A stretch of 64,000 nucleotides of DNA from Archaeoglobus veneficus SNP6 (GTDB taxonomy: Archaea > Halobacteriota > Archaeoglobi > Archaeoglobales > Archaeoglobaceae). This document shows positions 1 through 64,000 of this stretch, piece after piece. The notes below the pieces were generated by a model, which was given only the letters and a program-made list of their open reading frames with translations, was not told the DNA's origin and did no database searches. Location: the NCBI RefSeq assembly GCF_000194625.1, contig NC_015320.1, positions 976,612 to 1,040,611 of the forward strand. Direction: 5' to 3'. Every line of letters starts with the position of its first letter. Position 1 is the first letter of the stretch. The translations under genes were made by a program, and so were the position numbers.

Positions 1-1
1 A

Positions 2-1408
2 GGAGAGCGCATCAGGAAAGGAGAAATGTACGTGGAACTTGGAGGGCCAAAACAGCCAGGATTCGAGCTTGTAGTCGCTCTAAAGCCTGAAGAAGTCGAG
101 GACATGAAGGTAACGCTCATAGGTAGTGACCTCGACGAACTCGAGGAGGGCAAGGCACATCCGTACGCGATGATATACTATGTTGCGGGCTCGCAGGTTG
201 ATCCTGATTTGGAACCAATCATAGAGCGAAGAAATCACGACTTCCAGAACTTCATAGAGGGCTACATGCACCTCAACCAGAGATACGACGTCTGGGTTAG
301 GATAAGCAAGGAAGCTGTCAAGAAGGGACTCAACAGTCTAACCCAGATAGCGAAGGCGACGATGATGCTGTTCAAGAACGAGATGCCGTTTATTGAAAAG
401 ATCGAGGCACTATACATCACTGACGGAGAGCTTGTCGAGAAACTGCTGAAAGAGTACGCAATGCCGATATACGATGAAAGAGATGCAAGAATTGAATCGC
501 TCCATGACGAAGATGTCGAGGAGTTCTACTCGTGCACGCTCTGTCAGAGCTTCGCTCCAACCAACGTGTGTATAATAAGTCCCGACCGCCCGTCGCTTTG
601 TGGAGCCATAACGTGGTTCGATGGAAGGGCTGCAGCAAGGGTCGATCCGGAGGGGCCAAACAGAGCCGTGCCCAAGGGCGAGGTCATCGACCCCATTGGC
701 GGTGAGTACACCGGCGTTAACGAATTTGCTAAGGATGAGAGCGGTGGAGAATGCGAGCGCATAAAGCTCCACAGCTTCTTCGAGTATCCGCACACATCCT
801 GCGGGTGTTTCGAGGTTATAGGCTTCTACATGCCGGAAGTCGATGGGATAGGCTGGGTGCACAGGGGCTATGGAGAGCCTGCTCCCAACGGCCTGACGTT
901 CTCCACCATGGCCGGGCAGACGGGTGGAGGAAAGCAGATCGTTGGGTTCCTCGGCGTTGGTGTGGGCTACTTCAGAAGCAAGAAGTTCATACAGGCTGAT
1001 GGAGGATGGTACAGGGTTGTGTGGATGCCCAAGGAACTCAAGCAGAGAATTGAGAAGTACATACCAGAGGACATTAGGGACAAGATTGCGACTGAGGAGG
1101 ATGCAAAGACAATTGACGAGCTGAAGGAGTTCCTCAAGAAGGTAAACCATCCGGTCGTTACGGGTGTTGTCAGGCCGGTTGATGGAGCGAAGATAACAGA
1201 AGGCTGGGTTGAGGAAAAGAAGGAGGCAGAGGTGGAGAAGGAAGAGATGAAAGTAGAAGAGACAAAGCCAGCAGCTCCACAGGTCTCTTTCACACCATCG
1301 GGCATAAGCATAACACCTCCAGGTACGCCGGGGATAAAACTCGTGATAAAGAACGCAAACATTTACATCGACAAGATAGTCCTGAGAAAGAAGAAAGAGG
1401 AAGAGTAG
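2..1408 (+). CDS. cdhC: Acetyl-CoA decarbonylase/synthase beta subunit (CdhC), 5' end outside the window
   Basis: Catalytic beta subunit of the ACDS complex, which makes or cleaves acetyl-CoA at the nickel-iron-sulfur A-cluster. The reading frame is open to the first bases of the window, and the codons before the ATG at 26 read GERIRKGE, which continues the conserved CdhC N-terminus, so the ATG at 26 is internal. Counting from that ATG, Cys170, Cys173, Cys182, Cys259 and Cys261 have exactly the spacing of the A-cluster ligands I recall for Methanosarcina CdhC (189, 192, 201, 278, 280), an offset of 19; so about 11 residues lie outside the window. The C-terminal 60 residues are a charged, low-complexity tail followed by a short beta-rich end, as in other archaeal CdhC. 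It is followed after 11 bases by cooC, then cdhD and cdhE, the usual order. Confidence 0.97.
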   Translation, partial: GERIRKGEMYVELGGPKQPGFELVVALKPEEVEDMKVTLIGSDLDELEEGKAHPYAMIYYVAGSQVDPDLEPIIERRNHDFQNFIEGYMHLNQRYDVWVRISKEAVKKGLNSLTQIAKATMMLFKNEMPFIEKIEALYITDGELVEKLLKEYAMPIYDERDARIESLHDEDVEEFYSCTLCQSFAPTNVCIISPDRPSLCGAITWFDGRAAARVDPEGPNRAVPKGEVIDPIGGEYTGVNEFAKDESGGECERIKLHSFFEYPHTSCGCFEVIGFYMPEVDGIGWVHRGYGEPAPNGLTFSTMAGQTGGGKQIVGFLGVGVGYFRSKKFIQADGGWYRVVWMPKELKQRIEKYIPEDIRDKIATEEDAKTIDELKEFLKKVNHPVVTGVVRPVDGAKITEGWVEEKKEAEVEKEEMKVEETKPAAPQVSFTPSGISITPPGTPGIKLVIKNANIYIDKIVLRKKKEEE

Positions 1409-1419
1409 GAGAGGTCTCC

Positions 1420-2166
1420 TTGGTGGTAATTGCCGTCACAGGAAAAGGGGGGACCGGAAAAACCCTGATTGCTGGTCTGCTCGTCCGTTTGCTGGCGAAA
1501 AAGTACCGCGTGCTGGCGGTAGATGCAGATCCAGATGCAAATCTCGGTGAGGCGCTTGGAGTTGAGAGCTACAAAACACTTGGCGAAATCAGGGAGATAT
1601 TCCAGCACAGCAGGGATGACATGATTTCGATAAACAAGGAGAGCTGGCTCGAGGGAAAAATCTATGGCGAAGTAATATACGAAGCGGAAGACTTTGACCT
1701 TCTGGTTATGGGAAGGCCAGAAGGAGAGGGTTGCTACTGCTTCGCCAACAACCTGCTGAGAGCCGTGCTGAGGAAGCTGATGAGACACTACGATGTGATC
1801 ATCGTTGACTGCGAGGCGGGGCTTGAGCACATAAGCCGAAGGACTATAGATGGGGCGGACATTATATTGATTGTAACCGATGCATCGAGGAAAGGTCTCA
1901 TGACTGCGAAAAGAATCAGGGAGCTTGCAGAAGAGCTGAACCTCAGGGCGAGGATATATCTTATTGCCAACAGGGTTGAAGGTAGCGCGGTGCAAGCAAT
2001 CGAGGAATTTGCGAAAATTGAGGGATTCAGCCTCCTTGACATCATCCCCCCTGACGAAGAAGTTACGAAGGCCGATATTGCTGGCGTTCCCGTACCGCTC
2101 AGTAGTGAAGTTGCTAAAAAGGTTGAAAAGCTTGCAGAGGTGTTAGTCTGTGAAGCTAACTCTTGA
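1420..2166 (+). CDS. cooC: CooC/AcsF-type nickel-insertion ATPase
   Basis: P-loop ATPase of the MinD/CooC group that matures carbon monoxide dehydrogenase and acetyl-CoA synthase by loading nickel. The deviant Walker A motif KGGTGKT is at residues 9-15, and a CxC pair (Cys105, Cys107, in GEGCYCF) matches the metal-binding cysteines of CooC. It has 248 residues from a TTG start; a GTG one codon later is the alternative, and there is no strong ribosome site. It lies between cdhC and cdhD, and its 3' end overlaps cdhD by 17 bases, so the genes are almost certainly cotranscribed. Assignment as the ACDS-dedicated CooC rests on context plus the CxC motif. Confidence 0.9.
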   Translation: MVVIAVTGKGGTGKTLIAGLLVRLLAKKYRVLAVDADPDANLGEALGVESYKTLGEIREIFQHSRDDMISINKESWLEGKIYGEVIYEAEDFDLLVMGRPEGEGCYCFANNLLRAVLRKLMRHYDVIIVDCEAGLEHISRRTIDGADIILIVTDASRKGLMTAKRIRELAEELNLRARIYLIANRVEGSAVQAIEEFAKIEGFSLLDIIPPDEEVTKADIAGVPVPLSSEVAKKVEKLAEVLVCEANS

Positions 2167-3418
2167 GGAATTTTTCAAACTCCTTAGCAAGTACGAGGTC
2201 GAAGAAATCGAGGGGCTCAGGCTTGAAGGAGATATAGAAATTGAGATAGAGGAAGGGGCGGGCTTCGCCCATGTGGTCAACGAGATAAACCTCGCGATGC
2301 AACACCTGATGAACGCCCTCTCCATGCTTGGCGCTCCGGTGTCTTTGCCCGGAGTCGAAGTGCCTGCTGCTCCCGCAAAAGAGCATAAAATGCTTTTAGA
2401 GAGGCGATTCGAGCCCTTTCGTGTAGAGTATCCCGGACAGATACAGGAAGTCCAGCTTGGAGCTACGAGGAGTGAGGGGGGCAGCAGGGAGAGGGTAATT
2501 AAGCTCGGCGGGGAGAAAAGCCTGCCGTTCTATCTCTTCGATGCCTCTCAGCCGAACCTTCCGGCCATATCCATCGACGTTTTCGACAAGCCCGTTCCGC
2601 TTCCCAAGGCTGTGAGGGAGCACTACGAAGACGTGATGAGTGATCCGGCGGAATGGGCGAAGAAGGTCGTCAACAAGTTTGGAGCGGATGCCGTTACGAT
2701 CCATCTCATCAGTACTGATCCTCTCCTCGATGACACACCGCCAGGCGAGGCTGTGAAGGTCGTCGAAGACGTACTTCAGGCTGTTAAGGTACCAATTATA
2801 GTTGGAGGAAGTGGTAACAAGGAGAAGGACCCAATCGTACTTGAAAAAGTTGCGGAGGTTGCTGAAGGAGAGCGCGTGATGCTGGCGAGCGCAACTCTTG
2901 ACATGGACTGGGAGAGGATTGGAAACGCTGCCAAAGAATATGGCCACGTTGTCCTTTCGTGGACTCAGATGGACATGAACAGTCAGAAGACCCTGAACCG
3001 CTACCTGCTCAAACGCCTCGGGCTGCCGAGGGATAGCCTTGTCATGGATCCCACCACTGCAGCCCTCGGCTACGGTTTGGATTACGCGTACACGAACATG
3101 GAGAGGATAAGGCTCTCTGGCCTGAAGGGAGATGAAGACCTCGCGTTCCCAATATCGAGCGGTACAACAAATGCCTGGGGAGCGAGAGAGGCGTGGATGA
3201 AGGACTCGCCTATCGAAGGTGACACGCCATGGGGGCCGAGGGAGCTTAGAGGCCCGCTATGGGAGATTGTTACGGGTTTAACTCTCTCGCTTGCGGGTGT
3301 TGACATCTTCATGATGATGCATCCTGCATCCGTTGCCGTCCTGAAAGAACTCATTTCAACGCTCGGAGGAAGAAAGGGCGAAACGAAGGTGGGGGACTGG
3401 GTTGGTGTTGAGCTATGA
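2150..3418 (+). CDS. cdhD: Acetyl-CoA decarbonylase/synthase delta subunit (CdhD)
   Basis: Small subunit of the corrinoid iron-sulfur protein of ACDS; with CdhE it carries the methyl group between tetrahydrosarcinapterin and the A-cluster. It has 422 residues with a TIM-barrel core (about residues 110-420; sequences such as DAVTIHLISTDP and VVLSWTQMDMNSQKTLNR are typical). Start is GTG, inside the 3' end of cooC. The stop overlaps the ATG of cdhE (ATGA), indicating translational coupling. Confidence 0.95.
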   Translation: MKLTLEEFFKLLSKYEVEEIEGLRLEGDIEIEIEEGAGFAHVVNEINLAMQHLMNALSMLGAPVSLPGVEVPAAPAKEHKMLLERRFEPFRVEYPGQIQEVQLGATRSEGGSRERVIKLGGEKSLPFYLFDASQPNLPAISIDVFDKPVPLPKAVREHYEDVMSDPAEWAKKVVNKFGADAVTIHLISTDPLLDDTPPGEAVKVVEDVLQAVKVPIIVGGSGNKEKDPIVLEKVAEVAEGERVMLASATLDMDWERIGNAAKEYGHVVLSWTQMDMNSQKTLNRYLLKRLGLPRDSLVMDPTTAALGYGLDYAYTNMERIRLSGLKGDEDLAFPISSGTTNAWGAREAWMKDSPIEGDTPWGPRELRGPLWEIVTGLTLSLAGVDIFMMMHPASVAVLKELISTLGGRKGETKVGDWVGVEL

Positions 3419-4815
3419 AGGTTAAGAGCCCGCTTGAGATTTACAAGCTCCTTCCAAAGACCAACTGCAAAGAGTGTGGTTACGACACGTGCATGAGCTT
3501 TGCAGCCCATATTATCGACAGAAGTGCCAAGGTTGAGGATTGCAAACCCCTTGTGGAGGCTGCAAAGCAGGACGAAAAAGCGAGACAGGATCTCGAAAAG
3601 CTCATAGAGCTGACTTCTCCCGAAATTGACGAGATTGTAATCGGGAAAGACCTGAAAATCGGTGGTAAGGAAGTCCTGCACAGGCACGAACTCACGTTCT
3701 TCAATCCCACAGCCCTCTTCTTCGACGTTTGGGATACAATGGACGACAAAGAAATCGATGAGCGGTGCAGCAGGGTCGTTGAGTACAGGAAGTTCTACGT
3801 CGGAAAGTTCCTCACCCTCGACGGCATAGCTGTGAGATGTACATCCAACAATCCCGAGCGGTTTGCTGAGGTCGCCAAGAAAGTTGCCGGTTACGGAAAG
3901 CCCGTGGTTCTTGTCAGCTTCGATGCAAACTGCATGCGTGCAGCTCTCGAAGCCATTGCAGAACACAATCCTCTCGTCTATGCAGCAACTCCCGAAAACT
4001 GGGAGGATTTCCTCGAGCTTGCCATGGAATTCAACGTTCCGGTTGTTGTGAGGAGTTCAGATCTCGACATGCTGAAGAGCCTTGCAGCTACCTTTAAGGC
4101 CGAAGGCGTCAAGGTGGTTATGGACCCCGTAACGGAGCCGGCTGGGGAGGGGCTCAGGAAAACTTTTGAAAGGGTCGTTCAACTGAGGAGAACGGCAATT
4201 CTCGGCGATGACAAGGAGGTAGCGTGCCCCATCATGATTACACCCATCGCCGCGTGGATGGTTGAGGGCGATGCAGTGAGCAAAGCGTACTGGGAGACTG
4301 TAATAGCCTCTCTGTTCATCGTGAAGTACGGAGATGCGATGATTCTCCACAGCCTTGAGCCGTACACGGTGATGCCCCTGATAACCCTAAGGGCGAACAT
4401 CTACACTGACCCGCGCACACCTGTGCAGGTTGAACCGGGACTGAGAGAGATAAACAACCCGACGCAAGACTCGCCGGTCTTCATAACGACGAACTTCGCC
4501 CTGACTTACTACACCGTCGAAAGCGATCTGCAGAGTGCAGGCATATCGGGCTGGCTGCTCGTCCTCGACACCGGTGGACTGGGCGTTGAGGTGAGCGTTG
4601 CCGGCGGGCAGTTCACTGCGGGGAAGGTTAAGGAGCTGATGGAGAAGACAGGCGTTGCGGAAAAAGTAAACCACCGCTACCTCGTAATCCCCGGCTTAGC
4701 GGCGAGGCTTCAGGGTGCTATAGAGGATGAAACGGGCTGGAAAGTTCTCGTAGGCCCGACAGATTCCGGTAGAATAAAAGGCTGGCTCGAGCAGCACTGG
4801 CCTCCTAAGAAGTGA
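3415..4815 (+). CDS. cdhE: Acetyl-CoA decarbonylase/synthase gamma subunit (CdhE)
   Basis: Large subunit of the corrinoid iron-sulfur protein, 466 residues. The N-terminal 4Fe-4S domain shows Cys18, Cys21, Cys26 and Cys43 in the conserved pattern (TNCKECGYDTC, then VEDC). A TIM barrel and a C-terminal cobamide-binding domain (GLGVEVSVAGGQ) follow. It is the last gene of the operon; the region after its stop is T-rich (from about 4814) and no further cdh gene follows. Confidence 0.96.
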   Translation: MKVKSPLEIYKLLPKTNCKECGYDTCMSFAAHIIDRSAKVEDCKPLVEAAKQDEKARQDLEKLIELTSPEIDEIVIGKDLKIGGKEVLHRHELTFFNPTALFFDVWDTMDDKEIDERCSRVVEYRKFYVGKFLTLDGIAVRCTSNNPERFAEVAKKVAGYGKPVVLVSFDANCMRAALEAIAEHNPLVYAATPENWEDFLELAMEFNVPVVVRSSDLDMLKSLAATFKAEGVKVVMDPVTEPAGEGLRKTFERVVQLRRTAILGDDKEVACPIMITPIAAWMVEGDAVSKAYWETVIASLFIVKYGDAMILHSLEPYTVMPLITLRANIYTDPRTPVQVEPGLREINNPTQDSPVFITTNFALTYYTVESDLQSAGISGWLLVLDTGGLGVEVSVAGGQFTAGKVKELMEKTGVAEKVNHRYLVIPGLAARLQGAIEDETGWKVLVGPTDSGRIKGWLEQHWPPKK

Positions 4816-4850
4816 TTTTTACTTTTTGAATCTTTCTTTGGCTGCGAAGG
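4814..4850 (+). terminator. Possible T-rich terminator after cdhE
   Basis: Immediately after the cdhE stop, runs of 5 and 5 thymines followed by CTTTC and CTTTGG form the kind of U-rich stretch at which archaeal RNA polymerase stops. No hairpin is visible. Confidence 0.35.
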
Positions 4851-4944
4851 TCTTTTGTGGAACTTTGAGCAAAATACAAGGGATTAGTAGAATAGGGCAG
4901 AAAGTTTATTTTGGAAGTAAACGCTCCTATATAGTGATAGTCCT

Positions 4945-5236
4945 ATGATGACTTTAGGAGAGATTAAAAAATACTCGTAGAACACAAAGACGAGTTGAGA
5001 AAGAGGTTCGGCGTAAAGGAGATTGGTATTTTTGGTTCATATGTTAGGGGGAGCAGAAAGAAACGAGTGACGTGTATGTTCTTGTTGAATTTGAAGAAGT
5101 TCCTACCCTACTCGATTTTGTTGAATTGAAATATTACCTCACGGATATACTGGGTGTCAATGTCGATCTGGTTATGAAGAAGACTCTGAAACCGAGAATA
5201 GGCAGGCGCATTTTGGAAGAGGTAGTGCTAATATGA
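4945..5236 (+). pseudogene. Frameshifted minimal nucleotidyltransferase (MntA-like)
   Basis: Joining three frames gives a complete MNT-type nucleotidyltransferase of about 96 residues: TLGEIKK, then LVEHKDELRKRFGVKEIGIF, then GSYVRGEQKETSDVYVLVEF, through to GRRILEEVVLI and TGA. The GSYVRG-x8-D-x-D-like core is diagnostic. At least two frameshifts are needed, near 4970 and near 5051, and the first catalytic aspartate position reads DVYV rather than DVDV. Its stop overlaps the ATG of the following HEPN remnant (ATGA), the arrangement of MntA-HepT toxin-antitoxin pairs. Confidence 0.8.
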
Positions 5237-5400
5237 GGCAAAGAGCTGCAAAAGATTATGTAGAAGACGTTGTCAATGAAATCAGAGAAATTTGTGGAAA
5301 ATGTCCGTAGTTTTGAAGAATTTAAAGAAAATAAAATGGTCGTTTACGATGTATCAGAGCTTTAGAAGTCATTGGAGAGGCAGTAAAGCATACGTTACAC
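5233..5400 (+). pseudogene. Truncated, frameshifted HEPN (HepT-like, DUF86) toxin gene
   Basis: Starts at the ATG overlapping the MNT remnant. With two frameshifts (near 5285 and near 5351) it reads MRQRAAKDYVEDVVNEIR, then KFVENVRSFEEFKENKMVVY, then RALEVIGEAVKH, the N-terminal half of HepT/DUF86 proteins. The C-terminal part with the R-x(4-6)-H RNase motif is missing, so the toxin should be inactive. Confidence 0.75.
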
Positions 5401-5414
5401 TGGATGTAGAGTAT

Positions 5415-5800
5415 ATATTAATTCTTCAGAAAAGGAGAACCGAGAAAGTTTAAACCAAAAGATCCGTTAAGATACGCAAGCAAGTACACTAAAGAAGAAA
5501 GAGATAAGTTGTTCAGCCAAATTTGGGACGATATAAAAAGGGAGAGACAAACACATCCAAAAATAGCAAGGAGGACTGCCGCATATCCTGAAGAAATACT
5601 GCGAAGGCTAATCAGAATGTTTTCGGTAATGGAGACACGGTTTTAGATCCTTTTCTTTGAACTGGCACAAGAACGAAGGTAGCAATCGAACTGGAGAGAA
5701 ACTCGATAGGCTATGAAATTGATGAGAGCTTAGAGCCAACAAACAAAGAAAAAAATCGGAGTAAATCAGAGAAGGTTAGAAACTGACTTTAGAGTGGATC
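5415..5800 (+). pseudogene. Decayed N4/N6 DNA methyltransferase (C-terminal part)
   Basis: Conceptual joining of frames gives a typical C-terminus of a beta-class N4-cytosine/N6-adenine methyltransferase: LRYASKYTKEERDKLF, AYPEEI, RLIRMFS, GDTVLDPF and GTGTRTKVAIELERNSIGYE. The DPFxGxGT box is the AdoMet-binding FxGxG motif. Several frameshifts and stops break it (near 5613, 5657 and 5745), and no N-terminal portion with the catalytic (D/S/N)PPY box was found. It faces the restriction endonuclease-like gene that ends at 5804, the layout of a type II restriction-modification pair. Confidence 0.75.
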
Positions 5801-5803
5801 TAT

Positions 5804-6454
5804 TTATCGTAGCAGGCGGGAGTAGTCTATTACGATTTTTTTCTTATCCTTTACCTTTTTGTATACAATCAAGTGCCCTTTAAGCTCTTCTGTCAGGTGT
5901 TGTTCTTGATCTAAGTACGTTTTTGGTTTGATGGAGACGGGAACTTCTTTATTGTCGATGATCAGTACTCCGTCGATACCTTTTGATTCTTCGTCAGGCG
6001 TGGCAAGTCTGTAAGTTGAATTAAGTTCTTCTGCGACCTTTTTTAAGATGGCTTCCTGCAGCACGAGACCTTCATACGTTTTGATGAGAACCAAGTCTTC
6101 AACCCACCTTCTCACGATTTCTTCATCTAATTCATCCAATACTTTTTTGAAATTTTCAAGCATGTTATGGACTTTATTTGTTGCAAGTTTAATGGTATTT
6201 GGATATTTTCTAGTGTACCAGTCTTTCCACTCTTCGTACGTCCAGCCACCATCTTTTTTGAATTCTTTAATTAATTCAGTCATTTGGCCTACAGTTTTTG
6301 GTCTTGTTCCGTGTGAAAATCGATTTGCGAGGTTAATCAACAGTGATGCATATTTCGGGAGTTTAGGCTCTTGAGGCAAATCAAGAAGAGTTCTTACTTC
6401 TTCGTAGGATATTTCAATTCTCCCTTTTTCCTTTGCCTCTTTTGTTTTAGTCAC
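5804..6454 (-). CDS. MjaI-like type II restriction endonuclease
   Basis: A 216-residue protein resembling the MjaI restriction endonuclease family (MjaI recognises CTAG). Visible features are a helical N-terminal region (RFSHGTRPKTVGQMTELIKE, GGWTYEEWKDWY) and a C-terminal part with EESKGIDGVLI followed by VPVSIKPKTY. The latter fits a PD-(D/E)xK nuclease core: Asp of GIDG, then Ser-x-Lys. The frame is intact, in contrast to the neighbouring methyltransferase remnant on the opposite strand. The region is AT-richer than its surroundings, suggesting horizontal transfer. Family assignment is from memory of the family and not certain; sequence specificity is unproven. Confidence 0.65.
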   Translation of the reverse strand: MTKTKEAKEKGRIEISYEEVRTLLDLPQEPKLPKYASLLINLANRFSHGTRPKTVGQMTELIKEFKKDGGWTYEEWKDWYTRKYPNTIKLATNKVHNMLENFKKVLDELDEEIVRRWVEDLVLIKTYEGLVLQEAILKKVAEELNSTYRLATPDEESKGIDGVLIIDNKEVPVSIKPKTYLDQEQHLTEELKGHLIVYKKVKDKKKIVIDYSRLLR

Positions 6455-6684
6455 ACAATCACCAGATGCGAGAATGTTTGAGAGTATTTAAAGTTTTTAA
6501 TTTTGTATGGTCTTGGATTCTTTCTCATTATTTCTCTCTAAAAAACTGCTTCAACTACTCAATTCCGAGCATCATCAGCTTTCGTCATCCTTTAACACTT
6601 CACCGCTGACACCCAGCTCTTCCTGTTTTGCCTCGAGAGAATGCTCAGAGAGCTTAGCGAGGAAGAATAGAATAAAAACAAAAG

Positions 6685-8568
6685 TCAGACACGGGCAATC
6701 TGCCTGAGTTTGCCTATGAGCTTCTCCTTTCCGTCGCCCACAAGAGCGTGTTCGAGCACCTCATCTATCCTCGAAACAGGTATGATCTCTATCTTACCCT
6801 CGTGCGCGGCATCCAGCATAACGTCGTCGAGGTTGTCCTTCGGGATAATCACCTTCTTCAGTCCCGCCTGAATTGCTGCCTCAATTTTCTGGGTTACTCC
6901 TCCAACCGGCAGAACCTCGCCCTTAACCGACAGGCTACCAGTCATCGCAACGCTCTGATCGACTGGAATACCCTCTATTGCCGAAATGACTGCCGTTGCG
7001 ATACTTATACTTGCCGAGTCACCCTCTACACCCTCGTACGTTCCAACGAACTGGATGTGGACGTCCTTGTTTGATATGTCTCTTCCCGTGAATTTCTTTA
7101 TGATTGCTGAAACGTTCATGACTGCCTCCATGGCGATTTCCTGCAGTCTGCCCGTAGCTATGACTCTGCCCTCTTCCTTGCTTATTGCCGGCGTAACTTC
7201 GGCGATTATGGGCAGGACTATGCCCGCAGACTCGCCTATTACTGCGAGACCGTTCACCTTGCCAACTTCTGCCCCCTCTGTCGTGAACAGTCTGTAGTCC
7301 TTTCTGCGTTCGAGGTACTTGTCTGCAAGCTGCTCCTCAATGGTCCTTGCAATCTTCTTCGCTGCCAGCACGTGCTCGAGTCTTACCACGCTTGCACCCT
7401 CGCCTTTGGCTATGTCGCCTGCAGTTCTCACAAGTCCTCCAAGTTCTCTCAGCCTCAGCGTCAGGTGGTATCTCCTTCCAGCCCTTCTTTTTGCCTCCTT
7501 GATAATCTCCGCAACCGCATACCTGTCGAAGTGCGGTATTTTTCCGTCTCTCCTGACCTCCTGCGCAACGAAGCGAACGAGCTTTCTTCTGTTCTCAGGT
7601 GTGTCCTCCATGGAGTCGTTCATGTATATTTCGTATCCGTAGCCCTCTATTCTGCTCCTCAACGCAGGATGCATTCCCATCAGTGCGTCGAGGTTGCCTG
7701 CAGCGACAAGAACGAAGTCACATGGTACTGGCTCTGTTCTGACCATCGCTCCGCTCGACCGCTCTGACTGACCTGTAATCGGGAACTTCTTTTCCTGCAG
7801 CGCTGTAAGCAGCTTCTGCTGCGATTCGATGGTTAGGGTGTTTATCTCGTCGATGTAGAGCACACCTCTGTGGGCTCTGTGGATTGCTCCCGCTTCTACT
7901 CTCTCGTGGGCAGGTGTTTCGAGGCCACCGCTCTGGAACGGGTCGTGCCTGACGTCGCCGAACAGTGCTCCTGCATGTGCTCCCGTAGCATCTTCGAACG
8001 GAGCAGTTTTGCGCTCTGCGTTGTTGACGAGGAGCTTCGGAACGTTCCTCTCCTCCTTCGGCAGCATGTACCTCGCAACAAGGAATAGCATCGCAGCGGC
8101 GATTATACCCCAGATTATCTGCCCCTCGATGGCTGCATAGCCGACGATGAAGAACACGAGCATGAAGAGGAAGAAGTTCCTCGCCTGAGCCTTCTTCAGA
8201 GCCTCCTGCTTGTAAGCCTCAACGATCTCCTTACCCTTCCCCGCCGGAACAGTCCTTATTTTCGGCTGGTTTGGATCCTCAGGATTTGGATAAACGAGTA
8301 TATCCTCGAGCTCCTCCTTCGGGAGCAATTCGGCCATGGCCTTTGCGAGCATGGATTTACCCGTTCCGGGAGAGCCGATGAGCATTACGTGTCTTTTCTG
8401 CACTGCAGCCTTCTTTATCGCCTCTACTGCATGATCCTGGCCGATAACCTGGTCTATGAGCCTTTCAGGTACCTCGATCTCAGCAGTCGTCTCGAAATCG
8501 AGACCACCGAGAAGCTCCTTGACGCTGTTCTCCACACCCTCGCTTACACCCTGGCTTTTAGCGTCCAT
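6685..8568 (-). CDS. lonB: Archaeal membrane-anchored ATP-dependent protease LonB
   Basis: AAA+ serine protease that degrades unfolded and regulatory proteins at the cytoplasmic membrane; 627 residues, the usual length. Walker A GSPGTGKS is at 65-72, and two transmembrane helices lie at about 131-145 and 150-168, inserted between Walker A and Walker B as in all LonB proteins. Walker B LYIDEINTL starts near 237. The protease domain has the catalytic Ser518 in EGDSASIS and Lys561 in GGVTQKIEAA; the spacing of 43 equals that of the A. fulgidus enzyme. It is divergent from the HIT gene. Confidence 0.97.
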   Translation of the reverse strand: MDAKSQGVSEGVENSVKELLGGLDFETTAEIEVPERLIDQVIGQDHAVEAIKKAAVQKRHVMLIGSPGTGKSMLAKAMAELLPKEELEDILVYPNPEDPNQPKIRTVPAGKGKEIVEAYKQEALKKAQARNFFLFMLVFFIVGYAAIEGQIIWGIIAAAMLFLVARYMLPKEERNVPKLLVNNAERKTAPFEDATGAHAGALFGDVRHDPFQSGGLETPAHERVEAGAIHRAHRGVLYIDEINTLTIESQQKLLTALQEKKFPITGQSERSSGAMVRTEPVPCDFVLVAAGNLDALMGMHPALRSRIEGYGYEIYMNDSMEDTPENRRKLVRFVAQEVRRDGKIPHFDRYAVAEIIKEAKRRAGRRYHLTLRLRELGGLVRTAGDIAKGEGASVVRLEHVLAAKKIARTIEEQLADKYLERRKDYRLFTTEGAEVGKVNGLAVIGESAGIVLPIIAEVTPAISKEEGRVIATGRLQEIAMEAVMNVSAIIKKFTGRDISNKDVHIQFVGTYEGVEGDSASISIATAVISAIEGIPVDQSVAMTGSLSVKGEVLPVGGVTQKIEAAIQAGLKKVIIPKDNLDDVMLDAAHEGKIEIIPVSRIDEVLEHALVGDGKEKLIGKLRQIARV

Positions 8569-8707
8569 GCTGCTTCAACTTGCTTCAAATTAACTTAAAT
8601 ATGTTTTGTGCTATCTGCTTTTCAGACCTCTGAATTTTGCATTTCACATGTAACTGGCAGCAAGCAATGAAACGAAAAGTTAAAGCTCTGCAAACGAATC
8701 CGGCAGC

Positions 8708-9205
8708 ATGGAGCGACTCTTCGCGCCCTGGAGAATCAGGTACATTCTTGCCCCGAAGTACGAGGGCTGCATATTCTGCGATTTTCCTAAGCAGGACAGG
8801 GATAAGGAGAACCTGATACTGTACAGAGGGAAGAAGACGTTCATAATGATGAACCGCTATCCCTACAATCCCGGTCACGTTCTCGTTTCGCCCTACAGGC
8901 ACGTTGCAGAGCTTAGCGAGCTGGAGATGGATGAGAAAGTCGAACTAATCGAGAACATCGACTTAATCATAGAGGCGATCAGGAGGGCGATGAACCCCGA
9001 CGGCTTCAACGTTGGTCTGAACATCGGAAAGGTTGCGGGGGCGGGGATGGAAGCACACCTGCACTTCCATGTTGTTCCGCGATGGAACGGCGACACGAGC
9101 TTCATGCCAGTGTTTGCTGACGTTCAGGTGGTGCCGGAGGCTCTGGAGGAGACGTACGACAAGCTGAAGGAAGCTATTGAGTCGATTAAAAGAGATGAAA
9201 AATAA
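8708..9205 (+). CDS. HIT-family nucleotide hydrolase/transferase
   Basis: A 165-residue histidine-triad protein (Fhit/Ap4A hydrolase-like branch) that would act on nucleotidyl phosphates. The triad HLHFHVV is at 117-123, with a conserved Asn-Ile-Gly segment before it (NVGLNIGKVAGAG). N-terminal CIFC (Cys21, Cys24) may bind zinc, as in several prokaryotic HIT proteins. It sits between divergent lonB and convergent iorA; no functional link with either is evident. Confidence 0.88.
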   Translation: MERLFAPWRIRYILAPKYEGCIFCDFPKQDRDKENLILYRGKKTFIMMNRYPYNPGHVLVSPYRHVAELSELEMDEKVELIENIDLIIEAIRRAMNPDGFNVGLNIGKVAGAGMEAHLHFHVVPRWNGDTSFMPVFADVQVVPEALEETYDKLKEAIESIKRDEK

Positions 9206-9207
9206 AG

Positions 9208-11073
9208 TTATTTCGCGGGTTTTATTGCCTTTTCCGGGCAGATTCTGCTGCAAACCCCGCACGCGATGCATAGCGCCGCATCGATTACCGGCTTTCCGTT
9301 GATTACGTATAAAGCCGGACACGCGAACTCGGTAACGCACTTCATGCAGAGGTTGCAGTCATCGGTTACAGTGAAAGGCCTTACTTTCTTGCCCTTCGCC
9401 TTAAGCTCTCTTCTCCGCAGTATGGCGCACTTCTGGCGGGAAACGACGACAGCAACGCCATCATGCTTCAGCGCTTTTTCAAGCGTCTCGACGAGCTTTC
9501 CAATGTTGTAAGAATTAACGACCTCTACGAACTCCACACCCATTCCTCTCGCCACGTCTTCTATGCTTACCGCCTTTCCTTCTATGCCACATCCCGCACT
9601 GCTAACTCCCGGATGAGGCTGGTGGCCGGTCATGCCCGTCGTCGAGTTGTCGAGAACAACAAGCACGAACTTTCTGCCGTTATGCACTGCATTTACGAGG
9701 GCAGGCAATCCAGCGTGGAAGAACGTAGAATCGCCAATGGTTGCGATTATGGGATCCTTTATGACATAGCTCAGTCCGCACGCAATGCCGACACTCGCAC
9801 CCATGCATACGCAGGTGTCAACCCCCTCGAAGGGTCTGTTTATTCCGAGGGTGTAGCAGCCTATATCGCCTGGCAGTGCAGCGTTGCCGGCAGCGTTTAC
9901 AACCTTCCTTATCGCGTAGAACGTCGCTGCATGGGGGCAGCCGGGGCAGAATACCGGGGGGCGAGGAGGAGCAAGGGACGCGAGCTCTCTGCCCCTTTCA
10001 AGAATTGCATCGTAGTCCATGCTCGGCTTAATGCCGAGAGCCTTTGCGATCCCCTTTTCAACTACTGCCACGTTGTACTCGTAACTCATGGGGAAAAAGC
10101 CGTTCGTCTTCCCGTAGACCTTTAGACCGGGTAGGATAGCTCTAACGTGCAGCTCGATGAAGGGGTCAACCTCCTCGACTATGATGACGCCGTCGAGCTG
10201 GGAGGCGAACTCCTCTATCAGCTCATCCGGAACGGGATACATGGATGAGAGCTTTAAGACCGGCAGATTTACACCAAGCCTCTCCATTGCTTCCTTTGCG
10301 TAAGCGTAGCTCAGTCCGCACGCAATGACACCTATGTTGCCCTCGCCATCCTCTATCCAGTTTCCGTCCCACCTCGAGAAGTACTTCCTGATCTTCTCCA
10401 TCTTGTCCAGGAGCTCAATCTTCAGTCTCCTCGCGTGGGCTGGCAGGATAACGTCTCTCTGCGGGTTCTTCTTCCACTCCACCTTCTCGAAGGACTTTTC
10501 TGGCAGAGGAGATAGTTCAACAACGCTGCTCGCATGGCTCAGCCTTGTGTACGTTCTCAGAATCACAGGAATGTTAAAGCGCTCTGAAAGCTCGAAACAG
10601 AACCTGGCAAAATCCTTTGCTTCCTGAACGCTCGATGGCTCTATTACGGGCAGGTTTGCTGTCTTGCCGTACCATCTGTTGTCCTGCTCGTTCTGACTGC
10701 TGTGCATGCTTGGATCGTCAGCGGTAACGAGCACGAAACCGCCTCTCGCCCCGATGTATGCGAAACTGAAGAGCGTATCGGCCGCAACATTAACACCAAC
10801 GTGCTTCATCGCTGCCATGCTGCGCTTTCCTGCAAGCGAGGCAGCCATCGCAACCTCTACAGCAACCTTTTCGTTGGCCGAGTACTCCATTACGAAGTCG
10901 AGCTTTCCCTTGAGCATCTCGCAAGCTTTGCTCAGCGTGTCGCCTATTTCTGATGAAGGTGTACCGGGATAAGCTGCAAAAACGTCAATTCCTGCTTCAA
11001 GCGCACCTCTCGCAATAGCTTCATTTCCGAGGAGAAAAACTCTACCCGATTCTTTGAGAACATCTTTCAGCAT
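9208..11073 (-). CDS. iorA: Indolepyruvate ferredoxin oxidoreductase alpha subunit
   Basis: Oxidatively decarboxylates aryl pyruvates from aromatic amino acid transamination to aryl-CoA, reducing ferredoxin. 621 residues: an N-terminal pyrimidine-binding domain (AAYPGTPSSEIGD), a central TPP-binding part (CPGCPHAATFYA, GDIGCYTLG, TIGDSTFFHAG) and two C-terminal 4Fe-4S motifs (CNLCMKCVTEFACP and CIACGVCSRICP). The partner beta subunit is not adjacent but about 19 kb away at 30421-30999. The gene diverges from the helical protein at 11175. Confidence 0.95.
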   Translation of the reverse strand: MLKDVLKESGRVFLLGNEAIARGALEAGIDVFAAYPGTPSSEIGDTLSKACEMLKGKLDFVMEYSANEKVAVEVAMAASLAGKRSMAAMKHVGVNVAADTLFSFAYIGARGGFVLVTADDPSMHSSQNEQDNRWYGKTANLPVIEPSSVQEAKDFARFCFELSERFNIPVILRTYTRLSHASSVVELSPLPEKSFEKVEWKKNPQRDVILPAHARRLKIELLDKMEKIRKYFSRWDGNWIEDGEGNIGVIACGLSYAYAKEAMERLGVNLPVLKLSSMYPVPDELIEEFASQLDGVIIVEEVDPFIELHVRAILPGLKVYGKTNGFFPMSYEYNVAVVEKGIAKALGIKPSMDYDAILERGRELASLAPPRPPVFCPGCPHAATFYAIRKVVNAAGNAALPGDIGCYTLGINRPFEGVDTCVCMGASVGIACGLSYVIKDPIIATIGDSTFFHAGLPALVNAVHNGRKFVLVVLDNSTTGMTGHQPHPGVSSAGCGIEGKAVSIEDVARGMGVEFVEVVNSYNIGKLVETLEKALKHDGVAVVVSRQKCAILRRRELKAKGKKVRPFTVTDDCNLCMKCVTEFACPALYVINGKPVIDAALCIACGVCSRICPEKAIKPAK

Positions 11074-11174
11074 GCTGTACCTTCTGCACAGTCTTTTAAA
11101 ATTCTTGCTATTCCCGGCACGGGAGGCTATGCTATTTTAAAAAAGCTTAAGTCCTGTCAGCGCAGCAGTACTGC

Positions 11175-11630
11175 ATGGCCTTGTCATACAGAAATACGTA
11201 TCTCGAGAAAGTTGGAGAACTCATGAAATACTGTATGGAACTCGCCAAGACTGTGGACGAGGCAATGGACGACATAAAGAGGGTTTCGAAAGACCTCAGG
11301 GATCCTGAAAGAGTTGCTGAGATTTTCAGAATGGACTCCGAGTATATTGTCCACGTATTCATGGCGGGCGGCATGACGGAGGAGGAGGCGGAGGACTGCC
11401 TGAAGAAGCTCAAGGTTTACGCGCTGAGCCAGCTTCAGGAGCACTACAACCTCGTGATTCAGCTTCTGAAGGACACCGAAAAGAAAGTCAGCGAGGCGAT
11501 AGAGAAGACGATTGAGGAGATTCAGTTCGAACTGCCTGAATCGACGAAGGATGAAATTAAGTACAGCATAGAGAGGGCGAGGGAAGACATCGAAATTATT
11601 GCGAAGGAGATGCAGGGTTCTGGAGTTTAA
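11175..11630 (+). CDS. Conserved helical protein of unknown function
   Basis: 151 residues, almost entirely predicted helix and rich in Glu, Lys and Ala, with coiled-coil-like stretches (residues 90-150). No signal peptide, membrane segment or metal motif. An acidic TEEEAEDCLKKLK segment is the only cysteine-containing part. A T/A-rich promoter-like stretch (about 11135-11150) precedes it. The end overlaps the convergent MutS-like gene by 4 bases. I do not recognise the family with confidence. Confidence 0.7.
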   Translation: MALSYRNTYLEKVGELMKYCMELAKTVDEAMDDIKRVSKDLRDPERVAEIFRMDSEYIVHVFMAGGMTEEEAEDCLKKLKVYALSQLQEHYNLVIQLLKDTEKKVSEAIEKTIEEIQFELPESTKDEIKYSIERAREDIEIIAKEMQGSGV

Positions 11631-13258
11631 TCCCTGACACTCCTGCAAACCCTCTCGAGCACGTCCTTCTCCTCTCCTTTTGCTTTTCTGTAGAGCTTTT
11701 CGAGGATTAGCTCTGGCGTGCTCCTGCCGATTCTGCCGAATTTAGGTTGTCTGTCAACTATCAGGTTGAAGTTTTCGTCCAGCCCTTTCGCCTCTATTCC
11801 GTCAACCCTCGCGAACGGAAGCATCTCGCTCAATTCCTTGCCGAGGTGGGACACTATCACGACGTAGTGGTCCTTTTCATGCGCTATTCGCAGAAATTCG
11901 GCTATTATTCTGACTGCAGCCCCGGGCTCGGTAATTGCTTCGAACTCGTCAATAAGCACGAGCTTCCTTCCCTTTCCGAGCAGAGCCCTCGTAAAAGCCC
12001 TAACAGCACTCTCGAACGCTCCAGCTCCCTGAACTCCTCTCTTTCTCTTGAAAAAGAAAAGCTCGTCAACCACATCTGTCCACGCCATCTCGGCGTTCAC
12101 GGGCAGCCCCATCTGGGCCATTATCTGCATCTGGGCGATGAGTTCGAGGAGCGATGTCTTGCCACCGCTGTTCGCCCCCGTGAGAATGGCTATTTTTCCG
12201 CTTGCAATCTCCGAATTACCGACAGCGTAGCTGACAGGCTGCGGATTGGGGATAAACAGGTGCTTGCCGTTAACGAAGGCTATGCAGTCTGAGAACTCAG
12301 GAAATACGAAACCGCTGCAGAATTCCTTAACAGCTCTCAGAAACTCAAGCTCGTAGGCCTTCTCGACCTCCCTGTTTATCTCGGGCAGAAGCCTGAATAT
12401 TTTCTCTGCCACCGGCCTGCAGGCTTTATATAGCTCGATAATGGCCTCTTCCTCTATCTCAGCTTTTATTCTGTCAACGGCTACGGTGTTAACCTCGACG
12501 GGGTAGCTGCGGGAGAAGATTTCCGCATTGATGCCCGTAATTTCCTCGATCTTCCTCTCGCTTTCGATTACCTCTTCGGCGATAAAGCTCTCGAGTTCCT
12601 CGATTTCGGGGACTCTGCCCCTCATCAGTTCGAGGATTCTTTCCCCTTTAATCGTCACCTCAAGTTCCGAAATTTTCTCCTCTATCCTCCTGTTGAGCCT
12701 GAGCGCTTCCTCGGCAACAATTTCCTCAATCCTTCCCGCAAGCCTTGCCCTCTCCATGAGAGGTGCAATCTTCTCAACCTCGCTGAGAACTTCGGGAACG
12801 ACGCTGCTCCCGAAGGCCTTCAGCATGAGGTCTGCGAGCGCCTTAAGGTTTTCGAGGTTCTCGTATACTGCCTTAACGTATATCTCGGGAGCTACGATTA
12901 CCTCCAGCGCGGTATTTGACTTTTCATCCGTTTCCAGCTCGAAAAACTCTCTACCAATCCTGAGGCCCGGCTCTCCCGCGTCGATCTTGCAAAGGTTGAG
13001 CTTCGCAACCTTATCAATGTCCTCTTCTCTGACGAACAGAATTCTGTCGTTTAAGTACTCCTTCTTAACCTTCAGCGGCTTTATGTTCGCCGGGATGTCG
13101 TGGGGTGTGAAAGCTCTGAGCTTTTCTCGCATTCTTTCTATCTCTTCCCTGCTGCTTTTCGGCTTCAGCGGAAGCTTGGCTCCATCTAATCTCACCCTCG
13201 AATGGATTTCTCTGATTATCTGCCTGTAGATCTGGCCTGCATCTCCGCTGAGCCTCAT
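11627..13258 (-). CDS. MutS-family ATPase without mismatch-recognition domain
   Basis: 543 residues with the MutS core and ATPase domains: a long helical region (about 130-310, clamp/lever), Walker A GANSGGKTS at 361-369 and Walker B KLVLIDEFEAI around 428-438. The N-terminal mismatch-binding domain of MutS1 and the Smr nuclease of bacterial MutS2 are both absent, so it belongs to the archaeal MutS-like proteins related to MutS2 and MutS5, with a probable role in recombination or branched-DNA handling rather than classical mismatch repair. Its start overlaps the stop of the upstream deaminase gene (ATGA), so they are cotranscribed. Confidence 0.88.
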   Translation of the reverse strand: MRLSGDAGQIYRQIIREIHSRVRLDGAKLPLKPKSSREEIERMREKLRAFTPHDIPANIKPLKVKKEYLNDRILFVREEDIDKVAKLNLCKIDAGEPGLRIGREFFELETDEKSNTALEVIVAPEIYVKAVYENLENLKALADLMLKAFGSSVVPEVLSEVEKIAPLMERARLAGRIEEIVAEEALRLNRRIEEKISELEVTIKGERILELMRGRVPEIEELESFIAEEVIESERKIEEITGINAEIFSRSYPVEVNTVAVDRIKAEIEEEAIIELYKACRPVAEKIFRLLPEINREVEKAYELEFLRAVKEFCSGFVFPEFSDCIAFVNGKHLFIPNPQPVSYAVGNSEIASGKIAILTGANSGGKTSLLELIAQMQIMAQMGLPVNAEMAWTDVVDELFFFKRKRGVQGAGAFESAVRAFTRALLGKGRKLVLIDEFEAITEPGAAVRIIAEFLRIAHEKDHYVVIVSHLGKELSEMLPFARVDGIEAKGLDENFNLIVDRQPKFGRIGRSTPELILEKLYRKAKGEEKDVLERVCRSVRD

Positions 13259-14526
13259 GCTACCAGAAACTTATCTTTCAGCTTTTCAGCCTTATCTATT
13301 ACCTTCTCTTCGTCCATCGTGAGAACCATGCCATCTTCGAGTATTAGCTCGCCGTCAACTATTACGTGGGTGACTTCGCAGCCGTAGCTCGCGTAAACCA
13401 CGCTGTAGAGGGGGTTGTACGACGGCACGTAGTTGCACCTCTTTGCGTCAAGCATGATGATATCTGCAAGCATCCCTTCCTCTATCTTCCCGCCGTTCAG
13501 CCCGTAGGCTCTGTATCCGTTCCTCGTGGCCATAGTTAGAACATCGCTCGCCTTGAGCGCATCGGCTCTCCCGGTTGCGACTTTTTGAAGCAGTGAGGCG
13601 AGTTTTATCTCCTCGAAGAGGTTGTACGTGTTGTTGCTCGCCGCTCCATCTGTACCGAGGCAAACGTTCACACCGGCGTTCAGCATGTCCGTAACCCTCG
13701 CAATGCCTGCCGCAAGCTTCAGATTGCTCGCTGGGTTGTGAACGACGCTCACACCCCTTTCCTTCAGAATGGATATCTCGTCGTCTTCAACCCACACCCC
13801 GTGAGCCACTATGACTCTCTTTGATAGGAAGCCAATATCGTCGAGCAGTCTTACTGGTGTTTTTCCGTACCTCTTTTTGATATCCTCAAACTCCTGCCTC
13901 GTCTCAGCAACGTGTATGTGGATGAGCGTGTCGAGTTCCTCAGCCCTCTCCTTCACCTTCAGCAGAAACTCCGGCGAGCACGTGTACGGGGCGTGGGGGC
14001 CGAAGATGGCCTTGATTCTTCCGTTAAATGCTCCGTCCCAGTCTTTTACAAATTCAGTTCCTATTTTCAACTCTTTTTCTCCTTTCTCATCATCTCCACT
14101 TTCGATCATCCCGTAGCTCAGCACAGCCCTGATTCCCGTCTCTCCGACAGCTTTTGCAACTTCATCCATGTGGAAGTACATGTCAGCGAAAGCTGTCGTT
14201 CCGGACTTTATCATCTCGAGAATTCCGAGCATGGATCCCCAGTAAACATCTTCTTCGCTTAGCTTCGCTTCAACCTGCCAGACCCTGCTGAGCCAGTCCA
14301 TGAGGGGCATGTCTTCAACGTACCCCCTCAGGAGTGTCATCGCGAGGTGGGTGTGGGCGTTGAACAGGCCGGGCATCACGAGCTTCCCGCCTGCATCGAT
14401 CTCGAACTCACCCTTTACGTCTTCTTTTCCAACGTAAGCTATTCTGTTACCTTCAATACCAATGTTAGCTTCAATGAACTCGTTGTTGATAAAACAGAGG
14501 CCGTTGCTTATGCACAGGTCATACAT
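13255..14526 (-). CDS. dadD: SAH/MTA/5'-deoxyadenosine deaminase (amidohydrolase family)
   Basis: Deaminates adenosine-type nucleosides left by AdoMet-dependent enzymes (S-adenosylhomocysteine, methylthioadenosine, 5'-deoxyadenosine) as part of methionine recycling. 423 residues. Metal ligands are visible: HTH with His58 and His60, the region FGPHAPYTCSPEF, HIHVAET, HGVW, and the catalytic Asp in LGTDGAASN. The same motifs occur in MJ1541-type DadD and the bacterial MtaD group; the precise substrate preference cannot be read from sequence. The MutS-like gene overlaps its 3' end by 4 bases. Confidence 0.88.
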   Translation of the reverse strand: MYDLCISNGLCFINNEFIEANIGIEGNRIAYVGKEDVKGEFEIDAGGKLVMPGLFNAHTHLAMTLLRGYVEDMPLMDWLSRVWQVEAKLSEEDVYWGSMLGILEMIKSGTTAFADMYFHMDEVAKAVGETGIRAVLSYGMIESGDDEKGEKELKIGTEFVKDWDGAFNGRIKAIFGPHAPYTCSPEFLLKVKERAEELDTLIHIHVAETRQEFEDIKKRYGKTPVRLLDDIGFLSKRVIVAHGVWVEDDEISILKERGVSVVHNPASNLKLAAGIARVTDMLNAGVNVCLGTDGAASNNTYNLFEEIKLASLLQKVATGRADALKASDVLTMATRNGYRAYGLNGGKIEEGMLADIIMLDAKRCNYVPSYNPLYSVVYASYGCEVTHVIVDGELILEDGMVLTMDEEKVIDKAEKLKDKFLVA

Positions 14527-14553
14527 GGCTGAAAATTTTTGTGGGGGGATATA

Positions 14554-14751
14554 ATGTTTTGGTGTGGAAGGCTACGAGTTCTCCTGATAGTTGGGATGAC
14601 TGCTGTAACATATATCCCGAGATTGCTACCCATGCTCGCCTCTGGACGTTTTGAATCTCTCAACTTCCTGAAATACTTGCCGGTGGCGATATTTACAAAT
14701 GGATGGTCGTTTTCTAGAAAAACATCTATTATTTTTATTTTTAATTATTAA
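14554..14751 (+). pseudogene. Truncated AzlD-like branched-chain amino acid exporter subunit
   Basis: About 65 codons whose first 45 resemble the start of AzlD proteins: RVLLIVGMTAVTYIPRLLP, then FLKYLPVAIFT. The similarity stops at about 14700 and the frame ends in an unrelated tail rich in Phe, Ile and Ser. The usual AzlD length is about 100-110 residues and no AzlC partner precedes it, so this is most likely a deletion remnant. An upstream in-frame ATG at 14539 is possible. Confidence 0.55.
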
Positions 14752-15222
14752 AATCACTATCGTTTGTTGCTATAAGTCTTGGCAAAAGCAAGAATATATG
14801 CATCGCTGGACAGTAAAGACTGCACTCGTTGTCTAAGAGAGAATCCCAAGGGATGGATTATTAGTTGACGTCTAACTCTCCTTACCAAAGAAGCTCTTCC
14901 AGTCTTAAATCTGTGCCCTCTAATCCGGAATTCCTCGTTGTCATCTCGCAGATCCGAGTAAGCCTCTATTAGTTACTGAACATTCAGCTTTCAAAGCATA
15001 AACACATCATGGGAATTTATTATCTTCCCCATCTCGTAGGCTTTTTTGTATATTTGATAAGGATATTGATAAACCAAGAATAAGAATGGGAAGAGAATCT
15101 ACCCTCTCTTTAATTCTTGGGTAGTTGGTCAGCTACGCTGACAGCATTGTCAACTAAGTGAATAGGTTCCTATCAGGCTGTATATTCTGCAAAATGTCAG
15201 CCGATATAGTCGTTTACCAAAT
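14752..15222. other. Gap with no clear gene; degraded sequence
   Basis: A minus-strand stretch of about 71 codons without stop (14973 down to the TAG at 14757-14759) contains EEFRIRGHRFKTGRASLVRR and ends SSDAYILAFAKTYSNKR. It lacks a plausible start and matches no family I can name; the DAYILA segment is faintly PIN-like. The rest is AT-rich with no RNA gene or repeat that I can see. Together with the flanking AzlD fragment and TnpB relic, this looks like a decaying region. Confidence 0.4.
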
Positions 15223-15711
15223 TTACTCGGCCCTTCCGTTAACTATGCTTCCCATTTTGCTGAGTCCGAAGATAACAGCGTACAGGCCCAATACTACTTC
15301 TATTATCCAGATTATCTTATTTGGTTCGTAGAAGTAAATCAGAGCTCCCTGCGCTGCTATGGCGATTACCGTTGTTACCAGCGTGAAAGCTATTAGCGTT
15401 GCGAAGCCAAAGATTTCCGCTACGTCTTTAATTTTAACTGATTTTAACATATTCATACTCATAATAATTGTTATTACAATTGGATGTTGATAACCTTTTT
15501 GGATTACGTTAAGATAATGATGGGGTACCGAGAATATGAAGCACTTCGATGAAGTTTTCAGCTCTGACATACCGAACTTAGCCTTCAGCAAATCCATTCT
15601 ACCAGTCCTGTACTCTAAATCCTTCAAAATCTCGTCTCTAAACTTGGAATCTTCCAGCAGTGCTTTTTTCTGCCCTACTATCTCTATCTTAACCATCTCT
15701 TTCTTCTCCAT
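15223..15711 (-). CDS. Small membrane protein of unknown function
   Basis: 162 residues. The N-terminal half is soluble and charged (ALLEDSKFRDEILKDLEYR); two hydrophobic helices follow at about 103-127 and 132-150 (FATLIAFTLVTTVIAIAAQG and IIWIIEVVLGLYAVIFGL), separated by a short loop. The region EDSKFRDEILKDLEYRTG suggests a helical cytoplasmic domain. It stands alone between degraded regions on both sides, with base composition like theirs. Not recognised; it could be a recently transferred or orphan gene. Confidence 0.55.
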   Translation of the reverse strand: MEKKEMVKIEIVGQKKALLEDSKFRDEILKDLEYRTGRMDLLKAKFGMSELKTSSKCFIFSVPHHYLNVIQKGYQHPIVITIIMSMNMLKSVKIKDVAEIFGFATLIAFTLVTTVIAIAAQGALIYFYEPNKIIWIIEVVLGLYAVIFGLSKMGSIVNGRAE

Positions 15712-16085
15712 TTATCCTGCCAATGATTTGCTTGATGAATGTGAAAATGCAACTATAATCAGACATATCGTCAGTAGAATTCTGACTCTATGTGTTTTTG
15801 TCTCTATTTTGTCTTTAATACTACTAAGCTTCTTATACTATTTCAGTCTTTGAGTAAGATAGTTCAGAATTTGGAGTTCTGATTGAGACATAGTGATCAC
15901 AGAAGTAACTAAACGAGACAAATCATCGCGGCAACACCATAGCTAACAATCCATGCGTAGCCCAGTAATTCCAAACTCGAGCGTAGACTACTCCCTGTTC
16001 ACGCAGGGAGCTTTGTAGGCTGTTTACGAGCCCCCAGCTATTAGGGAACTTCGCCCTAAGAGCTATGTTGCAGGATACGTTGAGT

Positions 16086-16292
16086 CTACGTTAAATGGTT
16101 TAGAATACCTGACACGATCCGGAGCGGAAGCTTTCCGCTCCACACATGGCATCTCTTAGATGTACCTCCACGAACTTGACAAGTATTCCTTACTAGTGAA
16201 TTCAAATTCTCAATAGCAATCATGGCATTGTTTTGCTTGGCTACTTCAACGATCCTCCAGGAGACATTGTGAGCGATCCAGTCGTTTAACCA
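16086..16292 (-). pseudogene. TnpB (IS200/IS605 OrfB) fragment
   Basis: The minus strand encodes WLNDWIAHNVSWRIVEVAKQ followed by NNAMIAIENLNSLVR, the segment around the second RuvC motif of TnpB (I-x-I/V-E-N/D-L). Similarity ends after about 35 residues and the frame closes at 16086. Neither the N-terminal part nor the zinc finger is present, so this is a relic. Confidence 0.65.
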
Positions 16293-16297
16293 ATGCA

Positions 16298-16331
16298 GAC
16301 GGGAAGCCCCCGTCCGTCAGAGGTGATTCAC
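16298..16331 (+). repeat. IS605-type end-like sequence
   Basis: The plus strand reads GGGAAGCCCCCGTCCGTCAG followed by AGGTGATTCAC, similar to the conserved element that follows tnpB at the right end of many archaeal and bacterial IS605-family elements (and forms part of the omega RNA). It points opposite to the adjacent TnpB fragment, so the element appears rearranged or derived from two insertions. Confidence 0.4.
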
Positions 16332-16403
16332 AGATTTTCCCTTTTGGGCTTTTCCCACAACACTACGGGGCAAACTTATTATCACACTTACCAGACACTA
16401 TAG

Positions 16404-17763
<1,360 letters not shown>

Positions 17764-17767
<4 letters not shown>

Positions 17768-18450
17768 AATATCTCCTCCCTCTCGAAGACCTCTATTCCC
17801 TTCTCGGTTATATTGTAAGGCTTTGGTTTTCTTGAGTGCTTTACCCTCCTCATTTTCACAACCTCAATCCCGAGCTTTGGCTCTTCAAGCTGACTCTCCC
17901 TTATGTACTTGAGGCAGATGGCTCCGTCACATATGTATTCCAGCAGTCCGTATTTCGACGAAGTGGGATTGTTTTTGTCAGCCTCGCTCGTTATCACCGC
18001 AGTTATTCCCGCGGACTTCAAAATGTCTCGAAGGGCTGCCAGAGCTCTGTATCTCTCATTTTCGCTGAAAAGAGTCTCGAAGACGCTTATGGAGTCTATA
18101 AGTATTCGGCTGGCGTTCAGACTTTTTATAACCTCTGGTAGGTCGCTCTTTATCTTCCTGAGTGACTCCTTGATCTCTGCTGCCTCGAGCCTTGTGATTT
18201 CGAGGTTATCGCTGTATCGTTCCATGTCCATTCCAAAGCTGCTTGCATTTTCGAGTATGCTCTTTTCATCTTCATCGAAACTTATTATGATACATGTCTC
18301 GTCATTTTTCAGCCCCTCATAAATGAAGTGCAGACCGAGAGTAGTCTTTCCAGTTCCATAAGAGCCAATAACCGCAACGATGTGACCTTTCGGAATTCCA
18401 CCGCCGAGCAGTCTGTCGAGGCCTTCAATTCCGGTAGGAAGAACATCCAT
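17764..18450 (-). CDS. KaiC-like RecA-superfamily ATPase
   Basis: 228 residues, a single-domain KaiC/RadA-type ATPase: PTGIEGLDRLLGGGIPKGH at the start, Walker A GSYGTGKTT at 29-37, a conserved glutamate-rich middle and Walker B RILIDSISVF near 117-126. The C-terminus (VKMRRVKHSRKPKPYNITEKG) is the standard end of archaeal KaiC-like proteins. It lies 11 bases downstream of a second, degenerate KaiC-like gene, so the two may act as a complex; such archaeal ATPases are thought to work in signalling. The cellular process is unknown. Confidence 0.88.
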
Positions 18451-18461
18451 ACGAAATCACC

Positions 18462-19280
18462 TCACAATACCCTCACGAATCTTGAGATCGTGAACCCCTC
18501 CACCGGGTCAATTCTGACGCTGTACTTGGCGATTTTGTCCTTTTCGAGAAGTGGAAGAATTCCCACGAGCTTCCTTATGTACATCCACCTCGTTATTGCC
18601 TCTTTTTCGGTTTCCCACTCGAACACGAGCACACCATCGGCCTGGTCGAGAAGTTCCTCCTCGTAGCTCTTTTCAAGCATGTCCTTCGTGAGGAGGGAGA
18701 AAAGAAGAACGTTTTTCTTTACGCACAGCTTTCTGAGACCCTTTATAAAGTCCACGAGGTCGTTCCAGCTTATCCTCGACCTGGTAAGTCTTGCAAGGTC
18801 GCTCAGGCTATCCAGAAACACAAGGCTGCCCTCCTTAACATCATCGAAGACTCCGACGAGTTCCGTGAGAAGGTCTTTTTCGCTCTCCTTTAGCATCTTC
18901 AGACTCGGTCTTTTGTCGGTGACCCATGAGAGAGGAACGATACTCTTTCCAAAGTAAAGTTCGGTGAGGCTCTTTATCTTTATCGAATCGAGCACGTCCT
19001 CAAGCCTCGCATGGGGAAATGTCAGCTTGACGTCTCTGACGACCTCTCTGGGAGATGAAGATATGGATACGTACAGCACCTCGCTTGGATGCGCTCTATG
19101 CTCTCCGGCCTTTGCGTTCTTGCATACCGATGTGAGGGCGAACTCTCTACCTCCGGCTCCAACCTCTTCTATAAATAAAACCATGCCGGGATATAGCCCG
19201 CCACCAATCTGTTTATCAAAAAACTCGATTCCAGTAGGAATTTTTATTGTATCATCTGAACTGCTGTTAACACTCACCAT
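18462..19280 (-). CDS. KaiC-like protein with degenerate P-loop (HTR-like)
   Basis: 272 residues with the same N-terminal signature (IPTGIEFFDKQIGGGLYPGM) as the downstream ATPase, but the Walker A position reads EEVGAGGREFAL: the conserved Lys and Ser/Thr are replaced by Arg and Glu/Phe. Walker B-like LVFLDSLSDLARL is retained. This resembles the HTR-like proteins of Archaeoglobales. A T-rich TATA-like element lies on the minus strand near 19305-19320, with AGGTGGT before the ATG. Probably a regulatory or structural partner of the active ATPase; that is inference from pairing and the missing lysine. Confidence 0.8.
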   Translation of the reverse strand: MVSVNSSSDDTIKIPTGIEFFDKQIGGGLYPGMVLFIEEVGAGGREFALTSVCKNAKAGEHRAHPSEVLYVSISSSPREVVRDVKLTFPHARLEDVLDSIKIKSLTELYFGKSIVPLSWVTDKRPSLKMLKESEKDLLTELVGVFDDVKEGSLVFLDSLSDLARLTRSRISWNDLVDFIKGLRKLCVKKNVLLFSLLTKDMLEKSYEEELLDQADGVLVFEWETEKEAITRWMYIRKLVGILPLLEKDKIAKYSVRIDPVEGFTISRFVRVL

Positions 19281-19407
19281 ACCACCTGCATAAATTTGAT
19301 TATTTCTCTTAAAAAGGTTTTGAGGGCTGCGAAAGTGTCACGGGATTCGGGTGTCTAATTCCCCCAGATTTAATTAACCTGGTCGGCTTCTGGAAAGGGG
19401 CAAGCGT

Positions 19408-19415
19408 TTATATAT
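19408..19415 (+). promoter_or_regulatory. TATA box of the geranylgeranyl reductase gene
   Basis: TTTATATA, preceded by a purine-rich BRE-like stretch (AAAGGGGCAAGCG), sits about 25 bases before the ATG at 19435, so the transcript should be leaderless or nearly so. Confidence 0.6.
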
Positions 19416-19434
19416 CGCCTGCAGAGGTTCAGCG

Positions 19435-20583
19435 ATGGACGTTGATGTTGCCGTTGCTGGCGTCGGTGTTGCCGGAGCATTCGCGCTGAGGTCACTCTCA
19501 AAGAAGCTCAGGGTTGTTGGCATAGACAAGAGGCAGAAACTTGGCTACCCGGTTGAATGCGGCGAGATCATACCAACGAAGAAGGAGATGAAAGAGCTCC
19601 TGCCCGACCTCGACGACTACTCTCTATTTGACATTCCAAAGAGATTCGAAAGCAACAGAACAAATGCCTTCAACTTCGTAATTCCGAATGGCAAAACCTA
19701 CACGATAGACTTTGAAATGCATGTCCTTCGCAGGGACGAGTTTATACAGACGATAGCAGCGGAATCTGGGCATGAGCTTTTGCTCGGTAAGAGAGTTTCC
19801 GATTTCAGAAACGGAGAGCTTCAGCTTTCAAGTGGAGAGGTTGTCAGGCATAGGGTTCTCATCGCTTCCGATGGGGCTAACTCGAAGATTGCAAAGAAGC
19901 TGAACGTCTGGAAGTATGAGCTCGCGTCTGCAAAGCAGTACGTCATGAGCGGCGTTGAATGCGACGAGGATGTAGTTTACATGTACGTCGGAAACAAAAT
20001 CGCTCCTGGCGGTTACGCGTGGATAATACCCAAGGGAGATGGAATAGCGAACGTGGGTGTTGGCATCAGGCAGAGTTTTCTCGGCAAGGGAGACAGCATT
20101 CACAGGGTTCTCGACAGGTTCGTTAAGGAATACCCGTACAGCTCCTGCTACCTTAAAAAAGCCGAAATCGTGGGCAAAATTGGAGCGGTTGCGCCCGTTG
20201 ACAGACCTCTCGACAAAACGGTCTATGGAAATGTGCTGCTCGCTGGCGATTCTGCGAGCATGATTCTGAGCCACGTCGCTGCAGGAATACCAACGTCAAT
20301 GATCGCTGGCGACATCGCTGGCAGGGTTATCAACGAGTATTTCGAGGGCGGGATGGAACTTGAAGAGTACGACAGGTTGTGGAGAAAGGCCATGATAGGA
20401 GCCATGGAGCGCAGCTACTTCATAAAGAGCCTCTGGGACAGGATTTCTGAGAACGATAGAAGACTTTCGAGGTACTTCGCGCTGATTAACAACAGAGACA
20501 TGGGTTTAATTCTCAGGAGCAGGGTTCCTTTAAAGCTGAAGGTCGCTACTCCATTCATCCCTCTGCTGAATCTTGTGTTTTGA
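19435..20583 (+). CDS. Geranylgeranyl reductase family flavoprotein
   Basis: FAD-dependent reductase of the archaeal GGR group, which saturates isoprenoid chains of membrane lipids (digeranylgeranylglycerophospholipids) or quinone side chains. 382 residues; dinucleotide-binding GVGVAG at 9-14, the family motif YPVECGE near 40-46, and the second FAD motif LLAGDSASM near 269. The lipid substrate is not certain because archaeal genomes carry several paralogues. Confidence 0.85.
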   Translation: MDVDVAVAGVGVAGAFALRSLSKKLRVVGIDKRQKLGYPVECGEIIPTKKEMKELLPDLDDYSLFDIPKRFESNRTNAFNFVIPNGKTYTIDFEMHVLRRDEFIQTIAAESGHELLLGKRVSDFRNGELQLSSGEVVRHRVLIASDGANSKIAKKLNVWKYELASAKQYVMSGVECDEDVVYMYVGNKIAPGGYAWIIPKGDGIANVGVGIRQSFLGKGDSIHRVLDRFVKEYPYSSCYLKKAEIVGKIGAVAPVDRPLDKTVYGNVLLAGDSASMILSHVAAGIPTSMIAGDIAGRVINEYFEGGMELEEYDRLWRKAMIGAMERSYFIKSLWDRISENDRRLSRYFALINNRDMGLILRSRVPLKLKVATPFIPLLNLVF

Positions 20584-20688
20584 TAAATTGAGAACACGTC
20601 ACAATCAGTACTCCCACCCTGGCGCTTAAAATCTCACCATACAGAACACCCCAAATTTTTTATTCCACCTATTTTCATTTTCTACTGA

Positions 20689-21375
20689 ATGATATATGGT
20701 AGTCACGAATACGGGTTCTCGTATTCCGGCGACGATCTTACTGTGGAATGTGGTGAAGTTTATCGCCGGATTTGCAGGGGAGATCATGTGGAGAAAATAC
20801 TCTCCGGCGGAAAGAAGTTTATAATAAACCCCGTTGAACCTGTAAATCTCCCCAGAGAGGTTACCCATTACCTGTGCATTGATTTTAAGAAGCCTGTTTT
20901 GATAGAGTCTGGTGCCAGCATCACTGTCTTTGTGAAATTCCCGGTGGAAATCTGTGTTTTTGTTAATGGGAAGGGTGTCAGTCCCATAGACGTGTTCTCC
21001 CTTGTAACTCCAAAGTACACACTCTACGGCAATCCGAAGTCGGGCGTAATATGCAGGTGGTATGAGAGCGATGTATATACAGAAGTACCCGAAACGGATC
21101 CCCTCAGGGAGGGAATTATCTCGCTGAGGATTCACAACAGCAGTGACGACTGGGTAGAAGTAACGAAGGCTGTGTTTGACAGCTACGCCATGAAAATATA
21201 CTACGGTGACATCGTTTCAATGGTTGCGGAGATGAAAGTCATCGGGAAACACGTGGCAGAAACGACCTTCATTGACCGCCCCCTCAGAGAGGGAATGAAG
21301 AAGTCGATAGAGCTGTACGTTGCAAGGAAGCTGCTGATTGAACGAAAGTCGTTCCTGATGGAGTGGGGGGTCTGA
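20689..21375 (+). CDS. DUF432-type protein upstream of a mechanosensitive channel
   Basis: 228 residues, mostly beta-rich and soluble, with no membrane segment. It resembles archaeal DUF432 proteins, which are repeatedly found next to MscS-type channels. The last third is helical (EGMKKSIELYVARKLLIERK). Its stop is immediately followed by the ATG of the channel gene (TGAATG). An accessory or gating role for the channel is plausible from context only. Confidence 0.75.
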   Translation: MIYGSHEYGFSYSGDDLTVECGEVYRRICRGDHVEKILSGGKKFIINPVEPVNLPREVTHYLCIDFKKPVLIESGASITVFVKFPVEICVFVNGKGVSPIDVFSLVTPKYTLYGNPKSGVICRWYESDVYTEVPETDPLREGIISLRIHNSSDDWVEVTKAVFDSYAMKIYYGDIVSMVAEMKVIGKHVAETTFIDRPLREGMKKSIELYVARKLLIERKSFLMEWGV

Positions 21376-22227
21376 ATGGAAGTCCTCAACTACATTGTTT
21401 ACGGCGACGTCACCGTGGCAGACATCTTAGTCTTCACGGCAGTTGTAGTCCTGGCAGTTATATTCGCAAGGATCGTGAGACTGAACCTTAAAAAGACTCT
21501 CAGCGACAAAATGCCGAGAAACGAACTCGATATTCTGTTGAAAGTGGTTTACTACGGCATCATAACCACCGCGGTCATAGCCGTCCTACCACACCTCGGC
21601 GTAAATCTATCGGGTCTGCTCGTTGCTGGAGGAATCGTCGGTCTCGTCATAGGTTTTGCCAGCCAGAGTGTTGTATCTAACCTCGTCTCTGGACTCTTCG
21701 TCATGATCGAGAGACCGATAAAGATTGGGGACCAGGTAAACATCGACGGTGTCTCGGGCTTCGTGGAGGACATACACGTAATTTCAACAGTCGTAAGGAC
21801 GTACGATGGGGTTTACGTCAGAATACCCAATGAGAAGGTGTTCACGTCCAACATTACGAACTACGTTGCAAACGTCGCAAGGAGATTCGAATACGTCGTG
21901 GGCATTCGCTATGCAGATGACGCGGAGAAAGCTATTGAAATAATCCGCAGAGTAATCGACGAGCATCCATTTGCACTTCGTAACCCGCCGCCACAGGTAT
22001 TTGTCAATGAGCTTGCGGAGAGTAGTGTTAATATAGTCGTGAGGGTATGGGCACCCTCTGCTGTCTGGTTCGACGTTAAGACGGAACTGCTGTGGAGGAT
22101 AAAAACGGCCCTCGAGGCCGAAGGAATTGAAATTCCATTCCCACAGAGGGTCATCTGGTTTGCAAACGCAGGAGGAGGTGTTGATGTTGAGTCTGGAAAA
22201 GATGTTCCTGCACGAGAAGACGGTTGA
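21376..22227 (+). CDS. mscS: Small-conductance mechanosensitive channel (MscS family)
   Basis: 283 residues: transmembrane helices at about 12-32, 56-75 and 80-110, with the pore-lining TM3 signature GGIVGLVIGFASQSVVSNLV followed by GLFVMIERPIKIGD, then the beta domain and the alpha/beta C-terminal domain. Releases solutes on hypo-osmotic shock. It lies in a run DUF432-MscS-winged helix-M20 peptidase with spacings of 0, overlap and 3 bases, so probably one transcript. Confidence 0.93.
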   Translation: MEVLNYIVYGDVTVADILVFTAVVVLAVIFARIVRLNLKKTLSDKMPRNELDILLKVVYYGIITTAVIAVLPHLGVNLSGLLVAGGIVGLVIGFASQSVVSNLVSGLFVMIERPIKIGDQVNIDGVSGFVEDIHVISTVVRTYDGVYVRIPNEKVFTSNITNYVANVARRFEYVVGIRYADDAEKAIEIIRRVIDEHPFALRNPPPQVFVNELAESSVNIVVRVWAPSAVWFDVKTELLWRIKTALEAEGIEIPFPQRVIWFANAGGGVDVESGKDVPAREDG

Positions 22228-22663
22228 AATAATGCTGAAGATTCTTGAAGCCGAGGAAAAAGGTGAGAGTGCGTACCCCCTTGGAATATCGAAGGAAGTC
22301 GGTTCGCCATATAGCTACATCTCCAAGGTTTTGAGCGAGTTTGAGGAAAACGCTCTGATTGAAAGCGAGTTCAAGGGAAGGATCAGAGTCGTGAGCTTTA
22401 CCGAAGATGGAAGAAAAATTGCTGAGATGCTGAGAGATTTAAAAAATGAGCTGAACAAGGACTTTGTTTCGAGGAAGAAGCTGTCAATTCTGCGAAGAGT
22501 TGTGGAAGAGGTAGAGGAAAACGCGAAAGGCGAAGACACGTTCAAGGTTCTTGCACCGGTAAAGGCCGAACTCGAAGTACTGAAGAAGGAGGTTAGAGAT
22601 GACGACACGCGGAGGATGATAGACGAGCTGAGAGAGAAGGTCGAGAAGCTCATGGCGGGATAG
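22184..22663 (+). CDS. Winged-helix DNA-binding protein
   Basis: 159 residues from the ATG at 22184, chosen because GGAGGAGGTG lies 6 bases before it; a more upstream in-frame start would overlap the channel gene by 100 bases. Residues 10-85 form a winged helix (SKEVGSPYSYISKVLSEFEENALIESE then RIRVVSFTEDGRKIAEML). The rest is a long charged helix suited to dimerisation. The start lies inside the 3' end of mscS, so it may regulate this operon; that is inference. Confidence 0.8.
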   Translation: MLSLEKMFLHEKTVEIMLKILEAEEKGESAYPLGISKEVGSPYSYISKVLSEFEENALIESEFKGRIRVVSFTEDGRKIAEMLRDLKNELNKDFVSRKKLSILRRVVEEVEENAKGEDTFKVLAPVKAELEVLKKEVRDDDTRRMIDELREKVEKLMAG

Positions 22664-22666
22664 CGC

Positions 22667-23905
22667 ATGAGTGAGAACGGAATTGATGAAATGCGCGTGT
22701 CTGAAATACTCGAGAGAGTTGAATCCTACCGGGATTTGATGGTGAAAACCCTTTGCGACCTCATTAGAATTAAAGCCATAAGTCCGGACAGCGGGGGGGA
22801 AGGAGAGTTCGATAAGGCAGAGTACCTGATGAATTTGCTCGACTGCTTTGAGGTGGAGAGGTTTGACGCCCCGGACAGCAGGGCGAAGGGTGGCATCAGG
22901 CCAAACATCGTCGCAAGGCTCGAGGGAAGGAGAAAGAGGACGATATGGATTGTCACACACATTGACGTCGTGCCGGAAGGTGATGTAAGGCTGTGGCACA
23001 CACCCCCCTTCGAGCCCGTAGTGAAGGACGGAAGGATTTACGGCAGGGGGAGCGAGGACAACGGCCAGCCTCTTGTTTCATCCTTATTTGCCGCTAAGGC
23101 AATTGCAGACTCTGGAATAAAGCCAGAATACACTCTCTGCCTCGCCTTCGTGAGCGACGAAGAAACCGGTAGCAGATACGGAATACAGCATCTCCTCGAA
23201 CAGGACTTATTTGGCAGGAACGACATGTTTGTCGTGCCGGACGCGGGAAGCAGCGATGGAAGCATGATAGAGATTGCAGAGAAGAGTATTCTCTGGCTGA
23301 AGTTCGTGGTTCACGGCAGGCAGGCACACGCGAGCATGCCCCACATAGCTGTTAATGCGTCCAGAGAAGCCATGAGGTTTATCATAGACCTTGATGAAGA
23401 GCTTCACAGGAGGTTTGATGGGAGAAACGACCTGTTTCAGCCCCCTCATTCGACCTTTGAACCAACGAAGAGGGAGGCGAACGTTGACAACGTAAATACG
23501 ATTCCTGGCCTCGATGTGAGCTACATGGACTGTCGAATTCTTCCGGAGTACGATATTAACGACGTTCTTGCTGTCGTTGAAGATGTGAGGAGGAAGCATG
23601 AAGAACGCGGAAACGGGAAGATTGAGGTGGAGGTAGTCCAGAAGGAGTCGTCTCCGCCAACGCCAGAAGACAGCGAGGTTGTAAAGTTGCTTTCAAAGGC
23701 CATTGAGCTTGCGAGAGGTGTGAAGCCGGCGGTTTTCGGAATAGGAGGTAACACCTGTGCGGCCTTTTTTAGAAAGGCTGGTTATCCAACAGCCGTGTGG
23801 AGCACCGTTGACGGCGTTGCTCACCAGCCCAACGAATACGCGGTTATAGAAAATATGGTTGCCGACGCGAAGGTGTTTGCATTGATGCCCTTTCTGAAGG
23901 TTTGA
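22667..23905 (+). CDS. M20-family metallopeptidase/deacylase (ArgE/DapE type)
   Basis: 412 residues, zinc-dependent amidohydrolase fold. Metal site and catalytic residues are visible: VTHIDVVPEGD, GRGSEDNGQ, DEETGS and a C-terminal VAHQPNE. Substrate is not predictable: the family includes acetylornithine deacetylase, succinyl-DAP desuccinylase and peptidases, and no lysine or arginine gene is adjacent. It follows the winged-helix gene by 3 bases. Confidence 0.88.
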   Translation: MSENGIDEMRVSEILERVESYRDLMVKTLCDLIRIKAISPDSGGEGEFDKAEYLMNLLDCFEVERFDAPDSRAKGGIRPNIVARLEGRRKRTIWIVTHIDVVPEGDVRLWHTPPFEPVVKDGRIYGRGSEDNGQPLVSSLFAAKAIADSGIKPEYTLCLAFVSDEETGSRYGIQHLLEQDLFGRNDMFVVPDAGSSDGSMIEIAEKSILWLKFVVHGRQAHASMPHIAVNASREAMRFIIDLDEELHRRFDGRNDLFQPPHSTFEPTKREANVDNVNTIPGLDVSYMDCRILPEYDINDVLAVVEDVRRKHEERGNGKIEVEVVQKESSPPTPEDSEVVKLLSKAIELARGVKPAVFGIGGNTCAAFFRKAGYPTAVWSTVDGVAHQPNEYAVIENMVADAKVFALMPFLKV

Positions 23906-24076
23906 TTAATTCTTCTTTTGGTATTCTCTTTACCTCGTATTATTATGTTGCCGTGGGAGTTGTTCCGCCACACCCACCGGCGATGTACACACCCCCCATG
24001 CCGCTGTTTTGCAGGAATTGCCGGAAACGAAGGAAAAAATTAATAGTTTGGCGGGCAATTTACCTTCGGCGGGAAG

Positions 24077-26629
24077 ATGAGGGATGAACTGCTCAGACTT
24101 GGCGGGTTACTCCTTTTCATCGCAGCAGTTTCAATCTTAATTGGCTTCATCTCATCCCTTGACTTCAGCAATACCGGCCTTGCTGGCTTCATTGGAGGAG
24201 GGCCTCACGAGGGGGAGGGTGTTCCCGTAGTACCCATCCCGTCATCGTTCTCCGATGCGAAGCTCTGCAACCTCAGCGCAACGAGCAATCCACCATCGAC
24301 ACCCGTTTTCTTCGTTGAGGGTCTTAACTCTTACACCAATCATCTCCGGCTTTTTACGGCAAAAGACTACGTAAACGGGGTCTGGGTTGAAGAAGAAGTG
24401 GACTACGACGACCCGATGGATAGAGGAGGTGAGCACGTAACGAGGTACAGGGTTACGCCCATAATTCCCTTCGAGCGTCACATACCCGTAGCCAAGGATA
24501 CGTTCTTCGTTACTGCAAAGGCAGGCTACAGCAAGAAGACATCAACGTACCTTGTGGACAACTTCTCGACTCCATACACAGCATTCTCATCCGCATATCT
24601 CCCAAAGGCTGAGAAGGCTACAAACGATGCTGAATACCTCGAGCTGAGTTGCGAAGAGGTGGAAAAGATAAGGGAGCTGGCGTTGAAGGTGACAGAAGGC
24701 GCTGAGAACGACTACGAGAAGGCAAAGATGATCGAGGAGTTTTTGAAGAATAATTACGAATACGGCTTTACAACCTACGGCAGCAAACCCCTCTACGAGT
24801 TCCTGTTTGTCAAGAAGAAGGGAATATGCAAGCACTTCGCAACGGCCTTCGTCATGATGTGCCGCTCGGTCGGAATTCCCGCAAGGGCAGTCTTTGGCTA
24901 TCTCGCCAAGCCGGTGGAGTACAACCAGACTGTTCTTGCGTCTCAGGCCCATGCATGGGCGGAGGCAAAGTTCGAGAATGGCTGGGTTGAGTTCGATCCG
25001 ACGCCAGCACCAAAGCGAATCAGGACCGTGACGGAGATAACGTATGCGGACCCCGTTGTAAGACAGGGGGAGAATCTAACAGTTAGGGGTGTCGTTAAAG
25101 CTGAATCCGGCGTACCCTCCGGTTACGTGGAGATTTACATAAAGAGGGACAAGAACGAGGATGGAAAACTCCTCACCCTCGTTCCCGTGGAAAATGGAAT
25201 GTTTAACGCAACAGTTAAGGTGAACACCACCGGGGAGTACCACATAGTCGCCCACTACCTCGGCAGCATGCTCTTCAGCTCGTCCTGGAGTGATCCAGTA
25301 GTCAAGATTTACGGTGTGCCGGAGATAAGGGTCAATCTCTCCGATAGGGTTGCTGCTGGCAGGTGTTTAATCTCGGGAAGTGTCTTTACTGATAAACCGC
25401 TGAATGGAACGGTGGAGCTTTACGTTGACGGAAAGAAGTATGAGAAATCGTTTAACGGAAACTTTGAGTTCGTGGTTGAGCTTTCAGAGGGCAAGCACAG
25501 AATCAGAATTTACTATCCTGGCTCAGAGCAAGACTATATACTGCCAGCGAGCTATGAAAAGGTTGTTGAAGCCGGGAAGGTTGAAATCTTCGTAGATAAC
25601 ACCACTGCCGTTTCGGGCTATGCGTGGATTGCAAATGCGAGCGTGTACTTCAACGGAGAGCCGGTTAAAACACTCATGGTGTTCAGCAGCCCATTTTTCA
25701 ATTTCTCGGCTGTAGGTGAGAGAATCGAGATAAGGCAGCCAGTACCTGATATTGAGCCATCAAAAATCAACGTTACGTGTTATTTGCCTGAATTCGGTTA
25801 CAGACAAAACATCGAACTCAGAGTTAAGGAAACAACGCGGATACACGTGGAAGCGAAAGGCAACACCATAACTGCAAGGCTGACTGACTCAAGGGGGAAC
25901 CCCGTCGAAGGGGTGCTCTATATTGACGGTAAGGAGGTTTTTGCGTCTGACGGCATTGCAAGACTGAGCTTCGAAAGAATGCCCGACAGGATTGAGGTAA
26001 TATTTCCAGGAAACGACCTTTACATGCCCTCGAAGGCTAAATGGGAAAAACCATTCCCCTTCTGGTTGCTCCTCCTGCCTCTCCCCGCCGTGGTCTTCTT
26101 CGTCCTCAGGATGAGAGGAGGAGATACGATACGCTTCGAGTACGAGGAGCCCTGCATCTGGATGCCTAGCGACGAGGTGGAGATTATTGTCAGGACGGAT
26201 GATAGAAAGGGTAAGAAAAGCGGAAAGGGAATAATCAGGCTAATGCTCGACGGAGAAGGGGTAGGCTTCTCGGAGAACGGGCTGGTGTTTAAAGCTACGT
26301 TTCCTGAAGAGGGGGAACACGTGCTCGTTGCCGAAAGGCTTGAAGGAACGAAGGTAAAGGAGAGGAAGGAATTCAGGTTCAAAATCCTCGATTACAGAAG
26401 AGCTATAGCTGAGGTATTCGGAGAACTCGTGAAAGATGTGGAAAAGAAAAAGGGTGTTAGCCTCAAAAACGCAACCGCAAGAGAGGTCTTGAGTATGCTT
26501 GGTGTCGAGGATAGAGGGATACTCTCGTTCTTTGAGCCGGTGAGGTACGGGAGGAAGGGAGGAGGCAGGAAAGAACTCGTCGAATTCTACAGGCTCTGCA
26601 AGGAGGTGAAGAAACACGTCGGCAGTTAG
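24077..26629 (+). CDS. Membrane protein with transglutaminase-like domain and Ig-like repeats
   Basis: 850 residues. One N-terminal transmembrane helix (about 9-27), then an extracytoplasmic transglutaminase core with Cys near 251 (GICKHFATAF), His near 292 (QAHAWAEAKF) and Asp near 307 (WVEFDPTPAP). Beta-sandwich repeats follow (about 330-650; SVFTDKPLNGTVELYVDGK and SRGNPVEGVLYIDGKEV are typical), then a second transmembrane helix at about 658-675 and a cytoplasmic DUF4129-like tail (NATAREVLSMLG). It heads a TGase-MoxR-DUF58 operon, a widespread but poorly understood set linked to cell-surface or protein-complex maturation. Whether it crosslinks or cleaves is unknown. Confidence 0.88.
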   Translation: MRDELLRLGGLLLFIAAVSILIGFISSLDFSNTGLAGFIGGGPHEGEGVPVVPIPSSFSDAKLCNLSATSNPPSTPVFFVEGLNSYTNHLRLFTAKDYVNGVWVEEEVDYDDPMDRGGEHVTRYRVTPIIPFERHIPVAKDTFFVTAKAGYSKKTSTYLVDNFSTPYTAFSSAYLPKAEKATNDAEYLELSCEEVEKIRELALKVTEGAENDYEKAKMIEEFLKNNYEYGFTTYGSKPLYEFLFVKKKGICKHFATAFVMMCRSVGIPARAVFGYLAKPVEYNQTVLASQAHAWAEAKFENGWVEFDPTPAPKRIRTVTEITYADPVVRQGENLTVRGVVKAESGVPSGYVEIYIKRDKNEDGKLLTLVPVENGMFNATVKVNTTGEYHIVAHYLGSMLFSSSWSDPVVKIYGVPEIRVNLSDRVAAGRCLISGSVFTDKPLNGTVELYVDGKKYEKSFNGNFEFVVELSEGKHRIRIYYPGSEQDYILPASYEKVVEAGKVEIFVDNTTAVSGYAWIANASVYFNGEPVKTLMVFSSPFFNFSAVGERIEIRQPVPDIEPSKINVTCYLPEFGYRQNIELRVKETTRIHVEAKGNTITARLTDSRGNPVEGVLYIDGKEVFASDGIARLSFERMPDRIEVIFPGNDLYMPSKAKWEKPFPFWLLLLPLPAVVFFVLRMRGGDTIRFEYEEPCIWMPSDEVEIIVRTDDRKGKKSGKGIIRLMLDGEGVGFSENGLVFKATFPEEGEHVLVAERLEGTKVKERKEFRFKILDYRRAIAEVFGELVKDVEKKKGVSLKNATAREVLSMLGVEDRGILSFFEPVRYGRKGGGRKELVEFYRLCKEVKKHVGS

Positions 26630-26705
26630 CGCTGCAACCCTGACGATAATCTTTGCAACCCTGTACTACGTTCTGACTCACCAGTCCCTGTACTTCGGTA
26701 AAGAG

Positions 26706-27584
26706 TTGATTGCAGTGGATACCGGCAGTATTGCAGCAATATACGCGCTCCTGCTGACGTACACGCTGCTTGGTGGCAGGCTGAAGGTTCTGAGACCATT
26801 TCCTCTCGCCGTAGCACTTTACCTGATTGCCGACACGATAATCTTCAATCTCTCCCAGTACTACCCTGTTGTAATCCCTACACACTACCTGCTTCTGCTG
26901 TTAATTTCTGTAGCCATAATAACAGCGGACCTGCCAAAGAAACACTTCACAACATCTGCAGGCTTTGCCCTCGCAGCTTTTTCGGCCTACATGATCCTGA
27001 AGCCGTTCAATTCTGAAATCGCCTTGTTTACTCTTGCACTTCTCGCCTTCCTGTCGATTTCATACCTCGCCTCGGGCTTTGAAGGCAGCATCGCAAAAGG
27101 CGTTGCAGCAGCAAGAATCTACGCTTTGTTTGCCTTCGCTGCCATGGCCCTGATCAACTTCGCCAAACCATACCTGAAGGGCGGTCTTGCAGACTTTGCG
27201 GAATGGCTCGTCGTTGCAGCACTGGCACTGGCTGTTGTAAAAAACGTTAAGCTCGATGTTGACACAGCAAAGCTTGAGGAGCACAGGCAGAGGGTTCTCG
27301 CTAAGAGCGATGAGCTTGCAGATTCAATTGATTCGGCTGCAAAGAACTTTATCGAGTTGGGAGATAAAGCCGGACTGATTGCCTACGTTTCGAAGGCTCT
27401 TTTCGATGCCGGTTACAGCGAAGAGAGGGTTGCAGATGTCATTGCCCTTATTGCGGCCCACGAAGACGAGAAAGTTCCGAAGTTCTCCTTTGGCTGGGAG
27501 AGAAAGCTTATCGAGAGTAGGAACAGAAAAAGGAGAGAGAAAATACTCAATGAGGTTATGTTCAGGCTCAAGGAGCTGAAATAA
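26706..27584 (+). CDS. Multi-spanning membrane protein of the MoxR/DUF58 operon
   Basis: 292 residues from a TTG. About seven hydrophobic helices in the first 190 residues, then a soluble helical C-terminal domain (KLEEHRQRVLAKSDELADSI). The reading frame is open for a further 95 bases upstream and encodes TLTIIFATLYYVLTHQSLYF, clearly another membrane helix, but no ATG, GTG or TTG occurs there before the stop at 26607. The true start may be a rare codon (for example CTG at 26640 or ATA at 26646), or a frameshift may have separated the gene from its start within the end of the upstream gene. Function unknown; position suggests a partner of the transglutaminase protein. Confidence 0.7.
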   Translation: MIAVDTGSIAAIYALLLTYTLLGGRLKVLRPFPLAVALYLIADTIIFNLSQYYPVVIPTHYLLLLLISVAIITADLPKKHFTTSAGFALAAFSAYMILKPFNSEIALFTLALLAFLSISYLASGFEGSIAKGVAAARIYALFAFAAMALINFAKPYLKGGLADFAEWLVVAALALAVVKNVKLDVDTAKLEEHRQRVLAKSDELADSIDSAAKNFIELGDKAGLIAYVSKALFDAGYSEERVADVIALIAAHEDEKVPKFSFGWERKLIESRNRKRREKILNEVMFRLKELK

Positions 27585-27635
27585 TGGATGTGGTGAATAG
27601 TATCAGGTTGTTGGGATTACGGATGGGGGATTGAA

Positions 27636-28601
27636 ATGGAGATGAATATGACGGAATTCGGGAGGATATGCGACAGGATCGTCAAATCAGTGTGCAGCGT
27701 GTACGTTGGAAAGGAAGAACTCGTTCAGAAGATGCTCGCAGCCTGTCTGAGCAACGGGAATGTTTTGTTTGAAGATTATCCGGGACTCGGTAAAACGCTG
27801 CTCGCAAAGGTGTTCGCGAGAACCATAGGGGCGGACTACAACAGAATTCAGTTCACTCCGGATTTGCTGCCAGCGGACATAACCGGGACGAAGGTCTTCA
27901 GGGAAGGGAGGTTTGAACTCGTAAAGGGGCCGATATTCACCAATGTCCTGCTTGCGGACGAAATAAACCGTAGCCCCCCGAAAACGCAGGCTGCGTTGCT
28001 GGAGGCGATGGAAGAGAGGCAGGTAACGATAGAAGGGGAAACTCACGTCCTCAGCCTTCCGTTCTTCGTAATCGCAACGCAGAATCCCATAGAGCAGGAG
28101 GGAACGTATCCTTTACCCGAAGCGCAGCTTGACAGGTTCATGCTCAGACTCAGCCCGGGCTATCCGGAGACTGTGGAGGAGGAAGTGGAAATCCTGAGGA
28201 GGAGAATCGAGTGGAGGAAAGATGACCCGACCGACGATGTTAGGGCTGTTGTAAGCCTTTCTGAATTCAGAGCAATGCAGGAGTTCGTTGAAAGCGTTCA
28301 TGTAAGCGATAGTGTTATGCGCTACATAGCGAACCTCGTGAGGGCGACGAGGAAGCATGAGGCCGTGGAAGTTGGCTCCAGTCCGAGGGGTGCACTTGCT
28401 TTACTCAAAGCATCGAGAGCTCTCGCTGCAATGGATGGCAGAGATTACGTAATCCCCGACGACGTAAAGGCTATTGCGATTGAGGCACTGTCACATAGGA
28501 TAATTCTGAAGATAGAGAGGGCTGTCGAGGGCTTCGAAGCAGAGGAGGTCGTTCGAGACGTTCTGAAGGAGGTTGAGGTGCCGAAGGGGTCCGAAGAATG
28601 A
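27636..28601 (+). CDS. MoxR-type AAA+ ATPase
   Basis: 321 residues. Walker A DYPGLGKTLLAK near 47-58, Walker B VLLADEINRSPPKTQAALLE near 105-124, sensor ATQNPIEQEGTYPLPEAQLD near 148-167: the classic MoxR set. These ATPases act as chaperones with VWA/DUF58 partners; the DUF58 gene follows with a 4-base overlap (ATGA). An in-frame start at 27645 (ATGACGGAA) is the alternative. Confidence 0.95.
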   Translation: MEMNMTEFGRICDRIVKSVCSVYVGKEELVQKMLAACLSNGNVLFEDYPGLGKTLLAKVFARTIGADYNRIQFTPDLLPADITGTKVFREGRFELVKGPIFTNVLLADEINRSPPKTQAALLEAMEERQVTIEGETHVLSLPFFVIATQNPIEQEGTYPLPEAQLDRFMLRLSPGYPETVEEEVEILRRRIEWRKDDPTDDVRAVVSLSEFRAMQEFVESVHVSDSVMRYIANLVRATRKHEAVEVGSSPRGALALLKASRALAAMDGRDYVIPDDVKAIAIEALSHRIILKIERAVEGFEAEEVVRDVLKEVEVPKGSEE

Positions 28602-29779
28602 GAAAATCTTCGGCCAACCTCATCAGGACATCGCTTCTCCTCCTCGCTCTGGGAATCCTGCTCACTTCGAAGACTCTTCTGTCTCTCTCCATAATTCCTC
28701 TCATCTTCCTTGCAATCCCCTTTGGTGTGCGGTTGAGGGTTTTAAGTGCTGAATGCGACGAGCAGACATTTGTAGGAGACACCTTCGCCGTGACAATCAG
28801 TGTAGAGGCGAGAGGCTTCGGTGTCGTGAGGGTTAGACACACTCTTCCTGAGCACTTCGAGCTATTTGAAGGCTCAAACGTTCTGGAGGACTTTGTCGTG
28901 GGAAGGAAAGTAATGAGGATTTCGTACAGGGCTACTGCAACGAGAAGGGGAGTTTACAGACTCGACAAACTTGAATACGAGGTGGAAAGCCCCCTTCTAA
29001 CGTTCGTAAAGCGGGGGGAAGTAGAAATCGACGTCGGCGTGGAGGTTAAACACAGAGTGCCGAAAATAAAGAAGATAGGGACAATAAGAGGGAAGGCGAA
29101 GTCTCCAATACCAGACATCGACATCGCACGGATAGGCGTTCCGGGAACGGATTTCAGGGAGATAAGGGAGTACATGCCGGGCGATGCGCTCAAGTTCGTG
29201 AACTGGAAGGCGAGTGCGAGAAGGGGAAAGCTGATGGTCAACCAGTACGAAGTTGAGGGGAAGAAGGCAGTGTGGATTTTCGTCGACGCAAATCCATACA
29301 TGCTTCACGGAACTACAGTCAGAAACTACCTTGAAGCAGCAATAGAGGTTGCAAACGCCATGGCTTACTACTACGCGTCGAGGAGTCACAAGGTTGGACT
29401 GTACGTTGTGGGCGAGCGGAGAACAATCTACCCGGATGTTGGAGGCAGGCAGTTCAGGAGGATAAGCCGGGCCCTCCTAGAAATCGAAGGAGGTGTTGAG
29501 GCAATCGATGAAGCCATAGAAGCATGCAAGAAGTTCATTTTGCTGTACAAACCCCTCGTTATTCTCATAACGCGAGTAGAGAGGTCGAGACCAGAGAAGC
29601 TCCTCAGACTTTACAGGATTGTGCCGGTGCAGGTAATTACCCTCAAAGGCCTTGAAACGGGCTTCTCCGGTACGGTGCTAAGTGCTGTCAGGAGAAGTTA
29701 CGTTTACAGGCTGAGAGCCTGCGGAAGCTGTGTGGAGCTCGACGTAAACAGGCCTGTCAGCAGCTTATTTATAGTTTGA
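28598..29779 (+). CDS. DUF58 (VWA-like) membrane-anchored protein
   Basis: 393 residues. Two close N-terminal hydrophobic helices (about 10-45), a beta-rich region, then the DUF58 signature GTDFREIREYMPGDALKFVN followed by WKASARRGKLMVNQYE (about residues 185-220) and a VWA-like domain with WIFVDANPYM in place of a full MIDAS DxSxS. Partner of the preceding MoxR ATPase. Confidence 0.92.
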   Translation: MRKSSANLIRTSLLLLALGILLTSKTLLSLSIIPLIFLAIPFGVRLRVLSAECDEQTFVGDTFAVTISVEARGFGVVRVRHTLPEHFELFEGSNVLEDFVVGRKVMRISYRATATRRGVYRLDKLEYEVESPLLTFVKRGEVEIDVGVEVKHRVPKIKKIGTIRGKAKSPIPDIDIARIGVPGTDFREIREYMPGDALKFVNWKASARRGKLMVNQYEVEGKKAVWIFVDANPYMLHGTTVRNYLEAAIEVANAMAYYYASRSHKVGLYVVGERRTIYPDVGGRQFRRISRALLEIEGGVEAIDEAIEACKKFILLYKPLVILITRVERSRPEKLLRLYRIVPVQVITLKGLETGFSGTVLSAVRRSYVYRLRACGSCVELDVNRPVSSLFIV

Positions 29780-29805
29780 AGTGTAAAAATAATACGGTGG
29801 AGGGT

Positions 29806-29916
29806 ATGTGCAAAGAGGAGAAAAAGAAAAAGTACTACTATGAAGGTGAAGAGGTAAAGGCCGAGAAGAAGAAAAGGTATTACTACGAGGGTGAGGAAAC
29901 GAAAGCAGAGAAGTAG
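29806..29916 (+). CDS. 36-residue Lys/Tyr/Glu tandem-repeat peptide
   Basis: A short frame too small for most gene finders: ATG at 29806, TAG at 29914-29916, with GGTGGAGGG 3-10 bases upstream as ribosome site. After MCKEE it consists of two near-identical units, KKKKYYYEGEEVKAEK and KKKRYYYEGEETKAEK (14 of 16 identical). It sits between the DUF58 gene and a membrane protein gene whose ATG follows the TAG by one base. The composition (no hydrophobic core, triple Tyr) argues for a disordered, perhaps crosslinkable or binding, peptide; a link to the transglutaminase-like protein is speculative. Confidence 0.65.
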   Translation: MCKEEKKKKYYYEGEEVKAEKKKRYYYEGEETKAEK

Positions 29917-29917
29917 C

Positions 29918-30442
29918 ATGAATGGCACGAAATTACCCAACCTGCTTATCGCAGAACTGGCATTTTTTATTTCCTGGATGGCTTATTCATCCTCTTCGCT
30001 TTCCGCTTTTTTTAGCCCGGTATATCTTTTACCTCTTGCTGCAATCCCTCTGATCCGCCTGAGAAAGGGAAACCCGTTCAGCTTCGACTTCTTTGCAGTT
30101 CTCCTTGCCATGCATTCTGCGTATCTTCTGCCGGGAACAGAGGTCTTCAACTCTGCCCTCGACGCCCTGTACGTCTTAGGGTATAAGGGCCTGTCAGAGT
30201 ACATCTACTCTGCCTTTCCTCCGGCCAGTTCACAATCGCTACCAATCGTAGTTCTGCTCTTCTGTCTCTCCCAGCTATCAGAGGAAGCAAAGCCACAACA
30301 GCTTGCAATAGCCTCTGCGATATCTCTCATCGCTTTTATCGCATATCCCCACGTAGTCGTGGCACTCAATGCTGAATTCGTTGTTGCTATGGCTGCCGTT
30401 GGGATTGCTGCCATTGCCGTTTACGCCTTCAAGGCATCATAG
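29918..30442 (+). CDS. Small multi-spanning membrane protein, last gene of the MoxR/DUF58 operon
   Basis: 174 residues from the ATG one base after the repeat peptide stop (an in-frame ATG at 29891 inside that gene would add nine basic residues). About five hydrophobic helices, no charged catalytic motif. The 3' end overlaps the convergent iorB gene by 22 bases. Not recognised; operon position is the only clue. Confidence 0.65.
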   Translation: MNGTKLPNLLIAELAFFISWMAYSSSSLSAFFSPVYLLPLAAIPLIRLRKGNPFSFDFFAVLLAMHSAYLLPGTEVFNSALDALYVLGYKGLSEYIYSAFPPASSQSLPIVVLLFCLSQLSEEAKPQQLAIASAISLIAFIAYPHVVVALNAEFVVAMAAVGIAAIAVYAFKAS

Positions 30443-30999
30443 CCGGCTTTCAAGGCTTTCAGGTTTACCTCGTGGAGTTTTGGCGGAAGAGTCTCAATCA
30501 GGGCTTTTTCAACAGCATCATAGTTCAGCGAGGTTATCTTACTCAGAGCTCCGAGCACGACAACGTTGGTTGCCTGAGGACTTCCTGCCTCTTCCGCAAG
30601 TTCTGTGGCGTTGATGAAGTGGACACTTTTAAGGTAGGAGAGTTTTTCGGAAATTGTATCGAGGGATGGGTATTCTGCATCACCCCTGCTAACCGAGAGA
30701 GGGATTATTGGCTTCGTGTTGACTATTGCAACTGTCTTTTCGCTGCAGTAGTGCGTGTATCTGAGCGCTTCCACCGGTTCGAGAGCAACCATCACGTCTG
30801 CGCTGCCGTACGGTATCAGAGGGGATTTAACGTCCCCGAACCTTACGTGAACTTCAACGCTTCCCCCCCTCTGTGCCATTCCGTGAGTTTCGGCAGTCAG
30901 GACGTTAATACCTGAGTTCATAGCTGCTCTTGCGAGAATTGCTGCTGACGTGAGAATGCCCTGCCCTCCAACGCCAACAAGGAGCACATCAAGCCTCAT
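30421..30999 (-). CDS. iorB: Indolepyruvate ferredoxin oxidoreductase beta subunit
   Basis: 192 residues, gamma-type 2-oxoacid ferredoxin oxidoreductase domain with GVGGQGILTSA at the N-terminus and HGMAQRGGSVEVHVRFG, the IorB signature. Works with IorA, which is encoded about 19 kb away in this window (9208-11073). Confidence 0.93.
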   Translation of the reverse strand: MRLDVLLVGVGGQGILTSAAILARAAMNSGINVLTAETHGMAQRGGSVEVHVRFGDVKSPLIPYGSADVMVALEPVEALRYTHYCSEKTVAIVNTKPIIPLSVSRGDAEYPSLDTISEKLSYLKSVHFINATELAEEAGSPQATNVVVLGALSKITSLNYDAVEKALIETLPPKLHEVNLKALKAGYDALKA

Positions 31000-31082
31000 A
31001 ACTCTCGGCCTACGTCCGAATAGATAACCCTTTGCCTATGCTGCAGGAAAAGTATATCAATTTCCGTGGAGCATATCCCGTT

Positions 31083-31238
31083 ATGAAGTACCAGTGCACA
31101 GTTTGCGGATACGTGTACGACGAGGATGAGGGAGATCCAGAGAGTGGAATCCCACCCACTAAATGGGAAGATCTGCCTGAAAACTGGACATGCCCGGTGT
31201 GCGGGGCCGATAAGAGCGAGTTTGAACTTCTTGGGTGA
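31083..31238 (+). CDS. Rubredoxin
   Basis: 51 residues from the ATG at 31083. One iron bound by CTVCGY and CPVCGA; also the typical [17 protein letters not shown] core. An upstream in-frame ATG (31032) is unlikely because a TATA-like AAAGTATATC (about 31049-31058) precedes the chosen start by about 27 bases, giving a leaderless message. Small electron carrier, in Archaeoglobales often serving superoxide reductase. Confidence 0.95.
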
Positions 31239-31277
31239 GAATACTGAGTTGGTTATATGCCTATCTTCAACCTTTGA

Positions 31278-32504
31278 TTATCTCAAATAACTCCTCACAA
31301 GGAACGTTTTGAGGTCGAGAGGATTGGGGAAAAACAGCACGTTTGATTTCTTAACTGCTCTCGCCATTCTGTTGCACAGGCTGAGAAAGCGATGCTCCTT
31401 GCCGAACATCACTATAGTCAGCCTCGCATCTACCTGTCTCAGATTTTCGGCTTCCTTCATGGCACACGCCCATGGAGTCATGTAGGGGCTGTAGCTCGCC
31501 GTCGGCTCACCGTCGGTTATCAGAAAAACGACTCCACTCCCCCTTCGCTCCCTCAGTATCTCCCTTGCCCTCTTTAACGCGAGTCCTATGTCTGTTCTAC
31601 CTCTTGCGTTGAGGTTGAGAATCTCCCCTTCGGCAATCCTCCTGACTCTGTGGTTGAACGCAATAACGTGGAGCTCGTCGTGAGATTTGGACTTAATTGC
31701 TCTCTTTAGCGCGAGAGCAGCTTCAATAGCTCCAATTATCTTTCTGCCCCTCATGGAGTCGCTCACATCAATCAGCATAACGTAAACACATCTTTCTGCG
31801 TGTTTCGTCTGCCTGACGACCATGTCTTTCTCGTCGATACTGATCTCTCCATCCCTTGCTCGAATTGCAGCATTCACGAGCGTCTCCTGAATGTCGAGCA
31901 TGTCGAAGGTGTGCATGTATTCGTCGTAACTTTCCAGCTCGCTATCGGCAAAAATTGAAATCCCCTTTTTCTCGGATTCGTGCTCACCGTAGTCCTTCTT
32001 ACCGAGCCTCTGGAGGGCGAGGCGAAGAACTTTTTCACCCATAATCCTTTCTGCCTGCGCGTTGAATACTATACTCTTTCTATGTGTCTTGCTCACGACG
32101 CCGTCGATGTAACCTTCTTTGGTGAGTTCCTCAATCACCTCCTCGTAGAAGTAGTCAACGAGGTCGCTGGCGCTGATTTCACTCCTGCCTATTTCTCCGC
32201 TGATGAGCTTTTCCCTTATTTCCTGCCAGGCCTTTTTTCTTGCCTCTCTGTACTCCTCGAGCTTGCTTGCCCAGGCGGGATTTATGTAGCCAAAGCTCTT
32301 CATCAGGTCGTTGAAGAGATGGGTGAACATCTCGTACTGCTCCCTAAGCTCATCGCTGAGGTACTTTTTTATGAATTCTCCTGGGTTTACATTGCCCCGC
32401 TCGACGTGAAACGGGTTGAACAGAGCGTAAAGAAGTTCGGCGGCAAGCTTTGGATCGAACTTCTCCTCCTCATCACAAATCCGGCACTCGGGTTTTTCCA
32501 TCAT
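31278..32504 (-). CDS. VWA-domain protein paired with an AAA ATPase
   Basis: 408 residues. Helical N-terminal 230 residues, starting with MMEKPECRICDEEEKF, then a VWA domain with an intact MIDAS (DVSDSM near 248-253), the conserved Thr region GRTDIGLAL and TDGEPTA. This is the CoxE/ViaA-like architecture of proteins that pair with MoxR-class ATPases. It lies 16 bases downstream of the AAA gene. Target unknown. Confidence 0.88.
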   Translation of the reverse strand: MMEKPECRICDEEEKFDPKLAAELLYALFNPFHVERGNVNPGEFIKKYLSDELREQYEMFTHLFNDLMKSFGYINPAWASKLEEYREARKKAWQEIREKLISGEIGRSEISASDLVDYFYEEVIEELTKEGYIDGVVSKTHRKSIVFNAQAERIMGEKVLRLALQRLGKKDYGEHESEKKGISIFADSELESYDEYMHTFDMLDIQETLVNAAIRARDGEISIDEKDMVVRQTKHAERCVYVMLIDVSDSMRGRKIIGAIEAALALKRAIKSKSHDELHVIAFNHRVRRIAEGEILNLNARGRTDIGLALKRAREILRERRGSGVVFLITDGEPTASYSPYMTPWACAMKEAENLRQVDARLTIVMFGKEHRFLSLCNRMARAVKKSNVLFFPNPLDLKTFLVRSYLR

Positions 32505-32520
32505 TTTAAGTTCTCACCTG

Positions 32521-33951
32521 TTACGCTCCCACGTACGCATACCTGCCTGCTGAGACTTTCTCTATCAGGCCTGTGCACCGGCTTACAGATTCGAGGAGTA
32601 TCTCGAAGGCTGAGTTAACTTCTTCTGGCCTTCTCGCCATCAGCAGTATTGCCTTCCAGGCATACTCAAACTCCTTTGGATTTACCTTCTCGACGTCTAT
32701 CTCATCCACAGACGAGAGTTCTTCCATGAGCCCGCTAAAGCTATCCCGCGGGATTAAAGCGTAGATTTCAGAGCATGTCCTGTTTATCGCCTCTTCCACA
32801 AGCTTCTCTATCACTGCATCCTTCTCATTGCCGTCGTCGTACTCCAGCTCAATTCTGCTCCTCATTCCGAGCTTCACGACCTCGTACCGCTCTCCGTAGT
32901 CCATCAACATCGCTGCTGTGTGTCCCTTTCTCGTTGCTGAAGCTCTCAGATGATCAAAGAGCTTTATCGTCGCCCTGCACGAGGGCTCGAGTTCAATTTG
33001 GCCGGAGACCCTTAACTCATTACTCCTTGCATATCTCACGGTTCTTGCGAGGATTTTCAGGTGCCAGAGTGGTAGAATGGCGCCCTCCTTCAGACTCATG
33101 TTTCTCAGGCCTATCTCTATTTCTTCTTTCAGCGTTTCCGGCGGGCCAATTGGAATTTCCTCAACTCTGTCCATTAGTGGCTCCTTTATGTCTGCAACGC
33201 CCTTGTAGTTTGCCGGGTTCGTTGAAGCGACAAAAAGCGTATCTATTTTCATGGGGACTATATCTCCCTCTGGAGTCGTTATCTGCCTCTCTTCAAGCAG
33301 CTCGTGCAGCAGCGTTTGCAGCGCTGATGGGATAGCTCCAAGCTCGTCGAAATAGGCCATGCCCCTGTGAGCTTTCAGAACCCTGCCGGGTGTGAATACT
33401 TCGGGGTGATCGAGATCGTACCCTTCTTTCACCTTCTGAATGCTTATTCCACCTATGAGCTGTCTTGTCGTCATCATGGGGTCGCCGGAGATGCGAATCC
33501 ATTTTCTCGGCACCCATGTGAGTTCGACAACGTCTTCTTCGAGGAGCTTCTTCTTGCATGAAAAACAGGTTGGGTGAGTGGGGTCATCGTGAATCTTGCA
33601 GCCTTTAACGGCGAGTAGCTTCTCCGGCAGGAGCTTTGCCATGGCCTTGGAAAAAGTCGTTTTGCCGTAACCCTTTCTCCCCTTAAACAGGATGTTTGAG
33701 CCGCTCATCAGGGCGTTCTTCACCATTTCCTTTTCAACTTCTTTGCCGACGATTTCGGCGAAGGGATCTTCTCCTCTGCGCTCGTACGACAGGAGGTTCT
33801 CCCTAACGTAGTCAATTATGCTTCTTGAATGGTACTTCTCCAGCTCGTCGCCCCATATGTCTACTTCCTCTCCGTCGAGAAGGAACTTAGGGGCGTTTGA
33901 CGGCTTTATTACCACGTCTTCGAATATGTATTCCAGTATGTATTCTTCCAT
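32521..33951 (-). CDS. MoxR/ChlI-like AAA+ ATPase with inserted cysteine cluster
   Basis: 476 residues from the ATG at 33951. An upstream in-frame GTG at 33966 would sit next to the TATA box, so the ATG, about 25 bases after TTTATAG, is preferred. Walker A GRKGYGKTTF (near 92-101), then a 25-residue insert with CKIHDD and CFSCKKK (one His, three Cys, probably zinc), Walker B MAYFDELGAI, and sensor VASTNPANYKG. The C-terminal half is helical. Together with the following VWA gene it forms an AAA-VWA two-component remodelling pair resembling chelatase I/D or RavA/ViaA systems; the substrate is not evident. Confidence 0.87.
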   Translation of the reverse strand: MEEYILEYIFEDVVIKPSNAPKFLLDGEEVDIWGDELEKYHSRSIIDYVRENLLSYERRGEDPFAEIVGKEVEKEMVKNALMSGSNILFKGRKGYGKTTFSKAMAKLLPEKLLAVKGCKIHDDPTHPTCFSCKKKLLEEDVVELTWVPRKWIRISGDPMMTTRQLIGGISIQKVKEGYDLDHPEVFTPGRVLKAHRGMAYFDELGAIPSALQTLLHELLEERQITTPEGDIVPMKIDTLFVASTNPANYKGVADIKEPLMDRVEEIPIGPPETLKEEIEIGLRNMSLKEGAILPLWHLKILARTVRYARSNELRVSGQIELEPSCRATIKLFDHLRASATRKGHTAAMLMDYGERYEVVKLGMRSRIELEYDDGNEKDAVIEKLVEEAINRTCSEIYALIPRDSFSGLMEELSSVDEIDVEKVNPKEFEYAWKAILLMARRPEEVNSAFEILLESVSRCTGLIEKVSAGRYAYVGA

Positions 33952-34278
33952 CGCCAAAAATAGCACTATAAATTATAAGAGAGTTATGGTCGAAATACTT
34001 GTTTTGTTATTTAAGTCATTTAAGCCCCTTCTTTGGGGTTGTATTCACAAAGGGATTTCGGGGATGCTATTTAACAAAACAGACTGTGATGACGCTTGGG
34101 TTAGAAAACTGATTCTGAAATACTCTCTGAAATACAATTTCTAAATTGATATTCTGAATATAGTTTATAATTACATTTTCCTACTGGATTTAATACTTAG
34201 AAAAGCTAAGAAGAAACAAAACGAGCGCCGAGGTGGGGCGTGATGAAAAAATACCAATAAACAGTGGAGGTGATAAAT
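33952..34278. other. AT-rich intergenic region with two promoters
   Basis: Divergent region between the AAA gene and the unknown cysteine-rich protein. On the minus strand TTATAATTTATAG (about 33965-33985) fits a TATA box for the AAA gene. A short CCCC-TTCTTT-GGGG hairpin lies near 34024-34037. GGATTTAATACTTAG near 34186-34200 is a possible promoter for the plus-strand gene. No RNA gene seen. Confidence 0.4.
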
Positions 34279-34791
34279 ATGGGTTCGTCGATACTTGACA
34301 TTTTGATAAGAGATCCTAATTTCCCATGTGCTCCTTACAGAAGAACTGGCCATCAGTTTTACGTTGACATCATGCACTGTGACGGATCATTCCTCGAATG
34401 GAAGGGAATAAAGTACAGAAAGCATAAGTTGGCCCAAAGAATCCACGATCAGGTTGAAGTCCCGCCCGGATGTTACGTTGTCAGGGGATATGCACCTTGT
34501 GGGAATGTAGTTACCCAAACTACCGTTGTTGAGGTTTGTTGCAATGAGGTGGTTTGTGTAAACTTACTCGCTACGAGTCCCAGATTCTGCTTCGTGACGG
34601 CAAGATTAGCCCTACGCCCGGAGTTGCTGCCAAATGTTCCCAGAGAATTCATCGAAAGAGCTGATGCTGCATTGAAGGAAGTAGTCGAATTCCTGCCAAA
34701 GGAAATCCACGAACCTTCACCGAATCTCGTAGAGGAGTTATTGAAGGCGGAAGAGTGCGAAAAGAGAGAGTATCCCAAGAAAGAAGAATAA
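34279..34791 (+). CDS. Cysteine-rich protein of unknown function
   Basis: 170 residues from the ATG at 34279, preceded by GGAGGTGATAA, an excellent ribosome site. Residues 10-105 look like a beta-sandwich (HQFYVDIMHCDGSFLEWKG, VPPGCYVVRGYAPCGNVV, VVEVCCNEVVCVNLLA), in the style of carboxypeptidase-regulatory or prealbumin-like folds, with seven cysteines including a CC pair; the C-terminal 60 residues are helical and acidic. No signal peptide. I do not recognise the family. It stands alone, with its own promoter region. Confidence 0.65.
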   Translation: MGSSILDILIRDPNFPCAPYRRTGHQFYVDIMHCDGSFLEWKGIKYRKHKLAQRIHDQVEVPPGCYVVRGYAPCGNVVTQTTVVEVCCNEVVCVNLLATSPRFCFVTARLALRPELLPNVPREFIERADAALKEVVEFLPKEIHEPSPNLVEELLKAEECEKREYPKKEE

Positions 34792-34844
34792 ATTTCTGAC
34801 CTCACAACCTTTAATATTTTTTATACACTGCTCCAGTACCGGTG

Positions 34845-34978
34845 ATTCCTCGGACTGATCTACATCACCGACGCGAAGAGAAGATACCGCGATGACACGA
34901 AGCTCATCCTCTGGCCTCGTAGGAGGAATCGTTGCCCTGATTGTTTACTGGCTCGTTAGACCGGAAGCGAAGCGGTAG
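34845..34978 (+). pseudogene. Frameshifted small membrane protein remnant
   Basis: Two frames join to give GLIYITDAKRRYRDDTKLIL and LVGGIVALIVYWLVRPEAKR then TAG: a basic amphipathic segment followed by one membrane helix, like the C-termini of small archaeal membrane proteins. The frame changes near 34915. A TATA-like TTTTTTATA lies at about 34816-34824. Its end overlaps the convergent cbf5 gene by 23 bases. Confidence 0.4.
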
Positions 34979-35975
34979 AACCTTTCCACATCGCAGGATA
35001 AGTTCCTCTCTCCATTATTACCCTCGTGACGTCAACGACTGGTCCGCTTCTCACGTTCAGCATATCCTCGGCATCCATCAAAGCCTTGCCCAACGCCACA
35101 AGCTCATGCTTCAGTGTGAATATCGCCACATCCGCGTCCTTTTTTACAGTTTTCTCCACGTACACGACGCCCTTTGCCATCAGATCTGCTCCGTGGCAGA
35201 TGGCATCAACGGCGGAATCCTTTATCACTATCTTGGGCACGTTGGCAACTGCAAGCTCCATGGGCTTTATTATTTCCCTCAAATATCTCTCCTCTCCTTC
35301 CTCCTTCCAGAAAACGTACGCATCGAGAAGGTCGTGCAGAGTGTAGGTCATGGATTCATCGAAAACACCTGTTCGCGTACGCCTGAGTTCCTGCATGTGC
35401 GCTCCTACGCCGAGAACTTCACCTATGTCCGTGCACAGCTTTCTTATGTAAGTACCAGCCTCGCATCTGACTTTGAAAAGAACATCTCTTCCGTCGATTT
35501 CGAGAATTTCTATTCCATAGATCTCTCTAACTCTTATTCTTTTCTTTACAGCCGACTTAAGGGGAGGACGCTGGTAGATTTTACCAACGAAGAGGTTCAT
35601 CACCCTCCTTATCTCCTCCTCTCTTACATCGGCGTGAAGACGCATTAAAGCGACGTACTCCTTCTCGGAACCCTGAAGAACCTTAACGAGCTTCGTTGAA
35701 TCTTCAATCATCACGGGCAGAACTCCCGTAACGCGGGGGTCGAGGGTTCCTGTATGCCCCGTCTTGTTAACGTTGAGAATTCGGCGAACCCACACGACTA
35801 CTTCGTGGCTGCTTGGCCCCATGGGCTTGTCAACACACACGAAACCCTTCTTTATGTACTCCTCCATGGGGCGGTTGTAGGGGTAACAGCCGTAGCTCTC
35901 GTCCGTTGTAGCTTCATCCTTTACGTAGAATCGCTCTTCGAAATCTTTTTCTCTGATTATCTCAGTTTTGCCCAT
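34956..35975 (-). CDS. cbf5: tRNA/rRNA pseudouridine synthase Cbf5 (TruB family)
   Basis: Catalytic subunit of H/ACA guide ribonucleoproteins. 339 residues: catalytic Asp79 in GHTGTLDPRVTGVL, KEYVALMRLH, RVREIYGIEILEIDGRDV, and a C-terminal PUA domain (about 265-339, VDAICHGADLMAKGV). Normal length for archaeal Cbf5. Confidence 0.95.
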   Translation of the reverse strand: MGKTEIIREKDFEERFYVKDEATTDESYGCYPYNRPMEEYIKKGFVCVDKPMGPSSHEVVVWVRRILNVNKTGHTGTLDPRVTGVLPVMIEDSTKLVKVLQGSEKEYVALMRLHADVREEEIRRVMNLFVGKIYQRPPLKSAVKKRIRVREIYGIEILEIDGRDVLFKVRCEAGTYIRKLCTDIGEVLGVGAHMQELRRTRTGVFDESMTYTLHDLLDAYVFWKEEGEERYLREIIKPMELAVANVPKIVIKDSAVDAICHGADLMAKGVVYVEKTVKKDADVAIFTLKHELVALGKALMDAEDMLNVRSGPVVDVTRVIMERGTYPAMWKGSTASLPV

Positions 35976-36082
35976 TGTTTTTCCATGCCTTTACTGGCTT
36001 TTAAAAGCTTTGGCTGCTTTAGTGGATATCGCATCTGTCCTTGCGGTGTCCTCATCAACTGCCATCGCAACTTAGCAAGGGA

Positions 36083-36090
36083 TATATTTT
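36083..36090 (+). promoter_or_regulatory. TATA box of the MBL-fold gene
   Basis: TATATTTT within GGGATATATTTTC, about 25 bases before the ATG at 36110; supports that start and a leaderless message. Confidence 0.5.
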
Positions 36091-36109
36091 CATAGTCCAA
36101 CAATATAAC

Positions 36110-36670
36110 ATGAAGCTCAGGTGGCTGGGCAACTCGTGCGTGGAGATTTTTGCCGATAAACACGTTCTCATAGACCCGAACTGTGTCATGGAACCTGAAC
36201 CAGGAATAGACTACGTTCTTGTGACCCATGAGCACAGCGACCACTTCGACGTTGAAAAGTTCAAAAAGATTGATACAAGACACCTTATTGCTCCCCGTTA
36301 CGTTCTCGAACAGTTCGGTCTTGACGGAATAGCAGCCGAGGCGGGAAAAGAGATTGATGGAATAAAAATTTTAGAGAGCTGGTGCTGGAAGGCCGTCGAA
36401 TCCTACAGCTATTACTACGCAGGTGTCCTACATCCCGGCGATTCCGCTAAGTTTCCAGAGGCAAAGAACGTGAAAGTTGTGTTCACCGCGTGTTTCCCTG
36501 ACTTCTACGATGAGTATATTACCGAAATGAAGAGACTCAAGCCCGGACTTGTCGTACCATTCCACTACTCGCCGGAAAAGAAAGCGAATGCGGAAGGACT
36601 GGCTGAGAGACTGAAAGAAGAGGGAATTCCGTGCAGGATACTGGAAGTGGGGGAGGTTTTAGAGATATAG
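36110..36670 (+). CDS. Metallo-beta-lactamase-fold hydrolase (UPF0173-like)
   Basis: 186 residues from the ATG at 36110 (a longer frame from 36041 would run through the promoter). Metal-binding VTHEHSDHFD, GVLHPGDS and PFHYSPEK segments resemble the UPF0173/UlaG-like branch. Probable metal-dependent hydrolase; substrate unknown. Confidence 0.85.
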   Translation: MKLRWLGNSCVEIFADKHVLIDPNCVMEPEPGIDYVLVTHEHSDHFDVEKFKKIDTRHLIAPRYVLEQFGLDGIAAEAGKEIDGIKILESWCWKAVESYSYYYAGVLHPGDSAKFPEAKNVKVVFTACFPDFYDEYITEMKRLKPGLVVPFHYSPEKKANAEGLAERLKEEGIPCRILEVGEVLEI

Positions 36671-37002
36671 TGTTAAGTTATTTTTTATAAATTTAACTAT
36701 TAGTTAATCCTCTTGTCATGCCATAATCTCTATTCCTCTTCCTCATCCTGCAATTTGAGAATTTTCAAAATCCAACCTCCTCAAGGGATCATCTTATGTG
36801 TACATCTTTGATCCTCTCTAACCACTATAGTTTTCTTTCAAATTCTATTTTCGACTCAGTTAAAAGCCATTTTTAGAAATTCAAATGGGTCTACGTTTCA
36901 GGAAACTATCCGGAGGTTCTAAATCTTCATCCTCCCCGACGATGATCATATGTTTTCATCCCCTCCTCAACTCACCGAAATGTTCGGAGACACAAACTAT
37001 TC
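36671..37002. other. AT-rich intergenic region
   Basis: Space between the MBL gene and the convergent CDP-alcohol phosphatidyltransferase gene. No coding frame, tRNA, repeat or convincing hairpin seen; T-rich stretches after both genes may serve as terminators. Confidence 0.4.
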
Positions 37003-38040
37003 TCATAGCTTAGCACTCCTCAATGCAATAATCCTTCTTAAACCTTCGATATTTCCCAGAACAGCAATTAGGATGACTGAAATCGCAAGAGCATTAAAAA
37101 CAGCTCCTAAAAATATCAGAAACAGCCTTACATCTCTTGTAATTGGTATTTTGAATGATCCTGAATTATAAGTCTGCCTGTAAACGGCAACGTACTTGTC
37201 TCCGGTGTATGCAATTATAAATGACGCGAATGCAGCTAAAAAGCCTAAAACCCAGTAAAGCCCGTTTGTTTGAGAAAGTGAGAGGGTTATGCAGAATATG
37301 ATTAAGAAATCAGCATACCTGTCCAGAACACCGTCAAGCCATGCACCATACTTTGACTCCATAAACTTTAGCCTTGCAATCTCGCCATCGCAGCCGTCAA
37401 TGATGCTGTGAAGCTGGATAATGATTCCGGCAATAAGCGTTGCGAGATAGCTGTTGAGCAAAAACAAGGCTGATCCAATAACAGAAATGAGAAAGGAGAG
37501 TACGGTAATCTGGTTGGGAGTTACATTTCTATCCGCAAGATACTTCGAAATTCTCAGGGAAATTCTTCGATTTAGGGTTCTTGCAATAATTCCGTCGTAG
37601 TAAGCAGGCTTTAGGCCCGTTCTCTTCGCTTTCACAAGAGAGCTCAAAAGGAGCTTTTCAGATAGCTTCAGATTTTCATCTGAGAGCTTTACAGCCCAAA
37701 TTTGCTGAGCTTCGATACTGTTTCTTTGCAGATACCTTTCAATTGCCATCTGTAAATCTCCATCGAAGAATGCGTGGAAGTCCTCCTCGAAGAGGTAGCC
37801 GAATGTAAATCCATCAGACACGAGCAATTTCCTGCCGTTAAGTTCTATGTCTCTTTCAAGGATAAGAACGGGTTCGTTGATTATCAGATACGACTCCGCA
37901 CGTTCTACGCTCGTATCCCCATTGAAGAACCTCACCTTAAATCCCGCTCTCTCGAGCGGTACTTTGATTCTGTCCCTCAGCGTTAATCCAAGAAGTTTCC
38001 TGTTGTAAATCTCAGAGTCCCTGACAAGCGCTAACTTCAT
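37003..38040 (-). CDS. CDP-alcohol phosphatidyltransferase, di-myo-inositol-phosphate-phosphate synthase-like
   Basis: 345 residues. The C-terminal 200 residues are a membrane CDP-alcohol phosphotransferase: motif Asp215-Gly-x-Asp218-Gly-x-x-Ala-Arg, Gly232, Asp236, Asp240 (DGCDGEIARL, YGAWLDGVLDRYAD). The close wording matches DIPP synthase of Archaeoglobus, which joins CDP-inositol and inositol-1-phosphate in the pathway to the thermoprotectant di-myo-inositol phosphate. In A. fulgidus this domain is fused to an N-terminal inositol-1-phosphate cytidylyltransferase. Here the N-terminus is only about 145 residues and lacks the nucleotidyltransferase GxGTR loop, so the cytidylyltransferase must come from elsewhere, or the substrate differs. 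Overlaps the upstream deoxyhypusine synthase gene by 29 bases. Confidence 0.8.
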   Translation of the reverse strand: MKLALVRDSEIYNRKLLGLTLRDRIKVPLERAGFKVRFFNGDTSVERAESYLIINEPVLILERDIELNGRKLLVSDGFTFGYLFEEDFHAFFDGDLQMAIERYLQRNSIEAQQIWAVKLSDENLKLSEKLLLSSLVKAKRTGLKPAYYDGIIARTLNRRISLRISKYLADRNVTPNQITVLSFLISVIGSALFLLNSYLATLIAGIIIQLHSIIDGCDGEIARLKFMESKYGAWLDGVLDRYADFLIIFCITLSLSQTNGLYWVLGFLAAFASFIIAYTGDKYVAVYRQTYNSGSFKIPITRDVRLFLIFLGAVFNALAISVILIAVLGNIEGLRRIIALRSAKL

Positions 38041-39034
38041 GGCTCAAACACCCATAATCAATCTTCAGCTCCCTATCCCAGATGAAAACTGGACAGCTTC
38101 TCCGCTTTACATTCTGCAGTCCATGAACGATAACTGGCAGAGCAATTGTCGCATCAACGTGAACCTGAACTTTTTTGCTCTTCTGACTTATCTTGCCCCA
38201 GCTGATACCTTCTTCAAACGTGCATCCGCTCAAACCGCCCCACTGAGGCATGTCGGTGGTGAACTGTATTGCATAGTCGTGTCCTCCCTTTTCTACGCCT
38301 TTAAGCCTCGCGACAACTTCTGTTTGCTGGATGAAGTTCTTGGGAACGCCTCCTGAAACGTAAATTACCCCCGTTTTCTTGGACTTGACAACGATGTCCG
38401 TAAGCTCTTCCACATCCTTGATTGTGTCTATCACGACCCGCCTATCTGCAATCGCTGCAGCAATCCCTATGGAGCTGTCTGCTATCGCAGGACAGAAGAC
38501 TGGCACACCACTTTCGTACGCTGCAACAATTATCGATTCTTTTTCGGAGGCTAACCTGTAGACCCTCGCTGCCAGCTCCCCTATGAACTTCCTTGAGGAC
38601 ACAACTCCATCCAGCTCAGAAATTATGTCTGCAAGGATGCAATCTACCTTGTTGAATTCCGATTCGTAGGCAAACACGTCGTAAATTCTGTCTATTCCTT
38701 CATTGTAAAGGTAAAAATCGTCTACATTTTCGCTGCCCAGGTAGTGCCTAAAGCCTAAGGCCTCGTGGATGTCGTGGAAGAGGTTCGCTCCTGTCGAAAT
38801 GAGGACATCGATGTACCTGTTTCTTATGAGGTATGCAATTATTTTCCTCATTCCGGCAGGAACCATAGCTCCAGCGAGACCCATGAGAATTGTTATCTCG
38901 TCTTCTTCGAGCATCTCGAGCCATACTTTGAACGCTTCTCCAAGCTTCCTACCCTGAAATCCTGTTTTTGACATGGCCAAAAGAAGGTCGGCAACGCTTT
39001 TCTCAGAAACTTCAATCGGCTCCGTTGGCTGCAT
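38012..39034 (-). CDS. dys: Deoxyhypusine synthase
   Basis: Transfers the aminobutyl group of spermidine to a lysine of aIF5A. 340 residues; ISTGANLFHDIHEALG, SGGVPKNFIQQTEVV, the spermidine/NAD site GCTFEEGISWGKI with the catalytic Lys. It lies 1 base downstream of pdaD and overlaps the phosphotransferase gene, so a polyamine-linked operon. Confidence 0.94.
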   Translation of the reverse strand: MQPTEPIEVSEKSVADLLLAMSKTGFQGRKLGEAFKVWLEMLEEDEITILMGLAGAMVPAGMRKIIAYLIRNRYIDVLISTGANLFHDIHEALGFRHYLGSENVDDFYLYNEGIDRIYDVFAYESEFNKVDCILADIISELDGVVSSRKFIGELAARVYRLASEKESIIVAAYESGVPVFCPAIADSSIGIAAAIADRRVVIDTIKDVEELTDIVVKSKKTGVIYVSGGVPKNFIQQTEVVARLKGVEKGGHDYAIQFTTDMPQWGGLSGCTFEEGISWGKISQKSKKVQVHVDATIALPVIVHGLQNVKRRSCPVFIWDRELKIDYGCLSHEVSACQGL

Positions 39035-39035
39035 A

Positions 39036-39599
39036 TCACATCACGAAAACTGCTGCAGCAACAACCGTTGTATGCTTCTCAACATTGGCGGTAACTGTGA
39101 CGTTGAAGGTTTTAGCTGGTTTAACGCCAAAAGCAGTTTCCAGCATGTATGCTGCCATATCCTCAGCATGCCTGCTAATTTCTTTGCCATCGCAGTAGCC
39201 GTGGTACTCCGTAAGGTAGCCGTTCAACGCTGGGTCTTCGGGAATTGCTGATCCGATACTTGCAAAAATCTTCTTACCCTCTTCGTTGCTTGTCATCCTT
39301 GCCATTACACAGTAGACAATCTGTCCCGGCATTAGCTCACTCACTCCCTCCTCCCTGCTGACTATCTCACAGCCAGGCGGAAATATGCTGCTTACAGCTA
39401 CTAGGTTTAATTTCTCGATGCCCGCATCTCTCAAAGCGAGTTCGAAGCTCACCAGAGCATCTTCATGTTTTCCAATACCAGTTGTGAAAAACACCTTTTT
39501 CGGAAGCAGCATCTGACTCGCTGAAGTGATGTAATTACCGCCCTTTTGCTCTGAGGATCGCCTAATACCCACTAATTCAATTTCAGCCGTTCCATCCAT
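39036..39599 (-). CDS. pdaD: Pyruvoyl-dependent arginine decarboxylase
   Basis: Makes agmatine from arginine, first step to archaeal polyamines. 187 residues. The self-cleavage site is in VAVSSIFPPGCEIV (Ser becomes the pyruvoyl group). N-terminal tail of about 25 residues precedes LLPKKVFFTTGIGKHED. Followed after 1 base by deoxyhypusine synthase, which uses spermidine: pathway neighbours. Confidence 0.95.
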   Translation of the reverse strand: MDGTAEIELVGIRRSSEQKGGNYITSASQMLLPKKVFFTTGIGKHEDALVSFELALRDAGIEKLNLVAVSSIFPPGCEIVSREEGVSELMPGQIVYCVMARMTSNEEGKKIFASIGSAIPEDPALNGYLTEYHGYCDGKEISRHAEDMAAYMLETAFGVKPAKTFNVTVTANVEKHTTVVAAAVFVM

Positions 39600-39871
39600 C
39601 CTTTTACACCTTATAGCCCGTTCTCGTTTGGGTATTTAAGCGTTACTCTTCTTATATAGTTCCGTCACTAATTTAATTAGGTTTTATTAGATTTGGGCAA
39701 ATTTAAACCGATTTAGTCGATATAAGCTCAGAAAATTAAAATTAGAAATAAAAATTTTGATTAGTTGATAATTAATAAAACTAAAATTTTTTAGAGCAGT
39801 ACTGAGTTTTTGAGACACAATGAGAGCGATTTTCGCCAAACTTGATTGTAACTTTTTAAAATCTCCCGATT

Positions 39872-41356
39872 CTAAGTTAACTCCTTAATACTCTCCTCTA
39901 AGCCTTTTTCAGGCTGTAATGGGGATTCAAAGCTGCTAAGGCTTGGATGAAGCGGCGTATTGACTGCATGTGGTTTATCTAAATTAAACAACTTCAGAAG
40001 GTGCATGTGCGTCATGATGGTCTGAACATCGTAAAGTACGGCATGCTTGATCTCCTCCTTAACAACTTCCTCGCTCGACTCTCCATCTTCTCCGAAAAAT
40101 CTGAGGAGCTTGGCAGCCATTAACGAAATTAGAGCGGAGATTATAAAAAGGAAGTCATAGCCAGCTAAATGAACAGCGGGAATCTCTATGAACCCCAGAG
40201 AGGATTCAATATCTATCTTTACGGCGAAGTTTGCAGACAAAAAGGCTGAAGCGATAAATCCACCGCTGATTGAGCCCACAGCCGCAAACATCGATGCCAT
40301 TACGTTGTTTATTGCGTAGTATGAAGCTGACGAACCCCTATGCGTTATTTTTGCGATCATGTTCATAAACGCTATGCCAGGCACGGCTGAGTAGAATCCA
40401 TCGAGGACGTAAATTACAATTAGCAGTAGTGGTGTGAGAGGATGCTTTCCCGGCATCGTCGTAAACGTGAAGATAAAGGCAGCTATTGAGAACGAGATGA
40501 AAGACAGAATTGCTACAGGTTTGTTTCCGAATTTGTCCATTATCCTGCCCGATATGCGAAGGAAGTAAGTTGAGCTCAGCTGGCTAACAGATGTTAAGGC
40601 TATGACAACCCAAACTGGATACTTCAGAATAGCGATTATGTAGACTGAAAAGAAGGGCAAAGCCATTTCTGAAGCAAATTTCCAGATGGAGAGTGCTAAA
40701 GTAAGCTTTAAGAAGTTTGAATTTTTAAGTGGTTCTTTGAGGTTTCTATTCCCCTTCCGCTCAACTTCTATGTCGTCGATCCCCCTTATGAAGTACAGGC
40801 TTGTCATTCCAGCAGCGAACGCTACTATAAAAACGAGTGAGAACGCCACATCCCTAAGGAAATTAAATATGAACGTAAAGACGAGAACGACGAACAATGC
40901 CACTAACTTTCCGTAGGCAACTCTCTTTGAATAGAACTCTCCTCTGACGTGGGCTGGAATTAAATCTCTCATCCAGGAACTCCATGCTACCGCAGATGTC
41001 TCCTTGAAGAGATGGTAAGTTGCAAAGAGGATTATGAAAGACAGAATACTCGACCCACTTATGAGTAGTGTAACCCCTATGAGTAGTAACGAAAAACGGG
41101 AGACAAAGTTTGTAAGAAGTGAGATCTTTTTTCTACTGTACTTTTCAGCGAAAATAGCTGAAGGAAGCTGAATGAGCTGCGAAAGGAAGGGGATTGCAGC
41201 AACCAGGCCTATTATAAATGGATCCGCGTTTACAGAGGCGAGGTAAGAGCTTACGATCGACACAGTTACAAGGGAAAACATTATCTGAGACGCTATCCCA
41301 TCCATCAAAAGGTTCCTGAGGCTTCTATTAAGATCTATGTCTCTCTCCTTCTCCAT
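39872..41356 (-). CDS. Major facilitator superfamily transporter
   Basis: 494 residues, about 12 membrane helices, with the cytoplasmic loop motif FAEKYSRKKISLL between helices 2 and 3 and a longer soluble C-terminal tail (about 60 residues). The sequence resembles the DHA-like/unknown MFS members found in archaea with fusion-free tails. Substrate unknown. A 270-base AT-rich gap (39600-39871) with TTATATAG-like elements separates it from pdaD; the genes are cotranscribed only if readthrough occurs. Confidence 0.85.
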   Translation of the reverse strand: MEKERDIDLNRSLRNLLMDGIASQIMFSLVTVSIVSSYLASVNADPFIIGLVAAIPFLSQLIQLPSAIFAEKYSRKKISLLTNFVSRFSLLLIGVTLLISGSSILSFIILFATYHLFKETSAVAWSSWMRDLIPAHVRGEFYSKRVAYGKLVALFVVLVFTFIFNFLRDVAFSLVFIVAFAAGMTSLYFIRGIDDIEVERKGNRNLKEPLKNSNFLKLTLALSIWKFASEMALPFFSVYIIAILKYPVWVVIALTSVSQLSSTYFLRISGRIMDKFGNKPVAILSFISFSIAAFIFTFTTMPGKHPLTPLLLIVIYVLDGFYSAVPGIAFMNMIAKITHRGSSASYYAINNVMASMFAAVGSISGGFIASAFLSANFAVKIDIESSLGFIEIPAVHLAGYDFLFIISALISLMAAKLLRFFGEDGESSEEVVKEEIKHAVLYDVQTIMTHMHLLKLFNLDKPHAVNTPLHPSLSSFESPLQPEKGLEESIKELT

Positions 41357-41478
41357 ATGAGGTCTTTCTCGCCGAGCAGTAGTCGGAATCCTCGCAGTAT
41401 TTAAGGGTGGCGGTCGTTCAATTAAAAAATAAAATAAAAATGACAGTGTTATTTCGAGAGTACACGAGAGACATCAAG

Positions 41479-41486
41479 TTTAAATA
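41479..41486 (+). promoter_or_regulatory. TATA box ahead of the ArsB/NhaD-type transporter leader
   Basis: TTTAAATA in AGTTTAAATACCGG, with an ACATCA/BRE-like stretch before it. Transcription would begin near 41510, leaving a leader of about 80 bases before the ATG at 41592. Confidence 0.5.
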
Positions 41487-41509
41487 CCGGAGAGCGATTG
41501 AATAGCGGG

Positions 41510-41585
41510 CCAAGAGGGCTCAGACCGGTATGCACCCCGATCTATGTAAGAATGGCAGTCTGGAGCTGTTTTCGGTTGAAGGAGG
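41510..41585 (+). promoter_or_regulatory. Structured 5' leader, possible cis-regulatory RNA
   Basis: GCTCAGAC (41518-41525) pairs with GTCT-G-GAGC (41558-41566) with one bulged G, closing a 32-base inner region that itself contains a GGT-ATGC-ACC hairpin (41527-41536). Leaders are rare among the mostly leaderless genes of this window. The ribosome site GGAGG (41581-41585) lies directly downstream. No match to a riboswitch class that I know. Confidence 0.4.
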
Positions 41586-41591
41586 CAGTTT

Positions 41592-42788
41592 ATGATAGAG
41601 CTGGCAATCTTCATTATTACGTACTTCCTCATCTCAGTTCAGAACGTTCGCGGCATAAAGCTCGACAGGCCAGCAGCTTCAACAGTAGGGGCTGCGTTAA
41701 CGGTTGCTCTCGGCGTTCTGAGCCTTGAAGAGGCTGTTCATAGCATCGACTACAACACGATAATCCTGCTCTTCAGCATGATGGTTCTGAGCGCTTACTT
41801 CGGCATCGCTGGCTTTTTCGACTACGTAGCCTGCAAAATCCTCAAAAAAGCTGGAAGTGGTAGAAAACTTCTCCTCATGGTCGTTGTAACTTCCGGCTTT
41901 CTATCTGCTCTCTTCGTAAACGACACGATATGCGTTTTCATGACTCCCGTTGTTATCAGGCTCGCCCTCGCAGCGGGCATGAACCCCGTTCCGCTTCTTA
42001 TCGCCCTCGTTACTTCAGCCAACATAGGCAGCGCTGCAACGATAATAGGCAACCCTCAGAACATGCTCATAGGTATAGCTTCGGGCATACCATTTACAGA
42101 GTTTACAGTTAATATGCTCCCACCGAGCATCGTAGGCCTCGTCCTCTGTTATCTCCTTGTTTACCTCATATACAGGAAGGAGTTTGAGAGATACAGTCCG
42201 GGCGAGATTGTTCCAAAGGTTAATAGGGGACTTGCCCTTAGAACGGCGGCTGTCTTTGCCCTCGTGCTCACACTCTTCGTAACTGAGGTTTATCCCATCC
42301 CTCTCTCCGCCCTCATAGGCGCTGCGACGATGTTTGTGGTTGGGGGCGTAAGACCAAAGGAGGTTCTCGAGAGGGTTGACTGGACCCTGCTGCTCCTCTT
42401 CTCCAACCTCTTCATCGTCATGCACGGTTTCGAGAAGGAGTACGGAGAATACCTCATTTCGCTGGTGCATGCCGGAGATAGCCTTGCATCTTCCCTGACT
42501 CTTAGTGCAATTACCGTCGTAGGGAGCAACCTCGTGAGCAACGTTCCCTACGTAATGATGGTTTTGCCTGCTTTGAAAGCCATCGACGGTAAACTCTGGT
42601 ACATCGTTGCCATGGCTTCAACATTCGCTGGCAATTTAACGCTTATAGGTAGCGTTGCCAACCTCATCGTAGCGGAAACTGCCGAAAGGTACGGAATAGC
42701 CATCAATTTCGGCGAGTATTTGAAGGTCGGCGTCCCGCTTACTATTTTGACAGTTCTGGTTGGTACGATAATAGTTTACTACATGTAG
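41592..42788 (+). CDS. ArsB/NhaD-superfamily ion transporter (SLC13-like)
   Basis: 398 residues, about 10-11 membrane helices in two inverted repeats; FVNDTICVFMTPVV, ANIGSAATIIGNPQNMLIG and GSNLVSNVPYVMMVLP are typical of the ArsB/CitMHS/NhaD group. The ion could be arsenite, an organic anion or Na+/H+; no arsR or other clue lies nearby. ATG at 41592 with GGAGG 6 bases before. Confidence 0.85.
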   Translation: MIELAIFIITYFLISVQNVRGIKLDRPAASTVGAALTVALGVLSLEEAVHSIDYNTIILLFSMMVLSAYFGIAGFFDYVACKILKKAGSGRKLLLMVVVTSGFLSALFVNDTICVFMTPVVIRLALAAGMNPVPLLIALVTSANIGSAATIIGNPQNMLIGIASGIPFTEFTVNMLPPSIVGLVLCYLLVYLIYRKEFERYSPGEIVPKVNRGLALRTAAVFALVLTLFVTEVYPIPLSALIGAATMFVVGGVRPKEVLERVDWTLLLLFSNLFIVMHGFEKEYGEYLISLVHAGDSLASSLTLSAITVVGSNLVSNVPYVMMVLPALKAIDGKLWYIVAMASTFAGNLTLIGSVANLIVAETAERYGIAINFGEYLKVGVPLTILTVLVGTIIVYYM

Positions 42789-42876
42789 GTGGTCTCATGT
42801 TTGGACCGGAGCACGAGTTTTCGGTAAACGATGAGAACTTCAATCCCTTGCCAATTCAGATAGGATAATCAAGAAG

Positions 42877-42949
42877 AGCCGCCGGCGGGATTTGAACCCG
42901 CGACCTGGTGATTACGAGTCACCCGCTCTACCAGCTGAGCCACGGCGGC
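42877..42949 (-). tRNA. tRNA-Thr (CGT)
   Basis: Reverse strand folds as GCCGCCG/CGGCGGC acceptor stem, GCTC/GAGC D stem, anticodon stem GGTGA/TCACC with loop CTCGTAA (anticodon CGT), GCGGG/CCCGC T stem with TTCAAAT loop. Discriminator U73, as in archaeal tRNA-Thr. No intron and no encoded CCA. Confidence 0.96.
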
Positions 42950-42976
42950 CTGTCTGTGCATTTGTGGGATGTTGAG

Positions 42977-43450
42977 TTAAAAATTTTTACCCTTGAGTAT
43001 GTCCACAATTAGTTCTGCGATCCCATCAACGTCATCCCTTCTGAACGTGCGATAACCCGGAACATCTCTGTCTGCAACCACGGCAATAATCCGACCATTT
43101 GCAAAGTCTTCAGGCTTGGAAGATTCGTCGAGAACAACGATTCTGTCCTTCCCTGCCGAGCTGAAACCCTCCGTCAGTACGATGTCATAGCCTTCAAAGA
43201 ACCTGCAGATCTCGTCGAGGCTTTTACTTCCTCTCATAATCAGGGCAGTTTTCTCGTTTGAAGCTATGGCCACGTCAGCCCCGCTCTGCCATATCTTCCA
43301 GGAGTCTTTGCCTTCTCTATCCACCTCGAAGTCCCTCGTGTGTTTGACGACTGCAACCCTGAAACCTCTCTGCTTTAAAATTGGCACGATTCTGGTTATG
43401 AGCGTCGTCTTTCCGCTATTGGAATTGCCAACGATGCTCAGAACAATCAT
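42977..43450 (-). CDS. mobB: Molybdopterin-guanine dinucleotide biosynthesis adapter MobB
   Basis: 157 residues, P-loop GTPase fold with [14 protein letters not shown] at the N-terminus and [20 protein letters not shown], both MobB signatures. Helps make bis-MGD for molybdo/tungsto-enzymes. Overlaps the upstream aCPSF1 gene by 4 bases. Confidence 0.92.
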
Positions 43451-45351
43451 ATGAATCTCACGGTCTCGAGGTTATATGGGGCCCTTGTTTCCACGCGGTA
43501 CGTCTTGTATATGCTCGACGCAAGATCGACACACTTATTCTCGTCTCCATGCACTGTTATGACTTTCTCGGGCTTTGAGCTGAGCGCTCTGACATAGCTC
43601 ATGAGCTGCTTTCTGTCCGAGTGACCTGAAAAACCATCGACAGTCTCAATCCTCATGTTGACATTGACAACTTCTCTCTTCCCGTTGCTCGGAAACGGAA
43701 CTTCTCTCCAGCCCTTCTGGATTCTCCTGCCAAGTGTACCCTCTGCCTGATAACCAACGAAGATCAGCGTGTTCTTTTCGTCTCCCGCCAGCCTCTTGAA
43801 GTACTCCATTACCGGCCCACCGTTCAGCATGCCAGACGTCGCAAGAATTATGGAGGGCGATTCTTCTTCAATCACTTCCTGTCTCTTGGACGCTGAATCT
43901 ACCTTTACAAAGCTCTCGCTTATGAACGGGTTTATACCGTGGTGGAATATCAGATCGCGAAGGGATGCGTTCAGGTATTCGGGATATGCAGTGTGGATAG
44001 CTGTAGCTTCGTGTATCATTCCATCGAGGTAAACTGTGACTTCTTCGAGCTTCTTGTTTCTTATCGCTTCTTCAAGAGCAATCATGACTTCTTGGCTTCT
44101 ACCCACGGCAAACGTTGGAATCAGAACCTTACCACCGTTTTTCAGCGTCTCATTTATTATTGAGATGAGTTTCTCCTCAGCCTCTCTTCTCGTGGGCTGG
44201 AAGTCCTGACTTCCGCCGTAGGTAGCCTCCATTATCAGCGCCTCTAAACGCGGGAAATTCGTCTCCGCTCTATCAAACAGCCTCGTGCGCTCGAACTTGA
44301 AATCGCCGGTGAATGCTATATTGTACAGCCCCTCGCCAATGTGGAAGTGAGCTATTGCCGAGCCGAGGATGTGGCCAGCGTTGTAGAACGTCAGTCTCAC
44401 GTCTGGACTTATGTCCGTGACAACTCCGTAGTCGAGAGGAATTGTGTGTTTGAGTGCCTCGCGTATATATGAAGACTCGTAGGGCGTTGGAGTACCCTCT
44501 CTTGCGGCAACCTCTATGAAGTCAAGCTGGAGGAGTACCATCAGGTCTCTCGTTGGCGGAGTCATGTATATCGGGCCCTTGTAGCCGTACTTGTACAGAA
44601 TGGGCACAAGCCCGCAGTGGTCGAGATGCGCATGTGTGATAACAACGGCATCAATGCTATCAAGAGGCTGCACTTCCGGCACATAGAGATACGGCGAGTG
44701 CTGGATGTTGCTTACATTCACACCACAGTCGATGAGTATCTTGCTTTCGGGAGTCTGAAGGAGATAGCAGCTTCTGCCGACCTCTCTCGATCCACCGAGG
44801 AACGTGACCCTCACCCACTTTTCCTCGTAAATCGTCCCTCTGTGAATTCTCTCCCCAATTCTCCTGAGAATTTCCTTTCGTTCTTCTTTCGCACTCAGCA
44901 GAAACTGTCTTATGTTTTCAACTGTTTTTGACCTGATGGGTGGAGTCCGCATTACCTTGGGACTCCAGCCCACTGCCTTCATTATCTCTCGCAGCGTCGC
45001 ACCCTGCTTGCCTATTACTACTCCCGGCTTCTCTGCCTCGATAATAACTTCTCCGTTTTCCTCATCGAAGAAGAAGCTTGTAATCTGCGCATCCTCTGGC
45101 ACAATTTGCAATATGATTTCCTTCGCCTCTTCTGGCGGCTTGAGACTCTTTGGATCGGGTCTGATGATTATTCTCTTTCTCAAGTCCTTTGCCAGCCTCT
45201 TGACGATGTCTCCACTCTCAGCAAGTTCTTGCGGGTTCTCTACGTAGATTACGAGGACTGGCCCCTCAAAATCGATGTTCTTTACTCTGACTCCTCTCGG
45301 CAGTGAGTTAACAACTCTCTCCCTTAACTCCTTAAGCCTGTCGATCGCCAT
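43447..45351 (-). CDS. KH-domain beta-CASP ribonuclease aCPSF1
   Basis: 634 residues: N-terminal KH domains (about 1-150; [19 protein letters not shown]), metallo-beta-lactamase core ([14 protein letters not shown]) and beta-CASP domain with the motif SGHSDRKQL and a C-terminal VHGDE. Archaeal homologue of CPSF73; cleaves U-rich 3' ends and terminates transcription. Full length for the family. Confidence 0.96.
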
Positions 45352-45408
45352 GGGCTTTCATCTGACCTTTTTTATTTCTATAGACATATCTGATTTAGAT
45401 CCGCCTGG

Positions 45409-46056
45409 CTATTTTTTGGAAAAACTCTTCAGGATTTCATCAACTTCTTCCGGCGTGAGCTGAACGTACTCATCTTTCGTGATCTTCACCACGTCAATTC
45501 CATCGCCCGACGCAGAGTCTCTTTTCATAGCCGAGGTTATAGCTCTTATTGCCAGCTCCACTCCTTCCTGAGTGGTGATCTCCGGGTAATATCTGTCCTC
45601 CAGAACACCGTACGCCGTTGGGCTGCCGGAGCCCGTTGCAACGATGTCAGTTTCCTCTATCGCACCGCCGATGGGATCGATGGAGAACATGCTCGGCCCA
45701 CGCTTGTCAACTCCGCCTATGAGAAGCTGAACGAAGTACGGGAAGTATCGTGAGGAATTCAGGAGGTTCGACAGCATCGTAGCTATCGCCTTAACTGTGG
45801 GCTTTTCCTCCTTCCTGGTCTCGTAGAGACTCGCTTCAACCTTTACGAGCCTTGCGAGAAACTGTGCGTCACCAACACTTCCAGCAGTAGTCATAGCTAC
45901 TCTATCTGCAACCTGGTAGATCTTCTTGGCTCTCCTGCTGGCTATGTAGTTGCCAATCGTCGCTCTCTTTTCCGTAGCAAGTACTATTCCGTCCTTGCAT
46001 ATCAGGCCGACTGTCGTCGTTCCCTTAAACACCATATCCTGCATATCCTGCATCAT
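45409..46056 (-). CDS. psmB: Proteasome beta subunit
   Basis: 215 residues. Autocleavage before Thr13 in [11 protein letters not shown] exposes the catalytic threonine; Lys in [10 protein letters not shown] and GSVGD region are present. A 12-residue propeptide with repeated MQDM; either of the first two Met codons may be the start. Confidence 0.96.
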
Positions 46057-46200
46057 ATTCTTTCACTTCTGGAGGATTTTTATGTTTCCGGCTTTCGGCT
46101 CATTTGAGCCCTTTTTAGCCGAAGCCTTAGAAAAGCCACTTAAGGCCTTGAAGTCTATAACCAAAGAATTTTTAAAGTTTTCGCTCTCAATGCGTTTCGC

Positions 46201-46452
46201 CTATATACTAGCCTCACTTATGAGCTCCCTGAACTTTGCCAGTGTGTTAACACCCTTCTCTGTAGCCACATATAGAATCTTTCCATTATCTATTCTCTCC
46301 ACAATAAGTCCTGCGTCCACCATAAACTCCAAGTACTGGCCAGCAATTTTGAAGTTCAGGTTAGCTCCATAGACAATTTTTGTTTTATTTGCTCCTCCAT
46401 TAAGAGTTAGTGAGAGTATGTCCATGATTATGTCCAGTCTTGTTCGCCTCAT
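46201..46452 (-). CDS. Small winged-helix regulator
   Basis: 83 residues from the ATG at 46452 (an in-frame start 12 bases upstream is possible). One winged helix of the Sso10a/ArnR-like archaeal kind: RRTRLDIIMDIL, NKTKIVYGANLNFKIAGQYL, IVERIDNGKILYVATEKG, with a short C-terminal helix for dimerisation. Stands alone between psmB and ADH synthase; targets unknown. Confidence 0.8.
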   Translation of the reverse strand: MRRTRLDIIMDILSLTLNGGANKTKIVYGANLNFKIAGQYLEFMVDAGLIVERIDNGKILYVATEKGVNTLAKFRELISEASI

Positions 46453-46552
46453 AATATCCCACAATTAATTTCGCGCTTCTCGTACTTATGTTTTGCTGTA
46501 GTTAATACTATTGAATTTAATATATTCCTCCTTTGCCGTTCCAGGGGCAAAG

Positions 46553-46560
46553 TTTTTATA
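46553..46560 (+). promoter_or_regulatory. TATA box of the ADH synthase gene
   Basis: TTTTTATA preceded by GGGGCAAAG (BRE-like). Transcription would start near 46585. Confidence 0.5.
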
Positions 46561-46612
46561 CTGATACTTTGTCACTTAGAGTCAAAGATTCCATGTGTCA
46601 AAGGTGGTTGGT

Positions 46613-47413
46613 GTGAGTGAGATCGGCAAGAGAGTGAGGATAGAGAGGATACTCGACAGAAACAGCGGAAACACGGTAATCGTACCCATGGATCACGGCC
46701 TCTCCATGGGGCCAATAGACGGCATCGTTGACATGCCAAAGACGATCAACGCGGTTGCTGAGGGTGGAGCGAACGCTGTGGTTATACATAAGGGAATCGT
46801 ACCGTTTGGCCACAGAGGTTATGGTAGAGATGTGGGGCTGATCGTGCACATGAGCGGTTCGACGTCGCTGAGTCCTGATCCCAACGAGAAGGTCCTTGTC
46901 TGCACAGTGGAGGAGGCGATAAAGCTTGGAGCAGACGCGGTGAGCGTCCACATAAACATCGGGAGCAAGACTGAGGCGGAACAGCTCGCGAAGCTTGGGG
47001 AAGTTAGCAGAGCCTGCAAGGAATGGGGAATGCCCCTGCTTGCGATGATGTACCCGAGAGGTGATGGCATAAACCAGTTCGACGAGAAAGCTGTTGCTCT
47101 CGCTGCGAGAGCTGGAGCAGAGCTGGGAGCAGACATTGTAAAAACGAACTTCACCGGCAGCGTTGAGTCTTTCAAGCGCGTCACTGCTGGCTGCCCAGTG
47201 CCTGTCGTTGTTGCTGGCGGGCCAAAGATGAAGAGCGAAGAGGACATACTGAAGATGGTAGAGATGGCAATGGAGGGCGGAGCGAGAGGAGTGGCGATAG
47301 GAAGAAACATCTTTCAGGCTGAAGACCCTACTAAGATGACGAAGGCAATTGCGATGATAGTGCACGAGAATGCGAGTGCCAAGGATGCGCTTGAGTTTTT
47401 GAGGAGTGAGTAG
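46613..47413 (+). CDS. 2-amino-3,7-dideoxy-D-threo-hept-6-ulosonate synthase
   Basis: Class I aldolase (DhnA family) that opens the archaeal shikimate route from 6-deoxy-5-ketofructose phosphate and aspartate semialdehyde (MJ0400-type). [24 protein letters not shown], and the Schiff-base Lys in [10 protein letters not shown]. 266 residues from the GTG at 46613, chosen because AAGGTGG lies just before it; the GTG at 46595 would add six residues. A plain class I fructose-bisphosphate aldolase is the alternative reading. Confidence 0.85.
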
Positions 47414-47491
47414 AAGACATCTTTCTGTATTTTGCTTTTCACACTCTTTTTACGTGTTAGCACCTCGTTCTTTATAGGGTGCAACAAAAAA

Positions 47492-48844
47492 TTATGGTGG
47501 AGGCTGTATAAATCCAAGCTCCATCAACATCCTGATTTTCTTCTGTGTTGAGTTTATAATGGACTCTGCCCTCCCGTAGATTTCCTCTCTCGACAGCTTG
47601 AGCCTCGCTACACCCTGCTCAATTGCCTTCAGTGCAGTTGCAGTTGCCACTTCTGGAAAGACTCCTTCGTCAGTCATATGTGGTATAACGTAATCTTCGC
47701 TCAACCCCTTTCTCTCAGCACACTTTACGAGAGCCTTTGCTGCAGCGATGGCCATTTCGTCGGTTATCGTTCTGACCCTCACATCAAGCACCCCTCTGAA
47801 CACAGCGGGGAATACAAGAGAGTTGTTGACCTGATTGGGGAAGTCTGACCTTCCTGTTCCAACAATTCTTGCTCCTGCCTCTTTGGCTTCCCATGGCCAC
47901 ATCTCCGGGATGGGGTTTGCTTCCAGAAAGACAATCGCATCGTCGTTCATTGTTGCTATCCACTCCTTCTTTATAACCCCTGGCCCCGGCTTGCTTGCAG
48001 CTATGAGCACGTCACATCCCTTTATCGCCTCAGCCATTCCACCTGTCCTGCCCTCTCCGTTCGTTTCGAGGCAGTACTTCCACTTGTACGGGTTCTTGTC
48101 CTTCTTTTCTTCGATGTCCTTCCTTCCCGGATGCAGAATGCCTTTGCTGTCAACCACGTACATCTTCTTTGGATCCGCTCCAGCCGCTGTGAGCAGTCTA
48201 ATGGTGGCTATGTTCGCCGCACCAACCCCAATGATGGCAATGTGTACGTCTTCAATCTTCTTTCCAACAACCTTCAGCGCTCCAAGCAATGCTGCTAGTG
48301 TGGCTGTTGCGGTCCCCTGCTGGTCGTCATGCCATACGGGAATATCCAGCTCTTCCCTCAGCCTGTCAAGGATGTAGAAACATTTGGGATTTGAAATGTC
48401 TTCAAGGTTGATTCCACCAAATGATGGTGAAATGGCCTTCACGATCTCTATAAACTTGTCAGGATCTTTTTCATTGAGGACAACAGGAAAAGCATCAACC
48501 CCTCCAAGATACTTGAAAAGCAGAGCCTTACCTTCCATAACCGGCAGTGCCGCAAGTGGTCCGATGTCTCCCAATCCTAAAACTCTCGTACCGTCGCTTA
48601 CAACAGCCACGGTATTCCACTTGTTTGTATAGTCGTAGGCCTTGTCTGGATCCTCTACGATTTCCTCGCATGGCTTTGCAACACCTGGTGTGTACCAGAC
48701 ACTGAAATCATCGAGATTCCTTATAACACACTTCGGAAGAACCTCTATTTTACCACCGTAAAATCGATGCCACTCTGAAGCAACCTTTTCTGGAAGTTTT
48801 GCTTTTTCAATGGGAGTGTCCGTCCTCTTGTCCACTACTTTCAC
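47492..48844 (-). CDS. maeB: Malic enzyme (malate dehydrogenase, decarboxylating)
   Basis: Converts malate to pyruvate and CO2 with NAD(P). 450 residues, short prokaryotic form: VWYTPGVAKPCEEI, GLGDIGPLAALPVMEGKALL, VWHDDQQGTATATLAALL and the nucleotide fold IIGVGAANIAT. On the minus strand TTTATATA (48896-48903) is its TATA box; the leader of about 30 bases carries two near-repeats (AGTGTGCAG, ACTGTGCAG). An IS6-type element sits 18 bases upstream of the TATA box. Confidence 0.94.
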   Translation of the reverse strand: MKVVDKRTDTPIEKAKLPEKVASEWHRFYGGKIEVLPKCVIRNLDDFSVWYTPGVAKPCEEIVEDPDKAYDYTNKWNTVAVVSDGTRVLGLGDIGPLAALPVMEGKALLFKYLGGVDAFPVVLNEKDPDKFIEIVKAISPSFGGINLEDISNPKCFYILDRLREELDIPVWHDDQQGTATATLAALLGALKVVGKKIEDVHIAIIGVGAANIATIRLLTAAGADPKKMYVVDSKGILHPGRKDIEEKKDKNPYKWKYCLETNGEGRTGGMAEAIKGCDVLIAASKPGPGVIKKEWIATMNDDAIVFLEANPIPEMWPWEAKEAGARIVGTGRSDFPNQVNNSLVFPAVFRGVLDVRVRTITDEMAIAAAKALVKCAERKGLSEDYVIPHMTDEGVFPEVATATALKAIEQGVARLKLSREEIYGRAESIINSTQKKIRMLMELGFIQPPP

Positions 48845-48911
48845 CTCTCAGTGTGCAGGCCTCACTGTGCAGCCACTGGGCTACTTAAGCCTTGTTATAT
48901 AAATTTCGGGT

Positions 48912-48920
48912 GTTGGGTTC
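48912..48920. repeat. Target-site duplication, left copy
   Basis: GTTGGGTTC, repeated at 49616-49624 on the other side of the IS element. Depending on where the terminal repeat ends, the duplication is 8 or 9 bases; 8 is normal for IS6. Confidence 0.8.
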
Positions 48921-49615
48921 GGTAGTGTCAAGTTAACACCTCCAGTAGTTGTAGAAGGCCATAAAGCTCTCCAACCAGCTCTGTACAGAGACAAAAGAAC
49001 TCCTGAATGGAAATCTGTTCCAGAACCTCTTCGTTCTCTCTTTAAACCTCGAAAAGAATCCTTCTACAGCATTTCTTCTACCAAACGTTTCATGCCTGTA
49101 TCTCAGCCCTAACCTTTTCAAAGCCCACAGATACCAGAAACCTCTATCAACAACGATCTCTGGCTTGTTTTCGCAATGCTTGAGAACTTCTCTAAGGAAA
49201 ACGTAAGCTTCAAAGCTTCCTCTTCCTCCAGAAGCCCATATAGCTAGGCATTCCATGGTATCAACGTCTATAGCAGCCCAAACAAAGATTTGTTTCTTTT
49301 CCAGTTTTATTTTTGTTTCATCTATCGCAACAAGTCTTCTTTTCTTCTTTTCTGGTTGTTTTAAGACTGTTTTGAGTCTATGGTAGTAAATCCTAACAGA
49401 TTCGTGACTTATTTCTTCGAATAAAGATAGAAAATCACTTGTTTTTCTCAAAGAAAGGCCAAAGAAGTATAATAATGCTGCAAGTATTTTAAGTTCCACA
49501 TCTTTCCTGTTCCTTCGAAAGACTTTTGTAGACTTGACGTAATCTACCAACTGGCTTAGCGCAGGCTGCATAAGTTGTATCTTAGTTATTTATTTTTTGT
49601 TATTTTGACACTGCC
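48921..49615 (-). mobile_element. Complete IS6-family insertion sequence, 695 bp
   Basis: Bounded by imperfect inverted repeats (GGTAGTGTCAAGTTAA left; GGCAGTGTCAAAATAA as reverse complement of the right end; 13 of 16 identical) and flanked by the same 9 bases GTTGGGTTC. It contains one intact transposase gene and nothing else. The perfect duplication and intact frame suggest recent insertion. Confidence 0.88.
48933..49571 (-). CDS. IS6-family DDE transposase
   Basis: 212 residues. Catalytic Asp in AIDETKIKL, second Asp in IVVDRGFWYLWALKRLG, and Glu in NAVEGFFSRFKERTKRF; an N-terminal helix-turn-helix region (LRKTSDFLSLFEEISHESVR). Fills almost the whole element. Slightly shorter than the 220-240 residues common in the family, but nothing essential is missing. 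Confidence 0.92.
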   Translation of the reverse strand: MQPALSQLVDYVKSTKVFRRNRKDVELKILAALLYFFGLSLRKTSDFLSLFEEISHESVRIYYHRLKTVLKQPEKKKRRLVAIDETKIKLEKKQIFVWAAIDVDTMECLAIWASGGRGSFEAYVFLREVLKHCENKPEIVVDRGFWYLWALKRLGLRYRHETFGRRNAVEGFFSRFKERTKRFWNRFPFRSSFVSVQSWLESFMAFYNYWRC

Positions 49616-49624
49616 GTTGGGTTC
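49616..49624. repeat. Target-site duplication, right copy
   Basis: GTTGGGTTC, matching 48912-48920 exactly. Confidence 0.8.
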
Positions 49625-49860
49625 TGGCACCTTAAGAACCAAATATGAAAAGTTTTGGCTTATTCTTTAGGCTTTCTTCAAAAAACACAAAATTCAAAAC
49701 ACATTAAAAAAGCTTTTGCTAATTTGTAGAGCTAAATTCAGATTTAGCCTTACGCAAAAAGCCTGTACTCTTGCGGTTAATAAAACCTTTGGGGTACTAT
49801 CATTCTTTAGGCGCATGAACGATTACGTGTTTGGAAATGGAAGTATTGCCGTAAATATCC

Positions 49861-50688
49861 CTAATATGGCATATTACTTGACCAGAAAGAGTTTTTTTCA
49901 CAGTAAGTCTTTGTTTTTATAGGCCATTTGCCTATCCATTCTTCCCATCCATAAATTCCGTCCTTGTTTTCATCCTCAGGAGGGTAGATTCCAATGGTAT
50001 AATAGCGTACAAACAAATAAGGCTTTGATTTATTAGTATCAAACCACTTTTCTCCAGCATCTGCATCGTAGCAATGTCTTGCGAAAATTACAGCATATGT
50101 AGGTTTGATTTTATTGAAATATTTCAAGACATCTTGGTAAGAAATTTCTTCTCCACAATCTGGATTTCCATGTCCAAGTATACACAAGTAAATCACAGGC
50201 CTTCCTTCATCATTTTTTGTTTCATTGTAAATTTTTTCCATTGCCTTATCGAAAGGTGATTCGTAGTGAGATGGTATTGGATGAATCCATTCTTCGGAAG
50301 GTAGCTCTATGATATTCTTTTCAGGTATTTCCGCTCTATTGAAAAATTCTATTAGCTTTTTTCCATCTTCAACATCGTCAGGATCTGTACCGTAATGAAC
50401 AAGCACATAAATCCTATTGTACTTATCCGGTTGCGGATCATACTTATCCGTGAAATAATCTCCGTCTTTGTTGCTTAAAATAATTTTTTCCTTTTCTGTT
50501 TCATTTTTTCCGGCCATAGCAATATTGTTATATTTTCCGCTACCAGTTTGATCGAAGTATCCTTTTATTGGATAGCCTATACATCCTGCAATTAGCAAAC
50601 CAGCAACAGTTCCTAAAGCGATTAATTTCCATGCATCGGGATGTCTTTCAAACCAAGTTTTTTTCCTGAGTTTTTCATCTTCTGACAT
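49861..50688 (-). CDS. Putative lipoprotein with caspase/legumain-like (clan CD) fold and EF-hand loops
   Basis: 275 residues. A short charged N-terminus is followed by one hydrophobic helix (about 20-36) ending in LLIAGC, a lipobox, so the rest should be outside the cell, tethered by lipid. Core motifs resemble clan CD cysteine peptidases: a strand VIYLCILGHGN with His173-Gly174 and a strand AVIFARHCYDADAG with Cys206, the His-Cys dyad order and spacing of legumain/caspase/gingipain folds. Two calcium-loop-like segments are present: NKDGDYFTDKYD (73-84) and DENKDGIYGWEE (239-250), the latter a canonical EF-hand loop. No neighbour suggests a target. Family assignment is inference from motif order, not from recognised homology. 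Confidence 0.55.
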   Translation of the reverse strand: MSEDEKLRKKTWFERHPDAWKLIALGTVAGLLIAGCIGYPIKGYFDQTGSGKYNNIAMAGKNETEKEKIILSNKDGDYFTDKYDPQPDKYNRIYVLVHYGTDPDDVEDGKKLIEFFNRAEIPEKNIIELPSEEWIHPIPSHYESPFDKAMEKIYNETKNDEGRPVIYLCILGHGNPDCGEEISYQDVLKYFNKIKPTYAVIFARHCYDADAGEKWFDTNKSKPYLFVRYYTIGIYPPEDENKDGIYGWEEWIGKWPIKTKTYCEKNSFWSSNMPY

Positions 50689-50937
50689 TTAGGGAGACAC
50701 CCCTCGAAAGCGCAATACCAACACTATCTTTGGATAATATGGCGAAGTGGTGAAATAATAGTGGAATGATAAAGAATATTCTCATATTAGTTTTTCGTTG
50801 TATCCGGTGAGGATTGGAGCAGGTGCGTTCAGCGGATCGGTGATGATAGGAAGCATTCCGGGCATGAGACGCTGAAGTTTAGCGAAGTTCAGTAAAAAGG
50901 GCAAGGTATCAAACTAATCCGCTGAACTCAAAACCAT
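50689..50937. other. Intergenic region with a degenerate fragment
   Basis: Between the putative protease and purS. A plus-strand stretch RIGAGAFSGSVMIGSIPGM followed by RR and TGA (about 50807-50873) looks like the end of a lost membrane protein; nothing else is recognisable. Confidence 0.3.
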
Positions 50938-50945
50938 TTTATATC
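50938..50945 (+). promoter_or_regulatory. TATA box of the purSLQ operon
   Basis: TTTATATC in CCATTTTATATC, about 25 bases before the purS ATG at 50966, implying a leaderless message. Confidence 0.5.
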
Positions 50946-50965
50946 TTTCTGAGCATCTACAGCTC

Positions 50966-51208
50966 ATGATAGCCGACGTTTACATAGAACTCAAAGAGGG
51001 CGTAACAGACCCTGAAGGTGAAGCTACGAAAAAGGCGTTACGTTTGCTCGGTTTTAAGAAAGTAAAATCGGTCTCGTCGAGAAAGGTTTTCAGAATAGAG
51101 ATTGATGCGAGGAGCAAAGAGGAGGCTGAGAGGGAAATTAAGCTCATGTGTGAGAAGCTCCTCGTGAACCCCGTTATACAGAACTACTACATCAGGTGGG
51201 TGGAGTAA
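50966..51208 (+). CDS. purS: Phosphoribosylformylglycinamidine synthase subunit PurS
   Basis: 80 residues, small dimeric bridge of the PurLQS complex (step 4 of purine synthesis). [20 protein letters not shown] and [10 protein letters not shown] are typical. Its TAA overlaps the ATG of purL (TAATG). Confidence 0.95.
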
Positions 51209-53514
51209 TGCTCTACCGCAGAGTGGATGTGCCGTTCGAGCTTTACGAAATCAACATTCTGGATGCGAGCGATGAAGAACTCGTTAAAATAAGCGAAGAA
51301 CTTGGCTTGGCTTTAAACCTCGAAGAGATGAAGAAAATAAAAGAGTACTTCGCAAAAAAAGGCAGAAATCCATACGACATAGAAATACAGTCCATTGCCC
51401 AGGCCTGGAGCGAGCACTGCTGCTACAAGAGCTCGAAGTGTTATCTGAAACAGTTCCTCTTCGATGTGGATGCCGAGTACGTAATCTCGGCAATAAAAGA
51501 AGATGCGGGAGTTGTAGAATTCGACGAAGAACACGCTTACGTTGTAGCTCTCGAATCTCACAATCATCCTTCAGCCATAGAACCCTACGGCGGGGCAGCT
51601 ACCGGCATAGGTGGAATCCTTCGCGACGTACTGTGCATGGGTGCCCAGCCAGTAGCCCTCGTTGATCCCCTCTTCTTTGGCAGGCCGGACACACCCGACG
51701 AGGTAATTCCGAGGGGAACGAAGCACCCCCTCTACCTGCTTTCGGGCGTTGTTGCCGGTATAAGAGACTACGGAAACAGGGTTGGAATTCCCACGGTTGG
51801 AGGAATGGTTTTCTTTGATGATGCATACTTAACAAACTGCCTCGTAAACGTTGGCTGCATCGGCATCGCGAGGAAGGATAGGGTAATCCCGAGTAAGGCT
51901 GGAGGAGCAGGAGACCTCTTCGTTCTTGCAGGTGGATTAACGGGTAGAGACGGTATCCACGGCGTAACCTTCGCTTCTGCGGAACTCGACGAAAAAAGTG
52001 AGGAGGAGGCGAGGGGTGCAGTCCAGCTTGGAAATCCCATAATAAAGGAGCCTCTAATTCATGCCTGTCTTGAGATAGTCGAGAAGGGGTTGCTGACAGG
52101 AATGAAAGACCTTGGAGGAGGAGGCTTAAGCTGCGTCGTGGGCGAGATGAGCCTGGCTGCCGGATGCGGAGCTGAGGTATGGCTTGAAAAGGTGCCGCTA
52201 AAAGAAAAAGGAATGGCTCCGTGGGAGATATGGATTTCCGAAAGCCAGGAGCGAATGATGCTTACTGTTAAACCCCAGCACGTTGATGAAGTGCTCTATA
52301 TCTTCCAGAAGTGGGATGTACCGGCTGTTGTTGTTGGAAGGGTTACAGATGACAAGATTCTGAGGATATACTACCACGGCCACAAGATTTACGAAATGGA
52401 CATCGAGTTTGTTGTTTCAGCGGTTGAGTACTGCAGGCCATATACGTCAAAGAAAGTTGAGGCAGTGGACGAGGTAAGAGAAGCGGACTGTGAGAAAACT
52501 CTGCTCGAAATGCTCTCCCACTACAACGTCGCAAGCAGGGAGTGGATAATCAGACAGTACGACCACGAAGTGAGAGCCTCGACCGTTGTAAAGCCCCTTC
52601 AGGGCAGACCGAACATGGAAGGGCACGGCGATGCGGCTGTAATCCGACCTACAGAATCCTGGAAGGGGTTAGCCCTGACTGCCGATGTTAACCCGTGGAT
52701 GACGAAGATCGATCCGTACTGGGGAACAGCATCAGCATTCGATGAGATGATTAGAAATCTCGTTGCAGTTAATGCAACACCTCACAGTTTCGCCGACTGC
52801 CTGAACTTCGGGAATCCTGAGAAGCCTGAGAGAATGGGCGAGTTCGTCGAAAGTGTGAAGGCTTTGGGTTGGATGGCAAGGAACTTCGGCCTGCCGTGTG
52901 TGAGCGGAAACGTGAGCTTTTACAACGAAACGCCGCATGCAAGCGTGCCGCCTACACCAACCTTAATGGGTGTTGGAGTAGTAGAGGATGTGAGAAAAGC
53001 AATAACAGTCGATTTCAAGCGGAAGGGCAGCGGAATAGTTCTTGTTGGTGAGACTGCAAGAGAGTTTGGAGGAAGCCTCTACTGTGCGGTGACGGGAATG
53101 AAGAGCACAGTCGTACCAAGAACTTCGCCAGAAAGGCTCAGAAAGTACTGCGATGCTATGCTTGAGGCTTTTGATAAGTTCAAGGTTCTCTCGTGTCACG
53201 ATGTAGCCGAAGGAGGAATTGCAGTGGCGATTGCGGAGATGTGCATCGCGTCTGGCATTGGATGCAGCGTAAGTGTTGATACTGTGGGTGTTGAGCCGTA
53301 TGTGGCGCTGTTTGCAGAATCGAACACCAGATGGGTCGTTGAAGTAGAGAATCCTGAGGAGTTCGTGGAGTTTTTCAGAGAAAATGGTCTTAAGGCTTAC
53401 CATCTTGGCTATACTGGCGGCGACGCATTTGAAGTCGAAGGACAGTTCAGCATAGCAGTGGGAGAGCTTGACAGAGCGTGGAGAAATGGCCTCACGAAGT
53501 ACACGGGGTGGTAG
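51208..53514 (+). CDS. purL: Phosphoribosylformylglycinamidine synthase subunit PurL
   Basis: 768 residues, ATP-dependent synthetase subunit (short archaeal/Bacillus-type PurL without glutaminase domain). [15 protein letters not shown] with the catalytic His, [20 protein letters not shown], and the duplicated AIRS-like halves. ATG at 51208 overlaps the purS stop; an earlier in-frame GTG (51196) is less likely. Confidence 0.97.
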
Positions 53515-53515
53515 T

Positions 53516-54313
53516 GTGGAGAGAGAGGAAATTAAGGTTGCCGTGCTGAGAATTGAAGGAACGAACTGTGAGGATGAAACAGTAAAAGCGTTCAGGGAGC
53601 TTGGAGTTTTTTGCGAGGCTGTGCACTTAAAGCAGTTCTACAGCGACATGATCAGGGATGAAGAGCAGCGAACGTTCAGCGACTACAACTGCATCGCCTT
53701 TCCCGGAGGCTTCTCTGCTGGCGATTACGTAAGGGCGGGGGCCATATTTTCCGCAAGACTGAAGAGCGTGCTGCGTAGAGACCTTGAAGAATTCATAAAG
53801 CAGGAGTACCCCGTCATAGGAATATGCAACGGCTTTCAGGTTCTTGTGGAGCTTGGCGCTCTGCCGGGATTCGATGAAGACAGGCCCATAGCAGATAAGC
53901 CAGAAATGGCTCTCTGCATAAACGATTCAAGCAGATTCGAATGCAGAGCAGCGTTGTTGAAGCACGAAAATAGAGGGAAGTGTGTATTTACGAGGAAGCT
54001 TGAGAAAGAAGTGGTGATGTTCCCCGTTGCCCACGCAGAAGGCAAGGTTGTGTTTCCGAAGGGCATGGAAGATGAGTACGTGGACAGGCTTGTCCAGAAC
54101 GATCAGATAGTTTTCAGATACGTCGATCCAGATGGAAACTATGCCGGCTATCCCTGGAACCCAAACGGAAGCATATACAACATAGCAGGCATATGCAACG
54201 TTACCGGCAACGTTTTCGGCCTGATGCCTCATCCAGAACGAGCGTTCTGGTATCCTCATGAGGACGGAAAGGCAGTCTTTGAGAGCGTTGTGGAGTACTT
54301 AGAGAAGCTTTAG
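53516..54313 (+). CDS. purQ: Phosphoribosylformylglycinamidine synthase subunit PurQ
   Basis: Glutaminase subunit supplying ammonia to PurL. 265 residues from GTG at 53516, one base after the purL stop; upstream in-frame ATG would lie inside purL. Class I amidotransferase triad: Cys in GICNGFQVLVELG, His and Glu in MPHPERAFW. Confidence 0.96.
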   Translation: MEREEIKVAVLRIEGTNCEDETVKAFRELGVFCEAVHLKQFYSDMIRDEEQRTFSDYNCIAFPGGFSAGDYVRAGAIFSARLKSVLRRDLEEFIKQEYPVIGICNGFQVLVELGALPGFDEDRPIADKPEMALCINDSSRFECRAALLKHENRGKCVFTRKLEKEVVMFPVAHAEGKVVFPKGMEDEYVDRLVQNDQIVFRYVDPDGNYAGYPWNPNGSIYNIAGICNVTGNVFGLMPHPERAFWYPHEDGKAVFESVVEYLEKL

Positions 54314-54333
54314 TTTTTCGATCTCTTTTTAGC

Positions 54334-54885
54334 TTATTCTTTCAGCGCCTTCATCACATCGTGCTTCGTTATTATTCCGACTATCCTGTCACCTTCTGCG
54401 ACGAGCAGAGCGGGGCTACCAAGAAGCATCTTCGAAATGGTCTCAAGCCTCTCGTCGGGAGAAATTATTGGGAATGGGGGCTCCATACACTCTTTAACCT
54501 TAATGGCACTCGCTTCGACGCCTTTTTCGAGTATCAGTCTCACAACAGCCCCCTCAGTAATGCTGCCAACAACACGCCCGTTGTCCATTACAGGCATCTG
54601 TGATATGCCATCCTCCATCATAATTTCTATGGCCTCTCTCAGCGTCGTACTGGACGTGACGAACTTTACGGGGCTATTCATTATGCTTCTTGCATTGACG
54701 CTCTTACCCTCCAGCTCTTCGAGAACTTCGAAAATCTTCCTTACAAGAGACAGCTTTGGGTCAAGGTTCCCGGACTCTATTCTTGCTATCAGGGGCTGAC
54801 TAACTCCTACAAGCTCAGCAAGCTTTTTTTGAGTTATTCCCAGCTTTTTTCGCTTTCTTTTTATCTCCTCGATTTCGAAAAACAT
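54334..54885 (-). CDS. HTH-CBS transcriptional regulator
   Basis: 183 residues: XRE-type helix-turn-helix at about 14-50 (ITQKKLAELVGVSQPLIARI) and two CBS domains (about 65-120 and 125-183) that bind adenosine ligands such as AMP or AdoMet. Common one-component regulator in archaea. It is divergent from the first YeiH-type gene, with an 8-base inverted repeat in the shared 138-base promoter region, so it may control that gene and itself. Confidence 0.9.
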   Translation of the reverse strand: MFFEIEEIKRKRKKLGITQKKLAELVGVSQPLIARIESGNLDPKLSLVRKIFEVLEELEGKSVNARSIMNSPVKFVTSSTTLREAIEIMMEDGISQMPVMDNGRVVGSITEGAVVRLILEKGVEASAIKVKECMEPPFPIISPDERLETISKMLLGSPALLVAEGDRIVGIITKHDVMKALKE

Positions 54886-54926
54886 TGTACAATAACTCTA
54901 TGGGAGTGTATATAAGCGTATATATC

Positions 54927-54959
54927 ACTGCTATCGAACTTAATTAAAAATATAGCAGT
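54927..54959. promoter_or_regulatory. Inverted-repeat operator candidate
   Basis: ACTGCTAT, 17 bases, ATAGCAGT: a perfect 8-base inverted repeat lying between divergent HTH-CBS and YeiH genes and overlapping TATA-like sequences (TATATAAGCGTATATAT at 54909-54925). Confidence 0.5.
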
Positions 54960-55023
54960 TTTGACATCTATCGGAGTACTTCATCTCAGAAAGGCTTAAT
55001 AGGTATTCTTCTGCAAACTTAAT

Positions 55024-55941
55024 ATGGGTCTGCTGCTCCCGGTAGCGCTTGGAATCGCTGCATACATCGTTAGCAGATTCTATCCTGCCCTTGACGCACT
55101 GTTTCTCGCCCTTATATTCGGGATATTCTTTGGCGGTGTTGTGGGTAAAGGGAACGTGGAGAAAATAGCCGAAAAGTCTCTGTCCATAACACTTCCGGTT
55201 GGTATAGTTCTGTACGGTGCAAATGTAAAGTTTCCCAATTTTTACGAAATTTCTCTACCAATTCTGATTCTGACTTTCATTTCTGCTCTCTTTATGGGCC
55301 TGTCTGTTTTTGTAATTGCAAAAAGGCTTGGAGTGGGGGGGAAGTTACCTGTTCTGCTGGCGTGCGGAACGGCTATTTGTGGTGCTTCAGCCATAGCCAT
55401 CGTATCTTCAATTCTAAAACCAAGCAAAGAGGAGTTTTCCACAGCAGTGATAGTAATAACGATCGTCGGCCTTACGGGAGCGGCTGTATATCCTGCACTA
55501 CATGGCTTCTTAACAAAAGACGACTTTGCAACAGTTTGTGGCGCAACTCTGCATCAGACTGGACTCGTGAAAATTGCTTCGAAAGATTTTGGTAGCGATG
55601 TGCTTCAGAAGGCGCTGACGGTCAAGAGCATTCGCATCGCTTTAATAGCCGTGGTAGCGCTGTTGGTATCTCTAATCTACGCTGAACACAGATTTTACGT
55701 TCCCGGTTACATCGTGGGATTTCTAATCATGTCTTTTATGTCAAGCACGTACCTCGGCGGATGGAGTGATTGGATAGAACCTGTGTCAACGATAGCCTTC
55801 TCCACGACCCTCGCATCCATAGGGCTCTGCGTTAGCAGGCAGGATATCCAGAGAGCACGCTTAAGCCCACTGGTTGCCAGTTACATTGGATGGTTTTTCA
55901 CGTCCGCAACTATTATAGCAATCCTGAGGTGGTTAATATGA
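55024..55941 (+). CDS. YeiH/UPF0324-family putative anion exporter, copy 1
   Basis: 305 residues, about 9-10 membrane helices. Family signatures: LDALFLALIFGI, SLSITLPVGIVLYGA, CGTAICGASAIAIVSSILK, GATLHQTGLVKIAS and a C-terminal STIAFSTTLASIGLCV. Members are annotated as putative sulfate exporters; some are tied to sulfonate metabolism. The stop overlaps the ATG of the downstream sensor-regulator (ATGA). It is clearly paralogous to the gene at 62352, each followed by the same type of regulator. Confidence 0.88.
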   Translation: MGLLLPVALGIAAYIVSRFYPALDALFLALIFGIFFGGVVGKGNVEKIAEKSLSITLPVGIVLYGANVKFPNFYEISLPILILTFISALFMGLSVFVIAKRLGVGGKLPVLLACGTAICGASAIAIVSSILKPSKEEFSTAVIVITIVGLTGAAVYPALHGFLTKDDFATVCGATLHQTGLVKIASKDFGSDVLQKALTVKSIRIALIAVVALLVSLIYAEHRFYVPGYIVGFLIMSFMSSTYLGGWSDWIEPVSTIAFSTTLASIGLCVSRQDIQRARLSPLVASYIGWFFTSATIIAILRWLI

Positions 55942-58163
55942 ACCTGCCAATCTTCCACAAGATAGTTTTGACTTCTCTGTTTTCATCCCTATTATCCCTG
56001 GCTCTGTTGCTCACGGGTTTTACAACTCCGAAGGGGCTAACGCCAGCCTTTATTTTATATATAATTATAATAATTACAGGAATTTCATTGTTCGTTGCTG
56101 GTAGCATAGTGGAGCCCCTGGAAAAGCTGAGAAAAAGCTTTGAAGCTCTTATGAAAGGTGAACCAGCCACGATTGACATAAACACCGGGGACGAAATTGG
56201 AAAGCTTGCACAGTCTTTCAATTTGATGGCAAAGGAACTAATGGAACAAAAACAAAAATTACAGGAGAGTGAAGAGAGGTACAGGAGTCTTGTTGAGGAC
56301 ATAAACGAGTGGGTATTTGAGCTCGATGAGCGCCTTGTTTTCACGTACTCCAGTCCCAAGGTCAGCAACGTTTTGTCCTATTATCCCGGCGAGATCATCG
56401 GTGTACCCGTATTAGACCTGCTATACGACGACAAATCGAAAGAACGTCTATCGAAAATACTGGATAGCGGAGAGAGTACGTTTTCTAACGTTGAACTGTA
56501 CTTCAGAAGGAAGGATGGAAACTATGCCATTCTCGAAATAAGTGGAAGGCTGATTTACAAAGATGGGCATCTGGCCGGAATCAGGGCTGTGGGGAGGGAG
56601 ATAACTTCCAGAAAGAAAGCGGAAGAGAAACTGGCTTATATGGCTGCCATAGTCGAGCACTCTATCGACGCAATAATCTCGCTTGATATGGACATGAGGA
56701 TCGTTTCTTGGAACAGGGGAGCGGAGAAGATGTTTGGATATTCTGAATCGGAGATAGTTGGGAAGTCCGTTCTGTCTCTTTTGCCTGTGGACCTCTGGGA
56801 TTCGTACAGGGAGAGTTTCAAAAAGGCGATTATCGAAGGGCACTCCGAGGATATTGATTCAGTGAGAATAACCAAGAATGGTAGAACAATTTTTGTCGAT
56901 CAGACACTTGCACCAATATATGTGGATGGGAACATAGTCGGGCTTGTTGCCATAATGAGGGATGTTACGAAGAGAAAAATGGCTGAGGATGAGTTAAAGA
57001 AGGCTTACGAAAAGCTGGAAGAGAAAAACAGAGAATTGATCATATCTCAGAAGGAACTCGAGTACCTTGCAAACATCGTTGAGAACTCCAACGATGCGAT
57101 ATATTCTGTAAATCTTGAAGGCATAATTACGAGCTGGAACAAGACCGCGGAGAAACTATTTGGCTGGAAGAAGGAGGAGATAATTGGTAGACATGCAGAT
57201 TCTATTTTGCCAAAGGAGATGAGTAAGGAAACATCCTTCGTAATTCAGCAGATAAAGAAGGGTGTTGAGAATATTTCTTTCGAGACCAGACGGGTGAACA
57301 GAAGAGGGGAGGTTCTGTACGTGGATGTGACTGTATCACCAATAATGGACGAGTCCGGAATACTTTCAGGATTCTCGGTTATTGCGAGAGACATAACGTC
57401 AAGAATTAGGGCAGAGGAGGAAATGCTAAAGAAACTTCTGAAGTACGATGTTGAAAGAGGCAGGGTTTACTTGTCTGAAGACGTGGGTCTTGCAATAGAT
57501 GTGGTTCAGGATTTAATGAACTATGGCTATAGAGGGGTCATAATCTCCAGAAACTCCGACATAAACATTCCTGCAGACTTATACTGGTTATCTGAAAGGG
57601 AAGGATACCAGACGGTCCAGCCGGATGTGTCTAAAATAGAATCTCTGATAGTAGGGCTGCCAGGATGGAATTATGCCATTGTCCTCGACCTCGATTACCT
57701 GATAATCAAAAACGGGTTCGATAAAACCTATGAGCTCGTTCAGAAATTGAGGGACGTTTTCCATCTTTTGAGAAAGGGGGTACTGATACTGGTTGTAGAT
57801 ACCAATATCTTGAGTAACAAGGAAATCACGCTGCTGAGGAAGGAGTGCAGTCCGATCAGGGCCAAACATCAGAAGATGCCTTATGAAATATACGAAGTCT
57901 TGAGGTACGTCTACATTCAGAACAGGATCGGTGAAAAGCCGTCTCTCAAGGAGATATCGCAGAGATTCAATATTACCAGAAACACATGCAAGAAACGTGT
58001 AAAGTACTTGGAAGACTTGGGATTATTAAAAATAACGAAAGCTGGAAGATCAAAGCTACTTGAGGTTACTGAGAAGGGCAAGGAATACTTTGCAGCTGTT
58101 GATGCTGAAATGACCTTCGATGAAGTCAGTACTGATTTAGATATTATTCACAAAAAAGTGTAA
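55938..58163 (+). CDS. Membrane-anchored HAMP-PAS-PAS-PAS-DUF835-HTH regulator
   Basis: 741 residues from the ATG overlapping the YeiH stop. Two transmembrane helices (about 7-27 and 38-56), a HAMP-like linker (57-110), three PAS domains (about 112-230, 245-355 and 370-490; e.g. VEHSIDAIISLDMDMRIVSW, VENSNDAIYSVNLEGIITSW), a DUF835 domain (about 500-640), then a winged helix (about 655-715; PSLKEISQRFNITRNTCKKR). There is no histidine-kinase domain, so signal sensing and DNA binding would be in one membrane-bound chain. Coupled to the transporter gene, it probably senses the same ligand or redox condition. Confidence 0.88.
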   Translation: MNLPIFHKIVLTSLFSSLLSLALLLTGFTTPKGLTPAFILYIIIIITGISLFVAGSIVEPLEKLRKSFEALMKGEPATIDINTGDEIGKLAQSFNLMAKELMEQKQKLQESEERYRSLVEDINEWVFELDERLVFTYSSPKVSNVLSYYPGEIIGVPVLDLLYDDKSKERLSKILDSGESTFSNVELYFRRKDGNYAILEISGRLIYKDGHLAGIRAVGREITSRKKAEEKLAYMAAIVEHSIDAIISLDMDMRIVSWNRGAEKMFGYSESEIVGKSVLSLLPVDLWDSYRESFKKAIIEGHSEDIDSVRITKNGRTIFVDQTLAPIYVDGNIVGLVAIMRDVTKRKMAEDELKKAYEKLEEKNRELIISQKELEYLANIVENSNDAIYSVNLEGIITSWNKTAEKLFGWKKEEIIGRHADSILPKEMSKETSFVIQQIKKGVENISFETRRVNRRGEVLYVDVTVSPIMDESGILSGFSVIARDITSRIRAEEEMLKKLLKYDVERGRVYLSEDVGLAIDVVQDLMNYGYRGVIISRNSDINIPADLYWLSEREGYQTVQPDVSKIESLIVGLPGWNYAIVLDLDYLIIKNGFDKTYELVQKLRDVFHLLRKGVLILVVDTNILSNKEITLLRKECSPIRAKHQKMPYEIYEVLRYVYIQNRIGEKPSLKEISQRFNITRNTCKKRVKYLEDLGLLKITKAGRSKLLEVTEKGKEYFAAVDAEMTFDEVSTDLDIIHKKV

Positions 58164-58170
58164 TAGGTTT

Positions 58171-58196
58171 CGATTTAAACGATATTTACAAAAAAT
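58171..58196 (+). repeat. 26-base direct repeat, copy A
   Basis: CGATTTAAACGATATTTACA then AAAAAT, starting 8 bases after the regulator stop. 24 of 26 bases match copy B at 58394. Confidence 0.75.
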
Positions 58197-58393
58197 CGGA
58201 AGCAAGGCAACCAAAAGCCGCATGCGGACTTTTTTCGATTTTTATACCAGTCAAAAACAGAATTATAGCAGGTCCCATAAGCTATAAACGCCAATTATCA
58301 GTCAATGTCGGCAAAAACTGGTGCATGAGCCGATTATGAAGTAGTAAGACACTTTGTGAAAATTGACACTATTTAACCTATTTTTGACGATAT

Positions 58394-58419
58394 CGATTTA
58401 TATGATATTTACAAAAAAT
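58394..58419 (+). repeat. 26-base direct repeat, copy B, promoter-like
   Basis: CGATTTATATGATATTTACA then AAAAAT; TTTATATG is a good TATA box about 70 bases before the 54-residue peptide gene. Differences from copy A (A to T, C to T) fall inside this box and turn it into a better one. Confidence 0.65.
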
Positions 58420-58427
58420 AGTAATGG

Positions 58428-58454
58428 CCTGGGCGACCAGTAGGTCGCCTCAGG
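58428..58454 (+). promoter_or_regulatory. Leader hairpin before the small peptide gene
   Basis: CCTGGGCGACC pairs with GGTCGCCTCAGG around an AGTA loop: 11 pairs with one bulged T. It ends directly before GGGGTGGTGGAG, the ribosome site of the gene at 58468, so it could control access to it or protect the mRNA. Confidence 0.55.
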
Positions 58455-58467
58455 GGGGTGGTGGAGT

Positions 58468-58632
58468 ATGGAAGTGGAAAAAGAAGTGGGAGCAAAAGTG
58501 CTGGAAGAGATGGAAGTGGAACCATGGGAACCCATTGAGTCAAAGCTTGTTAAATGGACAGTAGTTACAGGGATTATAGCGATGATCATTCTGGCTGCAT
58601 TGGTGCAGACGTTTATCCTTAAACACTACTGA
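58468..58632 (+). CDS. 54-residue single-pass membrane peptide
   Basis: ATG at 58468, TGA at 58630-58632; strong ribosome site GGTGGTGGAG upstream. Acidic N-terminus (MEVEKEVGAKVLEEMEVEP), then one membrane helix (WTVVTGIIAMIILAALVQTF) and a short basic tail. It precedes the long YeiH-type gene by 10 bases and is probably an accessory subunit of that transporter. Confidence 0.75.
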   Translation: MEVEKEVGAKVLEEMEVEPWEPIESKLVKWTVVTGIIAMIILAALVQTFILKHY

Positions 58633-58642
58633 GGTGATGCGA

Positions 58643-60115
58643 ATGGCGGAAGAAAGAAAATGGTACACCGGAATGTTCAGCACCGAAGACTGGTGGGCTT
58701 TCTGGCTCGGAACGTTTTTTGTATTGCTTGGCATAATCGCCAGCTTGACAGGTGCTGACTTGGTTGGTTGGATAGTGAAGTTCAGCAAGTGGGTTGACGT
58801 ATCAAAAGCCTTTAGAGCTTCGCACAAAGAACTCATGAGTCCAGTAGTTGCGTTGATAGCACAATATGTAATTCTAACAATCGTTACAGCGATAGGCGCT
58901 AGAGCTATGAAATGGGACCTGAAGAAATACCTCGTAGCATTTACAATCGTATTCTGGATTACAACGATCTGTTATATTGTTGGTGAAAACGCATACATCG
59001 CCGCTACAGAGCTTGACAGAGCAAAGTACGGAATAGAGTGGAGCCTATCGCTTGGTGGAGCATACTACATAATCGCGTTGGCTGTCGGTTTAGCAATAGG
59101 CAACTTGGCTCCAAAAAGCTTCAGGGAGTTCATAAAAGAGGGTGCAAAGCCAGAGTGGTTCATAAAGGTAGCTATTGTCATGTTAGGTGCTAAGCTTGGC
59201 TATCTTGCAATCAAATCGCTTGGTTATGCCATGCACTTACTGGTAGCAGGATGTTGTGCTACAATTGCAGCCTACCTGCTCTTCTGGCCTCTGGCATACG
59301 CAACAGCAAGGAAACTCTTCAAACTTTCGAGAGAATGGGCAGCCTGTTTTGCTTCGGGTATCTCAATCTGTGGAGTTTCGGCAGCGATTGCAACTGCCGG
59401 AGCTATTAGAGCGAGACCGATAGTTCCAGTAATGATTTCAGCGCTAATCGTTGTCTTTGCTGTCATAGAGCTTATCATACTGCCCGGCATTCTTCAGGCA
59501 TTCTGGCTGAATGAGCCAATAGCCGCTGGAGCAAGTCTCGGTTTGACGGTAAAGACGGACGGAGCAGATGCGGCTGCGGGAGCTATACTCGACGAACTGA
59601 TGAGGTCGAGAGCTGCAGTGGAACTTGGCGTCCACTGGCAGGAGGGCTGGATACTGATGTCTGCAGTTACTACAAAGATCTGGATCGACATGTTCATAGG
59701 CGTCTGGGCATTCGTTCTTGCAGTAGTCTGGTTGTACCACATCGAGAGAAAACCAGGCGAAAAGGTCCAGAAGATGGAAATCTGGTGGAGATTTCCAAAG
59801 TTCGTGCTTGGTTACTTCCTGGCGATGTTTCTGATAGTGTTCATCGGAATGAATCTGTATCCTGACGCTTCATCGGCGTACAAAGCTTTGACGTTTGGAA
59901 TCAAGCCCGTCGAAGGAGCTCTCAGAAAGTTCTTCTTCATGCTGACATTCACCAGCATAGGCATTGTCACGGACTTCAGAGCACTTAAGCAGGAAGGACT
60001 TGGAAGGCTCGCGATCTGCTACGCATTCGTCTTGGCAGTGATAATAATACCGCTTGGATGGTTCATAGCCTGGCTGTTCCACATGGGAATGCAGCCGCCA
60101 ACGGTGACACCTTAA
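58643..60115 (+). CDS. Long YeiH/UPF0324-family putative anion exporter
   Basis: 490 residues from the ATG at 58643 (GAGGTG 7-12 bases before; ATG at 58637 and GTG at 58634 are alternatives). About 12-13 membrane helices; the family core is clear (SGISICGVSAAIATAGAIRA, MLGAKLGYLAIKSLG, FTSIGIVTDFRALKQEGLG), but it carries an N-terminal extension of about 130 residues with three or four extra helices and a long inserted segment after GASLGLTVKTDGADAAAG. Follows the 54-residue membrane peptide; no PAS regulator of its own. Confidence 0.85.
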   Translation: MAEERKWYTGMFSTEDWWAFWLGTFFVLLGIIASLTGADLVGWIVKFSKWVDVSKAFRASHKELMSPVVALIAQYVILTIVTAIGARAMKWDLKKYLVAFTIVFWITTICYIVGENAYIAATELDRAKYGIEWSLSLGGAYYIIALAVGLAIGNLAPKSFREFIKEGAKPEWFIKVAIVMLGAKLGYLAIKSLGYAMHLLVAGCCATIAAYLLFWPLAYATARKLFKLSREWAACFASGISICGVSAAIATAGAIRARPIVPVMISALIVVFAVIELIILPGILQAFWLNEPIAAGASLGLTVKTDGADAAAGAILDELMRSRAAVELGVHWQEGWILMSAVTTKIWIDMFIGVWAFVLAVVWLYHIERKPGEKVQKMEIWWRFPKFVLGYFLAMFLIVFIGMNLYPDASSAYKALTFGIKPVEGALRKFFFMLTFTSIGIVTDFRALKQEGLGRLAICYAFVLAVIIIPLGWFIAWLFHMGMQPPTVTP

Positions 60116-60153
60116 ACATTAATTTTTTATATTTTTATTTTGTGGTGAGATTT

Positions 60154-60405
60154 ATGAAGCTAAACCTAATGTTAGTTCATGATGGGGAGCGGTGGATTGC
60201 AAAAAATGGAGATTTTTTTGTTGCAGGAAAAACACTCGAAGAGCTTGACGAGAATCTAAAAACAGAGCTGAAGAAGAGGATGGGGGACTTGAGGGGTAAA
60301 AAGATCGAAGTCAGAATGGAGTACGACTATAGGGGGACTTTTCCGTCTTGGATTACGCAGTATCACCCCTACTACCTCCATAGGGTTATACATGTTGAAC
60401 TTTGA
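60154..60405 (+). CDS. Small alpha/beta protein, DUF5395-like
   Basis: 83 residues from the ATG at 60154. Begins MKLNLMLVHDGERWIAKNGD with a HicB-like strand-helix pattern (ETLEELDENL-type helix) and ends with an aromatic-rich stretch (WITQYHPYYLHRVIHVEL). I recall similar archaeal proteins under DUF5395, not certain. Its stop overlaps the radical SAM pseudogene start by 14 bases, suggesting they were an operon. Confidence 0.65.
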   Translation: MKLNLMLVHDGERWIAKNGDFFVAGKTLEELDENLKTELKKRMGDLRGKKIEVRMEYDYRGTFPSWITQYHPYYLHRVIHVEL

Positions 60406-61086
60406 GTTTATTCAGGTTGAAGTTACGAGAAGATGTTCTGCAAGCTGCATAATGTGTCCTTCGAGGAGATGAGGGGCAAGCGGTAAGGATATTGATATGA
60501 ATTTTGAAACCTTTGAAACTCTTTCAGATTACTTCAGATACAGCAGACACATACACCTGCAGGGATGGGGCGAACCCTTACTTCACGATAGAATTTTTGA
60601 GATGATTGAAATTGCCAGCAGAGCGAGCAGAGTCAGTTTTACAACGAACGGTATGCTTCTGTCCGAGAACGTCGAGCAAATCTTGAGCTACGATGTTGAT
60701 ACAGTCGCAATTTCCATCGCCGGGGCAAGTAAAGAAACGCACGAAAATATACGAAGAGGGACGAACTTCGAAAAGGTAATCGAAGGGGTAAAAACACTTT
60801 CAGCAATGAGGGAAAAGTCTGGAAACGATAACCCGGAAATTGTTCTCACTTACCTGATGAATAAGTACAATATACACGAACTTCCTGCGCTGATGGATCT
60901 GGCATCAGAGATGGGCGTCGATTACGTAATCGCAACCAATCTTGACTATGTTTTTGATGAAAAGACAGATGAATTGAAGATCTTTTCGTGGACGAAATTC
61001 TCACGTACCCCCTAACTGACTGGAGAGCTGAGAAGAATCTTCTGCCTGAAATTTGCAAAACATGTTACAAGGCATACGGAATTTGA
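60392..61086 (+). pseudogene. Radical SAM protein gene with in-frame UGA and a frameshift
   Basis: ATG at 60392 begins MLNFEFIQVEVTRRCSASCI then MCPSRR: the CxxxCxxC cluster motif. An in-frame TGA (60470-60472) follows, after which the same frame continues GASGKDIDMNFETFETLSDY and the radical SAM core (HLQGWGEPLL, SFTTNGMLL, SIAGASKETHENIRRG). Near 60980 a frameshift is needed to reach DLFVDEILTYPLTDW and a C-terminal CKTCYKAYGI, a SPASM-like end. Total about 231 codons, shorter than typical SPASM proteins. Most likely a recently inactivated gene; reading the UGA as selenocysteine is unsupported. Confidence 0.8.
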
Positions 61087-61157
61087 TTTGGGATGGTGTG
61101 AGATTCCGTGATACTGCCTCAAAAAGTTTTTAACCCGACTGGGCCGGGCTGGGTAAG

Positions 61158-62141
61158 ATGCATGCTCTTGCCGAGTTGTTTTTTGGAATGGTCGTAGTTT
61201 TTGTAGCAGCCTTTTTATTTGTTAATGCCATCGAGTACCTCGGCTGTAGACTCAGACTCGGCGGCTCTTTCGTGGGAGCAACTCTTGCACCTCTATTCAC
61301 ATCCCTCCCTGAGCTCACGGTTTTCCTTGTGGCGGTATTCTCTGGGGTTGAAAGCGGAGAGGAAATAGGCATCGGAACGATATTCGGACAGCCCTTTATG
61401 GCTTCGAGCCTCTCCTATGGACTTGTTGGAATTGCCGCCTTCATCGGCTATTATCTTGGTCGAAGGGACAACGCCACGCTGGAAATAGACAGGTCGCTGA
61501 TACTTCCGTATGTATTCATAACTATTCTTTTCCCCTTGACGCTTGTTCCTGCATTTCTGCCGTCCACCCGCCACCTCTTCGGAATTTTCTTTCTTGGCAC
61601 GTTCGTATTCTACATGTGGGTAATGTACGCGAGGAGAAAGGCAGGATCTATAGAAGATGCCGAAATACCCTACTTCTGTAAAGTTGTCCCCCACCCATTT
61701 GCAAGCGGCATTATTCAGCTCGTTGCTGCTGTCTTTCTGCTGTACTACGGTTCTGAGAGTCTTGTTTCTGCTGTGGATACAATAGCAAGGGGCGCTGGCA
61801 TAAGTCCTATGGGTCTGGCTTTAATAATAATTCCAGCAACTACGGCAATTCCTGAAACCGCCAGTGCTCTCATCTGGGGGTATCGCGGCAGAGATACACT
61901 CAGCCTTGGCTCGCTTGTTGGCGAGAAAATTCTGTATTCGACATTCTATCCGGGAATAGGTCTCTTAATAACGTCTTGGACTCTTGATATTCACGTTTAC
62001 CTCAGCGTCCTGACCACCACACTCGTGTCGTTCATTCTCCTCTACTTCATCTCAAAGGAGAGGGTTCCTTGGTACTGGCTATGCACGGGGCTATTTTTCT
62101 TCGTGGGTTATGCTGTTCTGGTATTTATGTTCCATATATAG
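61158..62141 (+). CDS. Sodium/calcium exchanger family protein (CaCA)
   Basis: 327 residues, about 10 membrane helices, two alpha repeats: GATLAPLFTSLPELTVF and IIPATTAIPETASALIWG, each with the (S/A)xPE motif. Probably exchanges Ca2+ (or another cation) for Na+ or H+. A promoter-like GTTTTTAACC lies about 35 bases upstream. Stands alone between the radical SAM pseudogene and the second YeiH gene. Confidence 0.9.
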   Translation: MHALAELFFGMVVVFVAAFLFVNAIEYLGCRLRLGGSFVGATLAPLFTSLPELTVFLVAVFSGVESGEEIGIGTIFGQPFMASSLSYGLVGIAAFIGYYLGRRDNATLEIDRSLILPYVFITILFPLTLVPAFLPSTRHLFGIFFLGTFVFYMWVMYARRKAGSIEDAEIPYFCKVVPHPFASGIIQLVAAVFLLYYGSESLVSAVDTIARGAGISPMGLALIIIPATTAIPETASALIWGYRGRDTLSLGSLVGEKILYSTFYPGIGLLITSWTLDIHVYLSVLTTTLVSFILLYFISKERVPWYWLCTGLFFFVGYAVLVFMFHI

Positions 62142-62351
62142 TTTACCTAATTTTTGTCTATTTGCCACTCATTGAACGGGTGAAACCTTCAAAGCTTTGT
62201 AGAATTGTTAATTGATATATTTTTGTTTCAATTTGTGAATTGTCTGTATATTATAACTTGGTACCTCTTGCACCGCAATTTTTATTTAGAAATCGAAAAA
62301 TGGCAGGTTTGATTTAAAATATCTGGCATAAAAACTGCTGGAGGATGCTTG

Positions 62352-63314
62352 ATGGTTGGAAAAAAGCTTCCAGAATGGAAAAAAGCATTTGGCTTGATTA
62401 TGATTACAGCTCCTGGAATTGGAGCTTATCTCGTGAGCTGTATATGTCCTGCCCTTGATGCACTGTTTCTTGCTTTGATATTTGGAATATCTCTTGGAAG
62501 TTTTTTGAATAATTTGAAAATTAGGTATCTCTCAGAAAAGTCTCTTGCTATAACACTCCCACTCGGAATCGTACTGTATGGTGCAAAAATCAAAATCCCA
62601 CTTCCAAGTGATTTTCCACCCCAAGTCATAGTCTTGACAATTCTTTCAACTTTAATTATGGGTGCCGCTGTATTCCTGTTTGCAAAAACGTTCAGGGTGG
62701 GTGAAAAACTCTCCTTGCTATTGGCATGTGGTACGGCTATATGTGGTGTATCTGCCATAACAATAGTTTCTTCAATTGTTAAACCAAAGAAAGAAGAGTT
62801 TTCTGCGGCAATTATCGTGATAACTGTGGTTGGGCTAACCGGAGCCATATTCTACCCGTTTCTGGGTTACCACTTAGGACTGTCTCCGGATTGCTATGCG
62901 ATTTTAAGCGGAGCCACCCTTCATCAGACCGGCCTTGTAGAAATAGCCTCATTACCATTTGGAAATTACGTTATGCAGGAGGGTCTGGCCGTTAAAGGCA
63001 TACGAATTGCACTGATTTCGGTTGTCACTCTTTTGATTTCTTTTATCTATGCGGAGAACAGGTTTTACGTTCCATGGTATGTTGTGACGTTTCTCATTGT
63101 AGCGTTCCTGTCCAGTTTCGTATTAACACCCGAAATTGTAAAGGTGATAGAGCCACTCTCCACAATAGCTTTTTCAATCACGCTGGCATCGATTGGTCTC
63201 TCAGTTAACATAAGGGATATCCAGAAAGTGCGTCTCAGTCCCTTAATTGCTGCTTATGGCGGGTGGTTTGCTTCACTGGCTATATTTCTGATAATAATGG
63301 GGTGGTTGCTGTGA
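62352..63314 (+). CDS. YeiH/UPF0324-family putative anion exporter, copy 2
   Basis: 320 residues from the ATG at 62352 (GGAGGATG ribosome site upstream; a TTG three bases earlier is possible). Same motifs as copy 1 (LDALFLALIFGIS, SLAITLPLGIVLYGAKIK, CGTAICGVSAITIVSSIVK, GATLHQTGLVEIAS), roughly half the residues identical by eye. Its stop overlaps the GTG of the next regulator gene (GTGA). The upstream region has GATTTAAAATATCTGG, loosely like the 26-base repeat. Confidence 0.88.
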   Translation: MVGKKLPEWKKAFGLIMITAPGIGAYLVSCICPALDALFLALIFGISLGSFLNNLKIRYLSEKSLAITLPLGIVLYGAKIKIPLPSDFPPQVIVLTILSTLIMGAAVFLFAKTFRVGEKLSLLLACGTAICGVSAITIVSSIVKPKKEEFSAAIIVITVVGLTGAIFYPFLGYHLGLSPDCYAILSGATLHQTGLVEIASLPFGNYVMQEGLAVKGIRIALISVVTLLISFIYAENRFYVPWYVVTFLIVAFLSSFVLTPEIVKVIEPLSTIAFSITLASIGLSVNIRDIQKVRLSPLIAAYGGWFASLAIFLIIMGWLL

Positions 63315-64000
63315 GGCTGCCCATTTTCTTCAAAATAGTTGCAATCGCGCTGTTCTTTGCGTTGTTGTCTCTCGCTCTGTTTACAGTTACTTCTAACGAA
63401 CCATCCGGATTAACATATGTTTATTATATTTACATGTTCATAATAATTCTTGGAATATCGTTCTTCGTTGCCGGAAGCATAACAGAACCTCTGGAGAGGC
63501 TCAGAAAGGGATTTGAAAACATTATGCGCGGAGAGAGTGCTCACATAGAGGTGGATACGGGTGATGAGCTTGAGGACCTTGCAAAAGCGTTTAACTACAT
63601 GGTAGATGTGCTGACGAAGCAAAAGGACATGCTGAAAAGGAGTGAGGATAAGTACAGAAGTCTCATAGAAGACGTAAACGACTGGGTTTTTGAAGTTGAC
63701 GAGAACTTCGTTTACACTTATTCCAGCCCAAAGGTTCGAGATATTCTTGGATACGAACCTGAGGAAGTCGTAGGCAAAAAACCCTTTGACTTTATGCCAG
63801 AGGATGAGAGGAAGAAGGCTGTAGAGGAGTTTGAAAACATAAAAGGGGATAAAATTCCGTTCTGTGGCTTGGAAAACGTGTTTCTGCGAAAAGACGGCAG
63901 CCCTGTAATACTTGAAACTTGCGGCAGACCCTTCTTTGATGAAAAGGGAAATCTGCGTGGTTACAGGGCTGTCAGCAGAGACGTAACGGCAAGAAAGCAG
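63311..64000 (+). CDS. Membrane-anchored HAMP-PAS regulator, copy 2 (cut by window end)
   Basis: GTG at 63311; 230 codons are visible and the frame is open at the window end. Two transmembrane helices (about 7-25 and 38-56), HAMP-like region (ITEPLERLRKGFENIMRG) and first PAS domain (YRSLIEDVNDWVFEVDENFV, YSSPKVRDILGYEPEEVVGK). Colinear with the first 230 residues of the regulator at 55938, so further PAS, DUF835 and HTH domains are expected beyond the window. Confidence 0.87.
   Translation, partial: MRLPIFFKIVAIALFFALLSLALFTVTSNEPSGLTYVYYIYMFIIILGISFFVAGSITEPLERLRKGFENIMRGESAHIEVDTGDELEDLAKAFNYMVDVLTKQKDMLKRSEDKYRSLIEDVNDWVFEVDENFVYTYSSPKVRDILGYEPEEVVGKKPFDFMPEDERKKAVEEFENIKGDKIPFCGLENVFLRKDGSPVILETCGRPFFDEKGNLRGYRAVSRDVTARKQ

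Follow-up and report, generated by a model that had tools for sequence, protein, structure and literature searches.

A probable, strongly diverged C13-like clan CD protein with a predicted N-terminal anchor in Archaeoglobus veneficus

We identify an orphan gene at 49861-50688, on the minus strand of a 64,000-nucleotide stretch of Archaeoglobus veneficus SNP6 DNA (the window), whose 275-residue product is probably a compact clan CD protein of C13-like type that has diverged far and, judged by its sequence and predicted structure, would act as an anchored extracellular cysteine peptidase. We assign a probability of roughly 0.6 to the full reading, a strongly diverged legumain-like (C13) Cys peptidase that is anchored, extracellular and furnished with a Ca loop, in which the fold is modelled and the activity, Ca2+ binding, topology and role are putative.

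Results

The host genome is a single contig of 1,901,943 bases. The frame opens with an ATG at 50688 and stops at 49861, and re-checking of the ORF and its residue numbering confirmed the 275 residues and motifs described in the original prediction. It is a genuine ORF, because 275 codons far exceed the longest stop-free runs obtained in 300 shuffles of the region (mean 83 codons, maximum 182). A Shine-Dalgarno-like sequence, GAGGGGTG (50698-50705, minus strand), lies 9 nt upstream of the ATG. The composition of the ORF is foreign, with a GC3 of 0.29 versus 0.57 for window genes.

Acquisition of the gene, suggested beforehand from its position next to an insertion sequence, is supported by its low GC and its absence from relatives, but the insertion sequence itself arrived separately. 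This IS240/IS6-like element (48921-49615, minus strand; transposase 48933-49571, PF13610 E 2e-10) is complete with terminal repeats and sits between the two copies of a 9-bp target duplication, GTTGGGTTC (48912-48920 and 49616-49624); 11 further genomic copies of its end were found. Because it has its own duplication and these other end copies, the element is read as a later insertion independent of the ORF, and the idea that it brought the gene was rejected. In a same-genus genome (G002, locus L163), an aldolase gene homologous to 46595-47413 directly precedes purS. Here the interval between aldolase and purS, 47411-50926, contains a malic enzyme gene, the insertion sequence and the ORF, and this stretch of about 3.5 kb is either extra here or lost in G002. 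The degenerate fragment reported nearby corresponds to a short minus-strand frame remnant (ending in RLMPGMLPIITDPLNAPAPILTGYNEKLI and a stop) in the spacer at about 50780-50930, which also carries a 14-bp inverted repeat (50824-50837 and 50917-50930); no other copies of this spacer were found in the genome.

The N-terminus of the protein carries a hydrophobic segment (residues 21-40; 50569-50628, minus strand) that could be a signal peptide or a membrane anchor and argues for an anchored, extracellular domain. Within it lies the lipobox-like I33-A34-G35-C36 (50581-50592, minus strand), as originally described. It fits the archaeal lipoprotein rule, in which a hydrophobic signal segment leads into [LVI][AST][GA]C, and makes Cys36 a candidate site of lipidation. 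A lipoprotein is therefore possible, and a simple membrane anchor at the N-terminus is just as likely because the hydrophobic stretch continues beyond Cys36 (CIGYPIKGYF). We see even odds that the lipobox Cys lies by chance inside an ordinary transmembrane helix, leaving the protein signal-anchored instead of lipid-anchored, an outcome compatible with the main reading. The 20-residue n-region with its mixed charges agrees with such a coincidence, as does the known layout of an N-terminal helix joined to a caspase domain (PMC3501461). Against it, IAGC obeys the lipobox rule, some euryarchaea have many lipobox proteins, and the non-halophilic ones are predicted to export their lipoproteins via Sec (PMC2945643).

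The His-Gly strand end followed by a Cys strand end, in the order of clan CD, was found as predicted. GHG at 172-174 stands behind VIYLCIL and RHC at 204-206 behind YAVIFA, so located that the putative catalytic base, His173 (50170-50172, minus strand), and the putative nucleophile, Cys206 (50071-50073, minus strand), fall just past predicted strands β3 and β4 in the AlphaFold models; Gly174 completes the H173-G174 pair. The two Ca-binding loops that had been proposed proved unequal. The second, DENKDGIYGWEE (residues 239-250; 49939-49974, minus strand), matches the EF-hand consensus exactly. The first, NKDGDYFTDKYD (residues 73-84; 50437-50472, minus strand), has acidic residues or Asn at positions 1, 3, 5, 9 and 12, but is only EF/TSP3-like because its Gly stands at position 4 instead of 6. 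When the mature protein was shuffled 100,000 times, a hydrophobic strand ending in HG and followed, at the clan CD spacing of 25-60 residues, by a hydrophobic strand-xx-C occurred 66 times, and the same pattern with a downstream EF loop never occurred; the pattern was defined after viewing the protein, and these counts are a rough guide.

Sequence searches returned the ORF as an orphan. Neither Pfam, NCBIfam, PHROGs and PADLOC nor a sequence search of the PDB yielded a match, and no homologue was found among 60 relatives, 393 genomes of the phylum and GTDB contigs, or in IMG/VR, phages or plasmids; weak matches in the phylum-genome, phage and plasmid searches were taken as noise. A C13-like query run against viral sequences likewise gave no match. 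A few C13- or C14-type proteins occur in the family's 55 genomes, none of which was retrieved as a relative of the ORF. The large, different Archaeoglobaceae proteins of the L030 type that PF01650 does match were rejected as its relatives. The ORF scores below the curated Pfam cut-offs for PF01650 (Peptidase C13) and PF00656 (Peptidase C14), and no Pfam match to clostripain (C11) or gingipain (C25) was obtained.

For profile comparisons, clan CD domains were gathered from the phylum, with 80 C13-like loci from GTDB genomes, and the single ORF was aligned by HHalign with three profiles, made from archaeal C13 domains, from C14 domains and from 76 C13-like domains. Scores were 24.1, 27.0 and 27.0, respectively, against about 14 +/- 2.5 for shuffles, of which 1/200, 0/200 and 0/200 equalled the ORF; the archaeal C13 and 76-member sets have two near-identical members in common and are not fully independent, and the C14 comparison is suggestive only. 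Against each of the three profiles the ORF ranked first of 122 window ORFs, and in all three alignment paths H173 and C206 fell on the catalytic His and Cys, respectively. A fourth profile, from a methanogen C13 set, was not informative, with 3/60 shuffles equalling the ORF score. HMMER bit scores were about 2 or less, and across four profiles the ORF ranked 1, 5, 8 and 103 of 1001 sequences including shuffles.

Multiple alignment extended this correspondence. With 44 dyad-bearing relatives in MAFFT, three algorithms placed H173 on the His in 44/44 and C206 on the Cys in 44/44. An initial MAFFT register, which set β1 of the ORF on α1 of the relatives, arose from a common 'RIY' and was dropped; leaving out the relatives with this mismatch gave a consistent register, which served as input for AlphaFold. 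In this clean register, which covers the ORF from residue 84, β1, α1 and β2 correspond, as do NIIEL/NIYYL, EEISYQDVLKYFNKI/ETLTPSELDGWLDTL and the Cys. DENKDG (239-244) lines up with the DDNGDG of the relatives, providing the DxNGDG-type loop after the Cys that marks the C13-like subset, and the Ca loop at 239-250 is therefore best read, from the alignment, as a family feature of secreted prokaryotic C13-like domains. The Cys-x-S-G motif of C13 is absent from the ORF, which has YDADAG after the Cys at positions where 42/44 relatives carry S and 44/44 carry G.

AlphaFold predicts a caspase/haemoglobinase core at residues 90-208 (50065-50421, minus strand) in two runs. The alignment-free run, of low confidence (pLDDT 43.9, pTM 0.47), already gave the order β1-α1-β2-α2-β3-(His173)-α3-β4-(Cys206). 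The run with 15 C13-like relatives, which is partly circular, raised the core to a pLDDT of about 90 (58 residues >= 90; pTM 0.61) and placed H173 and C206 two residues past β3 and β4, the arrangement of the clan CD dyad. The short C-terminal third is unmodelled. Both models contain the order of β1-β4 and α1-α3, and the first four strands with three helices constitute the minimal caspase/haemoglobinase fold (PMC4357240). A model without the caspase fold, the outcome named beforehand as contrary to the original prediction, did not arise.

Fold searches gave caspases or metacaspases among their top matches, none of them significant, as no match in the PDB or viral searches reached E <= 0.001. 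The top PDB match of the alignment-free model was the yeast metacaspase Yca1 (E 0.016), and the top viral match of the second model was a caspase-domain protein (probability 1.00, TM 0.45). Against the PDB, the second model matched caspase-2 with a TM of 0.41/0.49, among the best TM-scores yet at rank 31; P-loop/Rossmann proteins rank alongside caspases, P-loop and other proteins stand above caspase-2, and KaiC and clamp-loader folds score similarly to caspases. The profile alignments, their controls and both AlphaFold runs thus support a caspase/legumain fold with a His173/Cys206 dyad, although no single search is significant alone.

Two further observations concern the C13-like relatives and are separate from the ORF. 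Large proteins (720-780 aa) from two other Archaeoglobaceae genera (L029, L030, L031, L033 and L067) match the two halves of the 76-member C13-like profile separately and in reversed order, the half with the Cys (profile ~102-186; QCFGGG) lying ~130-200 residues ahead of the half with the His (profile ~10-102; DHG). L030, for example, has the first match at residues 208-302 (E 4.6e-6) and the second at 375-445 (E 2.9e-11), and its only HG lies after the candidate Cys. These five are candidates for a circularly permuted clan CD domain. Among the secreted prokaryotic C13-like domains (L083-L161), 27/76, about a third, have the catalytic Cys replaced by Ser or Asn, which suggests that pseudo-enzymes are frequent among them.

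Discussion

We propose that the hydrophobic segment at the N-terminus, which may carry a lipid on Cys36, holds outside the cell a domain that would adopt the minimal caspase/haemoglobinase core of β1-β4 and three helices. The nucleophile would be Cys206, at the end of β4, and the general base His173, at the end of β3; if clan CD is a guide, the backbone amides of Gly174 and Cys206 would form the oxyanion hole. The loop at 239-250 may bind Ca2+ and stabilize or activate the short C-terminal part. A likely role would be cleavage of surface or extracellular proteins, in processing or scavenging, by the product of a gene probably acquired as an AT-rich single-gene insertion.

Retention of a clan CD fold need not imply a peptidase. 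The protein could have lost catalysis or never had it, and be a membrane-anchored pseudo-enzyme, a binding protein or the product of a decaying acquired gene, which we regard as unlikely. Catalysis appears often lost in the C13-like set, where both His and Cys are kept in only 44/76 and the Cys column holds Ser in 19 and Asn in 8; the missing post-Cys SG of the ORF, its short C-terminal sub-domain and its status as an orphan gene with no orthologue under visible selection point the same way. However, His173, Cys206 and Gly174 are retained despite divergence nearly everywhere else, and the frame is uninterrupted and preceded by a good Shine-Dalgarno-like site.

The fold itself might also be misread. 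An orphan membrane protein of unrelated α/β (Rossmann-like) fold, with HG, C and an EF-type loop brought together by chance, would account for the lack of a significant database or fold match, for KaiC and clamp-loader folds that score like caspases and for HMMER scores near noise. Such a coincidence would nevertheless have to bring three profile comparisons together on H173 and C206, produce the clan CD element order in a model built without an alignment and generate a dyad and EF-loop order that no shuffle reproduced, and we consider it quite unlikely. We find it similarly improbable that the protein represents a new clan CD family that reached this hyperthermophilic archaeon from an unsampled source, possibly a virus or plasmid. 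It would then be a stand-alone lipid-anchored extracellular peptidase pared down almost to the four-strand caspase/haemoglobinase core, without the usual C-terminal β5-β6 part and the post-Cys SG.

If the reading as a diverged clan CD peptidase is right, caspase/legumain-type peptidases extend to small anchored proteins missed by every standard family model, which suggests that further such orphans lie among 'hypothetical' archaeal surface genes. The protein would also provide a clan CD enzyme of very small size, probably stable to heat, with which to ask how much of the fold catalysis requires.

Clostripain (C11) and gingipain (C25) are Ca-dependent secreted clan CD peptidases. They were rejected as closest relatives of the ORF, given no Pfam match and their absence from the fold matches listed. 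Comparison with prokaryotic C13-like (PF01650-type) secreted domains is closer. These domains, which carry a DDNGDG loop and include L084 from Methanophagales and L059 and L062 from Halobacteriota, resemble the ORF in its predicted order β1-α1-β2-α2-β3-HG-α3-β4-C, in an acidic Ca-type loop after the Cys and in a probable extracellular placement. Unlike them, the ORF, at 13-21% identity, has no SG after the Cys and a far shorter stretch from Cys to loop, and it is a small, single-domain anchored protein that matches no Pfam model. The same archaeal family also contains a large secreted C13-like protein (L028, genome G030) with an HG/DACHSG dyad and a DPDLNGDGLVSFYEAW loop at the place equivalent to the ORF loop. 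L028 differs from the ORF in its length of at least 1165 aa, its multidomain build and its complete catalytic motif, and it was not found as a relative in a pairwise search with the ORF as query.

Prokaryotic metacaspases and orthocaspases (C14B, PF00656) have the HG and C dyad in the same order and a known architecture with a single N-terminal helix (46 sequences, PMC3501461), and Yca1 is the top PDB fold match; by contrast, the ORF has no C14 match and no DCCxSG, and its Ca loop is placed as in the C13-like domains. We do not file the ORF as a C13 or C14 member, because it fails the Pfam cut-offs and has no post-Cys SG, though the dyad and loop agree with those of the group; if functional, it would work as such a member does. 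The original prediction regarded a lipid-anchored archaeal version as new. It is less new than supposed, since prokaryotic caspase homologues with a membrane anchor have been described (PMC3501461) and a secreted C13-like protein occurs in the same archaeal family. An anchored caspase-type protein is thus not a new kind, and the ORF is probably an unusual, far-diverged member of a known prokaryotic protease group.
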